From NCBI RefSeq assembly GCF_900537995.1, contig NZ_LR027880.1, forward strand, positions 1,186,001 to 1,250,000: a stretch of DNA of 64,000 nucleotides. Reading direction: 5' to 3'. Origin of the DNA: Roseburia intestinalis L1-82 (lineage in GTDB: Bacteria > Bacillota > Clostridia > Lachnospirales > Lachnospiraceae). The notes beneath the pieces are model-generated. The model worked only from the letters and a program-made list of their open reading frames with translations, made no database searches and was not told the origin of the DNA. Positions 1 to 64,000 of this stretch are shown in pieces. The position numbers were made by a program, and so were the translations under genes. Within the stretch, counting starts at the first letter, position 1; the number at the start of each line of letters is the position of its first letter.

Positions 1-1
1 C

Positions 2-2719
2 TGCCTGTATACGGATGAGGAAGGCAGACTGTGGGTTGGAACGAATGACAGCGGACTTTCCATCTTTATCAATGATACGGTTGTAAATGTTATTACTGAA
101 AAACAGGGACTTGCATCGGATTCGGTGCGCTGTATTACACAGTGCGCAGATGGAAATTATTATGTTGGAACAGCCGGGGCACTTTCCATTGTCACATTAG
201 CAGGTGGGTTAAATGTGAAAAAGACAATGGAAGATATTGTGTATGTAAAAAGTATGGATGCAGATGCAAATGGAACAGTTGCAGCGGTAACCGATGATGG
301 AAAACTGTATTTTATCAGGCAGGGAAAGATCACGGATGTTGTGGAGCCATCCGAGGGAGATGATTTTTCCTGCTGTAAGTTTGATGAAAACGGGCTTTTG
401 TATGCCGGAACTTCACAGAATGAGATACTTTGCTATGGCTGTGATACGGGAGAGTGGAAATACAGGGAAACGAAAGGCTGTGAAGAATTATCCAATATAA
501 AGTCACTGTATTTTTTAGATGACGGAGCCATGTTTGTCTGTGCCGATAACGGAGTGGGATATTTTGTAGAACAGACAGATTTTAAAATGATAAATACAGA
601 TACATTCAACAGTTCGATTGATCATATGCTGATGGATTATCAGGGAAATCTCTGGTTTACATCGTCAAGGCTTGGCGTTCTTCGTTTATGTAAGTCGGTA
701 TTTACATCATTGCAGACAGGAGCTATCCAGGAAAATCAGGTTGTCAATTCAGTTACGAAATGGCAGAACAGGTTTTATATAGGAACGGACAGCGGATTAG
801 AGGTAATGGATGAAGAGACCGGAGAAGAATATACGGATGATGTTACGGAAACCTTAGCTGGCACAAGAATACGATGTATTCGGACAGACAGCTGTGGAAA
901 CTTGTGGATCTGCACAACGGGAAAGGGCATTTATGAGATTACAGCAAAAGGAGAGACTTTTGTCTATGATAATGCCAGTGGGGCAAATGGTAATAAATAC
1001 CGTACCGTCGAAGAACTAAAAAACGGGACGATACTTGCGGCAGGAGATGCGGGACTTACATTTATCCGGGATGGGGAGATTACAAAAGTGACCGGTGAAA
1101 CAGATGGACTTACGGTACCGAAGATTCTTTGTGTATTAGAACAGGAAGATGGAACCATATTTGCCGGCACGGATGGAAATGGAATCGCGGTGATAAAAAA
1201 TGGAAAAGTGGAAGATGTTTACAACAAAGAGGATGGATTAAGCTCAGAGGTGATCCTCCGTATGGTGAAAAATGAGGATGGAGGTGTATTTATTGTAACA
1301 AGTAATGGAATCTGTTACATGGATACGGAAGGAAAAATCAGGAGTCTTGATAAATTTCCTTATTATAATAATTATGATATTGTGGAGGGAATCGACCATA
1401 CTTTGTTTATATCAGGGTCAGCGGGGATCTATGTTGTGGATAAAGAGGATCTTTTGTCCGGGAGGAAATTAGAGTATAAACTGTTAAACAGTGATGCCGG
1501 GCTTAACCGGGCGCTGACACCAAATGCATGGAATTATGTAGATGAGAATATGAATTTCTATTTTTCCACAGATACGGGCGTGATTTGTATGGATCTTAAA
1601 AATTATGAGGTTTCCGTCCGTTCCTACCGTATGCAGATGAAATCCGTAAAAATAGATGATGTATCGCATTTTGTCAGACGTGGAGAGGTGATCTATCTGG
1701 AAAGGGGAGCAGAAAAGCTTGAGATATTTCCGGAAATTATCAATTATTCCGTGAATATCCCTTATGTAAGTGTTTACTTAGAGGGGTATGACAGTGAGCC
1801 GCAGGTGGTGTCCCAAAGTGAGATGTCCAGTGTGATTTATACAAATCTTCCGGTAGGAACCTATAAGTTTCATATTGCGGTGCTGGATCATAAGGGACAG
1901 AATCCGGTAGTGGAAAGTGTGTATACCATTGAAAAAAAGGCAGAGATCTACGATCACTGGTGGTTTGTGGTTTATATAGTGGCAGTGTTTACGTTAGCAG
2001 TAGCTTATCTGACCTGGATGATTTTTCATACACAGGTGCAGAGAGTGATCAATCTTCAGAAAAAGGAGATTGAACTGGTAAAAAAGCAGCTGGAAATGGG
2101 GAATGAGACGGTACTTACGATTGCTAAGACGGTAGACGCTAAAGATGTAAGGACGAGTCAGCATTCTGAGCGTGTGGCAGAATATTCCGTACTGATCGCA
2201 AAAGAACTTGGGTTTGATGAGAAAAGCTGTGAGGATCTGAAAAAGGCAGCACTTTTACATGATATCGGAAAGATCGGTATTCCCGACCGGATTTTAAATA
2301 AGCCGGAGAAATTAACAGACGAGGAATATGGAATTATGAAATCGCATGTGACGAAAGGTGCGGAGATCTTAAAAAGTTTCACGATCGTAGACCATGTGGA
2401 AGAAGGTGCCTTATATCATCATGAAAGATACGATGGAAAAGGATATGTGCACGGGTTAAAAGGAGAAGAAATCCCGATCAATGCCAGAATTATCGGAATT
2501 GCAGATACATTTGATGCAATGACGGCGAATCGCGTTTACCGGAAACAGTTGGATATGGCCTATGTGATACAGGAACTGAAAAATGGAAGGGGAACGCAGT
2601 TTGATCCAGGACTTGTCGATGTTATGTTAGGACTGATTGACAATGGAAAGATTGACATATGCAGTCTGTACAAAGAACATGCACATGCAGATCATAGTAG
2701 GGAAAAAGAGGAGGAGTAA
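2..2719 (+). CDS. Two-component-type beta-propeller sensor with C-terminal HD-GYP domain (5' end outside window)
   Basis: The reading frame is open to the left edge, so the gene starts upstream of the window. The N-terminal part holds repeated propeller blades with the pattern 'G.LWVGT...G', as in the sensor half of hybrid two-component proteins. A Y_Y_Y-like beta domain and one membrane segment near nt 1955-2025 follow, then a short coiled linker. The C-terminus is an HD-GYP domain with HDIGKIGIPD and HHERYDGKGY, the usual cyclic-di-GMP phosphodiesterase fold. The GYP signature reads GYV here, so activity is not certain. A ligand is probably sensed outside the membrane and turned into c-di-GMP hydrolysis inside. 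The next gene starts one base after the stop and encodes a periplasmic-type binding protein, which could present the ligand. Confidence 0.88.
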   Translation, partial: CLYTDEEGRLWVGTNDSGLSIFINDTVVNVITEKQGLASDSVRCITQCADGNYYVGTAGALSIVTLAGGLNVKKTMEDIVYVKSMDADANGTVAAVTDDGKLYFIRQGKITDVVEPSEGDDFSCCKFDENGLLYAGTSQNEILCYGCDTGEWKYRETKGCEELSNIKSLYFLDDGAMFVCADNGVGYFVEQTDFKMINTDTFNSSIDHMLMDYQGNLWFTSSRLGVLRLCKSVFTSLQTGAIQENQVVNSVTKWQNRFYIGTDSGLEVMDEETGEEYTDDVTETLAGTRIRCIRTDSCGNLWICTTGKGIYEITAKGETFVYDNASGANGNKYRTVEELKNGTILAAGDAGLTFIRDGEITKVTGETDGLTVPKILCVLEQEDGTIFAGTDGNGIAVIKNGKVEDVYNKEDGLSSEVILRMVKNEDGGVFIVTSNGICYMDTEGKIRSLDKFPYYNNYDIVEGIDHTLFISGSAGIYVVDKEDLLSGRKLEYKLLNSDAGLNRALTPNAWNYVDENMNFYFSTDTGVICMDLKNYEVSVRSYRMQMKSVKIDDVSHFVRRGEVIYLERGAEKLEIFPEIINYSVNIPYVSVYLEGYDSEPQVVSQSEMSSVIYTNLPVGTYKFHIAVLDHKGQNPVVESVYTIEKKAEIYDHWWFVVYIVAVFTLAVAYLTWMIFHTQVQRVINLQKKEIELVKKQLEMGNETVLTIAKTVDAKDVRTSQHSERVAEYSVLIAKELGFDEKSCEDLKKAALLHDIGKIGIPDRILNKPEKLTDEEYGIMKSHVTKGAEILKSFTIVDHVEEGALYHHERYDGKGYVHGLKGEEIPINARIIGIADTFDAMTANRVYRKQLDMAYVIQELKNGRGTQFDPGLVDVMLGLIDNGKIDICSLYKEHAHADHSREKEEE

Positions 2720-2720
2720 G

Positions 2721-3911
2721 GTGAAAAAAGTATATCTTGTGACATTGTGCACCTGTCTGGTTGTGATTGCTCTTGTGTCGGCATCTGTATACTTTCTGAG
2801 AGACGAAGAAAAAGAGATCACTGTTGGTTTTGTGTATGTTGGAGATGCGAGTACCGCATATACCAGCAATTTTATTGATGCGCAGGAGGCAATCAAGACA
2901 AAATACGGGGATCAGGTAAAAGCCATTGCACTCAATAATGTTGCGGAGGGAACGGAAAGGGAGTACTTACAGCAGCTTGTGGATGCCGGGTGTGACCTGA
3001 TTTTTACGACCAGTTATAATTATGGAACCGTTACGAAGGAGTTTGCAGAAAAATATCCCGGGATCGAGTTTTGTATGGCAACATGTGCGAATGCAAATGA
3101 AGAACCTGTTTTAAAAAATTATCATACATTTATGGGGAAAATTTATCAGGGAAGATATACGGCGGGAGTGGCAGCCGGGATGAAAATGAAAGAACTGATA
3201 AAAGAAGGCGTGATCACAGAGCAGCAGGCAAAGATCGGATATGTTGCAGCCTATCCTTATGCGGAGGTGATCTCCGGATATACGGCATTTTTGCTCGGAG
3301 TGAGATCAGTCGTACCGGATGCGGTGATGACAGTGCGTTATACCAATAAATGGAATGATTATCGGACGGAAAAAAAGTATGCCAAAGACCTGATCGATGA
3401 GGGCTGTGTGATCATATCACAGCATTCGGATACCGCAGGCCCGGCTACCGCGTGTGAGGAAACTGCTGCGGGGACCCCGGTTTATCTGGTAAGTTATAAT
3501 CAGAGTATGGAAGATGTGGCGCCGACCACTTATCTCACCGGGTGCAAGATCAACTGGGAACCCTATATGATGGGAGCTGTGGATGCAGTTTTAAACGACC
3601 GTGTGATTGAGAAAAGTATCAAAGGAACTGTCAATGGAAATGATATTGGTGCCGGTTTTGAAGAAGACTGGGTGCAGATGTTAGAGTTAAATGAAATTAC
3701 GGCTGCGGATGGCACAGTGGAAAAAATGCAGAAAGTGATCCGGCAGTTTGAGCAGGGGAAACTGGATGTGTTCCGGGGAGATTATGTCGGGGCAGATCCG
3801 GATGACCCGGACGATACTTATGATCTGAATCAGGGATATACGGAGAATGAGTTTGCGTCTGCACCTTCGTTTCATTATGTGCTGAAAGATGTGATCCGGA
3901 TAGAAGAATAG
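2721..3911 (+). CDS. BMP family (PnrA-like) substrate-binding protein, membrane-anchored
   Basis: The protein has about 396 residues from the GTG start at 2721, which follows GAGGAG and lies one base after the previous stop. A single hydrophobic N-terminal segment (about residues 4-24) lacks a lipobox cysteine, so the protein is probably anchored by an uncleaved or signal-like helix. The rest resembles the basic membrane protein family, with 'VGFVYVGD' at the start, 'CDLIFTTSYNYG' and 'GRYTAGVAAG'. Family members bind nucleosides or related ligands for ABC import. No ABC ATPase or permease lies nearby, so a sensory role with the preceding propeller/HD-GYP protein is a reasonable inference. 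The ligand cannot be read from the sequence. Confidence 0.82.
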   Translation: MKKVYLVTLCTCLVVIALVSASVYFLRDEEKEITVGFVYVGDASTAYTSNFIDAQEAIKTKYGDQVKAIALNNVAEGTEREYLQQLVDAGCDLIFTTSYNYGTVTKEFAEKYPGIEFCMATCANANEEPVLKNYHTFMGKIYQGRYTAGVAAGMKMKELIKEGVITEQQAKIGYVAAYPYAEVISGYTAFLLGVRSVVPDAVMTVRYTNKWNDYRTEKKYAKDLIDEGCVIISQHSDTAGPATACEETAAGTPVYLVSYNQSMEDVAPTTYLTGCKINWEPYMMGAVDAVLNDRVIEKSIKGTVNGNDIGAGFEEDWVQMLELNEITAADGTVEKMQKVIRQFEQGKLDVFRGDYVGADPDDPDDTYDLNQGYTENEFASAPSFHYVLKDVIRIEE

Positions 3912-3929
3912 GGGATTGTGAGGGAAAAA

Positions 3930-3980
3930 GTCCTGCGGATGCAGAGCATATCGTATTCGCAGGACAGTTTATATTTTTTT
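3930..3980 (+). terminator. Rho-independent terminator after the BMP gene
   Basis: The arms GTCCTGCG (3930-3937) and CGCAGGAC (3958-3965) pair, and further pairs extend inward. A T-rich run (3967-3980) follows. The structure separates the upstream operon from clpB. Confidence 0.75.
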
Positions 3981-3990
3981 TATAAAATAA

Positions 3991-4033
3991 TTAGCACTCA
4001 CCTCTTGACAGTGCTAACAAACGGGTGTATAAC
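3991..4033 (+). promoter_or_regulatory. clpB promoter overlapping a CIRCE (HrcA) operator
   Basis: TTAGCACTC, nine bases, then CAGTGCTAA (3991-4017) is a CIRCE inverted repeat with one mismatch from the classical half-site. The -35 box TTGACA (4005-4010) lies inside it. TATAAC (4028-4033) follows after a 17-base spacer. HrcA bound here would block RNA polymerase directly, so clpB should be a class I heat-shock gene. Confidence 0.9.
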
Positions 4034-4076
4034 ACAAATTGTAAACGGAAAAAGATATAAATAAGAGGGAAAACTC

Positions 4077-4120
4077 ATGATGGTCCGCCATCATTTGATA
4101 TAGATGTCCAGTTTGGACCA
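4077..4120 (+). other. Paired hairpins in the clpB 5' untranslated region
   Basis: ATGATGG/CCATCAT (4077-4094, loop TCCG) and GTCCA/TGGAC (4106-4118, loop GTT) form two small hairpins in the roughly 108-nt leader. TGGTCC (4081-4086) could instead pair with GGACCA (4115-4120), so a mutually exclusive fold is possible. No function is known. Confidence 0.4.
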
Positions 4121-4147
4121 CAATTGAATAAGAGGGAGGAAGAATAT

Positions 4148-6730
4148 ATGAACATTCAGAAATTTACACAGAAGTCCGTAGAAGCGATCAATGATTGTGA
4201 AAAACTTGCATATGAATATGGCAATCAGGAAATCGAGCAGGAACATCTGCTTGTTGCATTGCTGCAGCAGGAAGACGGACTGATTTTAAAACTGATAGAA
4301 AAAATGGAAATCCAGAAAGAGCATTTTCTGGATAACGCAAAGAAACATCTCGCAGCAAGGGTAAAGGTATCCGGCGGTCAGGTCTATGTCGGACAGGACT
4401 TAAATAAAGTGCTGATCCATGCAGAGGACGAGGCAAAGCAGATGGGAGACGAATATGTTTCCGTGGAGCATCTTTTTCTTGCATTGTTAAAATACCCGAA
4501 CAAGGCGATGAAGGAGATCTTTAAAGAGTATGGGATCACGAGAGACCGGTTTTTACAGGCACTCTCAACCGTGCGCGGCAACCAGCGTGTTGTTTCGGAC
4601 AATCCGGAAGCTACTTATGATACTCTTGAAAAATACGGTTACGATATGGTAGCGCGTGCAAAAGAGCAGAAACTTGATCCGGTCATCGGGCGTGATGATG
4701 AGATCCGTAACGTGGTTCGCATCCTTTCCCGTAAGACGAAAAATAACCCGGTACTGATCGGTGAGCCTGGTGTAGGTAAGACCGCAGTCGTAGAGGGGCT
4801 TGCACAGCGTATCGTAAAAGGGGATGTGCCGGAAGGCTTAAAAGACAAAAAGTTATTTGCACTGGATATGGGTGCCCTGGTAGCAGGTGCGAAGTATCGT
4901 GGTGAATTTGAGGAGCGTTTGAAAGCGGTTCTTGATGATATCAAAAATTCTGACGGACAGATCATCCTGTTTATCGATGAGCTGCACACGATCGTCGGAG
5001 CCGGAAAAACGGACGGCGCAATGGATGCCGGACAGCTGTTAAAACCTATGCTTGCGCGTGGTGAACTGCATTGTATCGGTGCAACGACACTCGATGAGTA
5101 CCGTGAATATATTGAAAAAGATGCAGCGTTAGAGCGAAGATTCCAGCCGGTTATGGTGGATGAGCCGACGGTTGAGGATACGATCTCCATTCTGCGTGGT
5201 TTAAAGGAGCGCTACGAAGTGTTCCACGGTGTAAAGATCACAGACTCTGCGTTAGTATCGGCAGCAGTGCTCTCAAACCGTTATATTTCCGACCGTTTCC
5301 TGCCGGATAAAGCGATCGACCTTGTGGATGAGGCATGTGCCCTGATCAAGACAGAACTTGATTCCATGCCGACAGAACTCGATGAATTAAACCGTCGTGT
5401 CATGCAGCTTGAGATTGAGGAAACCGCATTAAAGAAAGAAACAGACAGGTTAAGCCAGGAGCGTCTCGCTGACCTGCAGAAAGAATTGGCAGAACTGCGC
5501 GATACGTTTAATACGAAAAAAGCGCAGTGGGAAAATGAAAAGAAATCGGTAGAAAAAGTCCAGAAACTGCGTGAGGAGATCGAGACAGTCAAAAATGAGA
5601 TCAAGACCGCACAGCAGAATTATGATCTGGAAAAAGCAGCAGAATTGCAGTATGGCAAATTGCCGCAGTTAGAAAAACAGTTGGAAGCCGAAGAAGAGGA
5701 AGTAAAGAACCGTGATCTTTCCCTGGTACATGAAAATGTCAGCGAGGAGGAGATTGCACGTATTATTTCCCGCTGGACCGGTATCCCGGTTGCAAAACTG
5801 ACGGAGAGTGAGAGAAACAAGACACTTCATCTCGATGAGGAACTACACAAACGTGTCATCGGACAGGACGAGGGTGTCACAAAGGTTACAGAAGCGATCA
5901 TCCGTTCCAAAGCAGGTATCAAAGATCCGACAAAGCCGATCGGTTCGTTCCTGTTCTTAGGACCTACCGGTGTTGGTAAGACGGAGCTCGCAAAGGCACT
6001 TGCGGCAAGCCTGTTTGATGACGAGTCTAACATGGTGCGTCTTGATATGAGTGAGTATATGGAGAAATATTCCGTCTCCCGTTTAATCGGAGCACCTCCA
6101 GGATATGTCGGATACGATGAGGGCGGTCAGCTCACCGAGGCAGTCCGCAGAAAACCATATTCCGTTGTACTGTTTGATGAGGTGGAAAAAGCACATCCGG
6201 ATGTATTCAATGTGCTGTTACAGGTACTTGATGATGGACGTATCACCGATTCGCAGGGCAGGACTGTGGACTTTAAAAACACGATCATTATTATGACGTC
6301 AAACCTTGGTTCGGCGCATCTGCTCGAAGGAATTGATGATAACGGAGATATCAATCCGGAGTGTGAAGAGGCAGTCATGAATGAACTGAGAGGACACTTC
6401 CGTCCGGAATTTTTGAACCGTCTCGATGAGATCATCATGTTCAAGCCACTCACAAAAGGCAATATCGGCAACATCATCAACCTTCTGATCACAGATCTCA
6501 ACAAACGTCTTTCTGACCGTGAGATCACAGTGGAGCTGACAGATGCGGCAAAGCAGTATATCGTGGACAACGGATACGATCCGGTTTATGGTGCAAGACC
6601 GTTAAAGCGTTTCTTACAGAAACATGTGGAGACACTTTCTGCAAAACTGATTCTTGCGGATGAGGTGAGGGAAGGCGATACGATCCTGATTGACGTGGAA
6701 GGAGACCATCTGACTGCGCGCGTAAAGTGA
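4148..6730 (+). CDS. clpB: ATP-dependent disaggregase ClpB
   Basis: The protein has about 860 residues, the normal ClpB length. The start is ATG 4148, after GGGAGGA at 4134-4140; an upstream in-frame TTG at 4124 lacks such a site. The order is an N-terminal Clp repeat domain (about 1-145), AAA+ module 1 with Walker [10 protein letters not shown] and Walker B ILFIDELH, a long coiled-coil middle domain (about 400-530, rich in E, K and L), and AAA+ module 2 with GPTGVGKTE and [13 protein letters not shown]. ClpB threads aggregated proteins and works with DnaK. The middle domain separates it from ClpA and ClpC, which lack or shorten it. The CIRCE site upstream agrees with heat-shock control. It is a single-gene transcript bounded by terminators. 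Confidence 0.97.
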
Positions 6731-6805
6731 CAGATTGTGGATGGTAGCGAGAGAATCAGACAATGTGCCTGAAGAGATAATTGTATAGATACAAAATAGA
6801 AAAAG

Positions 6806-6843
6806 AAGGACTTTATCCCCAAAACGGATAGAGTCCTTTTTTC
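6806..6843 (+). terminator. Terminator between clpB and the convergent MATE gene
   Basis: AAGGACTTTATCC and GGATAGAGTCCTT pair around a short loop and are followed by T residues. The left side is A-rich, so it could work in both directions. Confidence 0.85.
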
Positions 6844-6901
6844 AATAGTTGTATTTTGAAGATGAAGGAACATGATGAGGAAGAAATCTGAAAAAATTCG
6901 T

Positions 6902-8224
6902 TTATTTGCTGTGTACTTTGCGCAGCAAAAGCGGCAGCTCCACGGTCAGCATGGCAATCCAGCCGGCAAGGTAGGAATACGGCAGCGCCTCAATGCCAAG
7001 ATGCATTTTAAAGACGAGAGGTGCGGCGGCAAGCACGCGGATTCCCATATTTACAAAACTGCTGATAAGTGTGATCTTTAAATCGCCGATACCGCGGAAA
7101 TACCCCTGGATCCCGTTTGTGACAGCCGGCAGTATATACATCAGGGAGATCAGATGCAGGTAGATAACACCGTGTCCGATGACTTCCTCATCTTTGATGA
7201 AGCAGAGCATAAATTCTCTTGCAAATAAAAAGCAGAGCGCAAACACGATCAGACCATAAATGATCTCAAGAATCATACCGCAGCGGAATCCCTCCCGCAT
7301 GCGGTCTTTTTTTCCGGCACCTTTATTCTGTGCCATCAGGGCAGTCATGGCGTGCGCAATATTCTGTTCCGGCGTGTAGGCAAAATCATCGATTCTGTTT
7401 ACGATGGCAAATGCGGCAGCAACCGAAACGCCCATGGTGTTGACGATCGCCTGGATCCCGAGTTTACCGAGCTGTACAGTTGCCTGCTGCAATGCTGATG
7501 TCCAGCCATATGCAATCGTGCGCAGTAAAAGTGAACGGTCAAACACCAGCCATTTTTTCCCAAGTCTTAATAATGGCACTTTTTTCTGGATATAGATGAC
7601 ACAGAAAACGCAGCATAAGGCTTCACTCAGCACGGTAGATACCGCGCAGCCGTTGCTGCCGGCTTTCAACACGACAACAAAAAACAGATCCCCTAAAATA
7701 TTTAAAACGGCACTGATCATCAGAAAATAAAGAGGGGTATTGCTGTCACCGAGTGCACGCAGTGTGCTCGAAAAAAAGTTGTACAGAAAAGTAAAGACCA
7801 GTCCCCAAAAGATGATCTGTAAGTATTCTGTTGTGAGGGATAAAATACTTGCGTCCGCCTGCATTAAGATCAGGATCGGTCTTGCAAACAGGATACATGC
7901 TGTGGATAAGATCAACGAAAAAATAACGCCGGAGAGCATGGTGGTACTGATCTGGCGGTGCAGCGTGTCGTAATCTTTTGCCCCATACTGCATTCCCATT
8001 AAAATGCTGGCACCCATGCACAGTCCGTTTAAAAACAGGATCATCAGAGTGGAAATCGGATTGCAGATGCCGACAGCGGCAAGTGCTTCTTTTCCGACAA
8101 AATGCCCGACAATGATACTGTCTACGGCATTGTAGGTAAGCTGGAACAGGTTGCCGAGCACGAGCGGGATCGTAAAGCGGATCAGGATCGGCATGATTTT
8201 TCCGGTGGTAAGATCTTTGGTCAT
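6902..8224 (-). CDS. MATE family efflux transporter
   Basis: The 440-residue protein has about twelve hydrophobic segments, typical of MatE/NorM-type exporters. The N-terminus TKDLTTGKIMPILIRFTIPLVLGNLFQLTYNAVDSIIVG is the standard first helix region, and two homologous MatE halves are visible. Such proteins export cationic drugs or metabolites using Na+ or H+ gradients. The substrate cannot be predicted. The gene lies 32 nt downstream of the patatin-like gene on the same strand, so the two probably share a transcript from the promoter near 9160. Its 3' end faces clpB across a terminator. Confidence 0.93.
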   Translation of the reverse strand: MTKDLTTGKIMPILIRFTIPLVLGNLFQLTYNAVDSIIVGHFVGKEALAAVGICNPISTLMILFLNGLCMGASILMGMQYGAKDYDTLHRQISTTMLSGVIFSLILSTACILFARPILILMQADASILSLTTEYLQIIFWGLVFTFLYNFFSSTLRALGDSNTPLYFLMISAVLNILGDLFFVVVLKAGSNGCAVSTVLSEALCCVFCVIYIQKKVPLLRLGKKWLVFDRSLLLRTIAYGWTSALQQATVQLGKLGIQAIVNTMGVSVAAAFAIVNRIDDFAYTPEQNIAHAMTALMAQNKGAGKKDRMREGFRCGMILEIIYGLIVFALCFLFAREFMLCFIKDEEVIGHGVIYLHLISLMYILPAVTNGIQGYFRGIGDLKITLISSFVNMGIRVLAAAPLVFKMHLGIEALPYSYLAGWIAMLTVELPLLLRKVHSK

Positions 8225-8256
8225 AGTGGTAAAAGTCCTTTTATTTGTAAGATAAA

Positions 8257-9108
8257 TTAGTTCAAAAAATATTTCAACTCTTCTGCGCGGGCTTCATAAT
8301 CTGCAACTCCGAGATCATAAAGATCCTGTTCTAAGGCAGCATCCTTGGAAAAAGTACTAAGCGGCATATGGCGGCTTGGTGCAAAGATAAAAACATAGCC
8401 TTCTTTTTCTAGCCGGCAGGCAAGGTCGATGGATGCCTGATAATTAATATGCCGGTTGTCGATGCTTTGGATTGTTTTCGGATATTTATGCAGCATATGT
8501 TTATACAGCGGGCGGTGTGCCTCTGGTTTTTTTACGAAGTTCCTTGGATTTGAGAGGATAACGACCATTTTGGTACAGCCTTGTTCGATCGCATGGTGCA
8601 GCGGAATCGAATCGGCAACACCGCCGTCGTAATAGTAACGGTCTCCTACTTTTACAGGACGGCAGAAACCAGGCAGGGCGCAGCTTGCCATAACAGCACG
8701 GTAGTCGTCACGGACAATGTCGTATTTGGAAAAATAAGTTGCCCGCCCGGTTGCGGCATCGGTTGCAGGCATATAAAATTCAGCCGGATTTTCCATGACG
8801 GCAGAGTAATCAAGCGGATCTGCCCCATCGGAATTTGTCAGTGTCCCGTAAATATACTGCAGGCCAAATAAGTTTCCAGTATGTACTAAACTTCGTACGC
8901 TTAAGTAGCGCGGATCCCTTAGATGTTCCGTATAAAAACGGAGATTACGTCCCCGTTGTCCTGCAAGATAAGACAGCGTATTTGCAGCACCCGCAGATAC
9001 GCCGATGCAGTAGGAAAATGTGATATCATCGTCTAAAAATTTATCCAGAATGCCGGCACTGTATGCGCATTTCATACCACCGCCTTCTACTACAAGTCCT
9101 GTTTTCAT
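8257..9108 (-). CDS. Patatin-like phospholipase family protein
   Basis: The 283-residue protein shows the patatin layout: a glycine-rich oxyanion motif GGGMKCAYSAG (residues 9-19), the nucleophile elbow GVSAG with Ser38, and the catalytic Asp in the DGG motif of YYYDGGVADS. No signal peptide is present, so it should be cytoplasmic. It resembles the YjjU/RssA group of bacterial patatins, proposed lipid acyl hydrolases with poorly defined substrates. It is the first gene of a likely two-gene minus-strand operon with the MATE exporter. A functional link between the two is unproven. Confidence 0.9.
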   Translation of the reverse strand: MKTGLVVEGGGMKCAYSAGILDKFLDDDITFSYCIGVSAGAANTLSYLAGQRGRNLRFYTEHLRDPRYLSVRSLVHTGNLFGLQYIYGTLTNSDGADPLDYSAVMENPAEFYMPATDAATGRATYFSKYDIVRDDYRAVMASCALPGFCRPVKVGDRYYYDGGVADSIPLHHAIEQGCTKMVVILSNPRNFVKKPEAHRPLYKHMLHKYPKTIQSIDNRHINYQASIDLACRLEKEGYVFIFAPSRHMPLSTFSKDAALEQDLYDLGVADYEARAEELKYFLN

Positions 9109-9143
9109 AGTGTTCCTTTCTTTGTATTTTGATAGGTGTCAAA

Positions 9144-9187
9144 ATGAGCTCATGGACATTATACTTTATTTACTACAAATCGTTCAA
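9144..9187 (-). promoter_or_regulatory. Promoter of the patatin/MATE operon with palindrome
   Basis: Read on the minus strand, TTGAAC (9182-9187) and TATAAT (9158-9163) are 18 bases apart. The perfect palindrome ATGAGCTCAT (9144-9153) lies at the expected transcription start and could bind a repressor. The sequence between here and the maltose promoter also holds a CCGGTG/CACCGG hairpin (9208-9228). Nothing else is seen in the rest of this roughly 350-nt gap apart from the next entry. Confidence 0.6.
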
Positions 9188-9306
9188 TACCAACATAAAC
9201 AGATTTGCCGGTGTTTCTGTTTCACCGGATGGAAGTATGGAAAGAAAGGCTTGTCTGCTGTAAAATTCAACCGCAATTTTTGCAGTACATGAATTTTATT
9301 GACAAT

Positions 9307-9373
9307 TTACCAAAACGTTGTTGCTTTTTAAAATAGAGGATGATAATATAAATTTACCAAAACGTTTTGGTAA
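9307..9373 (+). promoter_or_regulatory. LacI-type operators and promoter of pgmB
   Basis: TTACCAAAACGTTTTGGTAA (9354-9373) is a perfect 20-bp palindrome with the central CG typical of LacI-family operators. A half-matching copy, TTACCAAAACGTTGTTGC, starts at 9307. A weak promoter, TTGTTG (9318-9323), 18 bases, GATAAT (9342-9347), would place the first site on the -35 box and the second on the start point. The nearby LacI-family protein is the likely ligand. Confidence 0.8.
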
Positions 9374-9458
9374 CTGGACGCATGAACATAGACAAGAGAG
9401 AAGACACACAGGATGATATCGGAAAACTAAGAGCGAGAGAAAGTATGGAGGTGTAGAA

Positions 9459-10100
9459 ATGTCATTAAAAGGACTTATTTTTGATCTGGACGGGGTGATC
9501 GTGTTTACAGATCAGTATCATTATAAAGCATGGAAACAGATGGCGGATGAGAAAGGTATTTACTTCGATCAGGAGATCAACAACCGGCTGCGCGGAGTGA
9601 GCCGTATGGATAGCCTGGAAATTATTCTGGAAAGATATGAGGGACATCCGTTAAGCGATGAGGAGAAACAGAAGATGGCGGAAGAGAAGAATGATATTTA
9701 TAAAAAACTTTTAGAGCAGATGACACCGGCAGATGTCAGTGATGAAGTGAAAGAAACTTTAGATGAGCTGCATAGAAGGGGTTATCTGCTTTCAATCGGA
9801 TCATCAAGCAGGAATGCAAAATATATTCTTGAGAGAACAGGAATTATCGACAAATTCGATGCAATTTCGGATGGAACAAATATTAAAAAATCCAAACCAG
9901 ATCCGGAAGTTTTCTTAAAAGCAGCAGAGTTTCTTGGCTTGAAGCCGGAAGAGTGCGGTGTTGTGGAAGATGCATATGCGGGAATTGATGCAGCAGTTTC
10001 CGGTCATATGACAGCAATTGCGATCGGCGATGCGGCAGGTTATGACAAAGCAGATTATAAGCTGTCTACATTTAAAGATTTACTGGACATTGCAAAATAA
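9459..10100 (+). CDS. pgmB: Beta-phosphoglucomutase
   Basis: The 213-residue HAD-superfamily protein has the nucleophile motif FDLDGVIVFTD near residue 9, with the conserved cap sequence YHYKAWK. It also has the GSSSRNAKYILERTG segment and the VVEDAYAGIDAA motif of beta-phosphoglucomutases. It converts beta-glucose 1-phosphate to glucose 6-phosphate. This is the step needed after inverting phosphorolysis by the GH65 enzyme encoded at 14688, which supports maltose phosphorylase as that partner. The start ATG follows GGAGGTG. It is separated from the LacI gene by a short gap, and the LacI operators upstream suggest control by maltose availability. Confidence 0.93.
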   Translation: MSLKGLIFDLDGVIVFTDQYHYKAWKQMADEKGIYFDQEINNRLRGVSRMDSLEIILERYEGHPLSDEEKQKMAEEKNDIYKKLLEQMTPADVSDEVKETLDELHRRGYLLSIGSSSRNAKYILERTGIIDKFDAISDGTNIKKSKPDPEVFLKAAEFLGLKPEECGVVEDAYAGIDAAVSGHMTAIAIGDAAGYDKADYKLSTFKDLLDIAK

Positions 10101-10225
10101 GAATTACAAGTAATATAAACAGGAAAAATATGGATGGAATTGCTTACTTTGCAGTTGGAATATCATGATAAAATGTGATAAGATGGTTACAAACCACTGA
10201 AAAATGTAATGCAATGGGGGATCAT

Positions 10226-11266
10226 ATGGCGAAAGACAGAAAGTTATATCTGAATGAAAGAACGACGATACGTGATGTCGCACAGGAGGCAGGAGTATCA
10301 CTGACTACGGTATCCCATGCACTGAACGGCTATAAAGATGTGAGTGAAAAGACCAGACAGAAAGTCATGGAGGTGGCAAGACGACTGGATTATATGCCGG
10401 ATGAGGCTGGCCGCTCACTAAGAGGCATACAGAAGAAGACAATTGCACTGCTGCTTGCCGGGGAATTGCCGGAAGAAGATCCGAGCGGTATGATGTTTGG
10501 ACTTACGAGTGGAATTTATAAGATTGCCCAGAAAATGGAGTATGAATTTACGATTCTTACAATGCCGACAAACAAGCAGATAAAAATCAGTTTTGGGCAG
10601 ATCTGCAAGAAAAAGAAACTGACTGGAATCATAGTTGACGGGCTCGCTATGGATATGCCGTACTATGAGCAGATTAAAAACAGTGAGATTCCCTGCGTCC
10701 TTGTGGATGTTGCGCTGGAAAGCGATCATGTATGTGAGGTTTCCGTTGATAATGAGAAAGCATCTTTTGAAGAAGTAGAGCATCTTATTGAGAATGGATG
10801 CCGTAATATTGCAATGCTTTCCGGTAAGAAGATGGCGCAGGTGTCAGAACGCAGAGAGTGTGGATACAGGCGTGCATTAGAGAAACATGGACTCCATATC
10901 CGGGAAGAATGGATCGAGGACTGTCTGTTTGAGCAGAAAATAGCTGTTCAAAAGTCAATAGAATTAAAAAAAAGCTATCCGGAGATTGATGCTTTTTTTT
11001 GTGCAAGTGACGGCATTGCGATTGGAGCAATTGAAGGCATGGGACAGCTTGGAGTGCGGGTGCCGGATGATGTAGCAATAGCAGGGTTTGATGATTATAC
11101 GGTTTCACAGTATATTCACGGAGGGATTACATCAATTAAGCAGTATCCTTACAAAATGGGCGTAGCGTGTGCGAATACGGTCATCAGCATGATTGAAGGA
11201 AACCGTGTACCAGACTGGATACCCATGGAATATAAACTTATGAAACGCGCATCAACAAAGAAATGA
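10226..11266 (+). CDS. LacI family transcriptional regulator of the maltose regulon (MalR-like)
   Basis: The protein has about 346 residues from ATG 10226, four bases after GGGGGA; an earlier in-frame ATG at 10214 lies before that site. The N-terminal helix-turn-helix reads TTIRDVAQEAGVSLTTVSHA, and the hinge helix has the usual RSLRG form. A periplasmic-binding-protein-like sugar domain follows (about 65-346), with 'GIIVDG', 'VSVDNEKA' and 'DVAIAGFDD'. The identical palindromes at 9354, 11350 and 11383 are the natural targets, so it should repress both pgmB and the transport operon until a maltose-derived inducer appears. The inducer is inferred only from the neighbouring genes. Confidence 0.92.
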   Translation: MAKDRKLYLNERTTIRDVAQEAGVSLTTVSHALNGYKDVSEKTRQKVMEVARRLDYMPDEAGRSLRGIQKKTIALLLAGELPEEDPSGMMFGLTSGIYKIAQKMEYEFTILTMPTNKQIKISFGQICKKKKLTGIIVDGLAMDMPYYEQIKNSEIPCVLVDVALESDHVCEVSVDNEKASFEEVEHLIENGCRNIAMLSGKKMAQVSERRECGYRRALEKHGLHIREEWIEDCLFEQKIAVQKSIELKKSYPEIDAFFCASDGIAIGAIEGMGQLGVRVPDDVAIAGFDDYTVSQYIHGGITSIKQYPYKMGVACANTVISMIEGNRVPDWIPMEYKLMKRASTKK

Positions 11267-11342
11267 ACTTGTGAAAATTATATAAAAGTAAACAATAAAA
11301 TTCGTGAAACATGATGAAAAAACAAAAAAATGTACAAAAGAC

Positions 11343-11400
11343 TTGAAAACCAAAACGTTTTGGGATATGATTCGTTTATCAGTTACCAAAACGTTTTAGT
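11343..11400 (+). promoter_or_regulatory. Promoter of the maltose transport operon with two LacI operators
   Basis: TTGAAA (11343-11348) and TATGAT (11366-11371) are 17 bases apart. One operator, CCAAAACGTTTTGG (11350-11363), fills the spacer. A second, TTACCAAAACGTTTTAGT (11383-11400), lies just past the start point. This dual arrangement allows tight repression. Confidence 0.88.
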
Positions 11401-11436
11401 TTTTTACTTTATACTAATGTTTCAGGAGGAATACAT

Positions 11437-12798
11437 ATGAAGAAAAGATTTGTATCTATTTTACTTGTGGCAGCAATGACAGCTTCCCTTGCAGCATGCG
11501 GTGGCTCAAACGGCGGTGATAACAGTGCGTCGGCAACCGAAAAGGGAGGAAAGACAGAGAGTGCATCTGACGGTGGTGAGATCACACTTACAATCCCGAC
11601 CTTCTTCGTAGGAGAAAATGTTGGCGCTGTATATTTTGAACCTGCCGTTGAGAGATTTAATGAGGCAAACAAAGGAAAATATCATATTGAATTAGAAGAA
11701 GTCGTTGAGGCATCTTATACAGACAAGATCAGCCAGCTGGCACAGTCTGATTCACTTCCGGCACTGATCCAGACACCTAACATAGAATGGATCAAGACAG
11801 CAATGATCCCGGGAAAACTGTATTACCCGATGAACGATTTTCTGGATGAACATCCGGAGATCAAAGAGCTTTGCGTAGATGCTTCTTTGGAATATTGTAC
11901 ACAGGAGAACGGTGATATCATCAGTGTGCCGGCGATCACACTTTCTAACACAGGTTTATACTATAACTCAGCACTGTACTCACCGGAGAAAACAGTTTCA
12001 TCCATGACAATGGATGAATTTATCAGTTCTCTTGGTGACAACAAATTTGCGTTCCAGACAGTTGACAATGCATGGACATCAGCAATGTTATTAACGGCAT
12101 TGATCGCAAATGAAGATGGCGGTAAAGAATGGCTTCGATCGAATGAAGGAACCAAATGCTACGATTACACAGAGCCGGCATTCGTAAATGCTGTAACAAA
12201 ATTAACAGAGATCTGGAAAACAAATGCATCCGCTAACGCAGTTGGTGCAGCATATGCAGACGCAGCCAATGCATTCATGTCTGATCAGGCAGCCGTTATC
12301 TGCAATGGCCCCTGGATGAACTCCGAATTCGTGGACAGTGCTTCTGGTAACTGGTCTAATGGATTTAACGGAGCGGATGTAAAAGCGGATTATTATCCTG
12401 GCAATGTGTCAATCTGTGATACAAAAGTATTTGGCAGATGGACGCTTACCAATGGTGGTACGGATGAAGAGAGAGAATGTGCAGAAGCATTTCTTGCATT
12501 TATTTATTCAAAAGATGAGTTAGAGACATTTGCACTTACAGAGGGATGCCAGATACCGAATCTTACCTATAGCGATGAATTTCTTTCGAAGTTAGATGAA
12601 AAACCATTGGTAAAACAGCAGACCGAGTTACTGACATCTGATACAAATATCGTTCCTAATGTATTAACTATTATGCCTGATTCCGTATCAAGCAGTGTAT
12701 TTGGAACCAATCTTGTGCAGTTAGTAAATGGACAGATCACTCCGGAAGAGTTCTGTGAGACTCTTACAACAAAAGCCGCTGAAGCTGGTGACAAATAA
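11437..12798 (+). CDS. malE: Maltose/malto-oligosaccharide ABC transporter substrate-binding lipoprotein
   Basis: The 453-residue protein has a lipoprotein signal peptide ending in the lipobox SLAAC (Cys21), followed by a Gly/Ser/Asp-rich tether. The remainder matches family 1 extracellular solute-binding proteins. Such proteins capture oligosaccharides at the cell surface and pass them to the MalF/MalG permeases encoded next. SD sequence AGGAGG precedes ATG 11437. The first position after a LacI-controlled promoter, plus a terminator-like hairpin directly behind, suggests that it is made in excess over the permeases. Substrate is inferred from the glucosidases in the operon. No importer ATPase is present; a shared MsmX-type ATPase elsewhere is likely. 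Confidence 0.9.
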   Translation: MKKRFVSILLVAAMTASLAACGGSNGGDNSASATEKGGKTESASDGGEITLTIPTFFVGENVGAVYFEPAVERFNEANKGKYHIELEEVVEASYTDKISQLAQSDSLPALIQTPNIEWIKTAMIPGKLYYPMNDFLDEHPEIKELCVDASLEYCTQENGDIISVPAITLSNTGLYYNSALYSPEKTVSSMTMDEFISSLGDNKFAFQTVDNAWTSAMLLTALIANEDGGKEWLRSNEGTKCYDYTEPAFVNAVTKLTEIWKTNASANAVGAAYADAANAFMSDQAAVICNGPWMNSEFVDSASGNWSNGFNGADVKADYYPGNVSICDTKVFGRWTLTNGGTDEERECAEAFLAFIYSKDELETFALTEGCQIPNLTYSDEFLSKLDEKPLVKQQTELLTSDTNIVPNVLTIMPDSVSSSVFGTNLVQLVNGQITPEEFCETLTTKAAEAGDK

Positions 12799-12814
12799 TC
12801 AATGAAATCATGGA

Positions 12815-12855
12815 GGGGGAGTCATTTACGGACAAATTGATTCCCCCTTTTCTTT
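12815..12855 (+). terminator. Partial terminator between malE and malF
   Basis: GGGGGAGTCA (12815-12824) pairs with TGATTCCCCC (12838-12847) and is followed by TTTTCTTTC. Located inside the operon, it probably allows limited read-through, giving more binding protein than permease. Confidence 0.75.
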
Positions 12856-12925
12856 CAGAAGATTGCCTTCTGGATGCGGAATTTATCTGAAAATAATGAA
12901 TATTTCTGAAAGGAAAGGGAATATT

Positions 12926-13819
12926 ATGACAAAAAAGAAAAAATATGGAAAAGTACAGGTTAAAAATTTTAAATGGATTTACGCATTCCTTCTTCCGACA
13001 ATCATTATATTTGTGATGTTTTATGTACAGCCGATCGTTGTGATGCTTACAACATCATTTACAAAATGGGATGGATTTAATGATCCTGCTTTTAATGGGA
13101 TCAGTAACTATATAAAACTCTTTACCAACAGTGCTTCTGCAGCATCGATCAAAAACCTGATTTTATGGTCGGTTATTGCAATGACGTTCCATGTAGGATT
13201 TGGTGTGCTCACAGCATTTGTTTTATATCTGAAACCTCACGGATGGAAATTCACACGTTCTGTATTTATGATACCAAATATTATTTCAGCAGCAGCGTGG
13301 GCATTGATCTACCGGTTTATTTTCAATGACCAGATGGGTGTTTTAAACTCAGTGATACGTGTATTTGATAAAGATTTTTCGGTGCAGTGGTTCTACCAGA
13401 GTCCATATGCATTCTGGGCAGTTACCCTTACGTGGCTGTTTTATGCAGTTATTGTCACATTGATTGTATTGAATGATTTAATGGCGATTCCAAAAGAACT
13501 GATCGAAGCAGCAAAACTTGACGGAGCGAATGGATGGCAGCTGATCCGTTTCGTGGAACTTCCACTTTGCCGGATCTCCATAGGAACCGGAATGTTATGT
13601 TCTATCACATCACGTATCTCCATGTATGAAGCGATCGCACTTACGACAGCCGGAGGACCTGGTGATGATACGATGAGTTTATCTGTACTGCTGGTACGTG
13701 CGATCACAGATTACAACTACGGATTTGCCAATGCGATCGGTGTGATCATGTTCCTGATCGGTTTACTGGTTATGTACATTGTAACAAAGGCATTCCGTAT
13801 GAATGATTCAATCTACTAG
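12926..13819 (+). CDS. malF: Maltose ABC transporter permease MalF
   Basis: The protein has about 297 residues from ATG 12926, which follows AAAGGGA; upstream in-frame starts have no ribosome site. Six hydrophobic segments are visible. The binding-protein-dependent permease loop reads EAAKLDGANGWQLIRFVELPL, which contacts the ATPase. It forms the transmembrane channel with MalG. The next gene starts 11 nt after the stop, so they are co-translated. No MalF-type long periplasmic insertion is present, as usual in Gram-positives. Confidence 0.92.
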   Translation: MTKKKKYGKVQVKNFKWIYAFLLPTIIIFVMFYVQPIVVMLTTSFTKWDGFNDPAFNGISNYIKLFTNSASAASIKNLILWSVIAMTFHVGFGVLTAFVLYLKPHGWKFTRSVFMIPNIISAAAWALIYRFIFNDQMGVLNSVIRVFDKDFSVQWFYQSPYAFWAVTLTWLFYAVIVTLIVLNDLMAIPKELIEAAKLDGANGWQLIRFVELPLCRISIGTGMLCSITSRISMYEAIALTTAGGPGDDTMSLSVLLVRAITDYNYGFANAIGVIMFLIGLLVMYIVTKAFRMNDSIY

Positions 13820-13830
13820 GAGGAACAATC

Positions 13831-14670
13831 ATGAATGTGATAAAAAAAATATTAACAAATATCCTGATTTATGGAACAGAATTCATTGTTATTATGCTGA
13901 GTGTATTCCCAATCGTATGGGTGGCATTATCCTCCTTTAAAACGAATGCACAGATTCTGGAGGGACCATTTACACTGCCAACAGGTATTACAACAGCGAA
14001 AGAGGCATACACATATCTGTTCCAGAAATATGATTTCTTTAGTTATTTTGGCAATTCGCTGATGATATCGCTGATATCTACGGTAATATCCCTGGTCTGT
14101 TTTGCAATGGCGGCCTATGTATTGGCGAAATATGAGTTCCCGGGAAGAAATCTTATTTTTGCACTATTTACAATTACAATGCTTGTTCCGGGTCATGCAA
14201 AAGCACAGCCGATTTTTTCACTGATCAATTCCATGCATCTGTATGATACCAAAACAGGTTTGATCCTTGTATATCTGGGAAGCGGTATTGCAATGTCGAT
14301 TTTTATTTTGAAATCGGCATTTATGGGAGTTCCAAAAGAATTGGATGAGGCTGCTACGATTGATGGTGCAGGGTTTTTCCGTACATTTTTTATGATCAAT
14401 CTTCCACTTGCGAAATCAGGTCTCTCTACCGCAGGAATTTTAATGTTTCTCGGCAACTGGAATGAATATTTCTATGCAGCACTTCTTACATCATCAGAGA
14501 AGAACAGGACGCTGCCGGTTGCATTACAGTTTTTTAACCAGTCATTATCGTACGATTACACGAAAATGTTTGCGGCACTCACACTCGTAGTAGTTCCGGC
14601 GATCATTGTATATTGCTTTGCACAGGAGCAGGTACAGGAATCTGTTGCTGCATCCGGAATTAAAGGTTAA
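13831..14670 (+). CDS. malG: Maltose ABC transporter permease MalG
   Basis: The 279-residue protein has six membrane segments and the permease coupling motif ELDEAATIDGAGFFRTFFMINLPL in its second half. The N-terminus and the 'NWNEYFYAALL' segment are characteristic of MalG-type sugar permeases. AGGAGG precedes ATG 13831. It pairs with MalF and lies 17 nt upstream of the phosphorylase gene in the same operon. Confidence 0.92.
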   Translation: MNVIKKILTNILIYGTEFIVIMLSVFPIVWVALSSFKTNAQILEGPFTLPTGITTAKEAYTYLFQKYDFFSYFGNSLMISLISTVISLVCFAMAAYVLAKYEFPGRNLIFALFTITMLVPGHAKAQPIFSLINSMHLYDTKTGLILVYLGSGIAMSIFILKSAFMGVPKELDEAATIDGAGFFRTFFMINLPLAKSGLSTAGILMFLGNWNEYFYAALLTSSEKNRTLPVALQFFNQSLSYDYTKMFAALTLVVVPAIIVYCFAQEQVQESVAASGIKG

Positions 14671-14687
14671 TAAAGGAGAATGAAGCT

Positions 14688-17054
14688 ATGCCAGTTATGA
14701 ATTACAGAAAAGGGACAGAAAAAGAAAAAAGCTGGATTATTGAAGAAACCAGTTTCAATGAGAAATATACAGGAAAATGTGAATCTGTTTTCACACAGGG
14801 AAATGGATATTTAGGACTCCGCAATTCTCTCGAAGAACAATATTTGAATACCGTAAGGGGTATGTTTATTACAGGAACATTCAATAAAGCAAGTAAAGAT
14901 GAAGTGACAGAACTGCCGAATGTTTCGGATATTGTGAACATGGAGATCGAACTCAATGGGGAACGTTTTTCCATGAATGAGAACAATATAAAAGAGTATT
15001 CAAGAACATTAAACCTTTATACAGGAGAAACCTGCCGCAACGTTTTATGGAAAGGGAAAAATGGAGATATCGTACATCTTTCTTTCCACCGTTTTGTATC
15101 TTATGAAAATGTGCATGTGATCGGTGCATATGTTGAAATAAAACCGGTAAACTGCGAGATGAAAGTAAAAGTTGTAAGCGGAATTGATGCACAGGTAACA
15201 AATCATGGGGCACAGCATCTCACAGAATTTTCCAAGCGTGCATTTGAAGAAAAATTTCTTCAAATGGGTATGGTCACGACAGAATCGGCAGTTTCAATTG
15301 CAGTCAGCACCGTACATAAAGTATTCCAGAGCGGAAAGTATACAGAAGATGCGGCATCTAAGATCATTGATGACCGAAGAAAAATCCACGCTGAAATTCA
15401 GCTTGTCATTCCACAGGGAGAGACTGCAAGAGTGGAGAAGATTTCAACGGTCCATTCCAGCAGAGATCTGGAGTATGTGGCATCAGGGAAAGAGCCGGAA
15501 GGAGAGAATGTCTGCAGGGATGGTCTTGATAATTTAAAAGAAGCAGAAGAAAAAGGCTATGAAACTCTTTTGGAAGAAAGTAAAAAAGTCTGGGAGAAAA
15601 TCTGGAAGAAACAGGATATTCAGATTGATAGTAAAGAAGATGATGCACAGATAGCGGTGCGTTTTGCACTTTATCATCTTCAGATCATGGTACGCAGGGA
15701 AGATAACCGGGTTGGTATTGGTGCAAAGGCACTTAGTGGAGAAGGGTATAAAGGACATTCTTTCTGGGATACAGAGACATTTATTTTCCCATATTTCCAG
15801 ATGGCAGAACCGGAGACGGCAAGAACTCTTCTGGAATTCCGTTATAAGGGACTGTACGGTGCAAGAAAGAAAGCGATCGAAAATGGTTACAAAGGAGCCA
15901 TGTACCCGTGGGAAGCGGCATGGGTCAGTGATGGTGAAGTTACACCGTATGTGACCGGTGTCAATGTTCATACCGGAGAGCCGATGATCTGTTTAACCGG
16001 AGTGATCGAGCAGCACATTACGTCTGATATTATTTTTGCACTGTGGCAGTATTATGCTGCAACAGATGATCAGGACTTCATGGATAGATATGGCTATGAG
16101 ATGACGATCGAGACTGCCAGATTCTGGAACAGCCGTCTGGAGTGGATTGAAGAAAACAACAGATATGAAATCCGTGATGTTATAGGACCGGATGAGTACA
16201 AAGAACATGTGGATAATAATGCATATACGAATTATATGGCACATGAAAATATGAGACTTGCAGCACAGGTAATTGCATGCATCCGTGATGAGAAGAAAGA
16301 TATCTACGGGAAAATGCAGAAATTAATGCAGGAAGAGGGTACATCATTAGAACAGTTAGAGGAAGAACTGAAAGATAAAATGAAGAAACTTTATCTGCCG
16401 CAGCCGGATGAAAAAACAGGGATTATTCCTCAGTTTGACGGATACTTTGATCTAAAAGAAATAGATCTTTCTGTGTATAAGAATGCATCTGTTGTGGGAA
16501 CGGTCTTTCATGATTATTCAGGGGAAGATGTACAGGGAATGCAGGCAGGTAAACAGGCTGATATTGTAGAACTTCTGTATCAGATGGAAGATATCACAAC
16601 ACCGGATAATAAGGCAAAGAACTATGTATACTATGAAGCAAGAACACTGCATGATTCATCTCTTTCCAAGGCGATCCACAGTATCACTGCATGTGATCTT
16701 GGTATGGAGAAAGAGGCTTATGATATGTTCATGAGTGCTGCACTTACCGATCTTGGACAGGAGATGAAATCCTCTGATGCAGGAATCCACAGTGCAAATA
16801 TGGGAGGTGTATGGCAGGATGTGGTAATGGGATTCGGTGGAATAAGAATCCGTGACGGACATCTCCGTATTGCTCCAAATTGTCCAAAACAGTGGGAGAA
16901 GTTTACATATCCTCTTTACTGGAAAGGAAACGAACTTCATATCACAGTCTGCAAAGATGGTGTGGAAGTTATAAACGAAGGGGAAGATTTCGAGGCAGAG
17001 ATCATGGGTCAGACAGTAACTGTCAGCAAAGGAAAAAACGAATTTCGGGCATAA
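14688..17054 (+). CDS. Glycoside hydrolase family 65 phosphorylase, probably maltose phosphorylase
   Basis: The 788-residue protein has the GH65 layout: an N-terminal beta-sandwich, a linker, an (alpha/alpha)6 catalytic barrel and a C-terminal beta domain. The general acid lies in VIGPDEY, with Glu503, followed by HVDNNAYTNYM. 'KGHSFWDTETFIFPY' is the conserved active-site entry segment. No signal peptide is present, so it acts on imported sugar. GH65 members split maltose, kojibiose, nigerose or trehalose with phosphate to give beta-glucose 1-phosphate. The pgmB gene in this regulon and the alpha-glucosidases around it favour maltose. Specificity cannot be settled from the sequence alone. 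Confidence 0.88.
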   Translation: MPVMNYRKGTEKEKSWIIEETSFNEKYTGKCESVFTQGNGYLGLRNSLEEQYLNTVRGMFITGTFNKASKDEVTELPNVSDIVNMEIELNGERFSMNENNIKEYSRTLNLYTGETCRNVLWKGKNGDIVHLSFHRFVSYENVHVIGAYVEIKPVNCEMKVKVVSGIDAQVTNHGAQHLTEFSKRAFEEKFLQMGMVTTESAVSIAVSTVHKVFQSGKYTEDAASKIIDDRRKIHAEIQLVIPQGETARVEKISTVHSSRDLEYVASGKEPEGENVCRDGLDNLKEAEEKGYETLLEESKKVWEKIWKKQDIQIDSKEDDAQIAVRFALYHLQIMVRREDNRVGIGAKALSGEGYKGHSFWDTETFIFPYFQMAEPETARTLLEFRYKGLYGARKKAIENGYKGAMYPWEAAWVSDGEVTPYVTGVNVHTGEPMICLTGVIEQHITSDIIFALWQYYAATDDQDFMDRYGYEMTIETARFWNSRLEWIEENNRYEIRDVIGPDEYKEHVDNNAYTNYMAHENMRLAAQVIACIRDEKKDIYGKMQKLMQEEGTSLEQLEEELKDKMKKLYLPQPDEKTGIIPQFDGYFDLKEIDLSVYKNASVVGTVFHDYSGEDVQGMQAGKQADIVELLYQMEDITTPDNKAKNYVYYEARTLHDSSLSKAIHSITACDLGMEKEAYDMFMSAALTDLGQEMKSSDAGIHSANMGGVWQDVVMGFGGIRIRDGHLRIAPNCPKQWEKFTYPLYWKGNELHITVCKDGVEVINEGEDFEAEIMGQTVTVSKGKNEFRA

Positions 17055-17071
17055 GAGCATAGGAGAGAAAA

Positions 17072-17680
17072 ATGCTGCAGAATGATGGAAAGTTTGTAAA
17101 GGTATTAAACCGGATCGCAGATCTGGTTGGATTAAATCTTTTAGCAATCCTCTTTTGTATTCCGATCGTTACGATAGGGGCATCCATAACAGCCGTTTAT
17201 GGATGCATCTTTCGCATACAGGAGAAAAAAGAAGGATATCTGATAAAGGATTTTTGGAAGTTGTTTAAAGCAAGTTTCAGGTCATCTACGATCATTTATC
17301 TTGTGGGTGTACTGGTGATCGCAATGCTATATCTGGATTATCATATTTTTGCTGCAGACAGAACGATGAATGCTTTGCAGATACTTGTGATCGCAGCCGG
17401 GATCATAGTAGCAGAGATTTTTACTTACGCGTTTCCAATGGAATCTTACTTTGAGAATACTGTGAAAGCAACTGTGAGGAATGCCGTATTGCTCGGAATC
17501 TCGAATATTCCATATACATTGCTTATGCTGGGTTTGAATACCCTTCCATTTTTTATTATTTCAAAAATTCCAATTGCATTTGGTATCTGGTTTCTGATCG
17601 GTATCTCAGGAATTGCATGGATCAACAGTTTTTTCTTAAAGAAGATTTTTCAAAATGTAAAAATACGAAAGGATGTGTAA
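17072..17680 (+). CDS. YesL family (DUF624) membrane protein
   Basis: The 202-residue protein has about five to six hydrophobic segments and the N-terminal 'LNRIADLVGLNLLAILFCIPIVTIGAS' pattern of YesL/DUF624 proteins. Members are frequently found beside carbohydrate ABC transporters in Firmicutes, but their role is unknown. Here it sits between the phosphorylase gene (17-nt gap) and the GH31 gene (6-nt gap), clearly inside the operon. A regulatory or accessory transport role is possible. Confidence 0.82.
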   Translation: MLQNDGKFVKVLNRIADLVGLNLLAILFCIPIVTIGASITAVYGCIFRIQEKKEGYLIKDFWKLFKASFRSSTIIYLVGVLVIAMLYLDYHIFAADRTMNALQILVIAAGIIVAEIFTYAFPMESYFENTVKATVRNAVLLGISNIPYTLLMLGLNTLPFFIISKIPIAFGIWFLIGISGIAWINSFFLKKIFQNVKIRKDV

Positions 17681-17686
17681 TAGACG

Positions 17687-20110
17687 ATGAAACAGCAGTT
17701 TATATGTGAAAGAAGACCAAAAGCAGATCCGCGGAATATTGTTCTTGGAAAAAATTACCGTATTACATTTCTGACGGACAGGCTGGTCAGATTTGAATAT
17801 AATGAATCCGGTGCATTTGTGGATGAGGCTTCGCAGGTAATATGGTACAGGGATTTAGAAGAGGTTCCTTTTGAGATAAAGCAGAAAAATAACTTTCTGG
17901 AGATCCAGACAAAAAGCATACGGATACGCTATGATGAGAGAGCATTTGATGAGGGCATCCTGAGTGTGAAGCTGAAAAAACCGGACAATGGATGTGATCT
18001 GGAATGGTATTATGGCAGAAAAGAGGATCGTAATCTTTTCGGAACTGCCCGTACGCTCGATGAAGCAGACGGCAGGATCAGACTGGAAAAAGGAATTCTT
18101 TCCAGGGATGGATTTGCAGTATTAGATGATTCAAAAACGATTTTACTTACCGAGGATGGCTGGATCAAAGAGAGAAAACAGGGAGGAGAGGATTTCTATC
18201 TGTTTGCCTATGGTCATGATTACCGGGGCGCGGTAAAAGATTTTTTTAGGGTTACCGGCCGTGTCCCAATGCTTCCCAAATATGCACTTGGAAACTGGTG
18301 GAGCAGATATTACGAGTATTCACAGGATGAGTATCAGAGACTGATGGATCGTTTCTTAGCGGAAAAAATCCCGTTTTCGGTGGCAGTCATTGACATGGAC
18401 TGGCATATCACAGATATTGACAAGAAGTATGGTTCCGGCTGGACCGGTTATACATGGAACAGGGATCTGTTTCCGGATCCGGGGAGTTTTATGGATAATC
18501 TGCATGACAGGGGAATGAAAGTGACTTTAAATGTGCATCCGGCACTCGGTATCCGGGAATGCGAAAGTATGTATAAAGAAATGGCAGAGGCAATGGGAAT
18601 GGATCCGGCAGCAGGAGAACCGGTTGAATTCGATATTACAGATCCGGAGTTTCTGGAAAATTATTTTGAGATCGTACATCATCCGCTTGAGGAAGAGGGA
18701 GTTGATTTCTGGTGGCTGGACTGGCAGCAGGGTGGACATACGGCAGTGAAAGAGTTAGATCCGCTTTGGATGCTGAATCATTACCATTATCTTGACAGTG
18801 GACGGGATGGAAAAAGAAAAATGACATTTTCACGTTATGCAGGTCCTGGTTCTCACAGATATCCGGTAGGTTTTTCCGGGGATACAGTTGTAACGTGGGA
18901 GTCTCTTGATTTCCAGCCTTATTTTACAGCAACGGCATCAAATATTGGATATGGATGGTGGAGTCATGATATAGGCGGACATATGCTTGGAATCCGGTCA
19001 GATGTTATGGAGGCACGCTGGTATGAGTTAGGGACATTTTCCCCGATCAACAGGCTGCACAGTACAAAAATGTCGTTCAGTGGAAAAGAACCATGGAATT
19101 TCAGACCGGAAGTAGAACATGCGATGGGAGAAGCCCTGCGCTTAAGGCACCAGTTACTGCCTTATCTTTACACTATGAACTATCTGGCATACAAAGAATA
19201 CCGCCCGGTCATTGCACCAATGTATTACGATTATCCGGAAAAGGAACAGGCATATCCGGTTCAGGATCATTCTTTTGTTGAGGGAGTAAGCAACAACCAG
19301 TATCTTTTTGGAACAGATATGATTGTTGCACCGATTACAAGTGACCAGATAGCGAGTTTAAATCAGGGAAAAGTAAAAGCGTGGATACCGGAAGGCTGTT
19401 ACCACGATTTCTTTACCGGATTGATCTATAAAGGTGAGAAAGTAATGTGGATGTTCCGCGGCATTAACAGTATTCCGGTGCTTGTAAAAGCAGGAGGCAT
19501 CATTCCGATGCAGAAAGAACTGTTCGGAAAAGATTTTCTGAAAAATCCGGAAGAACTTATCATAAGAGTCTATGGCGGAGCGGATGGCAATTATACACAT
19601 TATGAGGATGACGGTGAGACCGAGGATTATAAAGATGGCAGGAGCTGTTGCTTTACATCCATGCATTTTGACTGGGAAAGAGGGGCGTTCACAATCGAAG
19701 GGGCAGCCGGACAGACAGATCTGATCCCGGAATTCCGGGATTATACAGTGGAACTGTGCGGAGTGAAAGAGGCAGTGCCTAAAGTATACATAAGTGGAAA
19801 AAAAATCAAAATAACGTATGAATATCAGTGGAAGAAGGGATGTATCAGAATCCACATTCCGAAAGTGTCAGTGGATGAAAAAGTGGAAATTGTTTTTGAA
19901 CAGAAACTGACATTAAATGACAACCATACACTGGAGCGTGTGTATGATCTGCTGAATCAGGCACAGGACAGTAATCTTGCAAAAGAGTCTGCATACCGGC
20001 TTTTAAGTAGTGGAAAAAATCTGGCAGATATCTTAGGCGAGCTTGAGACGACGAATTTAAAAAAAGAGATCAGACTGGCAGTCATTGAGATCATGACCGC
20101 TGATTTATAA
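17687..20110 (+). CDS. Glycoside hydrolase family 31 alpha-glucosidase
   Basis: The 807-residue enzyme has the GH31 (beta/alpha)8 barrel. The nucleophile lies in WWLDWQQG (Asp345) and the acid/base in FSGDTVVTW (Asp399). Other family signatures are 'WWSHDIGGH' and 'DMDWHITD'. No signal peptide is present, so it works inside the cell, releasing glucose from short alpha-glucans or isomalto-type sugars. The last 60 or so residues form a helical tail beyond the usual C-terminal beta domains, with no family recognised. SD AATAGACG is weak and translational coupling to the YesL gene is likely. Confidence 0.9.
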   Translation: MKQQFICERRPKADPRNIVLGKNYRITFLTDRLVRFEYNESGAFVDEASQVIWYRDLEEVPFEIKQKNNFLEIQTKSIRIRYDERAFDEGILSVKLKKPDNGCDLEWYYGRKEDRNLFGTARTLDEADGRIRLEKGILSRDGFAVLDDSKTILLTEDGWIKERKQGGEDFYLFAYGHDYRGAVKDFFRVTGRVPMLPKYALGNWWSRYYEYSQDEYQRLMDRFLAEKIPFSVAVIDMDWHITDIDKKYGSGWTGYTWNRDLFPDPGSFMDNLHDRGMKVTLNVHPALGIRECESMYKEMAEAMGMDPAAGEPVEFDITDPEFLENYFEIVHHPLEEEGVDFWWLDWQQGGHTAVKELDPLWMLNHYHYLDSGRDGKRKMTFSRYAGPGSHRYPVGFSGDTVVTWESLDFQPYFTATASNIGYGWWSHDIGGHMLGIRSDVMEARWYELGTFSPINRLHSTKMSFSGKEPWNFRPEVEHAMGEALRLRHQLLPYLYTMNYLAYKEYRPVIAPMYYDYPEKEQAYPVQDHSFVEGVSNNQYLFGTDMIVAPITSDQIASLNQGKVKAWIPEGCYHDFFTGLIYKGEKVMWMFRGINSIPVLVKAGGIIPMQKELFGKDFLKNPEELIIRVYGGADGNYTHYEDDGETEDYKDGRSCCFTSMHFDWERGAFTIEGAAGQTDLIPEFRDYTVELCGVKEAVPKVYISGKKIKITYEYQWKKGCIRIHIPKVSVDEKVEIVFEQKLTLNDNHTLERVYDLLNQAQDSNLAKESAYRLLSSGKNLADILGELETTNLKKEIRLAVIEIMTADL

Positions 20111-20121
20111 GGAGAAAAAAG

Positions 20122-21795
20122 ATGCAGAAAGCATGGTGGAAAGAAGCAGTTGTTTATCAGATTTATCCAAGGAGTTTTATGGATAGTAACGGAGATGGAA
20201 TCGGAGACCTTCAGGGGATCATAAAAAAATTAGACTATATAAAGAATCTCGGTATCACAGTTATCTGGGTATCCCCGATCTATAAATCTCCAAATAAAGA
20301 TAACGGATATGATATCAGCGATTATCAGGATATAATGGATGAGTTCGGGACAATGGAAGATTTTGATGAATTATTAAAAGAAATTCATCAAAGAGGAATG
20401 AAACTGGTAATGGATCTGGTTGTCAACCATACATCTGACCAGCATAAATGGTTTCTGGAAAGCAGAAAATCAAAAGATAATAAATACCGCGATTATTATA
20501 TCTGGAAAGATCCGGTAGATGGTCATGAACCGACAAACTGGGGATCATATTTCAGTGGATCTGCATGGCAGTTTGATGAGACAACCGGACAGTATTATCT
20601 GCATCAGTTTGTGCCGGAACAGCCTGATCTTAACTGGGATAATCCTGTGGTAAGAAAAGAAGTTTTTGATATGATGACATGGTGGTGTGAAAAAGGCATT
20701 GACGGATTCCGGATGGATGTGATCAGTCTGATCAGCAAGCCGGAAGAATACAAAGATGGTCCGGTAAAAGAAGGGGAAAAATATTCTTTTTGTGGTGCAG
20801 TCACAGCCAATGGACCTCATGAACATGAATATCTTCAGGAGATGAACCAAAAAGTATTAAGCAGGTATAACCTTCTGACAGTGGGTGAAACATCATGCGT
20901 TACGCTCGAAGAGGCAAAAAAATATGCGCGAAGCGATGGAAAAGAGTTAAGCATGGTATTCCAGTTTGAGCATATGGATGTGGATTCGGATGAACATGGA
21001 AAGTGGACAGATAAGAAACTTTATCTTCCGGATCTCAAAGAAGTTTTAAACCGCTGGCAGAAAGGGTTAGAGGAAGTAGCATGGAACAGTCTGTACTGGA
21101 ACAATCATGACCAGCCAAGGGTTGTTTCGAGATGGGGAAATGATTCCGGGGAATACAGGGAGCTTTCAGCAAAGATGCTTGCAACCTGTCTCCACATGAT
21201 GCAGGGAACACCGTATGTATATCAGGGGGAAGAACTTGGAATGACCAATATGCATTTTTCGGATGTGTCTGAATGTGACGATATAGAAGAAAAAAATATT
21301 TATATAGATCTTGTTACCGATACAAAAGTATATACGCATGATCAGATGATGGACATTATCAGTAAGAAAGGACGGGATAATGCAAGGACACCTATGCAGT
21401 GGGATGATTCAGAAAATGCAGGATTTACCACGGGAACGCCATGGTTTGCCGTGAATCCGAATTATAAAACGATCAATGCGGCTGCTCAGGTGGAAGATCC
21501 GGATTCCATATACAATTACTACAGGAAACTCATAGAACTGCGCAAAGAGGAAGAAGTGATCGTTTATGGAACGTTCGACGGACTTGAAGATGCAGATGAA
21601 AATCTTTACATTTATACAAGATCATCCGAGAATAAAAAAATACTGGTAATCTGCAATTTCACGGAAAAAGAACTGGATGTTCCGGCTTCTATTGCGGATA
21701 TGGTAAAAGAAAACCGGGGAATTCTGATAGGAAACTATAAAGATATTTCAGAAAAAATCCGTCCGTATGAAGCGGTAGTATACCTGACAAAATAG
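20122..21795 (+). CDS. Oligo-alpha-1,6-glucosidase / alpha-glucosidase, GH13
   Basis: The 557-residue protein opens with WWKEAVVYQIYPRSFMDSNG, the classic start of GH13 oligo-1,6-glucosidases and sucrose isomerase-type enzymes. Catalytic residues are visible: Asp199 in GFRMDV, Glu256 in VGETS and Asp330 in NHDQPR. Region II has 'DGFRMDVISLI', as in MalL-type enzymes. It lacks a signal peptide and should hydrolyse imported malto- or isomalto-oligosaccharides. It starts 12 nt after the GH31 stop, with AAGGAG upstream, and is the last tightly spaced gene of the transport operon. Confidence 0.92.
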   Translation: MQKAWWKEAVVYQIYPRSFMDSNGDGIGDLQGIIKKLDYIKNLGITVIWVSPIYKSPNKDNGYDISDYQDIMDEFGTMEDFDELLKEIHQRGMKLVMDLVVNHTSDQHKWFLESRKSKDNKYRDYYIWKDPVDGHEPTNWGSYFSGSAWQFDETTGQYYLHQFVPEQPDLNWDNPVVRKEVFDMMTWWCEKGIDGFRMDVISLISKPEEYKDGPVKEGEKYSFCGAVTANGPHEHEYLQEMNQKVLSRYNLLTVGETSCVTLEEAKKYARSDGKELSMVFQFEHMDVDSDEHGKWTDKKLYLPDLKEVLNRWQKGLEEVAWNSLYWNNHDQPRVVSRWGNDSGEYRELSAKMLATCLHMMQGTPYVYQGEELGMTNMHFSDVSECDDIEEKNIYIDLVTDTKVYTHDQMMDIISKKGRDNARTPMQWDDSENAGFTTGTPWFAVNPNYKTINAAAQVEDPDSIYNYYRKLIELRKEEEVIVYGTFDGLEDADENLYIYTRSSENKKILVICNFTEKELDVPASIADMVKENRGILIGNYKDISEKIRPYEAVVYLTK

Positions 21796-21827
21796 GATAA
21801 TTTACGAAAAAAAACGAAAAAATTAAC

Positions 21828-21856
21828 TGGACGAACTGAAAAGGGAGAGGTATACT
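21828..21856 (+). promoter_or_regulatory. Possible promoter for the pullulanase gene
   Basis: TGGACG (21828-21833), 17 bases, TATACT (21851-21856) forms a plausible promoter in the 110-nt gap. The -35 match is weak, and no LacI palindrome is present here. Confidence 0.4.
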
Positions 21857-21905
21857 AGGCGGGTAACAGGATGATTCTTTGAACAGACAGGGCTATTAAG
21901 GATGT

Positions 21906-23906
21906 ATGGTATCGATGAAAAGAAAGATTGGTTCTACTTATTTTAATGATGAATTGGTATATGACGGTAACGATCTGGGGGCTGTATATACAAAAGAAAA
22001 GACAACATTTCGTATATGGACACCTGCTGCCGGGAAAGTATCGCTTAACCTATATGAGCAGGGCGATGGTGACAATTTGATAGAAACAATTCCAATGACA
22101 GCAGATGTCAAAGGAACCTGGGTGTGTGAAAAGACAGGAGACCTGAATGGTGTATATTATACTTATTCAGTACAGATCGGTAATAAAGTAAATGAAGTTG
22201 TTGATTTATATGCAAGAAGTGCAGGCGTAAATGGCAACAGAGGTGAGATCCTTGATCTGCAAGCTACCGATCCGGATGGATTTGATGCAGATGTCAGACC
22301 GGCATTTAATAATGCTACAGATGCAGTGATTTATGAAGTACATATTCGTGATCTGTCTTCCGATGCTTCTTCCGGGATTCGGAATGCAGGTAAGTTTCTT
22401 GGACTGACAGAGCGCGGAACAAAGAACAGGGAAGGGCTGGCTACAGGACTTGATCATATTCTGGATCTTGGAGTGACTCACGTACAGATTCTGCCGAGCT
22501 TTGATTATGCTACGGTAGACGAAACAAAACCCGACACAGCGCAGTTCAACTGGGGCTATGATCCTAAGAACTATAATGTGCCGGAAGGTTCTTACAGTAC
22601 AGATCCATATCATGGGGAAGTACGTGTCAATGAAATGAAGCAGATGATTAAGACACTTCATGAAAATGGAATCCGCGTGAATATGGATGTTGTATATAAT
22701 CATACTTATCATCTGGCAGATTCATGGTTTCAGAAGACAGTGCCAGATTATTACTACAGAAAGAATGGCAATCATTATTCAGATGGTTCAGGCTGTGGTA
22801 ATGAAACAGCCTCGGAGCGTGCCATGATGCGCAAGTATATCGTAGATTCTGTTGTATACTGGGCAACGGAATATCATATAGATGGTTTCCGTTTTGACTT
22901 GATGGGCGTACATGATCTGGATACCATGAAGGCTGTCAGAAAAGCACTGGATCAGGTGAATCCTGACATTATGGTATATGGTGAAGGATGGACTGGAGGA
23001 GAATCTGCATTGCCGGCAGCACAGCAGGCAACGAAGAACAATATTTACCGGCTGGATCGTGTGGGTGCTTTCAGTGATGATATCCGTGATGGAATCAAAG
23101 GCAGTGTATTTGATTTTCTGGACAAAGGTTTTGTAAGCGGCAAAGATAATATGGAAGAAAACATTAAATTCAGTGTTGTAGCAGCAACCCCGCATTCGCA
23201 GGTTACGCTCACAAAGGCTGGTGATAAGTGTACGAACTGGTCGGGACAGCCGGGACAGAGTATTAATTATATATCCTGTCATGATAATCTGACATTCTGG
23301 GATAAGCTTGCCATTTCCAATGCAGATGACAGTGAGGCTGACAGAGTGAAGATGAATAAGCTGGGAAGCGCGGTTCTTTTTACCTCGCAGGGTGTACCAT
23401 TTATGCAGGCTGGTGAAGAGATGCTTCGCTCTAAGCCAAATGAGAAGTCTGAGACTGGATTTGATGAGAACAGCTATTCTTCCCCTGATGCAACGAACAG
23501 CATTAAGTGGGATAATAAAGGTAACGTAATGGATGTTTATGAATATTATAAAGGTCTGATCGCATTCCGTAAGGCACACAGTGCACTGCGCATGACAACA
23601 GCCGCTGCAATTCAGAATAATCTTACCTTTATGACTGGACTTGATGCAAATGTCGTAGCATATACCATTCAGGGTGAGGTACAGGGAGAAACGGCACAGA
23701 ATATTGCAGTCATCTATAATGGAAATCCGGATGCAGTCACAGTAAACTTACCTGCCGGGACGTGGGATATCTGTGTCAATGGTAAAAAGGCAGGATGCAG
23801 ATCTCTTGGAACGGCGGAAGGTTCTGTTACTGTCGAAGGTATCTCTGCGCTGGTTCTGGTACAGGAAGATGATACCGTAAACAAAGTGCCGGCAGAGGAT
23901 GCATAG
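21906..23906 (+). CDS. Type I pullulanase, intracellular (GH13 with CBM48)
   Basis: The 666-residue protein begins with a CBM48-like domain (about 15-110, FRIWTPAAGKVSLNLY), then a GH13 barrel. The pullulanase I signature region near YDPKNYNVPEGSYSTDP is present. The nucleophile is Asp331 in GFRFDLMG and the acid/base is Glu360 in YGEGW. No signal peptide or cell-wall anchor is seen, so it debranches imported alpha-1,6-linked dextrins. The gene follows the GH13 glucosidase by 110 nt and may use its own promoter. ATG 21906 lies close to AAGGA; an in-frame ATG nine bases later is an alternative start. Confidence 0.9.
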   Translation: MVSMKRKIGSTYFNDELVYDGNDLGAVYTKEKTTFRIWTPAAGKVSLNLYEQGDGDNLIETIPMTADVKGTWVCEKTGDLNGVYYTYSVQIGNKVNEVVDLYARSAGVNGNRGEILDLQATDPDGFDADVRPAFNNATDAVIYEVHIRDLSSDASSGIRNAGKFLGLTERGTKNREGLATGLDHILDLGVTHVQILPSFDYATVDETKPDTAQFNWGYDPKNYNVPEGSYSTDPYHGEVRVNEMKQMIKTLHENGIRVNMDVVYNHTYHLADSWFQKTVPDYYYRKNGNHYSDGSGCGNETASERAMMRKYIVDSVVYWATEYHIDGFRFDLMGVHDLDTMKAVRKALDQVNPDIMVYGEGWTGGESALPAAQQATKNNIYRLDRVGAFSDDIRDGIKGSVFDFLDKGFVSGKDNMEENIKFSVVAATPHSQVTLTKAGDKCTNWSGQPGQSINYISCHDNLTFWDKLAISNADDSEADRVKMNKLGSAVLFTSQGVPFMQAGEEMLRSKPNEKSETGFDENSYSSPDATNSIKWDNKGNVMDVYEYYKGLIAFRKAHSALRMTTAAAIQNNLTFMTGLDANVVAYTIQGEVQGETAQNIAVIYNGNPDAVTVNLPAGTWDICVNGKKAGCRSLGTAEGSVTVEGISALVLVQEDDTVNKVPAEDA

Positions 23907-23974
23907 GCAGACACGGCAGTCAGATAGACAAAGAGAGAAAATTGTATGAGATTGTATGAGATGTGCGAAAAAAA

Positions 23975-24003
23975 TTGAATATTTATCAGAGAGACGATAT
24001 AAT
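23975..24003 (+). promoter_or_regulatory. dnaE promoter
   Basis: TTGAAT (23975-23980), 17 bases, TATAAT (23998-24003). The start point falls near 24010, only a few bases before the SD GGAGGA, so the leader is very short. A 10-bp direct tandem repeat (ATTGTATGAG twice, 23941-23960) lies upstream. Confidence 0.8.
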
Positions 24004-24024
24004 AGAATGCGGAGGAAACAAAGC

Positions 24025-27000
24025 ATGTCATTTACGCATCTGCACGTCCATACAGAGTACAGCCTTTTGGACGGTTCAAATAAGATAAAAGAATATGTTT
24101 CAAGAGTCAAAGAACTCGGGATGAACAGCGCCGCCATCACAGATCATGGTGTGATGTACGGCGTGATTGATTTTTATAAGGCAGCAAGGGCAGCAGGGAT
24201 TAAGCCGGTTTTAGGCTGCGAGGTCTATGTGGCGCCGGGATCACGGTTTGACAGGGAACTTTCACACGGGGATGACCGTTATTATCATCTGGTGCTTTTA
24301 GCGGAAAATAATCAGGGGTATCAGAACCTGATGAAAATAGTTTCAAAAGGTTTCGTGGAAGGATATTACTACAAACCACGCGTGGATATGGAAGTCTTAG
24401 AGACGTATCATGAGGGTATCATTGCCTTAAGTGCCTGTCTTGCCGGGGAGGTGCAGCGCTACCTGGTGCGTGGTCTTTATGAGGAGGCAAAAGAGACTGC
24501 CTGTAAATATGAAAAATGTTTTGGAAAAGGCAATTTCTTTTTGGAATTGCAGGATCATGGAATCCCTGATCAAAAGACCGTTAATGCAGGTCTGATGCGG
24601 ATGAGTGAAGAGACAGGCATTGAACTGGTGGCGACAAACGATGTGCATTACACATATGCCGAGGATGCCGAGCCGCATGATATTTTACTCTGTCTGCAGA
24701 CAGGAAAAAAACTGTCCGATGAAAACCGCATGCGTTATGAGGGCGGGCAGTATTTTGTGAAATCTGAGGAGGAGATGCGCGCGCTGTTTCCGTATGCGGC
24801 ACAGGCGATTGACAACACACAGAAGATCGCGGACCGCTGCAATGTGGAGATCGAATTTGGAGTGACCAAGCTGCCGCATTTTGACGTGCCGGAGGGGTAT
24901 GATTCGTGGACTTACCTGAACAAACTCTGTCATGAGGGGCTGGTAAGACGTTACCCGGACAAGCATGAGGAGCTTTTGCCGAAGCTTGACTATGAGCTTT
25001 CTGTCATCCAGAAGATGGGGTACGTCGATTATTTCCTGATCGTATGGGATTTTATCAACTATGCGAGAACGCACGGTATTCCGGTTGGCCCGGGAAGGGG
25101 AAGTGCTGCGGGAAGTCTTGTTTCCTATACAACGGGCATTACCAATATTGATCCGATCCGTTATAACCTGCTGTTTGAGCGGTTCTTAAATCCGGAACGT
25201 GTGACCATGCCGGATATCGATATTGACTTCTGCTATGAGAGACGAAGTGAAGTCATTGATTACGTTATTGAAAAATACGGAAAAGACTGTGTAACGCAGA
25301 TCGTTACCTTCGGTACGTTAGCGGCGCGCGGTGTCATCCGTGATGTCGGACGTGTCATGGATCTGCCGTATAATTTCTGTGATACGATTGCAAAAAATAT
25401 TCCAAACGAGCTCAATATCACGATTGACAAAGCACTCATAATGAACCCGGAACTGCGTTCCATGTATGAGTCGGATGAGACGGTAAAAAGACTCATCGAC
25501 ATGGCGAAAAGACTAGAAGGTCTGCCGCGCCATACCTCCATGCATGCCGCCGGAGTCGTAATCTCCCAGAAGGCAATGGACGAATATGTGCCTCTGTCGA
25601 GAAGTTCCGATGGCACGATCACAACACAGTTTGTCATGACAACGATCGAGGAACTCGGACTTTTAAAAATGGATTTCCTTGGACTGCGTACCTTAACTGT
25701 CATCAGTGATGCAGTCAAACTTGTGGAAAAAAATCATGGAATAAAAATTGATGTGGATAACATTGATTATGATGATAAAAAAGTATTAGACTCGATCGGA
25801 ACCGGAAGATGCGACGGTGTATTCCAGTTAGAAAGTGCGGGCATGAAAAACTTCATGAAAGAGTTAAAACCGCAGAGCTTAGAGGATGTCATCGCCGGCA
25901 TTTCCCTTTACCGTCCGGGACCGATGGATTTTATACCCAAATATATCAAAGGAAAAAATGAACCAGAGAGCGTGACCTATGTCTGCAAGGAATTAGAGCC
26001 GATCTTAGAGCCGACGTATGGCTGCATTGTCTATCAGGAGCAGGTTATGCAGATCGTGCAGAATCTTGCCGGTTATACAATGGGACAGGCTGATAACATC
26101 CGCCGCGCCATGAGTAAAAAGAAACAGTACGTCATCGACGCGGAGCGTCAGAACTTTGTCTATGGCAATGAAGAGCAGGGCATCAAAGGCTGTATCGCAA
26201 ACGGAATCAGCGAGCAGGCGGCAAACCAGATCTACGATTCCATGGTCGATTTTGCCAAATATGCGTTCAATAAATCACATGCAGCCGCTTATGCAGTGGT
26301 TGCCTATCAGACGGCATATTTAAAATACTATTATCCGGTTGAGTTTATGGCAGCACTCATGACGTCTGTGATCGACAATACAAGAAAAGTTGCAGAGTAC
26401 ATTTATTCCTGCCGCCAGATGGGAATTAAGGTACTTTCTCCGGACATCAATGAGGGAGAAGGACGCTTTTTGGCAACAAAAGATGGGATCCGCTACGGCA
26501 TGTACGCAATCAAGAGCATCGGCAGACAGGTTATTGATATCATTTTAGCAGAAAGAGAGGCAAACGGTAAATATACCACGCTCTCTGATTTCTTAAGCCG
26601 TGTTGCCGGGCGGGAGGTCAATAAGCGTGCGGTCGAAAACCTGATCAAAGCTGGAGCCTGCGATGGATTAGACGGCAACAGACAGCAGATGCTCTTAGTA
26701 TATAATACGCTGATCGACAACCTGAACCAGGAAAAGAAAAATTCGCTTGCCGGGCAGATGTCTTTGTTTGACCTTTTCTCAGAGGAAGAAAAAAAGGCGT
26801 ATGAAGTCCGGTTCCCGAATGTGGAGGAGTACACCAAGGAGATCAAACTTGGTTTTGAGAAGGAAGTTCTTGGCATTTATTTAAGCGGACATCCGTTGGA
26901 GGAATATGAGGAAAAATGGCGCAAAAATATCAGCGCCGTGACAGCAGATTTTATGCTGGATGAAGAAACGAATGCCGTAAAGATCAAAGATAACCAGAGT

Positions 27001-27495
27001 GTTGTCATTGGGGGCATCATCACTGAAAAGACCATCAAATACACCAAGCAGAACAAAGCGATGGCATTCATCACGGTCGAGGATCTGTTTGGAACGGTGG
27101 AAGTTATTATTTTTCCGCGCGATTACGAGAAATACAGCCGTTATTTGAACGAGGATGAAAAAGTCTTTGTCGCCGGACATGCCAATGTCGAGGAAGATAA
27201 AAACGGAAAACTGATCTGTGAAAAAATCTATTCCTTTGACGACACCAAACGGGAGCTGTGGCTTCAGTTTGCGACAAAAGAATCATATGAGGAAAAGGAA
27301 AAAGAACTGTATTCCCGGCTCTATGGTTCGGACGGAAATGATGAGATTGTGATCTATATTGCCTCGCCGCGTGCCATGAAAAGATTAGGCCAAAATTACA
27401 ATATTCATATCAATCCGGAGCTTGTTGGTAACTTGACGGAATTTTTGGGCGAAAAAAATGTAAAAATTGTTGAAAAGAGCATTGAAAAGAAATAA
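24025..27495 (+). CDS. dnaE: DNA polymerase III subunit alpha (DnaE)
   Basis: The protein has about 1156 residues from ATG 24025, chosen because GGAGGA (24011-24016) precedes it and the predicted transcript starts near 24010. The N-terminal PHP domain begins FTHLHVHTEYSLLDG. The polymerase core contains PGRGSAAGSLVSY and MPDIDIDFCYERR, with the catalytic Asp triad region. A helix-hairpin-helix part and an OB-fold domain (about 980-1080) complete the DnaE1-type order. It acts at the replication fork beside PolC in Firmicutes. The pfkA gene follows after 62 nt on the same strand, a common Firmicute arrangement. Confidence 0.96.
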   Translation: MSFTHLHVHTEYSLLDGSNKIKEYVSRVKELGMNSAAITDHGVMYGVIDFYKAARAAGIKPVLGCEVYVAPGSRFDRELSHGDDRYYHLVLLAENNQGYQNLMKIVSKGFVEGYYYKPRVDMEVLETYHEGIIALSACLAGEVQRYLVRGLYEEAKETACKYEKCFGKGNFFLELQDHGIPDQKTVNAGLMRMSEETGIELVATNDVHYTYAEDAEPHDILLCLQTGKKLSDENRMRYEGGQYFVKSEEEMRALFPYAAQAIDNTQKIADRCNVEIEFGVTKLPHFDVPEGYDSWTYLNKLCHEGLVRRYPDKHEELLPKLDYELSVIQKMGYVDYFLIVWDFINYARTHGIPVGPGRGSAAGSLVSYTTGITNIDPIRYNLLFERFLNPERVTMPDIDIDFCYERRSEVIDYVIEKYGKDCVTQIVTFGTLAARGVIRDVGRVMDLPYNFCDTIAKNIPNELNITIDKALIMNPELRSMYESDETVKRLIDMAKRLEGLPRHTSMHAAGVVISQKAMDEYVPLSRSSDGTITTQFVMTTIEELGLLKMDFLGLRTLTVISDAVKLVEKNHGIKIDVDNIDYDDKKVLDSIGTGRCDGVFQLESAGMKNFMKELKPQSLEDVIAGISLYRPGPMDFIPKYIKGKNEPESVTYVCKELEPILEPTYGCIVYQEQVMQIVQNLAGYTMGQADNIRRAMSKKKQYVIDAERQNFVYGNEEQGIKGCIANGISEQAANQIYDSMVDFAKYAFNKSHAAAYAVVAYQTAYLKYYYPVEFMAALMTSVIDNTRKVAEYIYSCRQMGIKVLSPDINEGEGRFLATKDGIRYGMYAIKSIGRQVIDIILAEREANGKYTTLSDFLSRVAGREVNKRAVENLIKAGACDGLDGNRQQMLLVYNTLIDNLNQEKKNSLAGQMSLFDLFSEEEKKAYEVRFPNVEEYTKEIKLGFEKEVLGIYLSGHPLEEYEEKWRKNISAVTADFMLDEETNAVKIKDNQSVVIGGIITEKTIKYTKQNKAMAFITVEDLFGTVEVIIFPRDYEKYSRYLNEDEKVFVAGHANVEEDKNGKLICEKIYSFDDTKRELWLQFATKESYEEKEKELYSRLYGSDGNDEIVIYIASPRAMKRLGQNYNIHINPELVGNLTEFLGEKNVKIVEKSIEKK

Positions 27496-27557
27496 TAAAG
27501 AGATTAGAATAATAAAGATTAGAAAAATGGGTATATTATTTTAGGAGGGAACGATAA

Positions 27558-28532
27558 ATGGCAAAAGAGATTAATACAATCGGTGTGCTGACAAGTGGTG
27601 GCGATGCGCCGGGAATGAACGCAGCCATTCGTGCAGTTGTAAGGGAAGCAATTGCAAAGGGAAAAAAGGTAAAAGGAATTAAGCGAGGTTACGCAGGACT
27701 TCTTCAGGAAGAGATCATTGATATGGAAGCAAAAGATGTTTCCGATATCATCCAGCGCGGTGGTACGATCTTACAGACAGCACGCTGTATGGAGTTTACA
27801 ACAGCAGAAGGACAGCAGCGTGGTGCAGAGATCTGTAAGAAACATGGCATCGACGGAATCATTGTTATCGGTGGTGACGGTTCTTTCAAGGGAGCTCAGA
27901 AGCTTGCGGGACTTGGAATCAATACCATTGGTCTTCCGGGAACCATCGACCTTGATATTGCATGTACCGAGTACACGATTGGATTTGATACAGCAGTAAA
28001 TACAGCAATGGAAGCAATCGACAAAGTTCGTGATACATCAACCTCCCATGAGCGTTGCAGTATCATCGAGGTTATGGGACGTGGCGCTGGTTATATCGCA
28101 TTATGGTGCGGTATTGCAAACGGTGCTGAGGATATTTTACTTCCGGAAAAATATGACTATGACGAGCAGAAATTAGTCAACCACATCATCGAGAACCGTA
28201 AACGCGGTAAACAGCATCATATCATCGTAAATGCTGAGGGAATCGGACATTCTTCTAGTATGGCAAAGAGAATCGAAGCTGCAACCGGTATCGAGACACG
28301 TGCAACCATCTTAGGTCACATGCAGCGTGGTGGAAGCCCGACATGTAAAGATCGTGTATATGCGTCTACCATGGGTGCCTTAGCAGTAGACTTACTCTGC
28401 GAAGGAAAGACAAACCGTGTAGTTGGATACCGTCATGGTGATTTCGTTGATTATGATATCGACGAGGCACTTGCAATGAAAAAAGAGATTCCGGAATATC
28501 AGTACGAGATCAGCAAGAACCTTTCTCTGTAA
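27558..28532 (+). CDS. pfkA: ATP-dependent 6-phosphofructokinase
   Basis: The 324-residue protein phosphorylates fructose 6-phosphate in glycolysis. ATP binding is indicated by GGDGSFKGA with Gly after Asp, and PGT rather than PKT in the next motif; pyrophosphate-dependent forms carry different residues there. The catalytic loop reads PGTIDLDI, with Leu where the Escherichia coli enzyme has Asn, while both Asp residues are kept. 'GHMQRGGSPTCKDRV' is the conserved substrate and effector region. AGGAGG precedes ATG 27558. It is likely co-transcribed with dnaE and ends at a strong terminator. Confidence 0.95.
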   Translation: MAKEINTIGVLTSGGDAPGMNAAIRAVVREAIAKGKKVKGIKRGYAGLLQEEIIDMEAKDVSDIIQRGGTILQTARCMEFTTAEGQQRGAEICKKHGIDGIIVIGGDGSFKGAQKLAGLGINTIGLPGTIDLDIACTEYTIGFDTAVNTAMEAIDKVRDTSTSHERCSIIEVMGRGAGYIALWCGIANGAEDILLPEKYDYDEQKLVNHIIENRKRGKQHHIIVNAEGIGHSSSMAKRIEAATGIETRATILGHMQRGGSPTCKDRVYASTMGALAVDLLCEGKTNRVVGYRHGDFVDYDIDEALAMKKEIPEYQYEISKNLSL

Positions 28533-28574
28533 TCTGATTTTACATAGAATCATATATTTTTGCATTTTAGAGAG

Positions 28575-28613
28575 AAATCCGTTATACTTAGCGACAGGTA
28601 TAACGGATTTTTT
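28575..28613 (+). terminator. Terminator after pfkA
   Basis: AAATCCGTTATAC and GTATAACGGATTT are perfect complements and are followed by a short T run. It closes the dnaE-pfkA unit just before the methylase gene. Confidence 0.88.
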
Positions 28614-28626
28614 AGTGAGGGAAATT

Positions 28627-29472
28627 ATGATTACAAGTACATCAAACCAGCAGATGAAAAATTTGACACTGCTCATGAAAAAAGCAAAAGCCAGAAATGA
28701 ACAGGGTGTTTTTGTGGCAGAGGGAAGAAAAATGTTTTTAGAGGCCCCGGTGGAGTGGGTGAAACAGGTTTATGTTTCCGAGAGTTTTTATGGAACATGT
28801 ACGCAGGGCAATATGCAGGATTGCATGGAATCCTGCACGCCAAAACATGGGGAAGAAAAACTGAACAGAAAAGTACTGGAGCGTTTGAATGAAACCGGCT
28901 ATGAGATCGTCTCTGACAATGTGTTTAAAAGTGTTTCCGACACACAGACACCGCAGGGAATTCTCTGTGTGATAAAGAAACCGGAGTATGCATTAGAGGA
29001 ACTGATCAAAGGGGAACAGACGCATCTTCTGATCTTAGAGAGCATCCAGGATCCGGGAAATCTCGGCACGATGGTGCGCACCGGTGAGGGCGCAGGTATC
29101 ACAGGTGTGATCATGAACCAGACAACAGTGGATCTGTTTAATCCGAAAACCATCCGTTCCACGATGGGAAGCATTTACCGGGTTCCTTTTTTCATCACGA
29201 AAGATCTTGCGGGGACGATTTCATCACTCAAAGAGCAGCAGGTCAATGTCTATGCGGCACACCTTAAGGGCACACTTTCCTATGATGAGCCGGACTATAA
29301 GAAAAAGACGGCGTTTCTCATCGGAAATGAGGGAAACGGATTGTCGGATGAGATCGCAGATTTAGCAGATACTTATATTAAGATTCCAATGCAGGGACAG
29401 GTGGAGTCGTTGAATGCGGCAATCTCCGCATCACTTCTGATGTATGAGACGGGACGGCAGAGAAGACACTGA
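28627..29472 (+). CDS. TrmH/SpoU family RNA 2'-O-methyltransferase
   Basis: The protein has about 281 residues from ATG 28627, after GAGGG; a GTG at 28615 is the alternative. An N-terminal substrate-binding segment (SNQQMKNLTLLMKKAKARNEQGVFVAEG) precedes the SpoU methylase domain. That domain has the knotted-fold motifs 'LESIQDPGNLGTMVRT', 'NPKTIRSTMGSIYRVPF', 'LIGNEGNGLS' and 'IPMQGQVESLNAAISASLLMYE'. Such enzymes methylate a ribose in 23S rRNA or tRNA using S-adenosylmethionine. The exact target cannot be assigned. It carries a roughly 20-residue insertion around residues 60-85 that is not typical. Confidence 0.9.
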   Translation: MITSTSNQQMKNLTLLMKKAKARNEQGVFVAEGRKMFLEAPVEWVKQVYVSESFYGTCTQGNMQDCMESCTPKHGEEKLNRKVLERLNETGYEIVSDNVFKSVSDTQTPQGILCVIKKPEYALEELIKGEQTHLLILESIQDPGNLGTMVRTGEGAGITGVIMNQTTVDLFNPKTIRSTMGSIYRVPFFITKDLAGTISSLKEQQVNVYAAHLKGTLSYDEPDYKKKTAFLIGNEGNGLSDEIADLADTYIKIPMQGQVESLNAAISASLLMYETGRQRRH

Positions 29473-29502
29473 TCAATAATAAAAATGGAGAGATAACAAT
29501 TC

Positions 29503-29766
29503 ATGAGAATCTGGTTTAAAATGATGAAGGGTACGCACCTGATCAAAGACATGACAGTGACAGATGAGTCAGATGATACGAGAACGCACAAAATTTTCAA
29601 GGCGTTAGATGAGGTATGTTATGCATTTGACCTTGGAAAACCGATCTGGTTAGATGCGAATGTGGAAGAGTTTAAGAGGCATGCAAAGACACGTTTTACG
29701 CAGGATTGTTTTATTGAGCATGTGGATTTTGATTTTCTGGAGATGCATGTGATCGAGGAGGATTAA
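29503..29766 (+). CDS. Small conserved-looking protein of unknown function
   Basis: The 87-residue acidic protein starts at ATG 29503, with GGAGAG about ten bases upstream. It is rich in charged and aromatic residues, has no membrane segment, and shows no family I recognise. Its sequence is regular, with 'DDTRTHKIFKALDEVCYAFDLGKPIWL' in the middle. It sits 30 nt after the methylase and 33 nt before the Fic gene, and could belong to either unit. Being a Fic antitoxin is possible but not needed, since that Fic protein carries its own inhibitory motif. Confidence 0.65.
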   Translation: MRIWFKMMKGTHLIKDMTVTDESDDTRTHKIFKALDEVCYAFDLGKPIWLDANVEEFKRHAKTRFTQDCFIEHVDFDFLEMHVIEED

Positions 29767-29799
29767 AGGGAGAACATCCCAATATGGAGGACATGTTGT

Positions 29800-30405
29800 A
29801 TGGCGCTGGAAAATAAGCTTGGAATTAAAAGTTCCGCAGAACTCGCGCGTGAAGAGGAACGTATCAGTAAAAAGAAGGCAGTAGAACTGTTTGAAAATGG
29901 TATGCTCGAGAAACTTGAGGCGGGAAAGTTTCAAACGTTATGTGAGATTCATAAATATTTATTTGATGATATCTATGACTTTGCAGGAAAAATCCGAACC
30001 GTAAATTTATCAAAAGGTAATTTCAGATTTGCACCGCTTATGTATCTTGAAACAGCAATTAAAAATGTAGACAAAATGCCACAGAACACATTTGATGAGA
30101 TTGTTGAAAAATATGTGGAAATGAACATTGTGCATCCGTTCCGTGAAGGAAATGGAAGAAGCATGCGCATCTGGCTGGATATGATGTTAAAAAAACAGAT
30201 CGGACAGGTAGTAGACTGGAGTAAGATAGAAAAAGAAGATTATCTGATGGCGATGGAACGCAGTCCGATCAAAGATATTGAAATTAAATATATTTTAAAT
30301 GCAGCACTTACCGATCAGATCAATGACCGGGAAATTTATATGAAAGGTATTGACCATAGTTATTATTATGAGGGATATGTCACGTATAAGACGGAAGAGT
30401 TGTAG
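29800..30405 (+). CDS. Fic family protein adenylyltransferase, class III
   Basis: The 201-residue protein has the Fic core motif HPFREGNGR (His112 first), which transfers AMP from ATP to target proteins. The C-terminal tail contains SYYYEG (residues 187-192), matching the [S/T]xxxE[G/N] inhibitory motif. Its position at the C-terminus places it in class III, the single-domain self-inhibited type known from Neisseria. GGAGGA precedes ATG 29800. It stands at the boundary of the CRISPR island and is closed by its own terminator. The target is unknown; topoisomerases or other essential proteins are AMPylated by relatives. Confidence 0.92.
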   Translation: MALENKLGIKSSAELAREEERISKKKAVELFENGMLEKLEAGKFQTLCEIHKYLFDDIYDFAGKIRTVNLSKGNFRFAPLMYLETAIKNVDKMPQNTFDEIVEKYVEMNIVHPFREGNGRSMRIWLDMMLKKQIGQVVDWSKIEKEDYLMAMERSPIKDIEIKYILNAALTDQINDREIYMKGIDHSYYYEGYVTYKTEEL

Positions 30406-30420
30406 GGTGGCTGGCTTATG

Positions 30421-30452
30421 AAAAGGCAAGGGAGAGATCTCTTGCCTTTTGG
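30421..30452 (+). terminator. Terminator after the Fic gene
   Basis: AAAAGGCAAG (30421-30430) and CTTGCCTTTT (30441-30450) pair around a short loop. The A-rich and T-rich ends allow action in both directions. Confidence 0.88.
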
Positions 30453-30502
30453 TTATTTATGTCAGATTATGAAATAGAAAAATAAATATTTTACGTTAAT
30501 AT

Positions 30503-30531
30503 ATGAAAATTTGGAAGATGCATGTTACAAT
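30503..30531 (+). promoter_or_regulatory. Promoter of the cas6-csm operon
   Basis: ATGAAA (30503-30508), 17 bases, TACAAT (30526-30531), with TG one base before the -10 box giving an extended -10. The surrounding 130 nt is AT-rich and holds no other feature. Confidence 0.6.
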
Positions 30532-30580
30532 AGTAAGTAAATAAAATATAAAGGCATAAAATAACAGATGGAGAAGGGGA

Positions 30581-31327
30581 ATGTTAGCAAAATTAGAATT
30601 AAAGTTAAAATGTGAAAAAGAACTGACATATCAGATGTCATCATTGTTTCATGGGGCACTTATGGAATTGCTGCCAGAGGAATATGCAGATTATCTGCAT
30701 ATTTCAAGCCTTCATCCATATGCACAGCATTTAGAATGCAGAGAAGGGAACTGGTACTGGGTAATTACAGGACTGAATAAAGAAGCAGTGAAGATTATTA
30801 TACAGGATACGTTGTGGAAAATAGAATACATTCTGATAAAAAAACATGATCTTAAAGTTTTGATAGTGAAGAAAAATTATATGGAAACAACATATAAAGA
30901 ATTAATGGATCATTTTTATGAGGATGATGGGAAAAGGTATATTCAGATTCATTTTCTATCTCCGACTGCATTTAAACAAAATGGAAGGTATCTTTTTTAT
31001 CCGGATCTTCGCTGTGTTTTTCAGAGTCTGATGAATAAGTACGACAGTGCCACAGCAGAAAATACAATGCATGATGAAGATACACTCGAACAGATATGTG
31101 AGCATGCACAGGTGATCAGGTATGATCTGAAAAGTGTAAGTTTTTCTTTGGAGGGGGTCAGGATTCCATCCTTTATCGGAAAAATAACCATAAAGCTGCA
31201 TGGCACAGATACAATGGCAAATTTTGTTAACATGTTGTTCGAGTTTGGAGAGTATTCCGGGGTAGGAATCAAAACTTCCCTCGGAATGGGATATATGAAA
31301 ATCATAAACGAAGGGGGAAGAAAATGA
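30581..31327 (+). CDS. cas6: CRISPR-associated endoribonuclease Cas6
   Basis: The 248-residue RAMP protein has two ferredoxin-like halves and ends with the glycine-rich loop EYSGVGIKTSLGMGYMKI, typical of Cas6. It cuts the pre-crRNA within each repeat, leaving the 8-nt 5' handle, which here reads ACGAGAAC in most repeats. A catalytic histidine is likely among those near residues 24-52, but I cannot fix which one. The gene is the first of the operon; its stop overlaps the cas10 start by four bases (ATGA). AGAAGGGG precedes ATG 30581. Confidence 0.9.
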   Translation: MLAKLELKLKCEKELTYQMSSLFHGALMELLPEEYADYLHISSLHPYAQHLECREGNWYWVITGLNKEAVKIIIQDTLWKIEYILIKKHDLKVLIVKKNYMETTYKELMDHFYEDDGKRYIQIHFLSPTAFKQNGRYLFYPDLRCVFQSLMNKYDSATAENTMHDEDTLEQICEHAQVIRYDLKSVSFSLEGVRIPSFIGKITIKLHGTDTMANFVNMLFEFGEYSGVGIKTSLGMGYMKIINEGGRK

Positions 31328-33633
31328 TAACGGACGATCAGATAAAATTAATGATTGGAAGTCTGCTTCATGACATAGGAAAAGTTGTGTATAGAAGTGG
31401 GGATGGAAGAAATCACAGTCAGAGTGGATATGAGTATCTGAAGAATGAAGCACATATTTCAGATGATGAAATTTTAAACTGTGTGAGATATCATCATGGA
31501 ATGTATTTAAAGAACGCATCCTTAGCAGAAGACGATAAGGCATATGTTGTTTACTATGCAGACAATGTGGCAGCATTTTCGGATCGCAGAGAGGCGGAAG
31601 CAGGAGAAGGCGGATTTGATAAAGCGATGCCGTTAGAGAGTATATTTAATATTTTAAATGGAAATCACGGACAAAGTCATTATGCCATGCAGGTTTTAAA
31701 TCCGAAGAATGGAATTAATTATCCGACAGAAGATGAAATATCTATGGATGAACATTTTTATCAGTCCGTCATTCAAAATATTACAGATAATTTACAGGGT
31801 ATCACGTTAGACGAAGAATACATCAATTCCCTGCTGGCTGTGCTTGAGGCAAATCTGACATACATTCCATCTTCTACTTCAAAAAAGGAGCTTGCAGATA
31901 TTTCTTTGTATGACCACATGAAGATGACCGCAGCAGTTGCGTCATGCGTAATGCAGTTTCTGACTGCGAAAGGCGAAAAAAATTATAAGCAGAGCCTGTT
32001 TATCAATGCAGAGAAATCTTATGACGAGGAAATGTTTTTACTGTATTCCATGGATATTTCCGGTATTCAGAGTTTTATCTATACGATAGGAGAAAAAGGT
32101 GCATTAAAAGGACTGCGTGCGAGAAGTTTTTACCTTGAAATTATGATGGAGCATATTGTGGATGAACTGTTAGAGAAGTTGTCACTTTCAAGGGCAAATT
32201 TAATTTATACAGGAGGAGGACACTGCTATTTGCTTTTAGCGAATACGGATGATACCCGTGATATTTTAGAGCACTATGAAAAAAGTCTGAATCACTGGAT
32301 GATGGAACATTTTGATACAGCGTTATATGTTGCCTGCGGATATGCGAAAGCAAATGCCAATGCGTTAAGAAATATGCCGAACGGAAGTTATTCCGATCTT
32401 TATCTAACGATATCAAAGATGATTTCTGAGAAAAAATCGAATCGGTATAATGCAGATATAATCCGTAGTCTGAATAGCAGAAAACATGAAGGAGAGCGGG
32501 AATGTAAAGTGTGCCGCAGAATAGCCCGCCTTACAGATGATAAATGTCCGGTATGTCTGGCATTAGAGAAAATGTCGGGAAGTATTCTGTATGAAAACTA
32601 TTTTACTGTAATGAGTGAACCGGACAAAGATGCGCTGCCACTTCCGGAAAACAGGTACTTAGCAGCAGATACAAAAGAGAGCCTGCTAAAACGGATGGAA
32701 TCAGAAAATTATGTCCGGTGTTATACGAAAAATGAAATTTATATCGGGAAACATGTTACTGCCAAATTGTGGGTTGGAGATTATACGACAGGTGACACGT
32801 TTGAAAAACTGGCAGAACAGGCAGAAGGTGTGGAAAGAATTGGAATCCTTCGTGCGGATGTGGATAACCTTGGAACGACTTTTGTTTATGGACTGCAGAG
32901 ACCGGATGGAGATGACAAATATGTAACACTTTCGAGAACATCTACATTGTCACGGCAGTTGTCTTTATTTTTTAAATGTTATATCAATGAGATACTTCGG
33001 AAAGGAACAGCAGACAATTTTGGTGGAAGTGGGGAACGAAAAGCGGTAATTGTATATTCTGGTGGAGATGATGTGTTTTTAGCCGGAGCGTGGAATGATG
33101 TGATCGCAGCTTTTATGGATATCAGAAATGCGCTTGAAAAATTTACACAGGGAACGCTGACAATATCAGGAGGTGTTGGTATTTACGATGCAAAATATCC
33201 GCTGAATGTTATGGCAAAAGAAGTGGAAAGACTTGAAGACAGATCAAAACATGTGGAAGGAAAAAATGCAGTTACGCTGTTTGATGAAACACATGCTTAT
33301 CCATGGAATGTATTTATACAAAATGTTGTTACAGAAAAGTTAGGTGTGCTTAAGACTTATTTTGATCAGAATGATGAGCACGGTATGGGATTTTTATATC
33401 ATCTCATGGAATTGTTAAGGGAAAGTGGGAACAACATCAATTTTGCAAGATATGTTTATCTGTTGTCGAGAATGGAACCACAGGAACATGAAAATAAAGA
33501 AAAACGGGCGGCTTACCGGAGTTTTTCAAAAAAGATGTACGAGTGGAGCGGGAAGGAACAGGATAGAAAAGAACTGATCACGGCAATCTATCTGTATGTA
33601 TATCTGAATCGCAAAAGAGAGGAGCAGGATTAA
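31324..33633 (+). CDS. cas10: Type III-A CRISPR effector Cas10/Csm1
   Basis: The 769-residue large subunit begins with an HD nuclease domain (SLLHDIGK, His16-Asp17), which cuts single-stranded DNA. A zinc-binding segment has CKVCRR and CPVCLA near residues 395-420. The second palm domain carries the intact cyclase motif SGGDDVF (Gly580-Asp583), which makes cyclic oligoadenylates from ATP when target RNA is bound. Both activities therefore look functional. The cyclic oligoadenylate product would activate Csm6, encoded at 40311. Csm2 starts directly after its stop, so the subunits are translationally coupled. Confidence 0.96.
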   Translation: MITDDQIKLMIGSLLHDIGKVVYRSGDGRNHSQSGYEYLKNEAHISDDEILNCVRYHHGMYLKNASLAEDDKAYVVYYADNVAAFSDRREAEAGEGGFDKAMPLESIFNILNGNHGQSHYAMQVLNPKNGINYPTEDEISMDEHFYQSVIQNITDNLQGITLDEEYINSLLAVLEANLTYIPSSTSKKELADISLYDHMKMTAAVASCVMQFLTAKGEKNYKQSLFINAEKSYDEEMFLLYSMDISGIQSFIYTIGEKGALKGLRARSFYLEIMMEHIVDELLEKLSLSRANLIYTGGGHCYLLLANTDDTRDILEHYEKSLNHWMMEHFDTALYVACGYAKANANALRNMPNGSYSDLYLTISKMISEKKSNRYNADIIRSLNSRKHEGERECKVCRRIARLTDDKCPVCLALEKMSGSILYENYFTVMSEPDKDALPLPENRYLAADTKESLLKRMESENYVRCYTKNEIYIGKHVTAKLWVGDYTTGDTFEKLAEQAEGVERIGILRADVDNLGTTFVYGLQRPDGDDKYVTLSRTSTLSRQLSLFFKCYINEILRKGTADNFGGSGERKAVIVYSGGDDVFLAGAWNDVIAAFMDIRNALEKFTQGTLTISGGVGIYDAKYPLNVMAKEVERLEDRSKHVEGKNAVTLFDETHAYPWNVFIQNVVTEKLGVLKTYFDQNDEHGMGFLYHLMELLRESGNNINFARYVYLLSRMEPQEHENKEKRAAYRSFSKKMYEWSGKEQDRKELITAIYLYVYLNRKREEQD

Positions 33634-34026
33634 ATGAAATTGACAGAAGAAAATTATGTGGGAATTGCAGAACAGGCAATCAAGGAACTGTGCAGTGAAA
33701 AAGACCAGAAAGGGAGACTGGTTGGTCCGGTAACAACATCCAAGATCAGAAATCTGCTTGCCATGACATCCGATATTTACAATGATGTGGTCAATAGTCA
33801 GAGCGACAAGCTGAATGCAGAAATAATTGGACGGATCAACTACATGAAGATTCGTTTTATCTATGAAGCAGGGCGTGAACCGAAGGTAAAGAAACTGGTA
33901 GATAAAGCAAAGATTTTAGAGCACTTAGAAGAGATCAAAGGCAGCAGAGACCAGTATATTTTATTCAGCCGGTATATGGAAGCCTTGGTTGCATATAGAA
34001 AATTTTATGGTGGACGTGATGAGTAG
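33634..34026 (+). CDS. csm2: Type III-A small subunit Csm2
   Basis: The 130-residue mostly helical protein lies between cas10 and csm3, as in other III-A operons. The 'GPVTTSKIRNLLAMTSDIYNDV' segment near residues 33-55 is typical of Csm2. It forms the inner filament of the effector complex along the target RNA. The ATG follows the cas10 stop without a gap. Confidence 0.92.
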   Translation: MKLTEENYVGIAEQAIKELCSEKDQKGRLVGPVTTSKIRNLLAMTSDIYNDVVNSQSDKLNAEIIGRINYMKIRFIYEAGREPKVKKLVDKAKILEHLEEIKGSRDQYILFSRYMEALVAYRKFYGGRDE

Positions 34027-34041
34027 AGGGAGGATGAAATA

Positions 34042-34704
34042 ATGTTTGCAAAAGTTAAAATCAGTGGGGTGTTAGAGACAATAACGGGTTTACATATTGG
34101 CGGATCGAGTGCTTTTTCTGCGATTGGTGCAGTAGATTCTCCTGTCATCCGGGATGCAAGGACGAATATGCCGATGATTCCGGGTAGCAGTTTAAAAGGA
34201 AAATTAAGGACACTTCTGGCAAAAAAATATAATCAGACAGTAGCGAAAACACCGGATGACGATGCGGTATGTCTGACAAGTCTGTTTGGAAGTGCGAAAA
34301 AAGGTCAGGTAAAGACTAGTAAAATCCTGTTTAACGATATGTTTCTTGAAAATATGGATGAATTAAAATATGCAGGGCTGACAGGTGCAACAGAGGTTAA
34401 ATTTGAAAACAGCATCCAAAGAACAACGGCAGTAGCGAACCCCAGACAGATCGAACGTGTGGTAAGAGGAGCAAAATTTCCGATGCAGTTGATTTATGAA
34501 GTGACGGATGAATCGGAAATGGTTCATGATTTTGAAATATTAAAAGACGGGTTTCAACTTTTAGAATATGATTATTTAGGCGGCAGTGGATCAAGAGGTT
34601 ATGGACGTGTCAAGATCATGGATATCCGGGTCGAACCTGTGATAGGGGAAGTGTCGGAAGATGTTTTGTCTCAGTGTAAGAAAATCATGAGTGCAGTGGA
34701 ATAA
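34042..34704 (+). CDS. csm3: Type III-A backbone RAMP protein Csm3 with target-RNA cleavage Asp
   Basis: The 220-residue RAMP protein begins with GLHIGG and includes IPGSSLKGKLRTLL and the C-terminal glycine loop GGSGSRGYGRVK. Asp32 in AIGAVDSPVIRD aligns with the catalytic aspartate of Streptococcus Csm3, so it should cut target RNA at 6-nt steps. Several copies form the crRNA-binding backbone. GAGGG lies upstream of ATG 34042, 15 nt after csm2. Confidence 0.96.
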   Translation: MFAKVKISGVLETITGLHIGGSSAFSAIGAVDSPVIRDARTNMPMIPGSSLKGKLRTLLAKKYNQTVAKTPDDDAVCLTSLFGSAKKGQVKTSKILFNDMFLENMDELKYAGLTGATEVKFENSIQRTTAVANPRQIERVVRGAKFPMQLIYEVTDESEMVHDFEILKDGFQLLEYDYLGGSGSRGYGRVKIMDIRVEPVIGEVSEDVLSQCKKIMSAVE

Positions 34705-34759
34705 AATAAATTTGCAGAATTGATTTTTGACTACAGAGAGAAAAGAAATGAGGCGGGAC

Positions 34760-35674
34760 ATGGAATATACGATCTATCAGTTAGAATTTAAAACAGGTGT
34801 TCATTTTGGTACCGGAATGTTAAATGAAAGTGCCTGCACGTTTAAGGCAGATCAGATATTTTCAGCACTTTATATAGAGGCTTTAAAACTGAATCTGCAG
34901 CAGCAGTTATATGATGCTGTGAAAAAAGGAAATCTGTTAATTTCAGATGCATTTCCATATATTGGACAGCAGTATATGATTCCAAAACCGATGATATATG
35001 TGGAGCCGGTAAACCGTGGGGAATCGAAGCAGAAAAAAGCATATAAAAAAATGAAGTTTATTCCGGTAGAATGTTTGATCGATTTTCTGAATGGGAAAAT
35101 GGATCTGTCAAATGATCCGATGGAACATTATGGACATTATTTTCAGCAGACGATGGCAGCTGTCCGCACCGGCGAGGAGACTCTCCCATACAGGGTTGGA
35201 ACTTTTTATTATGAAGAGGGATGTGGCCTGTATATCATTGCCGCGTATCAAAGCGAAAATGAAAAATGTCTTATGGAAAAATTGCTGACAGCATTGTCCT
35301 ATACAGGAATTGGTGGAAAAAAATCAGGTGGACTTGGAAAATATAGATACAATGAGGGGCAGATTCCGGAACAGCTTTTAGAATGTCTGCAGAAAAAATC
35401 GGACAGATATATGTTATTGTCAGTTGCACTTCCTGCAGATGAGGAATTGGAAAATGCGATGGAAAATGCATCCTATTTGTTAGAAAAAAGATCTGGATTT
35501 GTGGCATCTTCAGATTATGCAGAGGAGTGGAGAAAAAAGAAGGATCTTTATGTATTTACAGCAGGTTCCTGTTTTGTAAATTGTTTTGCCGGAGATATCT
35601 ATGATGTGTCGGAAGGCGGAAAACATCCTGTGTATCGATATGCAAAGCCGATTTTTATGGGGGTATCATTATGA
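34760..35674 (+). CDS. csm4: Type III-A RAMP protein Csm4
   Basis: The protein has about 304 residues from ATG 34760, behind GGCGGG; ATG 34748 is the alternative and would add four residues. It starts EYTIYQLEFKTGVHFGTG, and carries the 'SYTGIGGKKSGGLGKYR' glycine loop near residues 185-205. Csm4 caps the crRNA 5' handle and contacts Cas10. The stop overlaps the csm5 start by four bases (ATGA). The 55-nt gap to csm3 has no hairpin. Confidence 0.93.
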   Translation: MEYTIYQLEFKTGVHFGTGMLNESACTFKADQIFSALYIEALKLNLQQQLYDAVKKGNLLISDAFPYIGQQYMIPKPMIYVEPVNRGESKQKKAYKKMKFIPVECLIDFLNGKMDLSNDPMEHYGHYFQQTMAAVRTGEETLPYRVGTFYYEEGCGLYIIAAYQSENEKCLMEKLLTALSYTGIGGKKSGGLGKYRYNEGQIPEQLLECLQKKSDRYMLLSVALPADEELENAMENASYLLEKRSGFVASSDYAEEWRKKKDLYVFTAGSCFVNCFAGDIYDVSEGGKHPVYRYAKPIFMGVSL

Positions 35675-36792
35675 GGGATTATTTAAAACACTACCGGGTG
35701 AAAATATGTGTATTATCCCCAGTCTATATAGGTTCCGGTGAAAAAATAGGAAAAAAAGAGCACATCTATATGCCATGGAATCATCATGTGATCATACCGA
35801 ATGTAGAGAAGATGTACATGGATCTGCAGAAAAAAGGACTCGGGAAAGAGTTTGCAGACTATATGATGGATGGGCGGCCGAAGGAACCTTCTCTATCCCA
35901 GTGGCTTGGACAGCATAAGATGCAGCGGGAAGATTATGAGAGATGGAAATTGTATGAGATGGATGCAGGGGAAGCATTTGTTTCACAGACAGCCAGACCA
36001 AAAGAGATTGAAGCCTTTGTGAAGGATGCATATGGTATGCCGTATGTTCCGGGCAGTACTTTAAAAGGCATGTTCCGCACGGCACTGATTGCAGATGAGA
36101 TACAAAAATGTCCGGAAAAATATGAAAGAACAGGCAGGGAGATACAGTCTGCTTCCGCAGAACGCGCAAGCAGGAAACAATGCCTTGCAAGAGAGACAAA
36201 ACGTTTAGAACAACAGATATTTTATACTTTAAACCGTGATGAAAAAAAGCCTGCAAATGCTGTTAATGATAATCTTTCTGGTCTGCATGTAGGTGACAGC
36301 CAGCCTATCAGTGTGGATCAGCTGACATTAAGCCAGAAGATCGATGTTACACTAGACGGTACAGAAAAACCGCTGAATGTATTGCGGGAGACACTGATCC
36401 CCGGAACAGAGATTTGCTTTGATGTATCAATTGACACGACAATCTGCCCGTATCAGATGGAAGATATCATAGAAGCACTGAATATTTTCCAGAATATCTG
36501 TAACCGGTATTTTTATGCAAGATTCCACTGGGAGGCAAAGGAAAAAAATACAGTATGGTTAGGTGGAGGATGTGGTTTTCTTTCAAAGACGGTTTTATAT
36601 CCATTGCTTGGCAGTAATGCAGTAAAAGTTGTGGATAATGTGTTTAAAAATACACTGGGAAAAAATTATATTGTGCATAAACATACCAAAGATCTGCAGC
36701 TTAAGCTGGCACCGCATGCCTGTAAGTGTACAAAGTATCAGGGAAAGCTGTATCATATGGGGATGGGGAGGATTGAATTTGAGGAAATATAA
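35671..36792 (+). CDS. csm5: Type III-A RAMP protein Csm5
   Basis: The 373-residue RAMP protein has 'VLSPVYIGSGEKI' at the start and 'PYVPGSTLKGMFRTALI' near residue 125. It caps the 3' end of the complex and is needed for crRNA maturation in Staphylococcus. It is the last gene of the first cas operon, and the leader of array 1 starts directly after its stop. A diverged, frameshifted copy of its last 145 nt lies in front of array 2. Confidence 0.94.
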   Translation: MRDYLKHYRVKICVLSPVYIGSGEKIGKKEHIYMPWNHHVIIPNVEKMYMDLQKKGLGKEFADYMMDGRPKEPSLSQWLGQHKMQREDYERWKLYEMDAGEAFVSQTARPKEIEAFVKDAYGMPYVPGSTLKGMFRTALIADEIQKCPEKYERTGREIQSASAERASRKQCLARETKRLEQQIFYTLNRDEKKPANAVNDNLSGLHVGDSQPISVDQLTLSQKIDVTLDGTEKPLNVLRETLIPGTEICFDVSIDTTICPYQMEDIIEALNIFQNICNRYFYARFHWEAKEKNTVWLGGGCGFLSKTVLYPLLGSNAVKVVDNVFKNTLGKNYIVHKHTKDLQLKLAPHACKCTKYQGKLYHMGMGRIEFEEI

Positions 36793-36930
36793 CAATTTTG
36801 CGCCGATAGGCTTAAAATCAGGCTTTGTGATCGGTATGATCCAGTTTGATATTGAGATTTCTCTCATTTGCGGGTTTGCCCCGCAAATGGGGGATGAAAG
36901 CCTTGTGTTTGGAGAGGTGTAAGGGACAGG
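36793..36930 (+). promoter_or_regulatory. Leader of CRISPR array 1
   Basis: The 138-nt AT-rich stretch between csm5 and the first repeat contains a perfect 10-bp hairpin, CATTTGCGGG (36865-36874) with CCCGCAAATG (36880-36889). The repeat-adjacent end reads AGGTGTAAGGGACAGG. The same sequence precedes array 2 with few changes. It should hold the array promoter and the integration signals for Cas1-Cas2. Confidence 0.85.
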
Positions 36931-37674
36931 ATTGAAATATAAGAACCCCGTGGAGGGGACGAGAACGGTAGCTTTTTATTTGATGCTGCAGGTTTTGAAG
37001 ATTGAAATATAAGAACCCCGTGGAGGGGACGAGAACAAAACATCAATATCAGCGTGTAAGTCCTCAAGTATTGAAATATAAGAACCCCGAGGAGGGGACG
37101 AGAACTCCGCGACAGCTCTGCAAAAAAATCATATCCCGGATTGAAATATAAGAACCCCGTTGAGGGGACGAGAACATATTCTCCCTTCTGTGCAATAAAA
37201 AAGACAGCCTAATTGAAATATAAGAACCCCGAGGAGGGGACGAGAACTAGATCCGTGATGGTGTTTTAGCTTTTGCAATTTCGTATTGAAATATAAGAAC
37301 CCCGAGGAGGGGACGAGAACTTGCCTGACTTATCTGTATAGTTAAAATCGGAGAATTATTGAAATATAAGAACCCCGAGGAGGGGACGAGAACCTGTCTC
37401 AGGAACTTTTCATCCGACTGGTCTAAACGGATTGAGATAAGAGAACCCCGAGGAGGGGACGAGAACTGACGCATTTCTTCTATTGTTGGCATAGTTGTTA
37501 TTGAGATAAGAGAACCCCGAGGAGGGGACGAGAACACTTCCTGAATTTCAGTCTTAGGAACTTCTACATAAAATTGAGATAAGAGAACCCCGAGAAGGGG
37601 ACGAGAACCTTTAGCTGTTTTTGTTATATACTTACACAAGTATAATTGAAAAAATTTCCACTAAGGGGACAAAT
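36931..37674 (+). CRISPR. CRISPR array 1: ten 36-bp repeats, ten spacers, degenerate end repeat
   Basis: Repeats start at 36931, 37001, 37070, 37140, 37212, 37285, 37358, 37431, 37500 and 37573. A degenerate terminal copy starts at 37645. Spacers are 33-37 nt and all differ. Repeats 1-7 begin ATTGAAATATAAGA; repeats 8-10 begin ATTGAGATAAGAGA. The centre CCCCG(T/A/TT)GGAGGGG-type core forms a short hairpin. The last eight bases, ACGAGAAC, match the known type III crRNA handle, which fixes transcription to the plus strand. The last regular repeat has AAGGGG in place of AGGGG, and the terminal one keeps only ATTGAAA and AAGGGGAC. Confidence 0.98.
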
Positions 37675-37694
37675 AAAAACAAGGGAGGAAACAC

Positions 37695-38699
37695 ATGAGT
37701 TATCTTTATGTCAGTGAACAGGGTGCGAGTATCGGGATAGAAGCAAATCGTTTTCAGGTAAATTACAAGGATGGAATGATAAAAAGTATTCCAGCTGAGA
37801 CGTTAGAGATGATCGAAGTATTTGGCAGTGTCCAGATTACGACACGCTGCCTGACGGAATGTTTAAAACGGGGGGTGAATATCCTGTTTTATTCCACAAG
37901 CGGGGCGTATTATGGAAGGCTGATCTCAACTTCCCATGTGAATGTGCAAAGACAGCGTATTCAGGCGGAAATTGGACACAATGAAACATTTAAACTGGAA
38001 ATGTCAAAAAGAATCATTGATGCAAAGATTCGCAATCAGGTTGTTGTTTTGCGTAGATATGCGCGAGGCAGAGATGAAGATATTCATAGAATGATCATTG
38101 AGATGCAGAATATGCAGAAAAAACTGCTATATGCGAAGAGTGTGGAACAGGTTATGGGATATGAGGGAACGGCAGCAAAAATATATTTTAAAGTATTGGG
38201 GAAGTTAATTGATGAACAATTTGTTTTTGAAGGCAGGTCAAGACGTCCTCCGATGGACCCGTTTAATTCGCTGATCAGTCTTGGCTACTCGATCATCTTA
38301 AATGAATTGTATGGAAAGATTGAGGGAAAAGGATTAAATCCATATTTTGGAGTGATGCATAAAGACAGAGAAAAGCATCCTACCTTAGCAAGTGATCTGA
38401 TGGAAGAATGGAGAGCCGTATTAATTGACACAACAGCGCTTAGTATGTTAAATGGTCATGAATTGGTAAAAGAAGATTTCTATACTGGAATCGATCAGCC
38501 TGGAGTCTTTTTAGAAAAGGATGGATTCCGGAAATATATTCAGAAACTGGAGGGAAAATTTCGTACAGAGAACAGATACCTTTCGTATATTGATTACAGT
38601 GTCAGCTTCCGGCGTGCAATGGATCTTCAGGTTAATCAGTTTGTAAAGGCAATTGAAACGGAAAATGTGAATGAATATATGCCGGTGATCATTCGGTAA
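37695..38699 (+). CDS. cas1: CRISPR integrase Cas1
   Basis: The 334-residue protein has the expected metal-binding residues: Glu157 in GYEGTAAK, His222 in GVMHKDRE and Asp234 in LASDLMEEW. Cas1 with Cas2 inserts new spacers at the leader end of an array. GGGAGG precedes ATG 37695, 20 nt after the degenerate repeat that closes array 1. It lies between the two arrays and could serve both, since the leaders are nearly the same. The gene is intact. Confidence 0.97.
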   Translation: MSYLYVSEQGASIGIEANRFQVNYKDGMIKSIPAETLEMIEVFGSVQITTRCLTECLKRGVNILFYSTSGAYYGRLISTSHVNVQRQRIQAEIGHNETFKLEMSKRIIDAKIRNQVVVLRRYARGRDEDIHRMIIEMQNMQKKLLYAKSVEQVMGYEGTAAKIYFKVLGKLIDEQFVFEGRSRRPPMDPFNSLISLGYSIILNELYGKIEGKGLNPYFGVMHKDREKHPTLASDLMEEWRAVLIDTTALSMLNGHELVKEDFYTGIDQPGVFLEKDGFRKYIQKLEGKFRTENRYLSYIDYSVSFRRAMDLQVNQFVKAIETENVNEYMPVIIR

Positions 38700-38729
38700 T
38701 TGGTTTGATAAATGTGGGGGGAAAGACAA

Positions 38730-39050
38730 ATGGAAAATTATTTTTGGAATACTGAGGAAGAAAATAGCATAAAGAAGCTGTATATTCTTGTAATTTATGA
38801 TATTGTTGATAATAAGCGAAGAGTCAGGTTTGCGAAGAAAATGAACGGATATGGTTTTCGGGTTCAGAAATCGGCATTTGAGGCGATGGTTACGGAAAAT
38901 TTATATCGACGTTTGTTACATGATATTCCGGAGCTGATTGACCGTAGATCGGACAGCGTGAGAGTTTACAAAATAAGAGGTTATGGAGAAGTCAGCCTGT
39001 TTGGGGCAAGTCCTGAAATTAAAAATGAAGAAGTGATTATTATAGGGTAA
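38730..39050 (+). CDS. cas2: CRISPR adaptation protein Cas2
   Basis: The protein has about 106 residues from ATG 38730, which follows a GGGGGGA site; an upstream in-frame ATG (38712) lies before it. The core sequence LYILVIYDIVDNKRRVRFAKKM with the conserved Asp and the FRVQKSAFEA strand are typical Cas2 features. It is the structural partner of Cas1 in spacer integration and follows cas1 by 30 nt. Confidence 0.95.
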   Translation: MENYFWNTEEENSIKKLYILVIYDIVDNKRRVRFAKKMNGYGFRVQKSAFEAMVTENLYRRLLHDIPELIDRRSDSVRVYKIRGYGEVSLFGASPEIKNEEVIIIG

Positions 39051-39070
39051 TATGACAAAAGATATATTAT

Positions 39071-39216
39071 AAATACACTGGGCAGAAATTATGTTGTGCA
39101 TAAACATACCAAAGACCTGCAGCTTAAACTGGCACCGCATGTCTGTAAATGTACAAAGTATCAGGGAAAGCTGTATCATATGGGGATGGGGGAGGATTGA
39201 ATTTGAGGAAATATAA
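39071..39216 (+). pseudogene. Copy of the 3' end of csm5, frameshifted
   Basis: This 146-nt stretch matches 36648-36792, the last 145 nt of csm5, with about eight substitutions and one inserted G in the run near 39187-39192. The same stop context (GAGGAAATATAA) ends both copies. It has no start codon or ribosome site, so it is a relic. It lies directly upstream of the leader of array 2, exactly as intact csm5 does for array 1. Confidence 0.9.
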
Positions 39217-39354
39217 TGATTTTGCTCCGATAGGCTTAAAATCAGGCTTTGAGAATGTTATACACCAGTTTGATATTGAGATTTCTCTCATTTGCGGGTT
39301 TGCCCCGCAAATGGGGGATAAAAGCCTTGTGTTTTGGGAGGTGTAGGGGACAGG
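39217..39354 (+). promoter_or_regulatory. Leader of CRISPR array 2
   Basis: The 138-nt sequence parallels the array 1 leader, differing at about fifteen positions by eye, most of them in the first 50 nt. The hairpin CATTTGCGGG (39289-39298) with CCCGCAAATG (39304-39313) is unchanged, and the repeat-adjacent end reads AGGTGTAGGGGACAGG. Confidence 0.85.
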
Positions 39355-40243
39355 ATTGAGATAAGAGACCCCCGTAGAGGGGACGAGAATTGCACAGCGT
39401 ATGGAAAATCGGATTTACCGTTATATTGAGATAAGAGACCCCCGTAGAGGGGACGAGAATGTACTGTTTGCCATTCCTAGAGTGACAAGCAAAAGATTGA
39501 GATAAGAGCCCCCCGTAGAGGGGACGAGAATTCCACCGCCTTCCTAGTTATAGTATAGCGGATTTAATTGAGATAAGAGCCCCCCGTAGAGGGGACGAGA
39601 ATACGAAAGTACAACAGTGTGAGGCGCACTAGGTAAGATTGAGATAAGAGCCCCCCGTAGAGGGGACGAGAATATGGTGAATATAGTGCGTTCATGTATC
39701 AATGGCAGATTGAGATAAGAGACCCCCGTAGAGGGGACGAGAATGTTCCAAATCTGCTTGCCACATTCGTCACGGTCATATATTGAGATAAGAGACTCCC
39801 GTAGAGGGGACGAGAATTCCAAGTCGTTGTTACTTGACTTGTTTAAAGTGTAATTGAGATAAGAGACCCCCGTAGAGGGGACGAGAACCTATGCACTATT
39901 CTTTTATTGTATCAAGTTCTGTATTGAGATAAGAGACCCCCGTAGAGGGGACGAGAACTCTACATAACAGTCGCAAATACGGGAAAATGTGCAGTCATTG
40001 AGATAAGAGATCCCCGTGGAGGGGACGAGAACGTAAAGCCTTTATTCAATTATCAATGTACTTGAGAATTGAGATATAAGACCCCCGAGAAGGGGACGAG
40101 AACCAGATGGGTTTGATTTTTCTTGCATCTTCCTGAATTGAGATAAGAGACCCCGAGGAGGGGACGAAAACTTGAAAACCTGCCCCGGATAAATCAAATT
40201 AGGGTTTACTGAGATATAAGAACCCCGCTAAGGGGACAAAATT
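39355..40243 (+). CRISPR. CRISPR array 2: thirteen repeats (last degenerate), twelve spacers
   Basis: Repeats start at 39355, 39425, 39496, 39567, 39638, 39709, 39782, 39853, 39923, 39997, 40068, 40137 and 40208. Spacers are 33-38 nt and none repeats or matches array 1 by eye. Leader-side repeats begin ATTGAGATAAGAGA and end in ACGAGAAT. From the eighth repeat on they end in ACGAGAAC. Repeats 3-5 have GAGCCCCCCG, repeat 7 GAGACTCCCG. The twelfth has lost one C (35 nt) and ends ACGAAAAC. The last one starts ACTGAGAT and keeps CTAAGGGGACAAA. Confidence 0.98.
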
Positions 40244-40310
40244 AGAATAAATTTTTACTAAATAACCATGCAGGAAAATTAAATCATTATTACGAAAGAT
40301 GGAGATTATT

Positions 40311-41654
40311 ATGAATCAGACGATATTGTTTACACCAGTGGGAGGAACCGACCCGATTTCATTAAATAATTATCATGATGGATCAATACTGCATATTTGC
40401 AGATTCTATAAACCGGATAAAGTCATTTTGTACATGTCAAAAGAGATGTTGGATTTTCAGGAGAAAGATGACAGGTATCGTTATTGTCTGGACCGTCTGG
40501 CAAAGATGCAGGATCGTCCCATGATTTATGAGATCATAGAACGCCGGGAGCTTACCAAAGTACATGAATTTGATTATTTTTACGAGGATTTCAGGAAGGT
40601 GATCAGCCATATATATGAGACGATGGATGATTCAGATACACTGCTTTTAAATGTGTCATCCGGTACACCGGCAATGAAAAGTGGATTGCTGGTATTGCAG
40701 ACATTAGGGGAGTTTCCTGCAAAAGTAATTCAGGTGGCGACACCAGTAGGAAAATTGAATGAGCAGGTGCATGAGGGATATGATGTAGAAACTTTATGGG
40801 AATTGGATGAGGATAATCAGGAAGGTGCACAAAACAGATGTAAGGAAATACAGTGTCCGACACTTTCAAAGATAAAGAAAGAGGAAATTATAAAAAAACA
40901 TATTTTGGTATATGATTATCAGGCTGCGCTTGATGTTGCGGATTCATTACCGGCAGAGCAGACAGTGCAGTACAGGGATTTAATTTATCAGGCTGCAAGG
41001 AGAGTGTTATTAGATTTTGTGAATGTGGATAAGACAATCCAGAAAACAAATTTTCAATGTCTGCCGGTGCGGTATTCTTCCCAGAGAAAATATTTTGAAT
41101 ATGCACTTACGATCGATATTCGATTAAAACGTGGTGAGTATGTGGATTTTATCAGGTCGATCACACCGATTGTAGTAGATTTGTTTGAAATGATATTAAA
41201 AAAACAATGTGGCATCATAGTAGACGATTATTGCGACCAGTATAAACGTGCCGGACAGTGGAAGAGGATGTGGTCAGCAAAAAAATTAAATGGAACGGAA
41301 GTAGGAAAAGTACTGAATAGTCATTATCAGAAAATGGAAAAAAGATTTGAAGCAAAAGATGTGTATTCAGAACATCTAAAAATACTCACAGATCATTTTT
41401 CGAGTGATACCCGCTTAAAACAGTTGATGGAAGATCTTAGAAATGTGGAAAGTAATATCCGGAATCTTGCTGCGCATGAGATTGTGTCTGTGACAGATGA
41501 GACAATTAAAAACCTGACAGGTTTTTATGGCAGGGATATCATGAGTAAGATCAAGGAGCTTTTTGGATATACGGAGATTTCCATACGAAAAGGGTATTGG
41601 GATTCTTACGATGAAATGAACAGGAAAATCCTTGAGCAGATGTCAAATGAATAA
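40311..41654 (+). CDS. csm6: CRISPR ancillary ribonuclease Csm6 (CARF-HEPN)
   Basis: The protein has about 447 residues from ATG 40311, six bases after GGAG; ATG 40299 is an alternative. The N-terminal CARF domain has FTPVGGTDPIS at the start and LNVSSGTPAMKSG near residue 115, which bind cyclic oligoadenylate. The C-terminal HEPN domain carries RNLAAH (Arg384, His389), the R-X4-H ribonuclease motif. Once Cas10 has made the signal, Csm6 cuts RNA non-specifically. It lies 67 nt after array 2 without an obvious promoter of its own, so read-through from the array or a weak local promoter is likely. Confidence 0.94.
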   Translation: MNQTILFTPVGGTDPISLNNYHDGSILHICRFYKPDKVILYMSKEMLDFQEKDDRYRYCLDRLAKMQDRPMIYEIIERRELTKVHEFDYFYEDFRKVISHIYETMDDSDTLLLNVSSGTPAMKSGLLVLQTLGEFPAKVIQVATPVGKLNEQVHEGYDVETLWELDEDNQEGAQNRCKEIQCPTLSKIKKEEIIKKHILVYDYQAALDVADSLPAEQTVQYRDLIYQAARRVLLDFVNVDKTIQKTNFQCLPVRYSSQRKYFEYALTIDIRLKRGEYVDFIRSITPIVVDLFEMILKKQCGIIVDDYCDQYKRAGQWKRMWSAKKLNGTEVGKVLNSHYQKMEKRFEAKDVYSEHLKILTDHFSSDTRLKQLMEDLRNVESNIRNLAAHEIVSVTDETIKNLTGFYGRDIMSKIKELFGYTEISIRKGYWDSYDEMNRKILEQMSNE

Positions 41655-41711
41655 AATATACAAACAAAACACAAAAAATGTGAATATTTCACAAAAGCAA
41701 TGTATAAATTA

Positions 41712-41753
41712 TTGACATGAAATATTTAGAAACATATAATGTGATTGGAGGTG
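41712..41753 (+). promoter_or_regulatory. Perfect-consensus promoter of the AAA-HEPN pair
   Basis: TTGACA (41712-41717), 17 bases, TATAAT (41735-41740) is an exact sigma-A consensus. The expected start point near 41747 coincides with the ribosome site GGAGGTG (41747-41753), so the mRNA leader would be only about 13 nt. Confidence 0.9.
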
Positions 41754-41759
41754 TGGGAT

Positions 41760-42998
41760 ATGTTACTTGAATTTTCATGCAGTAATTATAAGGCAATTAA
41801 GGAGAAAATAGTATTTTCCATGGTTGCAGGAAGTGATAAATCACATCAGGAAGAATTGTATGAATTTGATGATTACCGGGTGTCAAGAATCACATCTGTA
41901 TATGGTGCAAATGGTGCTGGAAAAAGTACATTGATTGATGCGGTAGGGTATCTAGGCTTTTTGGTGAGGGAATGTGTGAAATTTCAGGAAGGAGATAAGA
42001 TTCCGAGAACACCACATAAACTTTCAGCAGAGAAACCGACAGCGTTTGATATTCAGTTTGTTGTGGATGGAATACGTTATGCGTATGGATTTTCCATGAA
42101 TGATGTTGAGTTTCTGGATGAGTATTTGTATCATTTTCCATCTGGAAGACAGGCGAAGATATTTGAACGTGAAGGTACAAAGTTTTCATATGGAATAAAG
42201 TATAAGAAAGAACTGTCTCAACTGGAGAGTAAGACAAAAAGTAATAAATTATTTCTGACTACGGCAGAAGCGTGGTGCAGTTTAAAGGAAATCATTCATC
42301 CTTTCAGGTTTTTTAAAGAAGAATTGATTGTTCATGGAATTGGACCTGATAATTGGTTTGAATACTCTGCAGAACAGATTCGGACAAATTCTGGTATGAA
42401 ACAAATATTAGTTGTGTTCATGCAAAAAATAGGAATTCCAATTAAGGATATCCAGGTAAAAATAGAAAACAGACAATTGACAACACAGGATATGCCGCTT
42501 GAATTATTAAATAAGGTCCAGATGTTAACTGGTATGGGTTCATTGCAGACAATAGAAGTAAAGTTTGTATATAAAGATTATATTTTGAATATCAATGAGG
42601 AGTCACAGGGAACACAGAAACTTTTTAAATTGCTATGTCCGTTTATAGATGTGCTAGTCAATGGAAAAGTGTTATTTTATGATGAACTTGAAGCTAGTCT
42701 CCACCCTGCACTTGTAGATGAATTAATCCACACATTTAAAAACTGGAAAAGTGAAAAAAATCCACAATTAATTTTTTCCTCCCATGATACAAGTTTGTTG
42801 GATCTGGATTTATTCCGCAGAGATCAAATATGGTTTGCAGAAAGAAATCCCAGGTTGTGCACGACAGAGTATTATTCTTTAGTGGAATTGAAAAATGTCA
42901 GAAAGGATGACAATATAAAAAAAGGATATATCAATGGTCGATATTCGACAATTCCGTTAAAGGGAAGCAGTTTGATCGAAGTTTTGGGAGGTGAATAA
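41760..42998 (+). CDS. AAA family ATPase (AAA15/RloA-like), probable defence protein
   Basis: The protein has about 412 residues from ATG 41760, behind GGAGGTG. It has an ABC/SMC-type ATPase fold like RloA and OLD family ATPases: EFSCSNYKAIKEKI start, Walker A GANGAGKST (49-57), a helical insert, Walker B LFYDELE (Asp308-Glu309) and the switch motif FSSHD near residue 340. It lacks a Toprim or HNH domain. The partner at 43001 starts three bases after its stop and has a HEPN nuclease motif, so the two probably form a unit in which the ATPase senses infection and controls the RNase. This function is inferred from architecture and the CRISPR neighbourhood. Confidence 0.88.
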   Translation: MLLEFSCSNYKAIKEKIVFSMVAGSDKSHQEELYEFDDYRVSRITSVYGANGAGKSTLIDAVGYLGFLVRECVKFQEGDKIPRTPHKLSAEKPTAFDIQFVVDGIRYAYGFSMNDVEFLDEYLYHFPSGRQAKIFEREGTKFSYGIKYKKELSQLESKTKSNKLFLTTAEAWCSLKEIIHPFRFFKEELIVHGIGPDNWFEYSAEQIRTNSGMKQILVVFMQKIGIPIKDIQVKIENRQLTTQDMPLELLNKVQMLTGMGSLQTIEVKFVYKDYILNINEESQGTQKLFKLLCPFIDVLVNGKVLFYDELEASLHPALVDELIHTFKNWKSEKNPQLIFSSHDTSLLDLDLFRRDQIWFAERNPRLCTTEYYSLVELKNVRKDDNIKKGYINGRYSTIPLKGSSLIEVLGGE

Positions 42999-43000
42999 AT

Positions 43001-43699
43001 TTGGAACGAAAGCTAGGACTCAGTTCCAGAAATGAAAATTCCAGAAATATGTTAGTGCCGGATATGCACGTTTCAAAACTTGATGAAATGTATGAACAGT
43101 TTTGCAAAAATGTGGAAACGGTAAAAGAAAAGTTTCATATTGCAGAACAATTAGATAACGTTCATGAAGAAAAAGCAGTAAAAGATATTTATCGGTCACA
43201 GATTGTGTTTTTGGAAAGTGCACTGGATTATTATATGCATTGTCTTGGAATTTATGCGATGGTACAAATGTATAATAATCACTGGGATAAAACACGGGGA
43301 TATTCCGATTTAAAGGTGCCGATTGATAAGGTAATGGATGCTGTTATGCATCCCGAAAATACAGGGTGGATTGACGCGGTAATTGTGTCTTACCATGCAT
43401 CAAAAACATATATGAGTGCGAAAGAGATTAAGGGGCAGTTATCATTAATTGTTGGAAAAGATTTTTTTGATAAAATAGCAAATGAAATGTTTTATGACAA
43501 GGAGAGCAGAGTGAAACCAGCAGACAAATTGGCAAGAGCATTGACAGATTTGTTTGAACGCAGAAACAAGATAGCACATCAGGCAGATAGAAATCACCAG
43601 ACGGGAGATTTGTATGATATTAACCGGCAGGATGTGGAAAATGCAATAGGTGTTGTTGAAACATTTGTTACAACTGTTCATAAGTTATTAACGGAATAA
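43001..43699 (+). CDS. HEPN domain protein with R-X4-H ribonuclease motif, partner of the AAA ATPase
   Basis: The 232-residue protein starts at TTG 43001, seven bases after GGGAGGTG; no better start is visible. Its helical fold ends with ERRNKIAHQAD, an R-X4-H motif (Arg188, His193) expected of an active HEPN RNase. The overall layout resembles RiboL-PSP-HEPN/MAE_28990-type proteins, which often pair with ATPases in defence islands. It lacks a CARF or other sensor domain, consistent with dependence on the ATPase. It is closed by a strong terminator. Its target and trigger are unknown. Confidence 0.82.
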   Translation: MERKLGLSSRNENSRNMLVPDMHVSKLDEMYEQFCKNVETVKEKFHIAEQLDNVHEEKAVKDIYRSQIVFLESALDYYMHCLGIYAMVQMYNNHWDKTRGYSDLKVPIDKVMDAVMHPENTGWIDAVIVSYHASKTYMSAKEIKGQLSLIVGKDFFDKIANEMFYDKESRVKPADKLARALTDLFERRNKIAHQADRNHQTGDLYDINRQDVENAIGVVETFVTTVHKLLTE

Positions 43700-43715
43700 G
43701 AGTACTGCATGACAT

Positions 43716-43748
43716 AAAAAAGCAAGGGACAACATCCCTTGCTTTTTT
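43716..43748 (+). terminator. Terminator closing the defence island
   Basis: AAAAGCAAGGGA (43717-43728) and TCCCTTGCTTTT (43735-43746) pair around a short loop with T residues following. It marks the end of the AAA-HEPN unit. Confidence 0.9.
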
Positions 43749-43845
43749 CTCCCCTCTGTGCTACACTGTCACAAGCTGACAAGACACATGTTAACCACAT
43801 GAAAACACAGCAAAGAGGAGTAAGAAACTCCGGATTGGAGAAATT

Positions 43846-44907
43846 ATGGAAAAAGTAAAGGCATTTTGTAAAAGGAAAAATATTGAGATATCCGTCAAAC
43901 GCTACCTGATTGATGCACTTGGTGCGATGGCACAGGGATTATTTGCATCGCTTTTGATCGGAACGATCATCAGTACACTTGGAACGCAGCTTAATATTCC
44001 GATTCTTGTGACAGTCGGGACTTACGCGAAAGCGGCAGTCGGACCGGCAATGGCGATCGCAATCGGATATGCACTGCAGGCAGCGCCTTTAGTACTGTTT
44101 TCACTTGCGGCAGTCGGTGCGGCGGCAAATGAACTTGGCGGGGCAGGTGGGCCGCTTGCGGTACTTGTGGTTGCAATTTTTGCAGCAGAATTCGGAAAAG
44201 CAGTTTCCAAAGAGACAAAAATCGATATTATTGTCACTCCGTTTGTGACCATTTTTGTCGGGGTCGCGCTTTCTATCTGGTGGGCTCCGGCGATCGGTGC
44301 GGCAGCGAGTGCAGTCGGTAATGCGATCATGTGGGCAACCGAGCTGCAGCCGTTTTTCATGGGAATCATTGTATCTGTGATCGTCGGGATTGCACTGACA
44401 CTGCCGATCAGCAGCGCAGCAATCTGTGCAGCACTTGGACTGACCGGATTAGCCGGTGGTGCAGCACTTGCCGGATGCTGTGCGCAGATGGTCGGATTTG
44501 CAGTGGCAAGTTTCCGTGAAAATAAATGGGGCGGATTGTTTGCACAGGGAATCGGTACATCCATGCTTCAGATGGGTAATATCGTGAAAAATCCGCGCAT
44601 CTGGCTGCCGGCGACATTGGCGTCTGCAATCACCGGACCGATCGCAACGTGTCTGTTCCATTTACAGATGAATGGTGCAGCAGTTTCCTCCGGTATGGGA
44701 ACCTGTGGACTGGTCGGACAGATTGGTGTCTATACCGGATGGATCGCAGATATTGAAGCGGGAAGCAAAGCTGCCATTACACCGATGGACTGGATCGGAC
44801 TGATTTTCGTAAGCTTTCTTCTGCCGGGCGTTTTATCATGGCTTTTTAGTGTGTTATTCCGTAAGATCGGCTGGATCAAAGAAGGCGATATGAGGCTGGA
44901 CTTATAA
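43846..44907 (+). CDS. PTS EIIC-like membrane protein (PTS_EIIC_2 type)
   Basis: The 353-residue protein has about ten hydrophobic, Gly- and Ala-rich segments and matches the EIIC-like family found alone in many Firmicutes. It begins 'NIEISVKRYLIDALGAMAQGLFASLLIGTI', a recognised start for this group. No EIIA, EIIB or HPr gene is nearby, so it may not act as a true phosphotransferase permease; transport of an unidentified solute is possible. It stands alone between terminators and the alarmone synthetase promoter. Confidence 0.85.
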   Translation: MEKVKAFCKRKNIEISVKRYLIDALGAMAQGLFASLLIGTIISTLGTQLNIPILVTVGTYAKAAVGPAMAIAIGYALQAAPLVLFSLAAVGAAANELGGAGGPLAVLVVAIFAAEFGKAVSKETKIDIIVTPFVTIFVGVALSIWWAPAIGAAASAVGNAIMWATELQPFFMGIIVSVIVGIALTLPISSAAICAALGLTGLAGGAALAGCCAQMVGFAVASFRENKWGGLFAQGIGTSMLQMGNIVKNPRIWLPATLASAITGPIATCLFHLQMNGAAVSSGMGTCGLVGQIGVYTGWIADIEAGSKAAITPMDWIGLIFVSFLLPGVLSWLFSVLFRKIGWIKEGDMRLDL

Positions 44908-44954
44908 ATCCATAAAAGTTTAGAAATAAATCCACCATAATGAGGAAAGTATGG

Positions 44955-44970
44955 TATACTGTAAACAGTA
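44955..44970 (+). promoter_or_regulatory. Extended -10 promoter with palindrome before the alarmone synthetase gene
   Basis: TGGTATACT (44952-44960) is an extended -10 element. It overlaps the perfect inverted repeat TACTGT-AA-ACAGTA (44957-44970), placed to bind a repressor at the start point. No good -35 is seen. Confidence 0.55.
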
Positions 44971-45031
44971 GTCATTACAGGAATAATATGCATGAAATTG
45001 CATTTTACTCCGCAAAACAAGGAGGATTTTT

Positions 45032-45691
45032 ATGGAAAAGCCATTCACCTTAAGTGAGGGCGTTGACAGTTGGAATACGATTATTTTTTTATATAATTCC
45101 GCATTGAAGGAAGTACGCACAAAAGTTGAAATCTTAAACGATGAGTTTCAGCAGGTACATCAGTACAACCCAATAGAATATATCAAGTCAAGGATCAAGA
45201 CGCCTGAGAGCATTGTGAAAAAGTTAAAGCGCTACGGATATGAGTCGTCGATCGACAATATGGTTAATTATGTCAATGACATTGCAGGTATCCGTATTGT
45301 CTGTTCTTTTACTTCTGATATTTATAAACTGGCTGAGATGATCGGGAAACAGAACGATCTGACCGTTATTTCCATCAAGGATTATATTAAAAATCCAAAG
45401 GAGAGCGGTTATAAAAGTTATCATATGCTTGTGACTGTTCCGATATTTTTATCGGACTGCGTGATCGATACCAAGGTGGAGATACAGATCCGGACGATGG
45501 CGATGGATTTCTGGGCAAGCTTAGAGCATAAGATCTATTACAAATTTGAGGGAAATGCGCCCGGCTATATCAGCAGGGATCTAAGAGAATGTTCCGATAT
45601 TGTTTCTATGCTGGATGCAAAGATGCTCCAGCTAAATGAAGCAATCATACAGGCGAAAGAAGCACAGGAGGAGCAGACGGGTGCAGTATAA
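45032..45691 (+). CDS. Small alarmone synthetase, (p)ppGpp synthetase RelP/RelQ type
   Basis: The 219-residue protein has only the RelA/SpoT synthetase domain: 'SIVKKLKRYGYESSIDNMVNYVNDIAGIRIVCSF' and 'EIQIRTMAMDFWASLEHKIYYK'. No hydrolase, TGS or ACT domain is present. It makes (p)ppGpp from ATP and GDP or GTP under its own transcriptional control rather than by ribosome sensing. AAGGAGG precedes ATG 45032. Its last 11 bases overlap the EAL gene start at 45681, so the two are co-translated. Confidence 0.93.
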   Translation: MEKPFTLSEGVDSWNTIIFLYNSALKEVRTKVEILNDEFQQVHQYNPIEYIKSRIKTPESIVKKLKRYGYESSIDNMVNYVNDIAGIRIVCSFTSDIYKLAEMIGKQNDLTVISIKDYIKNPKESGYKSYHMLVTVPIFLSDCVIDTKVEIQIRTMAMDFWASLEHKIYYKFEGNAPGYISRDLRECSDIVSMLDAKMLQLNEAIIQAKEAQEEQTGAV

Positions 45692-47621
45692 TTATGACTT
45701 CGAGATTATGTCACTCGTCATTTTTGTGGTTATCAGCGGTCATTTCCTGTTGATCAGACAGTTTCCAACGGTTAAGTCAAAAGTATTTGGCAGACTGCTT
45801 GGGGTGTGTCTTGGCGAGTGTATCGCAAATATTTTATCATGTATTGGACTGGCAAATGCAGCAATCGTTCCATTAATCTGGAACGAATTGTTTGCGTTTG
45901 CTTTTTTTGCGTTAGAGGGAGCGGCTTCTTATCTGATGTTCCGCTATATGGAAGAGGTATGCAGCTTTTCCGGAGTAGCAGGTCGAATGATAAAATACAT
46001 GGGAAAAGTCCCGTTTTTCTTTTTCGAGATCATGCTTTTAGCGACACCGTGGATGGGCTTTTTCTTTTATTTTAAAGATGGCAGCTATTATCAGGGAAAT
46101 TTTGCATGGTTTGGCTATGTGTATATTGGATACTATTTTTTTATGAACCTGCTTCTTATATTTTTGGGGAGAGCGCGTATTGAGACGCGGATCAAGGTAA
46201 TCGTTATCTTATACAGTATTGTGGCAGTTCTTATGGTGGTGCTTCAGTATGAGAGAAAAGAAATGCTGCTTACCAGTGCGGCAAATATGCTGTTTATTCT
46301 GATGATCTATATGGCAATGCAGAATCCGTCTGCTTATATTGACAGTGAAACCGGAACCAGTGATGAGCAGGCATTTCTGATCCAGATGAAAAATGTAACG
46401 GAGCAATCCGGGAAAAAAGTATTTCTTGTGGTACATATCAGACAGATGCATCATATCGAAATGCTTTTAGGATATGAAAACAGCAGGCGGCTGCTTGCCG
46501 AAGTGGGACATTATCTTACCGCACTGTGTGGAAAGTTCTGTGTGTCTCGCAATGCGGAGGATACATTTACCATCCTGCTGGATGAGGGAAAAGAAGAACA
46601 CATAAAGGGGCAGATCAAAAAAAGATTTGAACAGGATTTTCATGTGTCTGGCAATTCGATTTCTTTAAACGAGGTCATGATCACCCTGCATTATCCGAGA
46701 GATTTTTGTTCTCTGGCAGAGTACAGGGCACTGTATGGATATTTGCTGGAAGCGGCACAAAATTCAGGGAAACAGGTCTTTTTTGAGGTGGATGAAGCCG
46801 TAAAAAAAGACTATTACCGCAGAAATAAGGTAGAGCAGGCGGTGGATCGTGCAATTACGGAAAACAGATTTGAAGTATATTATCAGCCGATCTATTCCCT
46901 GAAAGAAAAATGTGTTGTATCATTAGAGGCGCTGGTGCGTCTGAAGGATGAAAAACTTGGAGCCATTCCACCGGATGAGTTTATTCCGTTGGCGGAGCAA
47001 AACGGAACGATCACACAGATCAGTGAGATCGTACTTGAAGAGTGCTGTCGTTTTCTGGCAAAACATGTACTTCCAAATCCATCGCTTGGGATACGGACGA
47101 TCCATGTGAACATTGCTGCAGCGCAGTGCCTGAACCGGAATCTGAAAGAAAGCATACTGCCAGTGTTAGAGCGTTATCATGTGCCGACACATATGATCAC
47201 ACTGGAGCTGACAGAGCGGACAGCGATTGAAGCGCCAAAGCTGATGTTATGGCACATGCAGGAGTTTGGCAAAATCGGCATGGGGTTTGCAATGGATGAC
47301 TATGGAAGCGGCAATTCGAACTGTTCTTATCTGATCCGTTTTCCATTTCGGGAAATTAAGATTGATAAAAACATGACCTGGTCCTATTTTGAAAATCCAA
47401 CTGCAAAAATCGTGATTGAAAATGAAATAAAGACGATACAAAAACTCGGTCTCCCACTGATCATGGAGGGCGTGGAAAAGAAAGAACAGAGTGATGCCTT
47501 AGAGGCGCTTGGTGTGGATATGATCCAGGGATATTATTACGGGAAACCGATGCCGGAGACGGAGTGTCTGCGCTATATCAGAAGAATGCATTTTGCCAAA
47601 GAGGAATATGGAAAGAGTTGA
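45681..47621 (+). CDS. Membrane-bound EAL domain cyclic-di-GMP phosphodiesterase with degenerate GGDEF
   Basis: The protein has about 646 residues from GTG 45681, six bases after AGGAGGAG. Around six to seven membrane helices fill residues 1-215. A degenerate GGDEF-like region follows (AEDTF at the signature). The C-terminal EAL domain has the intact motif SLEALVRL and DDYGSGNSN, plus EIKIDK, so c-di-GMP hydrolysis is likely. The GGDEF remnant may bind GTP. Its overlap with the (p)ppGpp synthetase gene links two nucleotide second messengers in one operon. The LytTR regulator follows ten bases after its stop. Confidence 0.92.
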   Translation: MQYNYDFEIMSLVIFVVISGHFLLIRQFPTVKSKVFGRLLGVCLGECIANILSCIGLANAAIVPLIWNELFAFAFFALEGAASYLMFRYMEEVCSFSGVAGRMIKYMGKVPFFFFEIMLLATPWMGFFFYFKDGSYYQGNFAWFGYVYIGYYFFMNLLLIFLGRARIETRIKVIVILYSIVAVLMVVLQYERKEMLLTSAANMLFILMIYMAMQNPSAYIDSETGTSDEQAFLIQMKNVTEQSGKKVFLVVHIRQMHHIEMLLGYENSRRLLAEVGHYLTALCGKFCVSRNAEDTFTILLDEGKEEHIKGQIKKRFEQDFHVSGNSISLNEVMITLHYPRDFCSLAEYRALYGYLLEAAQNSGKQVFFEVDEAVKKDYYRRNKVEQAVDRAITENRFEVYYQPIYSLKEKCVVSLEALVRLKDEKLGAIPPDEFIPLAEQNGTITQISEIVLEECCRFLAKHVLPNPSLGIRTIHVNIAAAQCLNRNLKESILPVLERYHVPTHMITLELTERTAIEAPKLMLWHMQEFGKIGMGFAMDDYGSGNSNCSYLIRFPFREIKIDKNMTWSYFENPTAKIVIENEIKTIQKLGLPLIMEGVEKKEQSDALEALGVDMIQGYYYGKPMPETECLRYIRRMHFAKEEYGKS

Positions 47622-47631
47622 TGGAAAGTTT

Positions 47632-48369
47632 ATGCTAAAAATAGCATTTTGTGATGATGATTTAGAGATATTAAAAGAACTTGGTATCTTATTGGACAAA
47701 TATAAAAAAGAAAGAGACGAAGACCTTACCTGTACGGTATTTCAGAGTCCCTTAGAGTTACTGGCCGCGATTGAGAAAGGGTTTTCTTTCGATATTTTAT
47801 TTTTGGACATTTTAATGCCGGGGGAAAACGGAATTGAGACTGCAAAAGAAATCAGACAGTATGATAATAATATGAAAATTATTTTTCTTACCTCATCTCC
47901 GGAGTTTGCAGTACAGTCTTACACGGTCGGGGCATATTTTTATCAGTTAAAGCCAGTCTGGGAGGAAAGTTTTTTCCGCCTGATGGATTCCGTGCTTGCA
48001 GAGTGCACAAAGACACAGGAAAACAGTCTGATTCTGCGGAGCAAAGAAGGAATTACAAGAATTGACCTTGAAAAGTTAGAATATTGTGAAGTGATAGGAC
48101 GGACGCTCTTTTTTCATCTCGGAAATGGGAAAGTATTTGAGAGTGTTGGCAGTTTAGACGATTTATTTTTGCAGTTAAAGCCTTATGGCAATTTTTTACG
48201 GCCACATCGGTCATTTCTGGTAAATATGGATTATATACAGAATATTTCTTACCGTGCAATTAAACTGATAAGTCTTGCAGAAATACCAATCCCGCATGGG
48301 AAATGCTCGGAGATAAAGAATAAATATCTCGAGTATGCGTTTAACAGAAAGCAGGTATTTTTATCATGA
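47632..48369 (+). CDS. LytTR family response regulator
   Basis: The protein has about 245 residues from ATG 47632, behind GGAAAG; ATG 47608 is possible. An N-terminal receiver (Asp59 in LFLDILMPG, acidic pocket CDDD near residue 8) is followed by a LytTR DNA-binding domain (about 135-240, 'LRPHRSFLVNMDYI'). Such regulators bind two direct repeats about 21 bases apart. The cognate kinase gene overlaps its stop by four bases. A fitting repeat pair lies upstream of the lipoprotein gene at 49805. Confidence 0.93.
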   Translation: MLKIAFCDDDLEILKELGILLDKYKKERDEDLTCTVFQSPLELLAAIEKGFSFDILFLDILMPGENGIETAKEIRQYDNNMKIIFLTSSPEFAVQSYTVGAYFYQLKPVWEESFFRLMDSVLAECTKTQENSLILRSKEGITRIDLEKLEYCEVIGRTLFFHLGNGKVFESVGSLDDLFLQLKPYGNFLRPHRSFLVNMDYIQNISYRAIKLISLAEIPIPHGKCSEIKNKYLEYAFNRKQVFLS

Positions 48370-49625
48370 ATCTTCTTTATGTAACAAATGGTGCAGCAGT
48401 CGGGATATTCGGCATGGTTTTGTCCGGGGCTTTTTGTGATATTCACTGGACGAAAGAAAAACGGGAATTTCTTGTTGGAAGTATTTTTGTGCTGCTTGCC
48501 ATACAGGGCGTGATGTATCTGTTGGCCGGGGCAGCGACGATCCGTTATCTTTATCCTGTGATCACACATGTCCCGATGTGTATTGCCCTTTACATTTTAA
48601 CGAAAAAACGTCTGTGGACAGTGATTTCCGTGCTGACCGCTTATCTCTGCTGTCAGCTTCGCAGGTGGGTGGCACTTTTTATAATGGCTGTGTTTGTGAA
48701 CAGTGAAACGGTGCAAAATGTGACGGAACTGATTGCTACGCTGCCGTTATTATTTCTTTTACTGCGTTTTGTGGCACCCTCGGTGCGGGCAATATCAAAT
48801 TATCCCGTGTCAATACAGCTTCAGTTCGGGTTGATTCCGGCATTGGGCTACGGCTTTGATTACCTGACGAGAGTTTATACGGATTTACTTTCAGAAGGCA
48901 TACCGGCGGCAGTGGAATTTATGCCGTTCGTCTGCTGTATTGCTTATCTGGTGTTTGTGCTTCGTACTTCGGAGGAGGAGCGGAAGAAAAATGAACTTGA
49001 GCAGATGCAGAGCTGTCTGAATCTCCAGATTTCCCAGGCGGTCCGCGAGATTGAGGCTTTGAGGGAGTCGCAGAAAGATGCCAGTACCTACCGGCATGAT
49101 TTAAGACATCATATGCAGCATCTGTTATCATGTATCGAGAATGGAAAAATTGAACAGGCAGAAGGCTACATTCATGAAGTATGTGCGCAGATTGAGGCAG
49201 GCAGGGTAAAAAATTACTGTGAGAATGAGACGGTCAATCTTATTTTTTCCTCTTTTGCAGGAAGGGCGGAAAGTGCTGGTGCCACAATGAACATAAAAGC
49301 GGTGGTACCATATATTCTTCCGGTTTCGGAGACAGATTTGTGTGTGCTTTTATCAAATGCGTTAGAAAATGCACTCCATGCGTGTACTGCACAGGAGCAG
49401 AAGGGAACGATAGATATTTTAGCGTATGAGAAGAACGGGAGGTTCTTTTTTCAGGTCACGAATCCATGCAGAAAAGAAGTAGTATTTGAAAACGGTGTTC
49501 CGGTTACCGACCGGCCGGGGCATGGAATCGGCGTACGCAGTATTTGTGCAATTGTTGACAGGTATGGCGGTATGTACAGCTTTCTGGTAGAAGATAATAA
49601 ATTTATTTTACGCGTTTCTTTATAA
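48366..49625 (+). CDS. Sensor histidine kinase with GHKL ATPase (AgrC/LytTR partner type)
   Basis: The 419-residue protein has about six membrane helices (residues 1-200), a coiled linker, the phosphoacceptor region YRHDLRHHMQHLL (His244), and a C-terminal GHKL ATPase with 'DLCVLLSNALENALHAC' (N box) and 'PGHGIGVRSI' (G box). It belongs to the group that pairs with LytTR regulators and senses peptides or membrane stress. The 4-base overlap (ATGA) with the regulator gene confirms the pair. A terminator follows directly. Confidence 0.92.
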   Translation: MNLLYVTNGAAVGIFGMVLSGAFCDIHWTKEKREFLVGSIFVLLAIQGVMYLLAGAATIRYLYPVITHVPMCIALYILTKKRLWTVISVLTAYLCCQLRRWVALFIMAVFVNSETVQNVTELIATLPLLFLLLRFVAPSVRAISNYPVSIQLQFGLIPALGYGFDYLTRVYTDLLSEGIPAAVEFMPFVCCIAYLVFVLRTSEEERKKNELEQMQSCLNLQISQAVREIEALRESQKDASTYRHDLRHHMQHLLSCIENGKIEQAEGYIHEVCAQIEAGRVKNYCENETVNLIFSSFAGRAESAGATMNIKAVVPYILPVSETDLCVLLSNALENALHACTAQEQKGTIDILAYEKNGRFFFQVTNPCRKEVVFENGVPVTDRPGHGIGVRSICAIVDRYGGMYSFLVEDNKFILRVSL

Positions 49626-49650
49626 GGTGCAGCTTTTTGCTGCACTTTAA
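49624..49650 (+). terminator. Terminator after the kinase gene
   Basis: GTGCAGC and GCTGCAC (49628-49645) pair around TTTTT with flanking A and T runs. Confidence 0.75.
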
Positions 49651-49685
49651 AAGAAATAACGAAACTACAGATGAAAAATAAAAAA

Positions 49686-49716
49686 TGTCGATTGAGTGCG
49701 CATTATAGTCGATTCA
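49686..49716 (+). promoter_or_regulatory. Candidate LytTR binding site (two direct repeats)
   Basis: GTCGATT occurs at 49687-49693 and 49708-49714, so the copies start 21 bases apart, two DNA turns. Flanks also agree (ATTGAG/ATTCAG). This is the geometry of LytTR operators. A weak promoter may lie downstream (TACATT at 49750-49755, poor -35), as expected for an activated promoter. Confidence 0.55.
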
Positions 49717-49804
49717 GAACAAGTTAATCCACTGTAGCACAAAATACGGTACATTAATGTCAACAGAGAGAAATGAAAAACAAATGACAAAGGAGAGAAA
49801 AATT

Positions 49805-50422
49805 ATGAAAAGAAAAATTTTAGCAATTATGTTGAGTTCAATGCTGGCATTCTCTTTTACCGCCTGCGGGAATACCGAGGAGACTGCTGATGGCACAGTG
49901 ACAAACGCAGAGGCAGATGTAGATGTAGATGTGGCAGATACTGGCACTGATGTGGAGACCGATGTGGCAGAGACCGATGCAGCAGATATTGTTGTGGACA
50001 CAGAGGCAGCAGATGCACAAAGCGAAGATGTGGAAACAGATTCTACCGAAGACTTATTCTGCCTGCTTGATGTGCCGATTTTAGAGATGCCGGACTTAGC
50101 AGGAACAACCTGGAGTTTCTGTGGGGGTAACATTGGCGGTGTGCAAATGACACAGGACGATTATGATGCTGCATTAGAGCAGTATGGCGGAAAATTGGAG
50201 ATCGTGTTTAGCGATGATGGTTCCACTGTACAGATGGTACAGGGAGGTGGAACGTTAGACGGTGTCTGCGAATATCATTATGAGGATGAAGGTGTGCGTT
50301 TAACATTTGACAATAACGGCACAGATCTGGTATACGCCTGCGTGTTTGCAGATTTTGACGGACTGACAATGGTAGCATTGTCCGATACTTCCGGATACAA
50401 TGCAGTATATTTTGTACAGTAA
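49805..50422 (+). CDS. Lipoprotein with acidic low-complexity linker, unknown function
   Basis: The protein has about 205 residues from ATG 49805, after AAAGGAGAG. The signal peptide ends in a lipobox FSFTAC, then a 50-residue stretch of Asp, Val, Ala, Thr and Glu in near-repeats (ADVDVDVADTGTDVETD). The C-terminal half is a compact beta-rich domain (LPDLAGTTWSF..., FSDDGSTVQM) reminiscent of small lipocalin-like folds, but no family is certain. The LytTR-like repeat pair upstream suggests control by the preceding two-component system. LemA follows 12 nt later. Confidence 0.8.
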   Translation: MKRKILAIMLSSMLAFSFTACGNTEETADGTVTNAEADVDVDVADTGTDVETDVAETDAADIVVDTEAADAQSEDVETDSTEDLFCLLDVPILEMPDLAGTTWSFCGGNIGGVQMTQDDYDAALEQYGGKLEIVFSDDGSTVQMVQGGGTLDGVCEYHYEDEGVRLTFDNNGTDLVYACVFADFDGLTMVALSDTSGYNAVYFVQ

Positions 50423-50434
50423 AGGAGTTTTTGA

Positions 50435-50956
50435 ATGGAGATCTCTGTAATTGTTTGTTTGCTTGTGATTTTACTTGCCATATGGATTGTTTCTGTACGG
50501 AAAAAATTAGCAATCATGGATGAAAATATCAATCATTCCATGAATCAGATCGGAGTGCAGCTTTCGTCACGGTTTGATGCGTTACTTTCCCTGCTTGATT
50601 TTACAAAAAAATATGCAGGATACGAGGCACAGACACTTACAGATGAAGTAAATGAAAAACGGTGTATCATTATGGAAACTTCCACACCGGAGGAGGTTTT
50701 GCGCCAGGAAGGTGTGATAAACGAGGTGCTTTTCCGGACACAGACGGTTTTAGAAGAATATCCGGGTTCGACTGATGAAAATGAATACATCAAATGTATG
50801 GACGCGGTAGAGTGTTATGAAAAAATGGTGCAGACCAGCCGGCTGATTTATAATGATTCGGTGACAAAATTAAACAGAGAGCTTCACATTTTTCCAACCA
50901 GTGTACTTGCACATATGCTCGGATTTGAAAAACGGGATTATCTGGTAGAAAATTAG
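50435..50956 (+). CDS. LemA family protein
   Basis: The 173-residue protein has one N-terminal membrane helix (about 4-22), then a long four-helix-type region. The C-terminal 'HIFPTSVLAHMLGFEKRDYL' is the LemA signature. Its function is poorly known; in other bacteria LemA is linked to envelope stress and two-component signalling. It is co-directional with, and close to, the lipoprotein and the InlB-repeat gene. Confidence 0.88.
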   Translation: MEISVIVCLLVILLAIWIVSVRKKLAIMDENINHSMNQIGVQLSSRFDALLSLLDFTKKYAGYEAQTLTDEVNEKRCIIMETSTPEEVLRQEGVINEVLFRTQTVLEEYPGSTDENEYIKCMDAVECYEKMVQTSRLIYNDSVTKLNRELHIFPTSVLAHMLGFEKRDYLVEN

Positions 50957-50976
50957 CAGAAAAGGAGATGCAAAGG

Positions 50977-52404
50977 ATGAATAAGTTACACAGAAGCAGG
51001 TATATAAATGTAGTTGTATCAATGATGATGGCATTTTTGATGCTTGCTGCAATGGGAACGACACAGGTACATGCAGCACAATATACAACGGGAACGATTG
51101 ATCCTGCCGAATTGAAAGCTGGAGATGTGGTTTACAGGGGGGTTCAGTTAACGGTAGACAGACAGATTGTGGTTTGTAAAAAGTGCAATATGATATGGAT
51201 TACGACGGGCACGGATTACGGTACTGGAGATATGAAACGCTCTGAGGTGGTGGCTACGGAAGCCCATAAGGATCATCCGGATAAGGTGGGGTATAGCGAG
51301 TTTAACTGGTATTTTAATCTTGACAGCTCCGGCCCATTGTTAAAAAATACGCCATATACGATCGTAGAAAATGCTAACATTAAATATAAGATTATCTACA
51401 ATACAAACGGTGGCAGTCAGATAGCAGAGGAAAAGCAGACGAGCCTGCCAGATCCGCTGCCAGCTGCGACGAAAGATGGATATGAGTTTGCCGGCTGGTA
51501 TACAGATGCAGATTTTACGACGATTGCGCGGCCGGGACAGGCACTTACTGCCGACACGACTCTTTATGCAAAATGGGTAGAACACAGGCACACATTTAGG
51601 GATGAGTGGAGCAGCAATGATACTTCCCATTGGCATGCTGCCACGTGTGAACACACCACAGAAAAAAAGGATGAAGCAGCTCATGTTTATGGAACAGCAG
51701 GTGTGGAAAGATATACCTGTAGTGTCTGCAAATATGTAAGTGAAACAAGAAAAAGAGAAGCTGAGGCAGCAGATAAAAAGAATACGGAAAGTAAACCGGT
51801 AAAAGTAAAAAGGACAGAGGCAAAAGACGCAGCATTAAATTCGAAATTTAATGTGAAAGCAGGAAAGACGGTCAAGGTAACTTGGGGAAAAGTTAAAGAT
51901 GCAGATGGTTATGATGTTTATATGGCATACTGCGGAAAAGATAAGGAAAAGGTTGTAAAGTCCGTAAAGGCAGCGGATAGTTTATCTGTTGAGATCAGCA
52001 AATTGAAAAAGAAAGGAATCAATCAGAAAAAAAATATAAAATGTCATGTTCTTGCATATAAGATGGTTGATGGCAAAAAAGTAACAGTTGCGAAATCGAT
52101 TACGATACATGCAGCAGGAAAGAAGAATAAATCAGTAACAGATGCAAAAAGCATTAAACTGAAAAAGACTTCTTATGTATTGGCAAAAGGGAAAAAAGCT
52201 GTCGTAAAAGCTTCGATTGTCAAGAAGGATAAGAAACGTCCGATCATTAATCATATATCGGAATTCCGATATGCTACATCAGACAGTAAAGTGGCAGTGG
52301 TATCTAAAAATGGTAAGATCACCGCGAAAGGAAAAGGATCCTGTTCTATATATGTATATGCAACAAACGGATGTGCACAAAAAATAAAAGTTGTGGTCAA
52401 ATAA
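50977..52404 (+). CDS. Secreted protein with InlB B-repeat and bacterial Ig-like (Big2) domain
   Basis: The protein has about 475 residues from ATG 50977, nine bases after AAGGAG; ATG 50968 is an alternative. A signal peptide ends at VHA-AQ (about residue 34). An InlB/Listeria-Bacteroides repeat follows (IIYNTNGGSQIAEEKQ ... DGYEFAGWYTDADF ... LYAKW), then a Cys- and His-containing module (HRHTFRDEW, CSVCKY). A Lys-rich fibronectin-like segment and a C-terminal Big2-type domain (KSIKLKKTSYVLAKGKK) follow. The Lys-rich, anchorless C-terminus may bind the wall by charge. It is probably a surface protein of the LytTR-controlled set. Confidence 0.88.
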   Translation: MNKLHRSRYINVVVSMMMAFLMLAAMGTTQVHAAQYTTGTIDPAELKAGDVVYRGVQLTVDRQIVVCKKCNMIWITTGTDYGTGDMKRSEVVATEAHKDHPDKVGYSEFNWYFNLDSSGPLLKNTPYTIVENANIKYKIIYNTNGGSQIAEEKQTSLPDPLPAATKDGYEFAGWYTDADFTTIARPGQALTADTTLYAKWVEHRHTFRDEWSSNDTSHWHAATCEHTTEKKDEAAHVYGTAGVERYTCSVCKYVSETRKREAEAADKKNTESKPVKVKRTEAKDAALNSKFNVKAGKTVKVTWGKVKDADGYDVYMAYCGKDKEKVVKSVKAADSLSVEISKLKKKGINQKKNIKCHVLAYKMVDGKKVTVAKSITIHAAGKKNKSVTDAKSIKLKKTSYVLAKGKKAVVKASIVKKDKKRPIINHISEFRYATSDSKVAVVSKNGKITAKGKGSCSIYVYATNGCAQKIKVVVK

Positions 52405-52441
52405 GAGAGACAGGTATAAAGTGAAAATGAATGTGTAGGAG

Positions 52442-52484
52442 AAAAGCTGCCAATGATAGTGATAATATCATTAGGCAGCTTTTT
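52442..52484 (+). terminator. Terminator after the InlB-repeat gene
   Basis: AAAAGCTGCC and GGCAGCTTTT pair, and AATGATA/TATCATT extend the stem. It is a long hairpin with a T tail. Confidence 0.9.
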
Positions 52485-52516
52485 ATAATGAACAAAGGAA
52501 AAAGAAAACGTGTATT

Positions 52517-52611
52517 TTGACTGGATTATATAGTATAATATATTCCGTGTCTGAGAGAGAAATAAAACATAAGAGGATAGTGCGTGTGAAAAATAAGATT
52601 TTTCACACGCA
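52517..52611 (+). promoter_or_regulatory. Promoter and perfect hairpin upstream of the DUF1846 gene
   Basis: TTGACT (52517-52522), 16 bases, TATATT (52539-52544) is a likely promoter; TATAAT at 52534 is an alternative -10. The leader then holds TGCGTGTGAAAAAT (52581-52594) and its exact complement (52598-52611) around AAG. The hairpin lies just before the ribosome site. Its left arm contains GTGTGAAAAAT, shared with two elements near the spoVA genes. Confidence 0.65.
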
Positions 52612-52626
52612 AGAATGGGGATTAAG

Positions 52627-54105
52627 ATGAGAATAGGATTTGATAATGACAAATATTTAAAAATTCAGTCGGAGCATATCAAAGAACGCATCAGCCAGTT
52701 CGGTGATAAGCTGTATCTGGAATTTGGCGGAAAATTATTTGATGACTACCATGCGTCTAGGGTATTGCCGGGATTTGCACCGGACAGTAAACTTCAGATG
52801 CTGATGCAGCTTTCGGATGTTGCGGAAATCGTAATTGTGATCAGTGCTGCAGATATTGAGAAAAACAAGGTGCGTGGAGATCTTGGCATTACCTATGATG
52901 TGGATGTTGTCCGTCTGATCGGAGAGTTTGAGAAAAAAGGACTCTATGTCGGAAGTGTGGTCATCACACAGTTTGCCGGACAAAATGGTGCAGTGCAGTT
53001 TCGGGAAAAACTCGAAAAACGTGGAATCAAAGTATATCAGCATTATAAGATCGAGGGGTATCCGTCGAATATTCCACTGATCGTCAGCGAGAATGGTTTT
53101 GGAAAAAATGATTATATTGAGACGACAAGACCGCTTGTGGTTATTACTGCGCCGGGGCCTGGAAGCGGAAAAATGGCAACCTGTCTTTCACAGCTTTATC
53201 ATGAAAACATTCGCGGAACCAAAGCCGGCTATGCGAAGTTCGAGACATTCCCAATCTGGAATCTTCCGTTGAAGCACCCGGTCAACCTTGCATATGAGGC
53301 TGCAACAGCAGACTTAAATGATGTGAATATGATTGACCCGTTCCATCTGGAAGCATATGGAAAGACCACGGTGAACTACAACCGTGATATAGAAATATTT
53401 CCTGTTTTAAATGCAATTTTTGAGGGAATATACGGTGAAAATACCTATTACAAATCGCCGACTGATATGGGAGTAAATATGGCAGGAAACTGCATCATCG
53501 ATGATGAAGCCTGCTGCGTGGCATCTAAAATGGAAATTATCAGGCGTTATTACACCGCAGTGAATAAACTGGTAAAAGAAGAAGCGACTGAAAATGAAGT
53601 TTACAAGATCGAACTATTAATGAAACAGGCGAAGATCACGACAGACGACAGAAAAGTTACCGTTGCCGCAAAGAAGCGTGCGGAGGAATCAGGTGTTCCG
53701 ACCGCAGCAATTGAACTTTCGGATGGAACGATCATTACATCAAAAACGTCTGATTTCCTTGGAGCATCAGCAGCATTGCTTTTAAATGCTTTAAAATATT
53801 TAGCTGGAATTGAACATGACGAGAAGCTGATCCGCCCGGAGGCAATTGAGCCAATCCAGGATTTGAAGGTACGTTTCTTAGGAGGAAAGAATCCAAGACT
53901 TCACACAGACGAAGTTTTGATCGCGTTATCTCTTGCAGCGGTTTCCAATGAAAATGCAAAATGCGCCATTGAGCAGATTCCTGCACTCCGCGGCTGTCAG
54001 GTGCATACTTCGGTTATGCTTTCCGAGGTGGATATTAAAATTTTCAAAAAACTGGGTGTGGATCTGACAAGTGAACCGGTACGCAGTGGATTGAAGCTGT
54101 ACTAA
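52627..54105 (+). CDS. DUF1846 family protein
   Basis: The protein has about 492 residues from ATG 52627, six bases after GGGG; ATG 52615 is an alternative. It matches the well conserved DUF1846 group of Firmicutes: MRIGFDNDKYLKIQ start, 'GFAPDSKLQMLMQL' and 'APGPGSGKMATCLSQLYHE' near residue 180, a nucleotide-binding-like loop. The biochemical role is unknown. No membrane or signal sequence is seen. It forms its own transcript with the ABC-F gene possibly following. Confidence 0.9.
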   Translation: MRIGFDNDKYLKIQSEHIKERISQFGDKLYLEFGGKLFDDYHASRVLPGFAPDSKLQMLMQLSDVAEIVIVISAADIEKNKVRGDLGITYDVDVVRLIGEFEKKGLYVGSVVITQFAGQNGAVQFREKLEKRGIKVYQHYKIEGYPSNIPLIVSENGFGKNDYIETTRPLVVITAPGPGSGKMATCLSQLYHENIRGTKAGYAKFETFPIWNLPLKHPVNLAYEAATADLNDVNMIDPFHLEAYGKTTVNYNRDIEIFPVLNAIFEGIYGENTYYKSPTDMGVNMAGNCIIDDEACCVASKMEIIRRYYTAVNKLVKEEATENEVYKIELLMKQAKITTDDRKVTVAAKKRAEESGVPTAAIELSDGTIITSKTSDFLGASAALLLNALKYLAGIEHDEKLIRPEAIEPIQDLKVRFLGGKNPRLHTDEVLIALSLAAVSNENAKCAIEQIPALRGCQVHTSVMLSEVDIKIFKKLGVDLTSEPVRSGLKLY

Positions 54106-54155
54106 ATTTATTTGATGTATCATGAGCCATAGAATAAAGTAAAAGAGGAAATAAC

Positions 54156-56054
54156 ATGAATCTGATTAATATAGAAGATCTGACAAAGGTCTATGCCGAA
54201 AGAAAGCTGTTTGATGGTGCATCATTTTCATTGCAGGATGGGGAGAAGATAGGTGTTATTGGTATCAATGGAACCGGAAAGACAACGCTTCTGCGGATGA
54301 TCATGGGGGATGAGGAGACGGATGAGGGAACTGTTACGACTGCTAACCATGTGGTCATACGTTATCTGCCGCAGCATCCGGAATTCGAACCGGAAAAAAG
54401 CAGTCTGGAATGTGTGCTGGAAGGAAATGTAACGGATGAAAACCGCTGGTCTGTTGAAAGTGATGCCAAGGCAATGATGATGCGGCTTGGCATTAAAGAT
54501 TTTATGCAGCCTGCAGGACAGTTATCCGGTGGACAAAGAAAGCGTCTTGCGCTGATATCCGTACTTCTTTCCCCGGCAGATATTCTGCTGCTGGATGAGC
54601 CTACAAACCATTTAGATAATGATATGGCAGACTGGCTGGAGGATTATCTGAAAAAATGGAGAGGTGCGCTTATCATGGTAACACATGACCGGTATTTTCT
54701 GGACAGTGTGTGCAACCGGATCGTGGAGATTGATAAAGGAAAAATTTATAGTTATCAGACGAATTATTCCGGGTATCTGGAATTAAAAACCCAGCGGCAG
54801 GAAATGGAAGCAGCCAGTGAACGAAAACGTCAGTCGATCCTGCGTGTGGAACTGGAATGGATACGCAGGGGTGCAAGGGCACGTTCCACAAAACAGAAAG
54901 CACATATCCAGCGCTATGAAGAGCTGAGAGACCGTCAGGCTCCGGTGCAGGATTCGCAGGTAGAATTAAGTTCTATTTCTACAAGAATGGGAAAAACGAC
55001 TGTGGAGTTAGAAAACATCTGCAAGGCCTATGGAGAAAGAAAACTGATCGATGATTTTTCTTATATCTTTTTGAAGGGAGACAGAGTTGGATTTATCGGA
55101 CCAAACGGTTGTGGAAAGTCTACTTTAATGAAAATTATTGCAGGCATTATTCCACAGGATTCCGGGCAGGTTATCATCGGACAGACTGTGAAAATGGGAT
55201 ATTATGCGCAGGAAATAGCCTCAGAAAAAAATGAGGATGAAAATGAAATTGATCTGTCATATATGGACCCAAATCAGAGAGTGATTGATTATGTAAAGGA
55301 TACAGCAGAATATATTCAGACTGTGGACGGAGTCATATCTGCGTCTGTTTTATTGGAGCGTTTCTTATTTCCGCCGGAAAAACAGTACAGTCCGATTGGA
55401 AAACTGTCCGGCGGGGAAAAGAAAAGATTAAATCTGCTTCGGGTACTGGCGACATCCCCGAACTTTATTCTGCTGGATGAGCCTACAAACAATCTTGATA
55501 TAGCTACGCTGACAATTTTAGAGGACTATCTGGATCGTTACGATGGCATTGTTGTCACGGTATCGCATGACCGCTATTTCCTTGATAGAACAATGAAGCG
55601 TATCTTTGCCTTTGAGGGAGACGGAAAACTGAAACAATATGAAGGCGGCTATACAGATTATGTAAACCGACTTGCGGCAGAGGGCAGGACACCGGGTGGA
55701 AACATTGCGGCGCGGTCTGCTGGTGCCGATATATCGGGTAATTCACAAAACCAGAAATCCGAAGAAAGTGTGATCGAAAAAAATGATTCGACTGCAACCT
55801 GGAAGCAAAAAAAGAAACTGAAATTCAGCTATAAAGAGCAGAAAGAATACGAGACGATCGAGGATGATATTGCAGCACTCGAACTAAAGTTAGAAGATTT
55901 AGATAACGAGATGGCAGCGAATGCCACCAATGCAGCAAAGCTGCGGGAGCTGGTTGAGGAGAAAGAAAACGCAGAGAAAATGTTAGAAGAAAAGATGGAC
56001 AGGTGGGAGTATTTAGAAGAGCTGGCGGCAAAGATCGCAGGGCAGCAGAGCTAG
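54156..56054 (+). CDS. ABC-F family ATPase (Uup/translation factor type)
   Basis: The 632-residue protein has two ABC domains without membrane segments: Walker A GINGTGKTT and GPNGCGKST, signatures LSGGQRKRL and LSGGEKKRL, and Walker B LLLDEPTNHLD and ILLDEPTNNLD. The interdomain linker is Arg- and Lys-rich. A C-terminal coiled coil (about 560-630) resembles the Uup DNA-binding tail. ABC-F proteins act on the ribosome, some giving antibiotic protection. No clear resistance subtype can be read. GAGG precedes ATG 54156, and the gene is convergent with the cyclase gene. Confidence 0.92.
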   Translation: MNLINIEDLTKVYAERKLFDGASFSLQDGEKIGVIGINGTGKTTLLRMIMGDEETDEGTVTTANHVVIRYLPQHPEFEPEKSSLECVLEGNVTDENRWSVESDAKAMMMRLGIKDFMQPAGQLSGGQRKRLALISVLLSPADILLLDEPTNHLDNDMADWLEDYLKKWRGALIMVTHDRYFLDSVCNRIVEIDKGKIYSYQTNYSGYLELKTQRQEMEAASERKRQSILRVELEWIRRGARARSTKQKAHIQRYEELRDRQAPVQDSQVELSSISTRMGKTTVELENICKAYGERKLIDDFSYIFLKGDRVGFIGPNGCGKSTLMKIIAGIIPQDSGQVIIGQTVKMGYYAQEIASEKNEDENEIDLSYMDPNQRVIDYVKDTAEYIQTVDGVISASVLLERFLFPPEKQYSPIGKLSGGEKKRLNLLRVLATSPNFILLDEPTNNLDIATLTILEDYLDRYDGIVVTVSHDRYFLDRTMKRIFAFEGDGKLKQYEGGYTDYVNRLAAEGRTPGGNIAARSAGADISGNSQNQKSEESVIEKNDSTATWKQKKKLKFSYKEQKEYETIEDDIAALELKLEDLDNEMAANATNAAKLRELVEEKENAEKMLEEKMDRWEYLEELAAKIAGQQS

Positions 56055-56081
56055 TGTACTGAATCATTGATACAGTACACT
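56053..56081. terminator. Hairpin between convergent genes
   Basis: AGTGTACTG (56053-56061) and CAGTACACT (56073-56081) pair around a partly complementary loop. No T run follows on either side, so it may act weakly in both directions. Confidence 0.45.
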
Positions 56082-56095
56082 GGAAAGCCTGCCTG

Positions 56096-57739
56096 TCAGT
56101 CCACGTTCAGGACAAATGTATTCTTGCCGTTCTCTTTTGCCTGATACATTGCCAGATCTGCCTTGCGGATTAGCTGTGTATAGTCAAGCGTATCGCCCTG
56201 GGACATGACAATGCCGATACTGCACGGCACCGGCAGCACCTCGCCGGTCTGTTCGTTTACATGCTGCGTGCGCAGAATCTCAAGAATTTTGTCGGCATTA
56301 TGCCGGATGCGTTCCGGTTCTAACTCACCGGCATAGCAAAATGCAAACTCGTCCCCTCCGATCCTGCCGACTGCACCGTGTATGTTTTCTTTAAGTGTCT
56401 GCGCTACGAACTGGATGACAGCATCGCCCTCCTGATGACCGTAATTGGTATTATAATCCCTGAAATCATCGATATCGACAAAGCCGAATGTGATCTGTTC
56501 ATGGCTTTCAACCGCCCTTTGCACCATCGAAAGCATCTCTTTTTCAATCGCTTTTTTATTTTTGATACCGGTCAGAGGGTCGTTCTCTGCCATCTGTAAA
56601 AGTTTCTGCTGACGCTCTTTTTCTTTCCGGTCTGCCTGTTCCACATAGTCTAACAGCTCGTTGATACCCGCAGCCAGTTCACCTGTCTCATGTTTTTCCT
56701 GAATGTGGACACGCAGGGAATAATCCTCACTTTCCCTGATTTGCGCAAATACCTGCAGAATATGGGTAATCGGTGCGAAAATTTTCTTTGTCATGAAATA
56801 CTGTGTACAGAATACGCCGATAATGAGTGCAGAAAGACCGAGCGCGATCAGCACACCGTAGGTTCTGCCGGTCTGCTTCTGTGCACTCAGATTTTCAGTC
56901 ACACGGATGCCCCAGCCGGTATTTTCCACGTCGGAATAATATGTAATATAATCCTGTCTGTGATAGCGGTAGCGCACATAACCGGACGGATTTTTCTCAT
57001 GGTCGATCGCATCCCATTTTTTCTGAAAATCATTGCGGTCGGAACTTTTAGAGACAAATGTCTTTAAGCTTCTCTTGTTTTTTGTGTCACCTGCCGTGAT
57101 GATCGCCCCATTGCCGTCGAGAAGATAGAAAGTTCCATCTGCAAGAGTGTCCATATTCAGCCGCAGGTCGTCAAAATATGCCGTATCCAGCTCCTCCATC
57201 ACATAGCCGATCAGTTCATTATTATAATAGACGCCGGTATAGGCGGGCACGACATTTTTCCTGCCGTCATCTGTTATACGCTCATACACGTCACCGATAA
57301 TAAATTCGCCGGTCTGATATTTAGGATCGACATCTTTCATTGCACTGACAGTGCCCGATTCGTACTCTTCACTTGAACTGACCACATGAAAATTCCGGTT
57401 TACCACAGAGATGCTCGCTACAAAGATACTGTATTTTTTGCGTTCCTTCAGCAGATTGTCTACATAGTTTCGTGCCAGAGGGCTTTCATTTTCCCTTAGA
57501 CTGTAAAGGATCGCGTTCTGCGTCAGCTGATAACTCGCGATCATGTCCATCTCGTTATTGCGGTCCTGCGTAAAGTTTTTGATATTCATCACCTGATTTT
57601 CGCTGATCGCCCGCACATTCTGCTCCGTCAGCTCATCAATCTTGCGGTTCGTTTCATAAATGGAAAATATTCCGAAGATACCAAGCGGTATCAGGGTAAA
57701 AAGTAAAAGTAACCCTAAAATACTATGTTTTAATTTCAT
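56096..57739 (-). CDS. Diguanylate cyclase with extracellular sensor, HAMP and GGDEF domains
   Basis: The protein has about 547 residues from the ATG at 57739, with GGAGGA about ten bases upstream; an ATG at 57757 is an alternative with no ribosome site. Two membrane helices (about 5-27 and 270-292) flank an extracellular Cache-like sensor. A HAMP-like linker and a GGDEF domain follow, with IGGDEFAF (461-465) intact, so c-di-GMP synthesis is likely. No EAL domain is present. It converges on the ABC-F gene. With the EAL and HD-GYP proteins in this window it shows an active c-di-GMP network. Confidence 0.93.
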   Translation of the reverse strand: MKLKHSILGLLLLFTLIPLGIFGIFSIYETNRKIDELTEQNVRAISENQVMNIKNFTQDRNNEMDMIASYQLTQNAILYSLRENESPLARNYVDNLLKERKKYSIFVASISVVNRNFHVVSSSEEYESGTVSAMKDVDPKYQTGEFIIGDVYERITDDGRKNVVPAYTGVYYNNELIGYVMEELDTAYFDDLRLNMDTLADGTFYLLDGNGAIITAGDTKNKRSLKTFVSKSSDRNDFQKKWDAIDHEKNPSGYVRYRYHRQDYITYYSDVENTGWGIRVTENLSAQKQTGRTYGVLIALGLSALIIGVFCTQYFMTKKIFAPITHILQVFAQIRESEDYSLRVHIQEKHETGELAAGINELLDYVEQADRKEKERQQKLLQMAENDPLTGIKNKKAIEKEMLSMVQRAVESHEQITFGFVDIDDFRDYNTNYGHQEGDAVIQFVAQTLKENIHGAVGRIGGDEFAFCYAGELEPERIRHNADKILEILRTQHVNEQTGEVLPVPCSIGIVMSQGDTLDYTQLIRKADLAMYQAKENGKNTFVLNVD

Positions 57740-57871
57740 GCTCGCAGCTTCCTCCATCTGTTATCTATTTTATAGCTAAACTGCTGTTTCCGTCAACTGT
57801 TGCCCCAGTGTTGTACACAACCCCTGAAAAATATCGAAAGGATTTTTTTTCCCGCGTGGATAAGATTTCGA

Positions 57872-57947
57872 TATGATTGAAAACGGTCATAAAATCAATC
57901 GTAAAAAAATACGATTGTTTTTATGATTGATTTTGCATATAATCAAT
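57872..57947 (+). promoter_or_regulatory. Promoter with clustered GATTG/CAATC inverted repeats
   Basis: TTGTTT (57915-57920), 17 bases, TATAAT (57938-57943) is a good promoter. ATTGATT (57926-57932) and AATCAAT (57941-57947) form an inverted repeat across the -10 box. CAATCGTA/TACGATTG forms a hairpin just upstream, and ATGATTG occurs again near 57873. The cluster looks like a multi-site operator. Confidence 0.65.
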
Positions 57948-58003
57948 ACAATGAAATTGGAAAGAAAACAGTTAGTATGCAAAGGCAGGAAGGACACTCA
58001 CAA

Positions 58004-58750
58004 ATGAAAGACAAAAGCGAAACTTCAACAACAGATTTGATTATACTTTTTTTCCTTCTGTTCATTATTTCAAATATTTTATTTGCTGTTGCCTGTATGC
58101 TGCTCAGTGATGACGCAGAGTCGAATTTGAAGCTGATAAAAGATTTTGCGATCAGCACGGGAAGTCTGGTCGGAATAAACATAGTCGGATTGATACTGAT
58201 TGAATGTTTTGAAAGAATTGAAAAATATATTTTTCGGCGAAAAAACCAAAAGGAATGTTTCGGGGAAGGTAATTTTCAGGTATTGCGGTGTAGCAGCAGA
58301 TACTACATGCTCCCGATTGCAGTTACTGCGCTGGATATGATGTTTGTATTATCTTTTTTGCATGAGAGAAACAAAGATGCACAGGTGATGATAGAATTTT
58401 TTCAAGGCAGAGATGGAATTTTTCCACTGTTTTGTATGGGATTTTTTAACATCTATGGCGTTTATGTGCTGGCGCATTACTGCTGTTATAAAGTGTATTG
58501 TACAGGATATTTGTTAGAGGTAATCCATTTTTTGAGGAAAAAAAGCATACCGTGGAGTGATATAAAAAGCATAGAATTTTTCTATCTGGATCAATACAAG
58601 AAACAGAGGATTGTGATAAATCTTGAGAAGAAAAAGATTGTTTTTCGCGCAGAGGTGTTAAACGATGGCTGGGATCCTTTTGTGAACTGGGTACAGGATA
58701 TGGCAATGAGATATCATATTTTGTTTAACGGTAAAATCCTGACTGTTTGA
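58004..58750 (+). CDS. Membrane protein of unknown function with C-terminal PH-like region
   Basis: The protein has about 248 residues from ATG 58004, nine bases after AGGAAGGA. Upstream in-frame ATGs at 57923 and 57977 are possible, but the promoter start point near 57950 rules out the first. About four hydrophobic segments are visible (residues 10-35, 45-70, 105-120, 140-165). The last 70 residues (GYLLEVIHFLRKKSIPWSDIKSIEF...) look like a bacterial PH-like domain. I do not recognise the family. It is a single gene. Confidence 0.75.
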   Translation: MKDKSETSTTDLIILFFLLFIISNILFAVACMLLSDDAESNLKLIKDFAISTGSLVGINIVGLILIECFERIEKYIFRRKNQKECFGEGNFQVLRCSSRYYMLPIAVTALDMMFVLSFLHERNKDAQVMIEFFQGRDGIFPLFCMGFFNIYGVYVLAHYCCYKVYCTGYLLEVIHFLRKKSIPWSDIKSIEFFYLDQYKKQRIVINLEKKKIVFRAEVLNDGWDPFVNWVQDMAMRYHILFNGKILTV

Positions 58751-58853
58751 CTTGCAAATAAGATAAAAATCCAAAACTACACACCAGATACAATGCATTA
58801 CGGTATGCTCAAAAGAAAAGGGATATAGAGCGTAAAACGGACAGCACACCAGG

Positions 58854-58882
58854 TTGACTTTGCCTGCGGGGGAAGGTAAAAT
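58854..58882 (+). promoter_or_regulatory. Promoter of the truncated kinase gene
   Basis: TTGACT (58854-58859), 17 bases, TAAAAT (58877-58882), about 38 bases before ATG 58921. Confidence 0.65.
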
Positions 58883-58920
58883 ACAGCTTAAGATAGTATA
58901 AACCCGGGGAGAAAACTGCA

Positions 58921-59796
58921 ATGCTAAATATAACCATTGACAAGGTCAGGCACATTGAAGACAAGGATGCCAATGTACGCGACACGCTTGTCGAATTACA
59001 GCACGCACTTGATAAATCTGAACAGGAAAGACATTTTTATGACGCTCTGTGCATTGACTACACTGCGGCATACTTATGCGACCTGATGGCAGATACCATG
59101 ACTGTCATCAAGAAAAAATCATTCTCCCACTGTGCTGCCGAAGAACTCCAGTCTGGCAGCATACAATGCTATTCTCAATGGATACGGCATTCTTATAATA
59201 CTTTTGTCGTGAAAGAGTCGGCCCCGGGCTTTATGGAAATGTTTGACAACAGGAATCTGATGGCATATCTGGATGATCATGAGAGCTTTGTATACCGGCA
59301 CAGAACACTGCCGAACCGTGCAGGAATGGAATACTTTGAAGCGCGGGCAGTGCGTCTTTATTCAGATGATGACAGCTACAAGATCATTCTTGGCTACCGT
59401 CCGATCGATGACATTGTCGAAGAGGAAAGGGAAAGCCGTCAAAAATTAGAGCAGGCGTTAAAGAGAGCCGAGGAAGCAAGCCATGCAAAATCAGCCTTTT
59501 GGTTTAATATGTCTCATGACATCCGCACGCCGATGAACGCCATCATTGGTTATACTGATCTTTTAGAAATATATGGGGATGACGTGGAAAAACGGGAGGA
59601 CTATCTTGGCAAGATCAAAAGTTCCAGTGAATATCTGCTATCCCTTCTCAATGATGTTTTAGAAATGGCGCGTATTGAAAGCGGAAAATATATCATGGAC
59701 GAAACGGTAACGGATATCAGGGAGTTTGACCGGTCTATCTGCGATGTATTTGAGAATCAATTAGAGCAGAAGGGGATCCGTTCTGTTTTTCTGTAA
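58921..59796 (+). CDS. Truncated sensor histidine kinase (PAS-like plus HisKA, ATPase domain missing)
   Basis: The 291-residue protein has an N-terminal PAS-like sensor region (about 1-160), a coiled linker, and a HisKA domain with FNMSHDIRTPMNAIIGY, the phosphoacceptor H box. It stops after 'ENQLEQKGIRSVFL', just where a HATPase domain would begin. The gene thus lacks the catalytic half and probably a receiver. The stop lies 20 nt from the convergent exporter gene, so a deletion or rearrangement joined them. It could act as a phosphotransfer partner or decoy, but a decaying gene is more likely. Promoter and ribosome site are intact. Confidence 0.8.
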   Translation: MLNITIDKVRHIEDKDANVRDTLVELQHALDKSEQERHFYDALCIDYTAAYLCDLMADTMTVIKKKSFSHCAAEELQSGSIQCYSQWIRHSYNTFVVKESAPGFMEMFDNRNLMAYLDDHESFVYRHRTLPNRAGMEYFEARAVRLYSDDDSYKIILGYRPIDDIVEEERESRQKLEQALKRAEEASHAKSAFWFNMSHDIRTPMNAIIGYTDLLEIYGDDVEKREDYLGKIKSSSEYLLSLLNDVLEMARIESGKYIMDETVTDIREFDRSICDVFENQLEQKGIRSVFL

Positions 59797-59816
59797 GTTC
59801 TTTTGCGATGCTGGCA

Positions 59817-60272
59817 TCAGGCATGGCTTCTTTGCCGTTTTGTCCGGTGCTGCAGTGCGTTAAACCATGCCTGCGGCAGGGAAAAACCGAAGATGATACC
59901 GAGTACGATCGCTCCGGCAACTTTGATTGTCTCCATTCCGTAACGTGAAAATTCATTCATGTCATTCATAATAAAATAATAGGAAGTATAATAAATACCA
60001 GCCCCCGGCACCAGTGGGAAAATACCGGCGATCAGGTAGACGGTCACCGGATTTTTACGCAGGGCGGCAACCATCCTTGAAAAGACCGTGAGGGCAAGTG
60101 TTGCGATCATGTTTGCAATGACGGTTCCGGTGTCAAACTGCAGGCAGATCAGATAGACGATCCATCCGATCGCACCGGTAAGTCCGCAGAAGAGAAGTTC
60201 TGATTTTGGTGCACAAAACAGCACGGCAAAAGAAAGCGTTGCGATCATACTGACAATAAACTGAATAAACAT
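59817..60272 (-). CDS. Threonine/serine exporter family protein, small subunit (YjjB/ThrE C-terminal part)
   Basis: The 151-residue protein has about five membrane helices and the 'GLTGAIGWIVYLICLQF' and 'IFPLVPGAGIYYTSYYF' patterns of ThrE_2/YjjB proteins. It pairs with the larger YjjP-like protein encoded four bases upstream on the same strand. In other bacteria the pair exports threonine, serine or succinate. Its 3' end abuts the truncated kinase gene; the last residues may be altered by that junction. Confidence 0.9.
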   Translation of the reverse strand: MFIQFIVSMIATLSFAVLFCAPKSELLFCGLTGAIGWIVYLICLQFDTGTVIANMIATLALTVFSRMVAALRKNPVTVYLIAGIFPLVPGAGIYYTSYYFIMNDMNEFSRYGMETIKVAGAIVLGIIFGFSLPQAWFNALQHRTKRQRSHA

Positions 60273-60276
60273 AGTA

Positions 60277-61050
60277 TTACAAAATACCTCCTACTACAAG
60301 ATTATAGATCGTCATGACGGTTCCGACACCTGCCGCAATACAAAAAGCGGTGAGAACCGCATCGATCATGTGGATCGCGCCGGAGAGATAATCGCCGTTA
60401 AAGAAATCGCGGATTGAAGTCGTTAATGCGATCCCCGGCACTAACGGCATGATCGCACCGATGATGATCTTGTCATACAAAACCGGCAGTCCAATGGAAA
60501 AAGTGATCAGACTGACGAGTGTCACAAGTGCGCTGCCGAAAATATTGGTGATGAATTTTGAAGTTTTCCGCTGTGAAAACTTTTTTAACACCATATTTAA
60601 AAGTGCGCCGGCGATAAATGCTATCACGCCGTCTAACGGAGTTCCGCCAAACAGAAATGAAAAACTGCCGCTTCCAAGACCGCAGAAAAAGACTTCCGTC
60701 CATTTGCTGCAGGTGGGAATCGCTTTACATTCATCTAAACGTGTCCACGCATCTTTTAGGGAACATTCGTGGAAACAGATTTCCCTCGAAAGCTGGTTTA
60801 AGGCTGCGATACGCCCAAGATGTGTCTGACCGAGCGGGACATGACGGATCATGCTGCACGCATCATCTTTATTTTCATTTGCACTCGCAAAAATTCCATT
60901 TGAGAGCACATAAACGTCATATTCTTCAATTTCATATGCCTCTAAGATATGCATTACGGTATCTTCCACACGGTACACCTCCGCGCCATTTCGAAGAAGA
61001 GCATCTCCGGTCTCCACCGCTAAAGATAAAATTTCCTTTGTGACTGCCAT
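60277..61050 (-). CDS. Threonine/serine exporter family protein, large subunit (YjjP/ThrE N-terminal part)
   Basis: The 257-residue protein starts with a cytoplasmic domain (GDALLRNGAEVYRVEDTVMHIL) typical of YjjP/DUF1212 proteins and continues with five or so membrane helices. It is the first gene of the two-gene exporter operon. The ATG at 61050 follows GGAAC. The substrate in this organism is not known; succinate or short amino acids are reasonable from relatives. Confidence 0.92.
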   Translation of the reverse strand: MAVTKEILSLAVETGDALLRNGAEVYRVEDTVMHILEAYEIEEYDVYVLSNGIFASANENKDDACSMIRHVPLGQTHLGRIAALNQLSREICFHECSLKDAWTRLDECKAIPTCSKWTEVFFCGLGSGSFSFLFGGTPLDGVIAFIAGALLNMVLKKFSQRKTSKFITNIFGSALVTLVSLITFSIGLPVLYDKIIIGAIMPLVPGIALTTSIRDFFNGDYLSGAIHMIDAVLTAFCIAAGVGTVMTIYNLVVGGIL

Positions 61051-61082
61051 GGTGCAGTTCCTTTCTATCAGTGAAATTGATC

Positions 61083-61111
61083 ATTATAGTTGTTCAACTG
61101 TTATGTTAAAA
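61083..61111 (-). promoter_or_regulatory. Promoter of the exporter operon
   Basis: On the minus strand TATAAT (61083-61088) is clear; the -35 TTTTAA (61106-61111, 17-base spacer) is weak. Further right, 61112-61354 holds a TCCTGT/ACAGGA hairpin with T run (61118-61138) and AT-rich sequence without a supported gene. Confidence 0.5.
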
Positions 61112-61354
61112 TCCCGTTCCTGTCAGACAGGAGTTTTTATTATAAACACTCATGAAAAAATAACATGTTTTTGGATAAAAAGCAATCTGTCATGTGTAAA
61201 AAATTATATACTTTCCAATAAAAAGTAAGATGCCATATGCAATGATTTCCTGTAAAAGTAATTTTACATATTCTAATGCTTCTGTTTTGTTTATACATAA
61301 TATCCCCAAAAAAAGAGATAATAATTTGCAAAGTCAGAAATCAATGGAGGCTTA

Positions 61355-61497
61355 GTGTGAAAAATAAGCTCGATAGCTTATTTTTCGCACGGCTATTTGT
61401 TTCTGAGCAAAAACAAATAGCTTCTATGACAAGGCATAAAAAAACATGCCTACGAGAATTTGAGATTCTCGTTGCCTCTTCGCAACAAGTTGCTCAG
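61355..61497 (+). ncRNA. Highly structured non-coding element with possible pseudoknot
   Basis: Four hairpins follow each other: a 16-bp stem (61355-61370 with 61375-61390, one G-U pair), an 11-bp stem (61392-61402 with 61411-61421), GGCAT/ATGCC (61433-61450) and an 8-bp ACGAGAAT stem (61452-61472). The eight-base loop CTGAGCAA of the second (61403-61410) is an exact complement of TTGCTCAG at 61490-61497, which allows a pseudoknot. The element ends 14 bases before the small gene at 61512. It may be a cis-acting RNA leader or a dispersed repeat (MITE-like). I recognise no known RNA family. Confidence 0.6.
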
Positions 61498-61511
61498 AAA
61501 TGAGGTTTACT

Positions 61512-61679
61512 ATGAATTGTAGAAAATACAGAGCAGTTTTACTTGGAGTGATAGTTATGATACTGGTGGTCGGGGTTTGTTTCTACACAAAATATCGGAA
61601 AGAAAATGAGATACCGACGGATGGAATGTTGGTATATGACAATTCGGAGGATGAGGATGTGAATAAGATATGGGCGTAA
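61512..61679 (+). CDS. Small single-pass membrane protein upstream of spoVAA
   Basis: The 55-residue protein starts at ATG 61512 with GAGG seven bases upstream. It has one hydrophobic helix (VLLGVIVMILVVGVCFY, about 9-25), followed by an acidic tail ending DVNKIWA. Its last ten bases overlap the spoVAA start, so translation is coupled. I know no family. Its position at the head of the spoVA cluster suggests a role in spore formation or germination. Confidence 0.6.
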   Translation: MNCRKYRAVLLGVIVMILVVGVCFYTKYRKENEIPTDGMLVYDNSEDEDVNKIWA

Positions 61680-62323
61680 ATAACGAAACACTTTATTTGA
61701 AAATCGAGCAGAACACGATCGTTTATGACCGGCATGTCGTGCTGAACGATATTGCAAAGATGGAGTGCACGAACGAAGCGGTTCTGCGTCAGTTAAAACA
61801 GAAAAAGATATACAGTTTTACGAATCAGAAAGATGAGAAAAAAGAGAAAAACCAGATGCAGGTTTTTTCTGTGTTAAAGATCATTGAGCAGATTCATGAA
61901 GATTATCCGTCGCTGACGATTTCCAATGAAGGCGAGAGTGATTTTATCATAGAATATATTCCGAACCCGGAAAAGCCAAAGGTAATGAATACAATCAAAA
62001 CTGTGCTGCTATGCATTATCATTTTTTTTGGCTCCGCATTTACGATCATGGCATTTAACAATGATATTTCCGTGACGGATGTGTTTGACAAATTATACGG
62101 ACAGGTGACGGGGACAAAGGCGGACGGTGTGAATGAGCTTGAAGTGTGCTACTGCATCGGACTTGGACTTGGCATCATTTTATTTTTCAATCATGTCGGA
62201 AGAAAGAAGATCACGCCCGATCCAACGCCGATCCAGATCGAGATGCGGAAATACGAAAAAGATGTGGATACCACATTTATTGAAAATGCAGGCAGAGGAG
62301 GTCACAGCATAGATGTTTCTTAA
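61670..62323 (+). CDS. spoVAA: Stage V sporulation protein AA
   Basis: The 217-residue protein has a soluble N-terminal part (about 1-105) with 'LYLKIEQNTIVYDRHVVLNDIAKMEC' as in SpoVAA and two membrane helices (about 108-130 and 165-180). SpoVA proteins form the dipicolinic acid channel of the spore inner membrane. Its 3' end overlaps spoVAB by 11 bases. No close ribosome site is seen, consistent with coupling to the small ORF upstream. Confidence 0.9.
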   Translation: MGVNNETLYLKIEQNTIVYDRHVVLNDIAKMECTNEAVLRQLKQKKIYSFTNQKDEKKEKNQMQVFSVLKIIEQIHEDYPSLTISNEGESDFIIEYIPNPEKPKVMNTIKTVLLCIIIFFGSAFTIMAFNNDISVTDVFDKLYGQVTGTKADGVNELEVCYCIGLGLGIILFFNHVGRKKITPDPTPIQIEMRKYEKDVDTTFIENAGRGGHSIDVS

Positions 62324-62759
62324 TCATATTCTGCTCGGATTTTTAGGAATTGCGTTTGGCGGCGCGGTCGCTGCGGGAACGTTTGCTTTTGTGATCGTCA
62401 TCGGTGTTGTTCCCCGTATGATCGGAAAATGTAACCGTGCGGCGGGTACGCTCTGCTTTGAGCAGGCAATCATCCTTGGCGGAATCCTTGGAAATATCGT
62501 CTCCGTATTTTTGCAGATGCATATTCCGCTTGGACAGGTATCAGGACATATCTTTCTCGGCCTGTACGGGCTCTCGGCGGGAATGTTTGTCGGCTGTATC
62601 GCGGTGGCTCTCGCAGAGATATTAAACACATTCCCAATCCTGTTTCGCAGGGCAAAACTGAAAGTTGGTCTCCAGTGGGTCATGTGGACGATGGCGGTCG
62701 GCAAGACGTGCGGGGCGCTTTATTATTTTGTGAAAAAAATCGGGGAAGGGTTGTCGTAG
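62313..62759 (+). CDS. spoVAB: Stage V sporulation protein AB
   Basis: The 148-residue protein has about four hydrophobic segments with 'GFLGIAFGGAVAAGTFAFVIVIGVVPRM' and 'GLYGLSAGMFVGCIAVALAEILNTFPILFRR', typical of SpoVAB. It starts inside the end of spoVAA, preceded by GAGGAGG. It belongs to the dipicolinate transport complex made in the forespore. Confidence 0.92.
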   Translation: MFLNHILLGFLGIAFGGAVAAGTFAFVIVIGVVPRMIGKCNRAAGTLCFEQAIILGGILGNIVSVFLQMHIPLGQVSGHIFLGLYGLSAGMFVGCIAVALAEILNTFPILFRRAKLKVGLQWVMWTMAVGKTCGALYYFVKKIGEGLS

Positions 62760-62771
62760 GAGAGGTTTGAC

Positions 62772-62836
62772 GTGTGAAAAATTTCAGATTAAAATGATAG
62801 AGGTTTGGAACAATTTTTTGTTCCGGATTTTTCATA
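62772..62836 (+). other. Nested hairpin element between spoVAB and the next gene
   Basis: GTGTGAAAAAT (62772-62782) pairs with ATTTTTCATA (62827-62836), allowing one G-U pair. Inside, GGAACAA (62807-62813) and TTGTTCC (62818-62824) form a second hairpin. It begins with the same sequence as the elements at 52585 and 61355 and also sits before a start codon. Confidence 0.5.
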
Positions 62837-62862
62837 ATGAATACAAACAGGGGGAATGAGAA

Positions 62863-63189
62863 ATGGTCACATCCATCGCACGTCAGAGTGTTATCATAAA
62901 ATGCAACATGCAGAAATCTGTCCTGACCGGCAACTACGAATTTTATTATGCTGCAGGGCTTATTGCAAAATTATCCGGGGTTGAGATTTCAGATGACATC
63001 AAACCGATCGAACTGGGGGTACTTTTACATCAGGAAATCGAAAAGACAGAGCCGAAGGATGAACAGGAAAAGTACCTGTTTTCGATGCTAAAGGACTATA
63101 AGCCGACCGATGAGTATGATGAACAGATGAAGGAGCTGCTCCTGTGGGGAAAAGGCGAGCAGTATCTGTGGACGGTAACGATTCTGTGA
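62863..63189 (+). CDS. Protein of unknown function inside the spoVA cluster
   Basis: The 108-residue protein starts at ATG 62863, nine bases after CAGGGGG. It has no membrane segment; the C-terminal half is acidic and helical. I recognise no SpoVA or other family. It separates spoVAB from spoVAC, a place where Bacillus has no gene. It may be a lineage-specific forespore protein or an unrelated insertion. Confidence 0.6.
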   Translation: MVTSIARQSVIIKCNMQKSVLTGNYEFYYAAGLIAKLSGVEISDDIKPIELGVLLHQEIEKTEPKDEQEKYLFSMLKDYKPTDEYDEQMKELLLWGKGEQYLWTVTIL

Positions 63190-63264
63190 ATCAACTGTTC
63201 AGGGTAATTTGGATTGGAGTCATAGGGAGCATCTGCCCATTCTAAGAGTTCTTTTGAAAAGCTG

Positions 63265-63295
63265 CGAATAAATATAGAAAAGATCTGACATACTA
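63265..63295 (+). promoter_or_regulatory. Sigma-G promoter upstream of spoVAC
   Basis: CGAATA (63265-63270), 18 bases, CATACTA (63289-63295) matches the forespore sigma-G consensus at both boxes. The start point would fall near 63302, 30 bases before ATG 63331. spoVAC and its downstream genes would thus be made late in the forespore. Confidence 0.8.
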
Positions 63296-63330
63296 TTCCA
63301 ATAAGAGGAAAATATACGGGAGGAAAAACC

Positions 63331-63876
63331 ATGGCACAACCAACCACCAAACAAAGCAGTTCAGCCAAAACATCAGATGAGCAAAAGCAGAAAAATTTAT
63401 CCAAAGTGTCATACGGCGCAGACAAAAAAGTACGAGACCAGGCATACAATGAATATGTGGAGTCCATCACCCCAAAACACAACCTTGCAGCAAATATGGC
63501 AAAGGCATTTGTGATGGGAGGGATTATCTGCTGCATCGGGCAGTTCATTTTAAATATCTGTAAAAGCCTTGGACTTGATAAAGAGATGTCGGGTAGCTGG
63601 TGCAGTATCCTGTTGATCTTATTATCTGTGATCTTAACAGGGCTTAATCTGTATCCGTCACTTGCAAACTGGGGAGGTGCCGGTGCGCTCGTGCCGATCA
63701 CCGGATTTGCCAACGGTGTTGCGGCACCGGCGATCGAGTTTCAGAAAGAGGGACAGGTCTTTGGAATCGGTTGTAAAATATTTACGATCGCGGGACCGGT
63801 CATTTTGTATGGTATTTTTTCGAGCTGGGTATTGGGACTGATCTACTGGGCGGCAAAAATGTTTGGATTTTGTTGA
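63331..63876 (+). CDS. spoVAC: Stage V sporulation protein AC
   Basis: The 181-residue protein has an N-terminal hydrophilic stretch rich in Gln, Ser and Lys (about 1-45), then about four membrane helices with 'NLAANMAKAFVMGGIICCIGQ' and 'GAGALVPITGFANGVAAPAIEFQKEGQVFGIG', the SpoVAC signature. SpoVAC is a mechanosensitive channel component for dipicolinate passage in Bacillus. GGGAGG precedes ATG 63331. spoVAD and spoVAE would be expected downstream, beyond the window. Confidence 0.95.
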   Translation: MAQPTTKQSSSAKTSDEQKQKNLSKVSYGADKKVRDQAYNEYVESITPKHNLAANMAKAFVMGGIICCIGQFILNICKSLGLDKEMSGSWCSILLILLSVILTGLNLYPSLANWGGAGALVPITGFANGVAAPAIEFQKEGQVFGIGCKIFTIAGPVILYGIFSSWVLGLIYWAAKMFGFC

Positions 63877-64000
63877 CAATAAGCTGATTGCTATGCTTTA
63901 CTAAAAGAGTAAGGTTTCTTTTCGATATATTAGAAGTCAGTGAAACCACAGAAATAGTCTCGCAGAGTGAAGACACTGTGACAGAGCAAGCGGTGACAGA
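63877..64000 (+). other. Unassigned right end
   Basis: The last 124 bases contain no start codon with a ribosome site and no terminator. One frame is open from about 63895 to the window end, but nothing supports a gene. spoVAD probably starts beyond the edge. Confidence 0.4.

Follow-up and report, generated by a model that had tools for sequence, protein, structure and literature searches.

Two adjacent genes on the forward strand of Roseburia intestinalis L1-82 encode an ABC ATPase and a HEPN-domain protein; their positions are given here within the window, by which we mean the whole 64-kb stretch of DNA that was analysed. The ATPase gene (41760-42998, +; ATG start at 41760, stop codon at 42996-42998) encodes a 412-aa protein of the AbiLi family of ABC ATPases (Pfam AAA_21), and the HEPN gene (43001-43699, +; TTG start at 43001, stop codon at 43697-43699) encodes a 232-aa RiboL-PSP-HEPN protein that carries an R188-H193 motif and, judging from its sequence, is a probable RNase. 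Ribosome-binding sites (GGAGG) can be read from the sequence at 41747..41751 (+) for the former gene and at 42988..42992 (+), within the 3' end of the ATPase gene, for the latter. The initial annotation had described a two-gene unit at this place; both ORFs are indeed present, and their order and strand are kept in 42 of 55 related loci, but the gap between them, on the same strand, is 2 bp and not the three bases then reported.

A sigma-70-type promoter (TTGACA-17-TATAAT, 41712-41740, +) that agrees with the consensus at 12/12 positions precedes the ATPase gene, and it is the sole exact match in the 64 kb when spacings of 16-18 bases are allowed (chance expectation, 0.10). Only 19 bases separate its -10 box from the ATPase ATG, so that the leader of the ATPase mRNA would be very short. 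Past the HEPN gene lies a terminator hairpin with a stem of 14 bp (43716-43748, +; -18.5 kcal/mol, z -4.5), which is absent from the list rendered by a consensus terminator scan, presumably because its T run sits within the stem. These two elements bear out the earlier statement that the pair has a promoter and a terminator of its own. No match to Rfam was found at gathering scores in the whole window. Beyond the terminator, the first ORF (43846-44907) looks by eye like a membrane protein, and further on a 219-aa protein (45032-45691) resembles, also by eye, a small (p)ppGpp synthetase and matches the PADLOC candidate PDC-S33 at 2e-24.

On the other side of the pair, csm6 (40299-41654, +; NCBIfam cas_csm6, 5.4e-152) ends 105 bp upstream of the ATPase gene on the same strand and was judged to be a neighbour outside the pair. 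It is read as the last gene of a type III-A locus, of which we take other ORFs to be cas6, cas10, csm2-5, cas1 and cas2. The consensus scan listed no terminator on the + strand between the end of csm6 (41654) and the promoter of the pair, and transcription may run on from csm6 into the pair. Within the CRISPR locus, about 323 bp comprising the csm5 3' end and the leader are duplicated with 91% identity (36644-36965 and 39067-39389), one copy ahead of each CRISPR array, and the repeats of the second array (39360-40250) decay, by eye, toward the csm6 end.

The ATPase bears a Walker A motif (GANGAGKS), an ABC-signature-like ESQG, a Walker B motif (LFYDE) and the sequence FSSHD, whose key residues are conserved across the family, so the Walker A, Walker B and FSSHD motifs announced by the initial annotation are all there. 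Its Pfam match is AAA_21 (7.8e-32), and in PADLOC it matches AbiLi (PDLC02335) with an E value of 8.4e-82, in agreement with the RloA-like character attributed to it before; the AriA model also matches (1.7e-33), far less well. An AlphaFold2 model (pLDDT 86.3), the longest helix of which has about 20 residues, was found with VIA-align 2 to be nearest to Rad50/SMC heads and then to PtuA of retrons and Septu. AriA structures are absent among the best 50 rows of that comparison, which says nothing against kinship, and a sequence search of solved structures gave a best E of only 0.15. The protein is therefore a Rad50/SMC-like ABC-type ATPase of the AbiLi family, not an AAA+ protein, and the class named in the initial annotation has to be corrected.

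As to the partner, its assignment to HEPN holds: it matches RiboL-PSP-HEPN (PF18735) above the gathering score (5.8e-8), and with its AlphaFold2 model (pLDDT 85.8) HEPN or HEPN-like entries occupy ranks 1-9 in VIA-align 2, with LsoA and Csm6 lower, although the Z of 9.0 is a level that helical proteins may reach by chance and would be unconvincing alone. A Foldseek search with the same model gave no hits at E<=0.001, the sequence matched nothing at E<=10 among solved structures, and neither a PADLOC 2.0.0 family at E<=1 nor a significant NCBIfam family was found. Both marks of the HEPN superfamily, a conserved R-X4-6-H motif and the HEPN fold, are present. Among 32 homologues, 27 could be aligned, after dropping P0002, P0005, P0010, P0016 and P0032 as fragments, chimera or remote sequences, and R187, R188, N189, H193, Q194 and D196 are invariant in 27/27, as are R65, Q67, D76 and H80 in the second long helix. 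The R-X4-H motif (R188, H193) described earlier is thus intact and conserved, each of the two residues being retained also in 40 of 41 locus pairs; the exception may be L035, which has a broken HEPN frame. These features make the protein a probable RNase. Some near-identical variants depart from the complete gene: P0005 (42 member sequences) begins inside the gene, P0010 has its end replaced by what looks by eye like a recombinase sequence, and P0002 has an internal deletion. Truncated or recombinase-interrupted genes such as P0005 and P0010 would fit a costly effector, but there are other explanations, for instance contig ends. A search of 50,697 phage records with the HEPN sequence gave a single weak match, and 72,556 plasmid records gave no match; on viral contigs, the single protein rendered no hits and the HEPN alignment two loci.

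The initial annotation had proposed counting how often homologues are neighbours, and this was done from both genes. A search that started from HEPN rendered 53 genome loci and 2 viral-contig loci, and in 42 of these 55 an ATPase 37-70% identical to ours lies directly upstream on the same strand (the ATPase frame is broken in L026 and the HEPN frame in L035 and L049). The remaining 13 (L041-L048, L050-L054) are remote (20-32% identity) or partial matches, two of which, L053 and L054, are too short to judge. Searches that started from the ATPase, carried out over overlapping sets of 295, 391, 398 and 397 genomes, gave 74 distinct loci with DNA. In the 397-genome search, 24 of 54 listed places gave no locus; one of them is a second piece of the gene of L121, and the other 23 all score at or below 121.2 bits and lie outside the 74. 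The phmmer scores of these loci fall into two groups, at least 346 bits and at most 247 bits, and the partner changes with the score. The HEPN gene is found downstream in 11/11 high-scoring loci, our own genome included (frame broken or partial in L106, L108 and L109); six of them are the same DNA as loci found through HEPN, a seventh is the window itself, and L061, L063, L106 and L109 are new cases. By contrast, HEPN is found in none of the 63 low-scoring loci, 54 of which have RloB instead, as a match in 52 (several of them short, split, or truncated where the contig ends) and as a fragment only in L067 and L098 (the latter at E 0.005). No partner was recognised in the other nine (L065, L072, L105, L117, L120, L122, L124, L126, L128). 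The RloB profile was built from nine proteins confirmed by a Pfam scan of 10 downstream proteins, the tenth being a small protein of L065 without a significant match, and 10/10 RloB proteins scanned against PADLOC matched AbiLii. The RloB-paired sister ATPases are mostly about 29-37% identical to ours. Paired genes overlap or nearly abut across the loci, and ATPase and HEPN are separate ORFs in the window as well as in the paired loci. The pairwise distances among the ATPases correlate with those among the HEPN proteins (r 0.895 over 41 pairs, 3 of 44 having been left out for HEPN ORFs <180 aa), a value that 0 of 5000 permutations equalled. ATPase and HEPN protein constitute a genuine two-gene family, whose partnership is exclusive in those loci that were examined.

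The genes next to the pair differ from locus to locus. In a set of 141 neighbours from 41 loci (ORFs <130 or >900 aa, and loci L001 and L026, left out), no family among those listed (25 of 132 for PADLOC, 25 of 149 for Pfam) had more than 3 matches for PADLOC or 4 for Pfam. Four of 29 evenly spaced members of this set matched PADLOC at 1e-15 (PDC-S03, NucC-like, AbiLi, MzaA), against 2 of 20 window genes used as a control, so that in this small sample no enrichment of defence genes near the pair is seen, and the argument from defence islands that had been put forward does not carry over to these loci.

A tree of 85 ATPases (44 paired with HEPN, 35 paired with RloB and 6 without a partner label; ATPases <380 aa and exact duplicates left out) separates the 44 HEPN-paired rows from the other 41 by a branch with support 100/100. 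Since most HEPN rows had been found through HEPN, it is the loci reached from the ATPase that bear out exclusive pairing within the clade. The HEPN arrangement is likely the derived one with respect to RloB; midpoint rooting and the length of several RloB rows preclude a firmer statement. Sixteen ATPase positions are fixed in at least 93% of the HEPN group and show the same residue in at most 20% of the RloB group. The HEPN-paired clade comprises Bacillota together with metagenome-assembled genomes labelled Treponema, Fibrobacter, Ruminobacter and Gastranaerophilales, labels that may reflect mis-binning. Within the genus, the HEPN gene occurs in 3 of 60 genomes (our own, G026 and G052), and the pair is therefore accessory.

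Because the HEPN-paired ATPases form one side of the branch and their sisters go with RloB/AbiLii Toprim proteins, the pair is, as far as sequences tell, an effector-swapped sister of AbiL. AbiL (AbiLi and AbiLii, or RloA-RloB) has an ATPase of the same family, and its RloB-paired representatives show the same gene order and close spacing, but its second gene encodes a RloB/AbiLii Toprim protein and not a PF18735 HEPN. The question of a match to a named, characterised system has therefore a divided answer: the ATPase belongs to AbiL, and the HEPN partner to no PADLOC family. PARIS (AriA and AriB) also combines an OLD/ABC-type ATPase with a separate nuclease and is alike in logic, as its ATPase is a sensor that switches on a tRNA nuclease, and both ABC-Toprim systems and the sensing of Ocr by PARIS have been described (PMC12409363, PMC12839542); AriB, however, is a Toprim (DUF4435) nuclease, a match that our HEPN partner lacks in Pfam and PADLOC at E<=1. 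In RloC and PrrC a HEPN RNase is under the control of an ABC ATPase (PMC3710099), but there the two are fused into one protein that includes a Rad50-like region, instead of being encoded by two genes with a short ATPase. The ATPase fold is similar to that of PtuA of Septu (PtuA and PtuB), the effector of which is an HNH nuclease (PMC10440598), and HEPN-MNT toxin-antitoxin systems share the HEPN fold and the two-gene layout, but have a nucleotidyltransferase as antitoxin in place of an ATPase.

The nearest description is that of a network study of 2023, in which an AAA ATPase node pairs with RloB, HNH and other toxins, and in which a HEPN node receives one sentence (PMC10440598). This NetFlax combination of a D29-type AAA/ABC ATPase with an adjacent HEPN nuclease of node M61 is likened to ours by description, not by comparison of sequence clusters. 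The AbiL module and that one-sentence mention of AAA-HEPN are thus known already, and the pair with HEPN in place of Toprim looks like a little-described variant. Ribo L-PSP-HEPN domains have been described as fused to endoRNase L-PSP or in an operon with ParB, in passages that make no mention of an ABC partner (PMC3710099), and PF18735 is listed for four other defence systems (PMC10952713), three of them originating in PMC9519451. No named system, no paper and no experiment for an ATPase-HEPN pair of this kind came up in the literature searched, outside which stands a study of ABC ATPases by Krishnan et al. (2020) that possibly mentions such pairs. We regard it as quite probable that the pair represents an unnamed defence family, in which an AbiLi-type ABC sensor swapped its Toprim for a HEPN RNase once and the new pair stayed exclusive and spread among distant gut and rumen bacteria.

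With a probability of roughly 0.6, the pair would serve in defence by abortive infection or be a module akin to toxin-antitoxin systems: its AbiLi-type ABC ATPase would sense infection and restrain a HEPN RNase that replaces RloB/AbiLii. In favour of this reading are the adjacency on one strand, the single clade of HEPN-paired ATPases, the correlated distances, the RloB-paired sisters and the accessory distribution. Restraint by the ATPase and release on infection appear most likely in view of AbiL, PARIS and the AAA toxin-antitoxin pairs that have been tested. AbiL acts through abortive infection, and experiments in E. coli validated three AAA pairs as toxin-antitoxin systems; in one of them the toxin is RNase-like and blocks translation, in the other two it is a Toprim protein, and all three toxins are neutralised by AAA ATPases of the node that also holds the RloB pairs. 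The related AAA-RNase pair is described as giving no phage protection in an E. coli screen (PMC10440598). A HEPN RNase held in a retron complex and freed by a phage protein (PMC13405049) provides a parallel for restraint and release. Against the proposed module speak, besides the outcome of that E. coli screen, the missing enrichment of defence genes in the small neighbour sample, the near-absence of the HEPN sequence from the phage and plasmid records, and the Z level of the HEPN fold match. In the uninfected cell, the ATPase would bind the HEPN protein and hold it inactive. A phage-derived trigger would then act on the ATPase by changing its nucleotide state or its assembly, whereupon the HEPN dimer would become active and cleave tRNA or mRNA; with translation halted, the spread of the phage would fail.

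It could also be the case that the ATPase is an active part of a nuclease machine and no inhibitor: in the manner of Rad50 or PtuA it would load on DNA or RNA and bring the HEPN RNase to the nucleic acid of the phage, and the cell would survive the infection. The likeness of the model to Rad50/SMC heads and PtuA would fit this idea, which we nevertheless find unlikely: ATPases of related pairs neutralise the toxicity of their partners (PMC10440598), and 412 aa would leave no space for a long Rad50-like coiled coil, in line with the short helices of the model. Somewhat less likely still is a plain addiction-type toxin-antitoxin pair with no role in defence. Two overlapping or near-abutting genes, varied neighbours and the occurrence of truncated or interrupted HEPN variants would all be expected of it, but the pair is a sister of AbiL, an abortive-infection system (PMC10440598), and the HEPN sequence is absent from the plasmid records searched.

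The initial annotation had further suggested that the pair and Csm6 back each other up, which would give the pair an accessory role in the type III CRISPR system. Its place just 3' of csm6 on the same strand is what speaks for this; however, the pair has its own promoter, and when the surroundings of the 42 other pair loci were searched by tblastn with this csm6, none gave a match (flanks of at most 5 kb, often cut by contig ends, in which only close relatives of Csm6 would be detected and a remote one would escape). Among the 60 genomes of the genus, csm6 is found in our own, G014 and G042, and coincides with the HEPN gene in our own only. No CARF domain was detected in the ATPase or the HEPN protein (Pfam, E<=1) in a scan in which Csm6 was positive. 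A functional tie to Csm6 is not supported, and we consider the accessory role highly improbable.

The defence module with a restrained HEPN RNase would be a clean example, within the OLD/AbiL/PARIS group, of effectors being exchanged in nature, with one ATPase clade linked to HEPN and its sisters to Toprim. If the Toprim was replaced by HEPN in a single swap, the same ABC switch can control two nucleases that are unrelated, and sensor and effector would therefore be separable. The contrast between the HEPN and RloB sides at the 16 ATPase positions makes the recognition and restraint of the nuclease by its sensor amenable to test. Since PADLOC 2.0.0 has no match for the HEPN partner, surveys that rely on this database may overlook the pair or report it as an incomplete AbiL.

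Some further arrangements were seen around ATPases of this family. In L037 (2946-3335) and L021 (9663-10103), the HEPN pair has another, more distantly related member of the ATPase family close by; the one in L037 matches AbiLi in PADLOC. Some of the sister ATPases without a recognised partner precede a protein of about 100 aa, as in L065 (2763-3071, +), L126 (1611-1916, +) and L122 (2763-3041, on the reverse complement).
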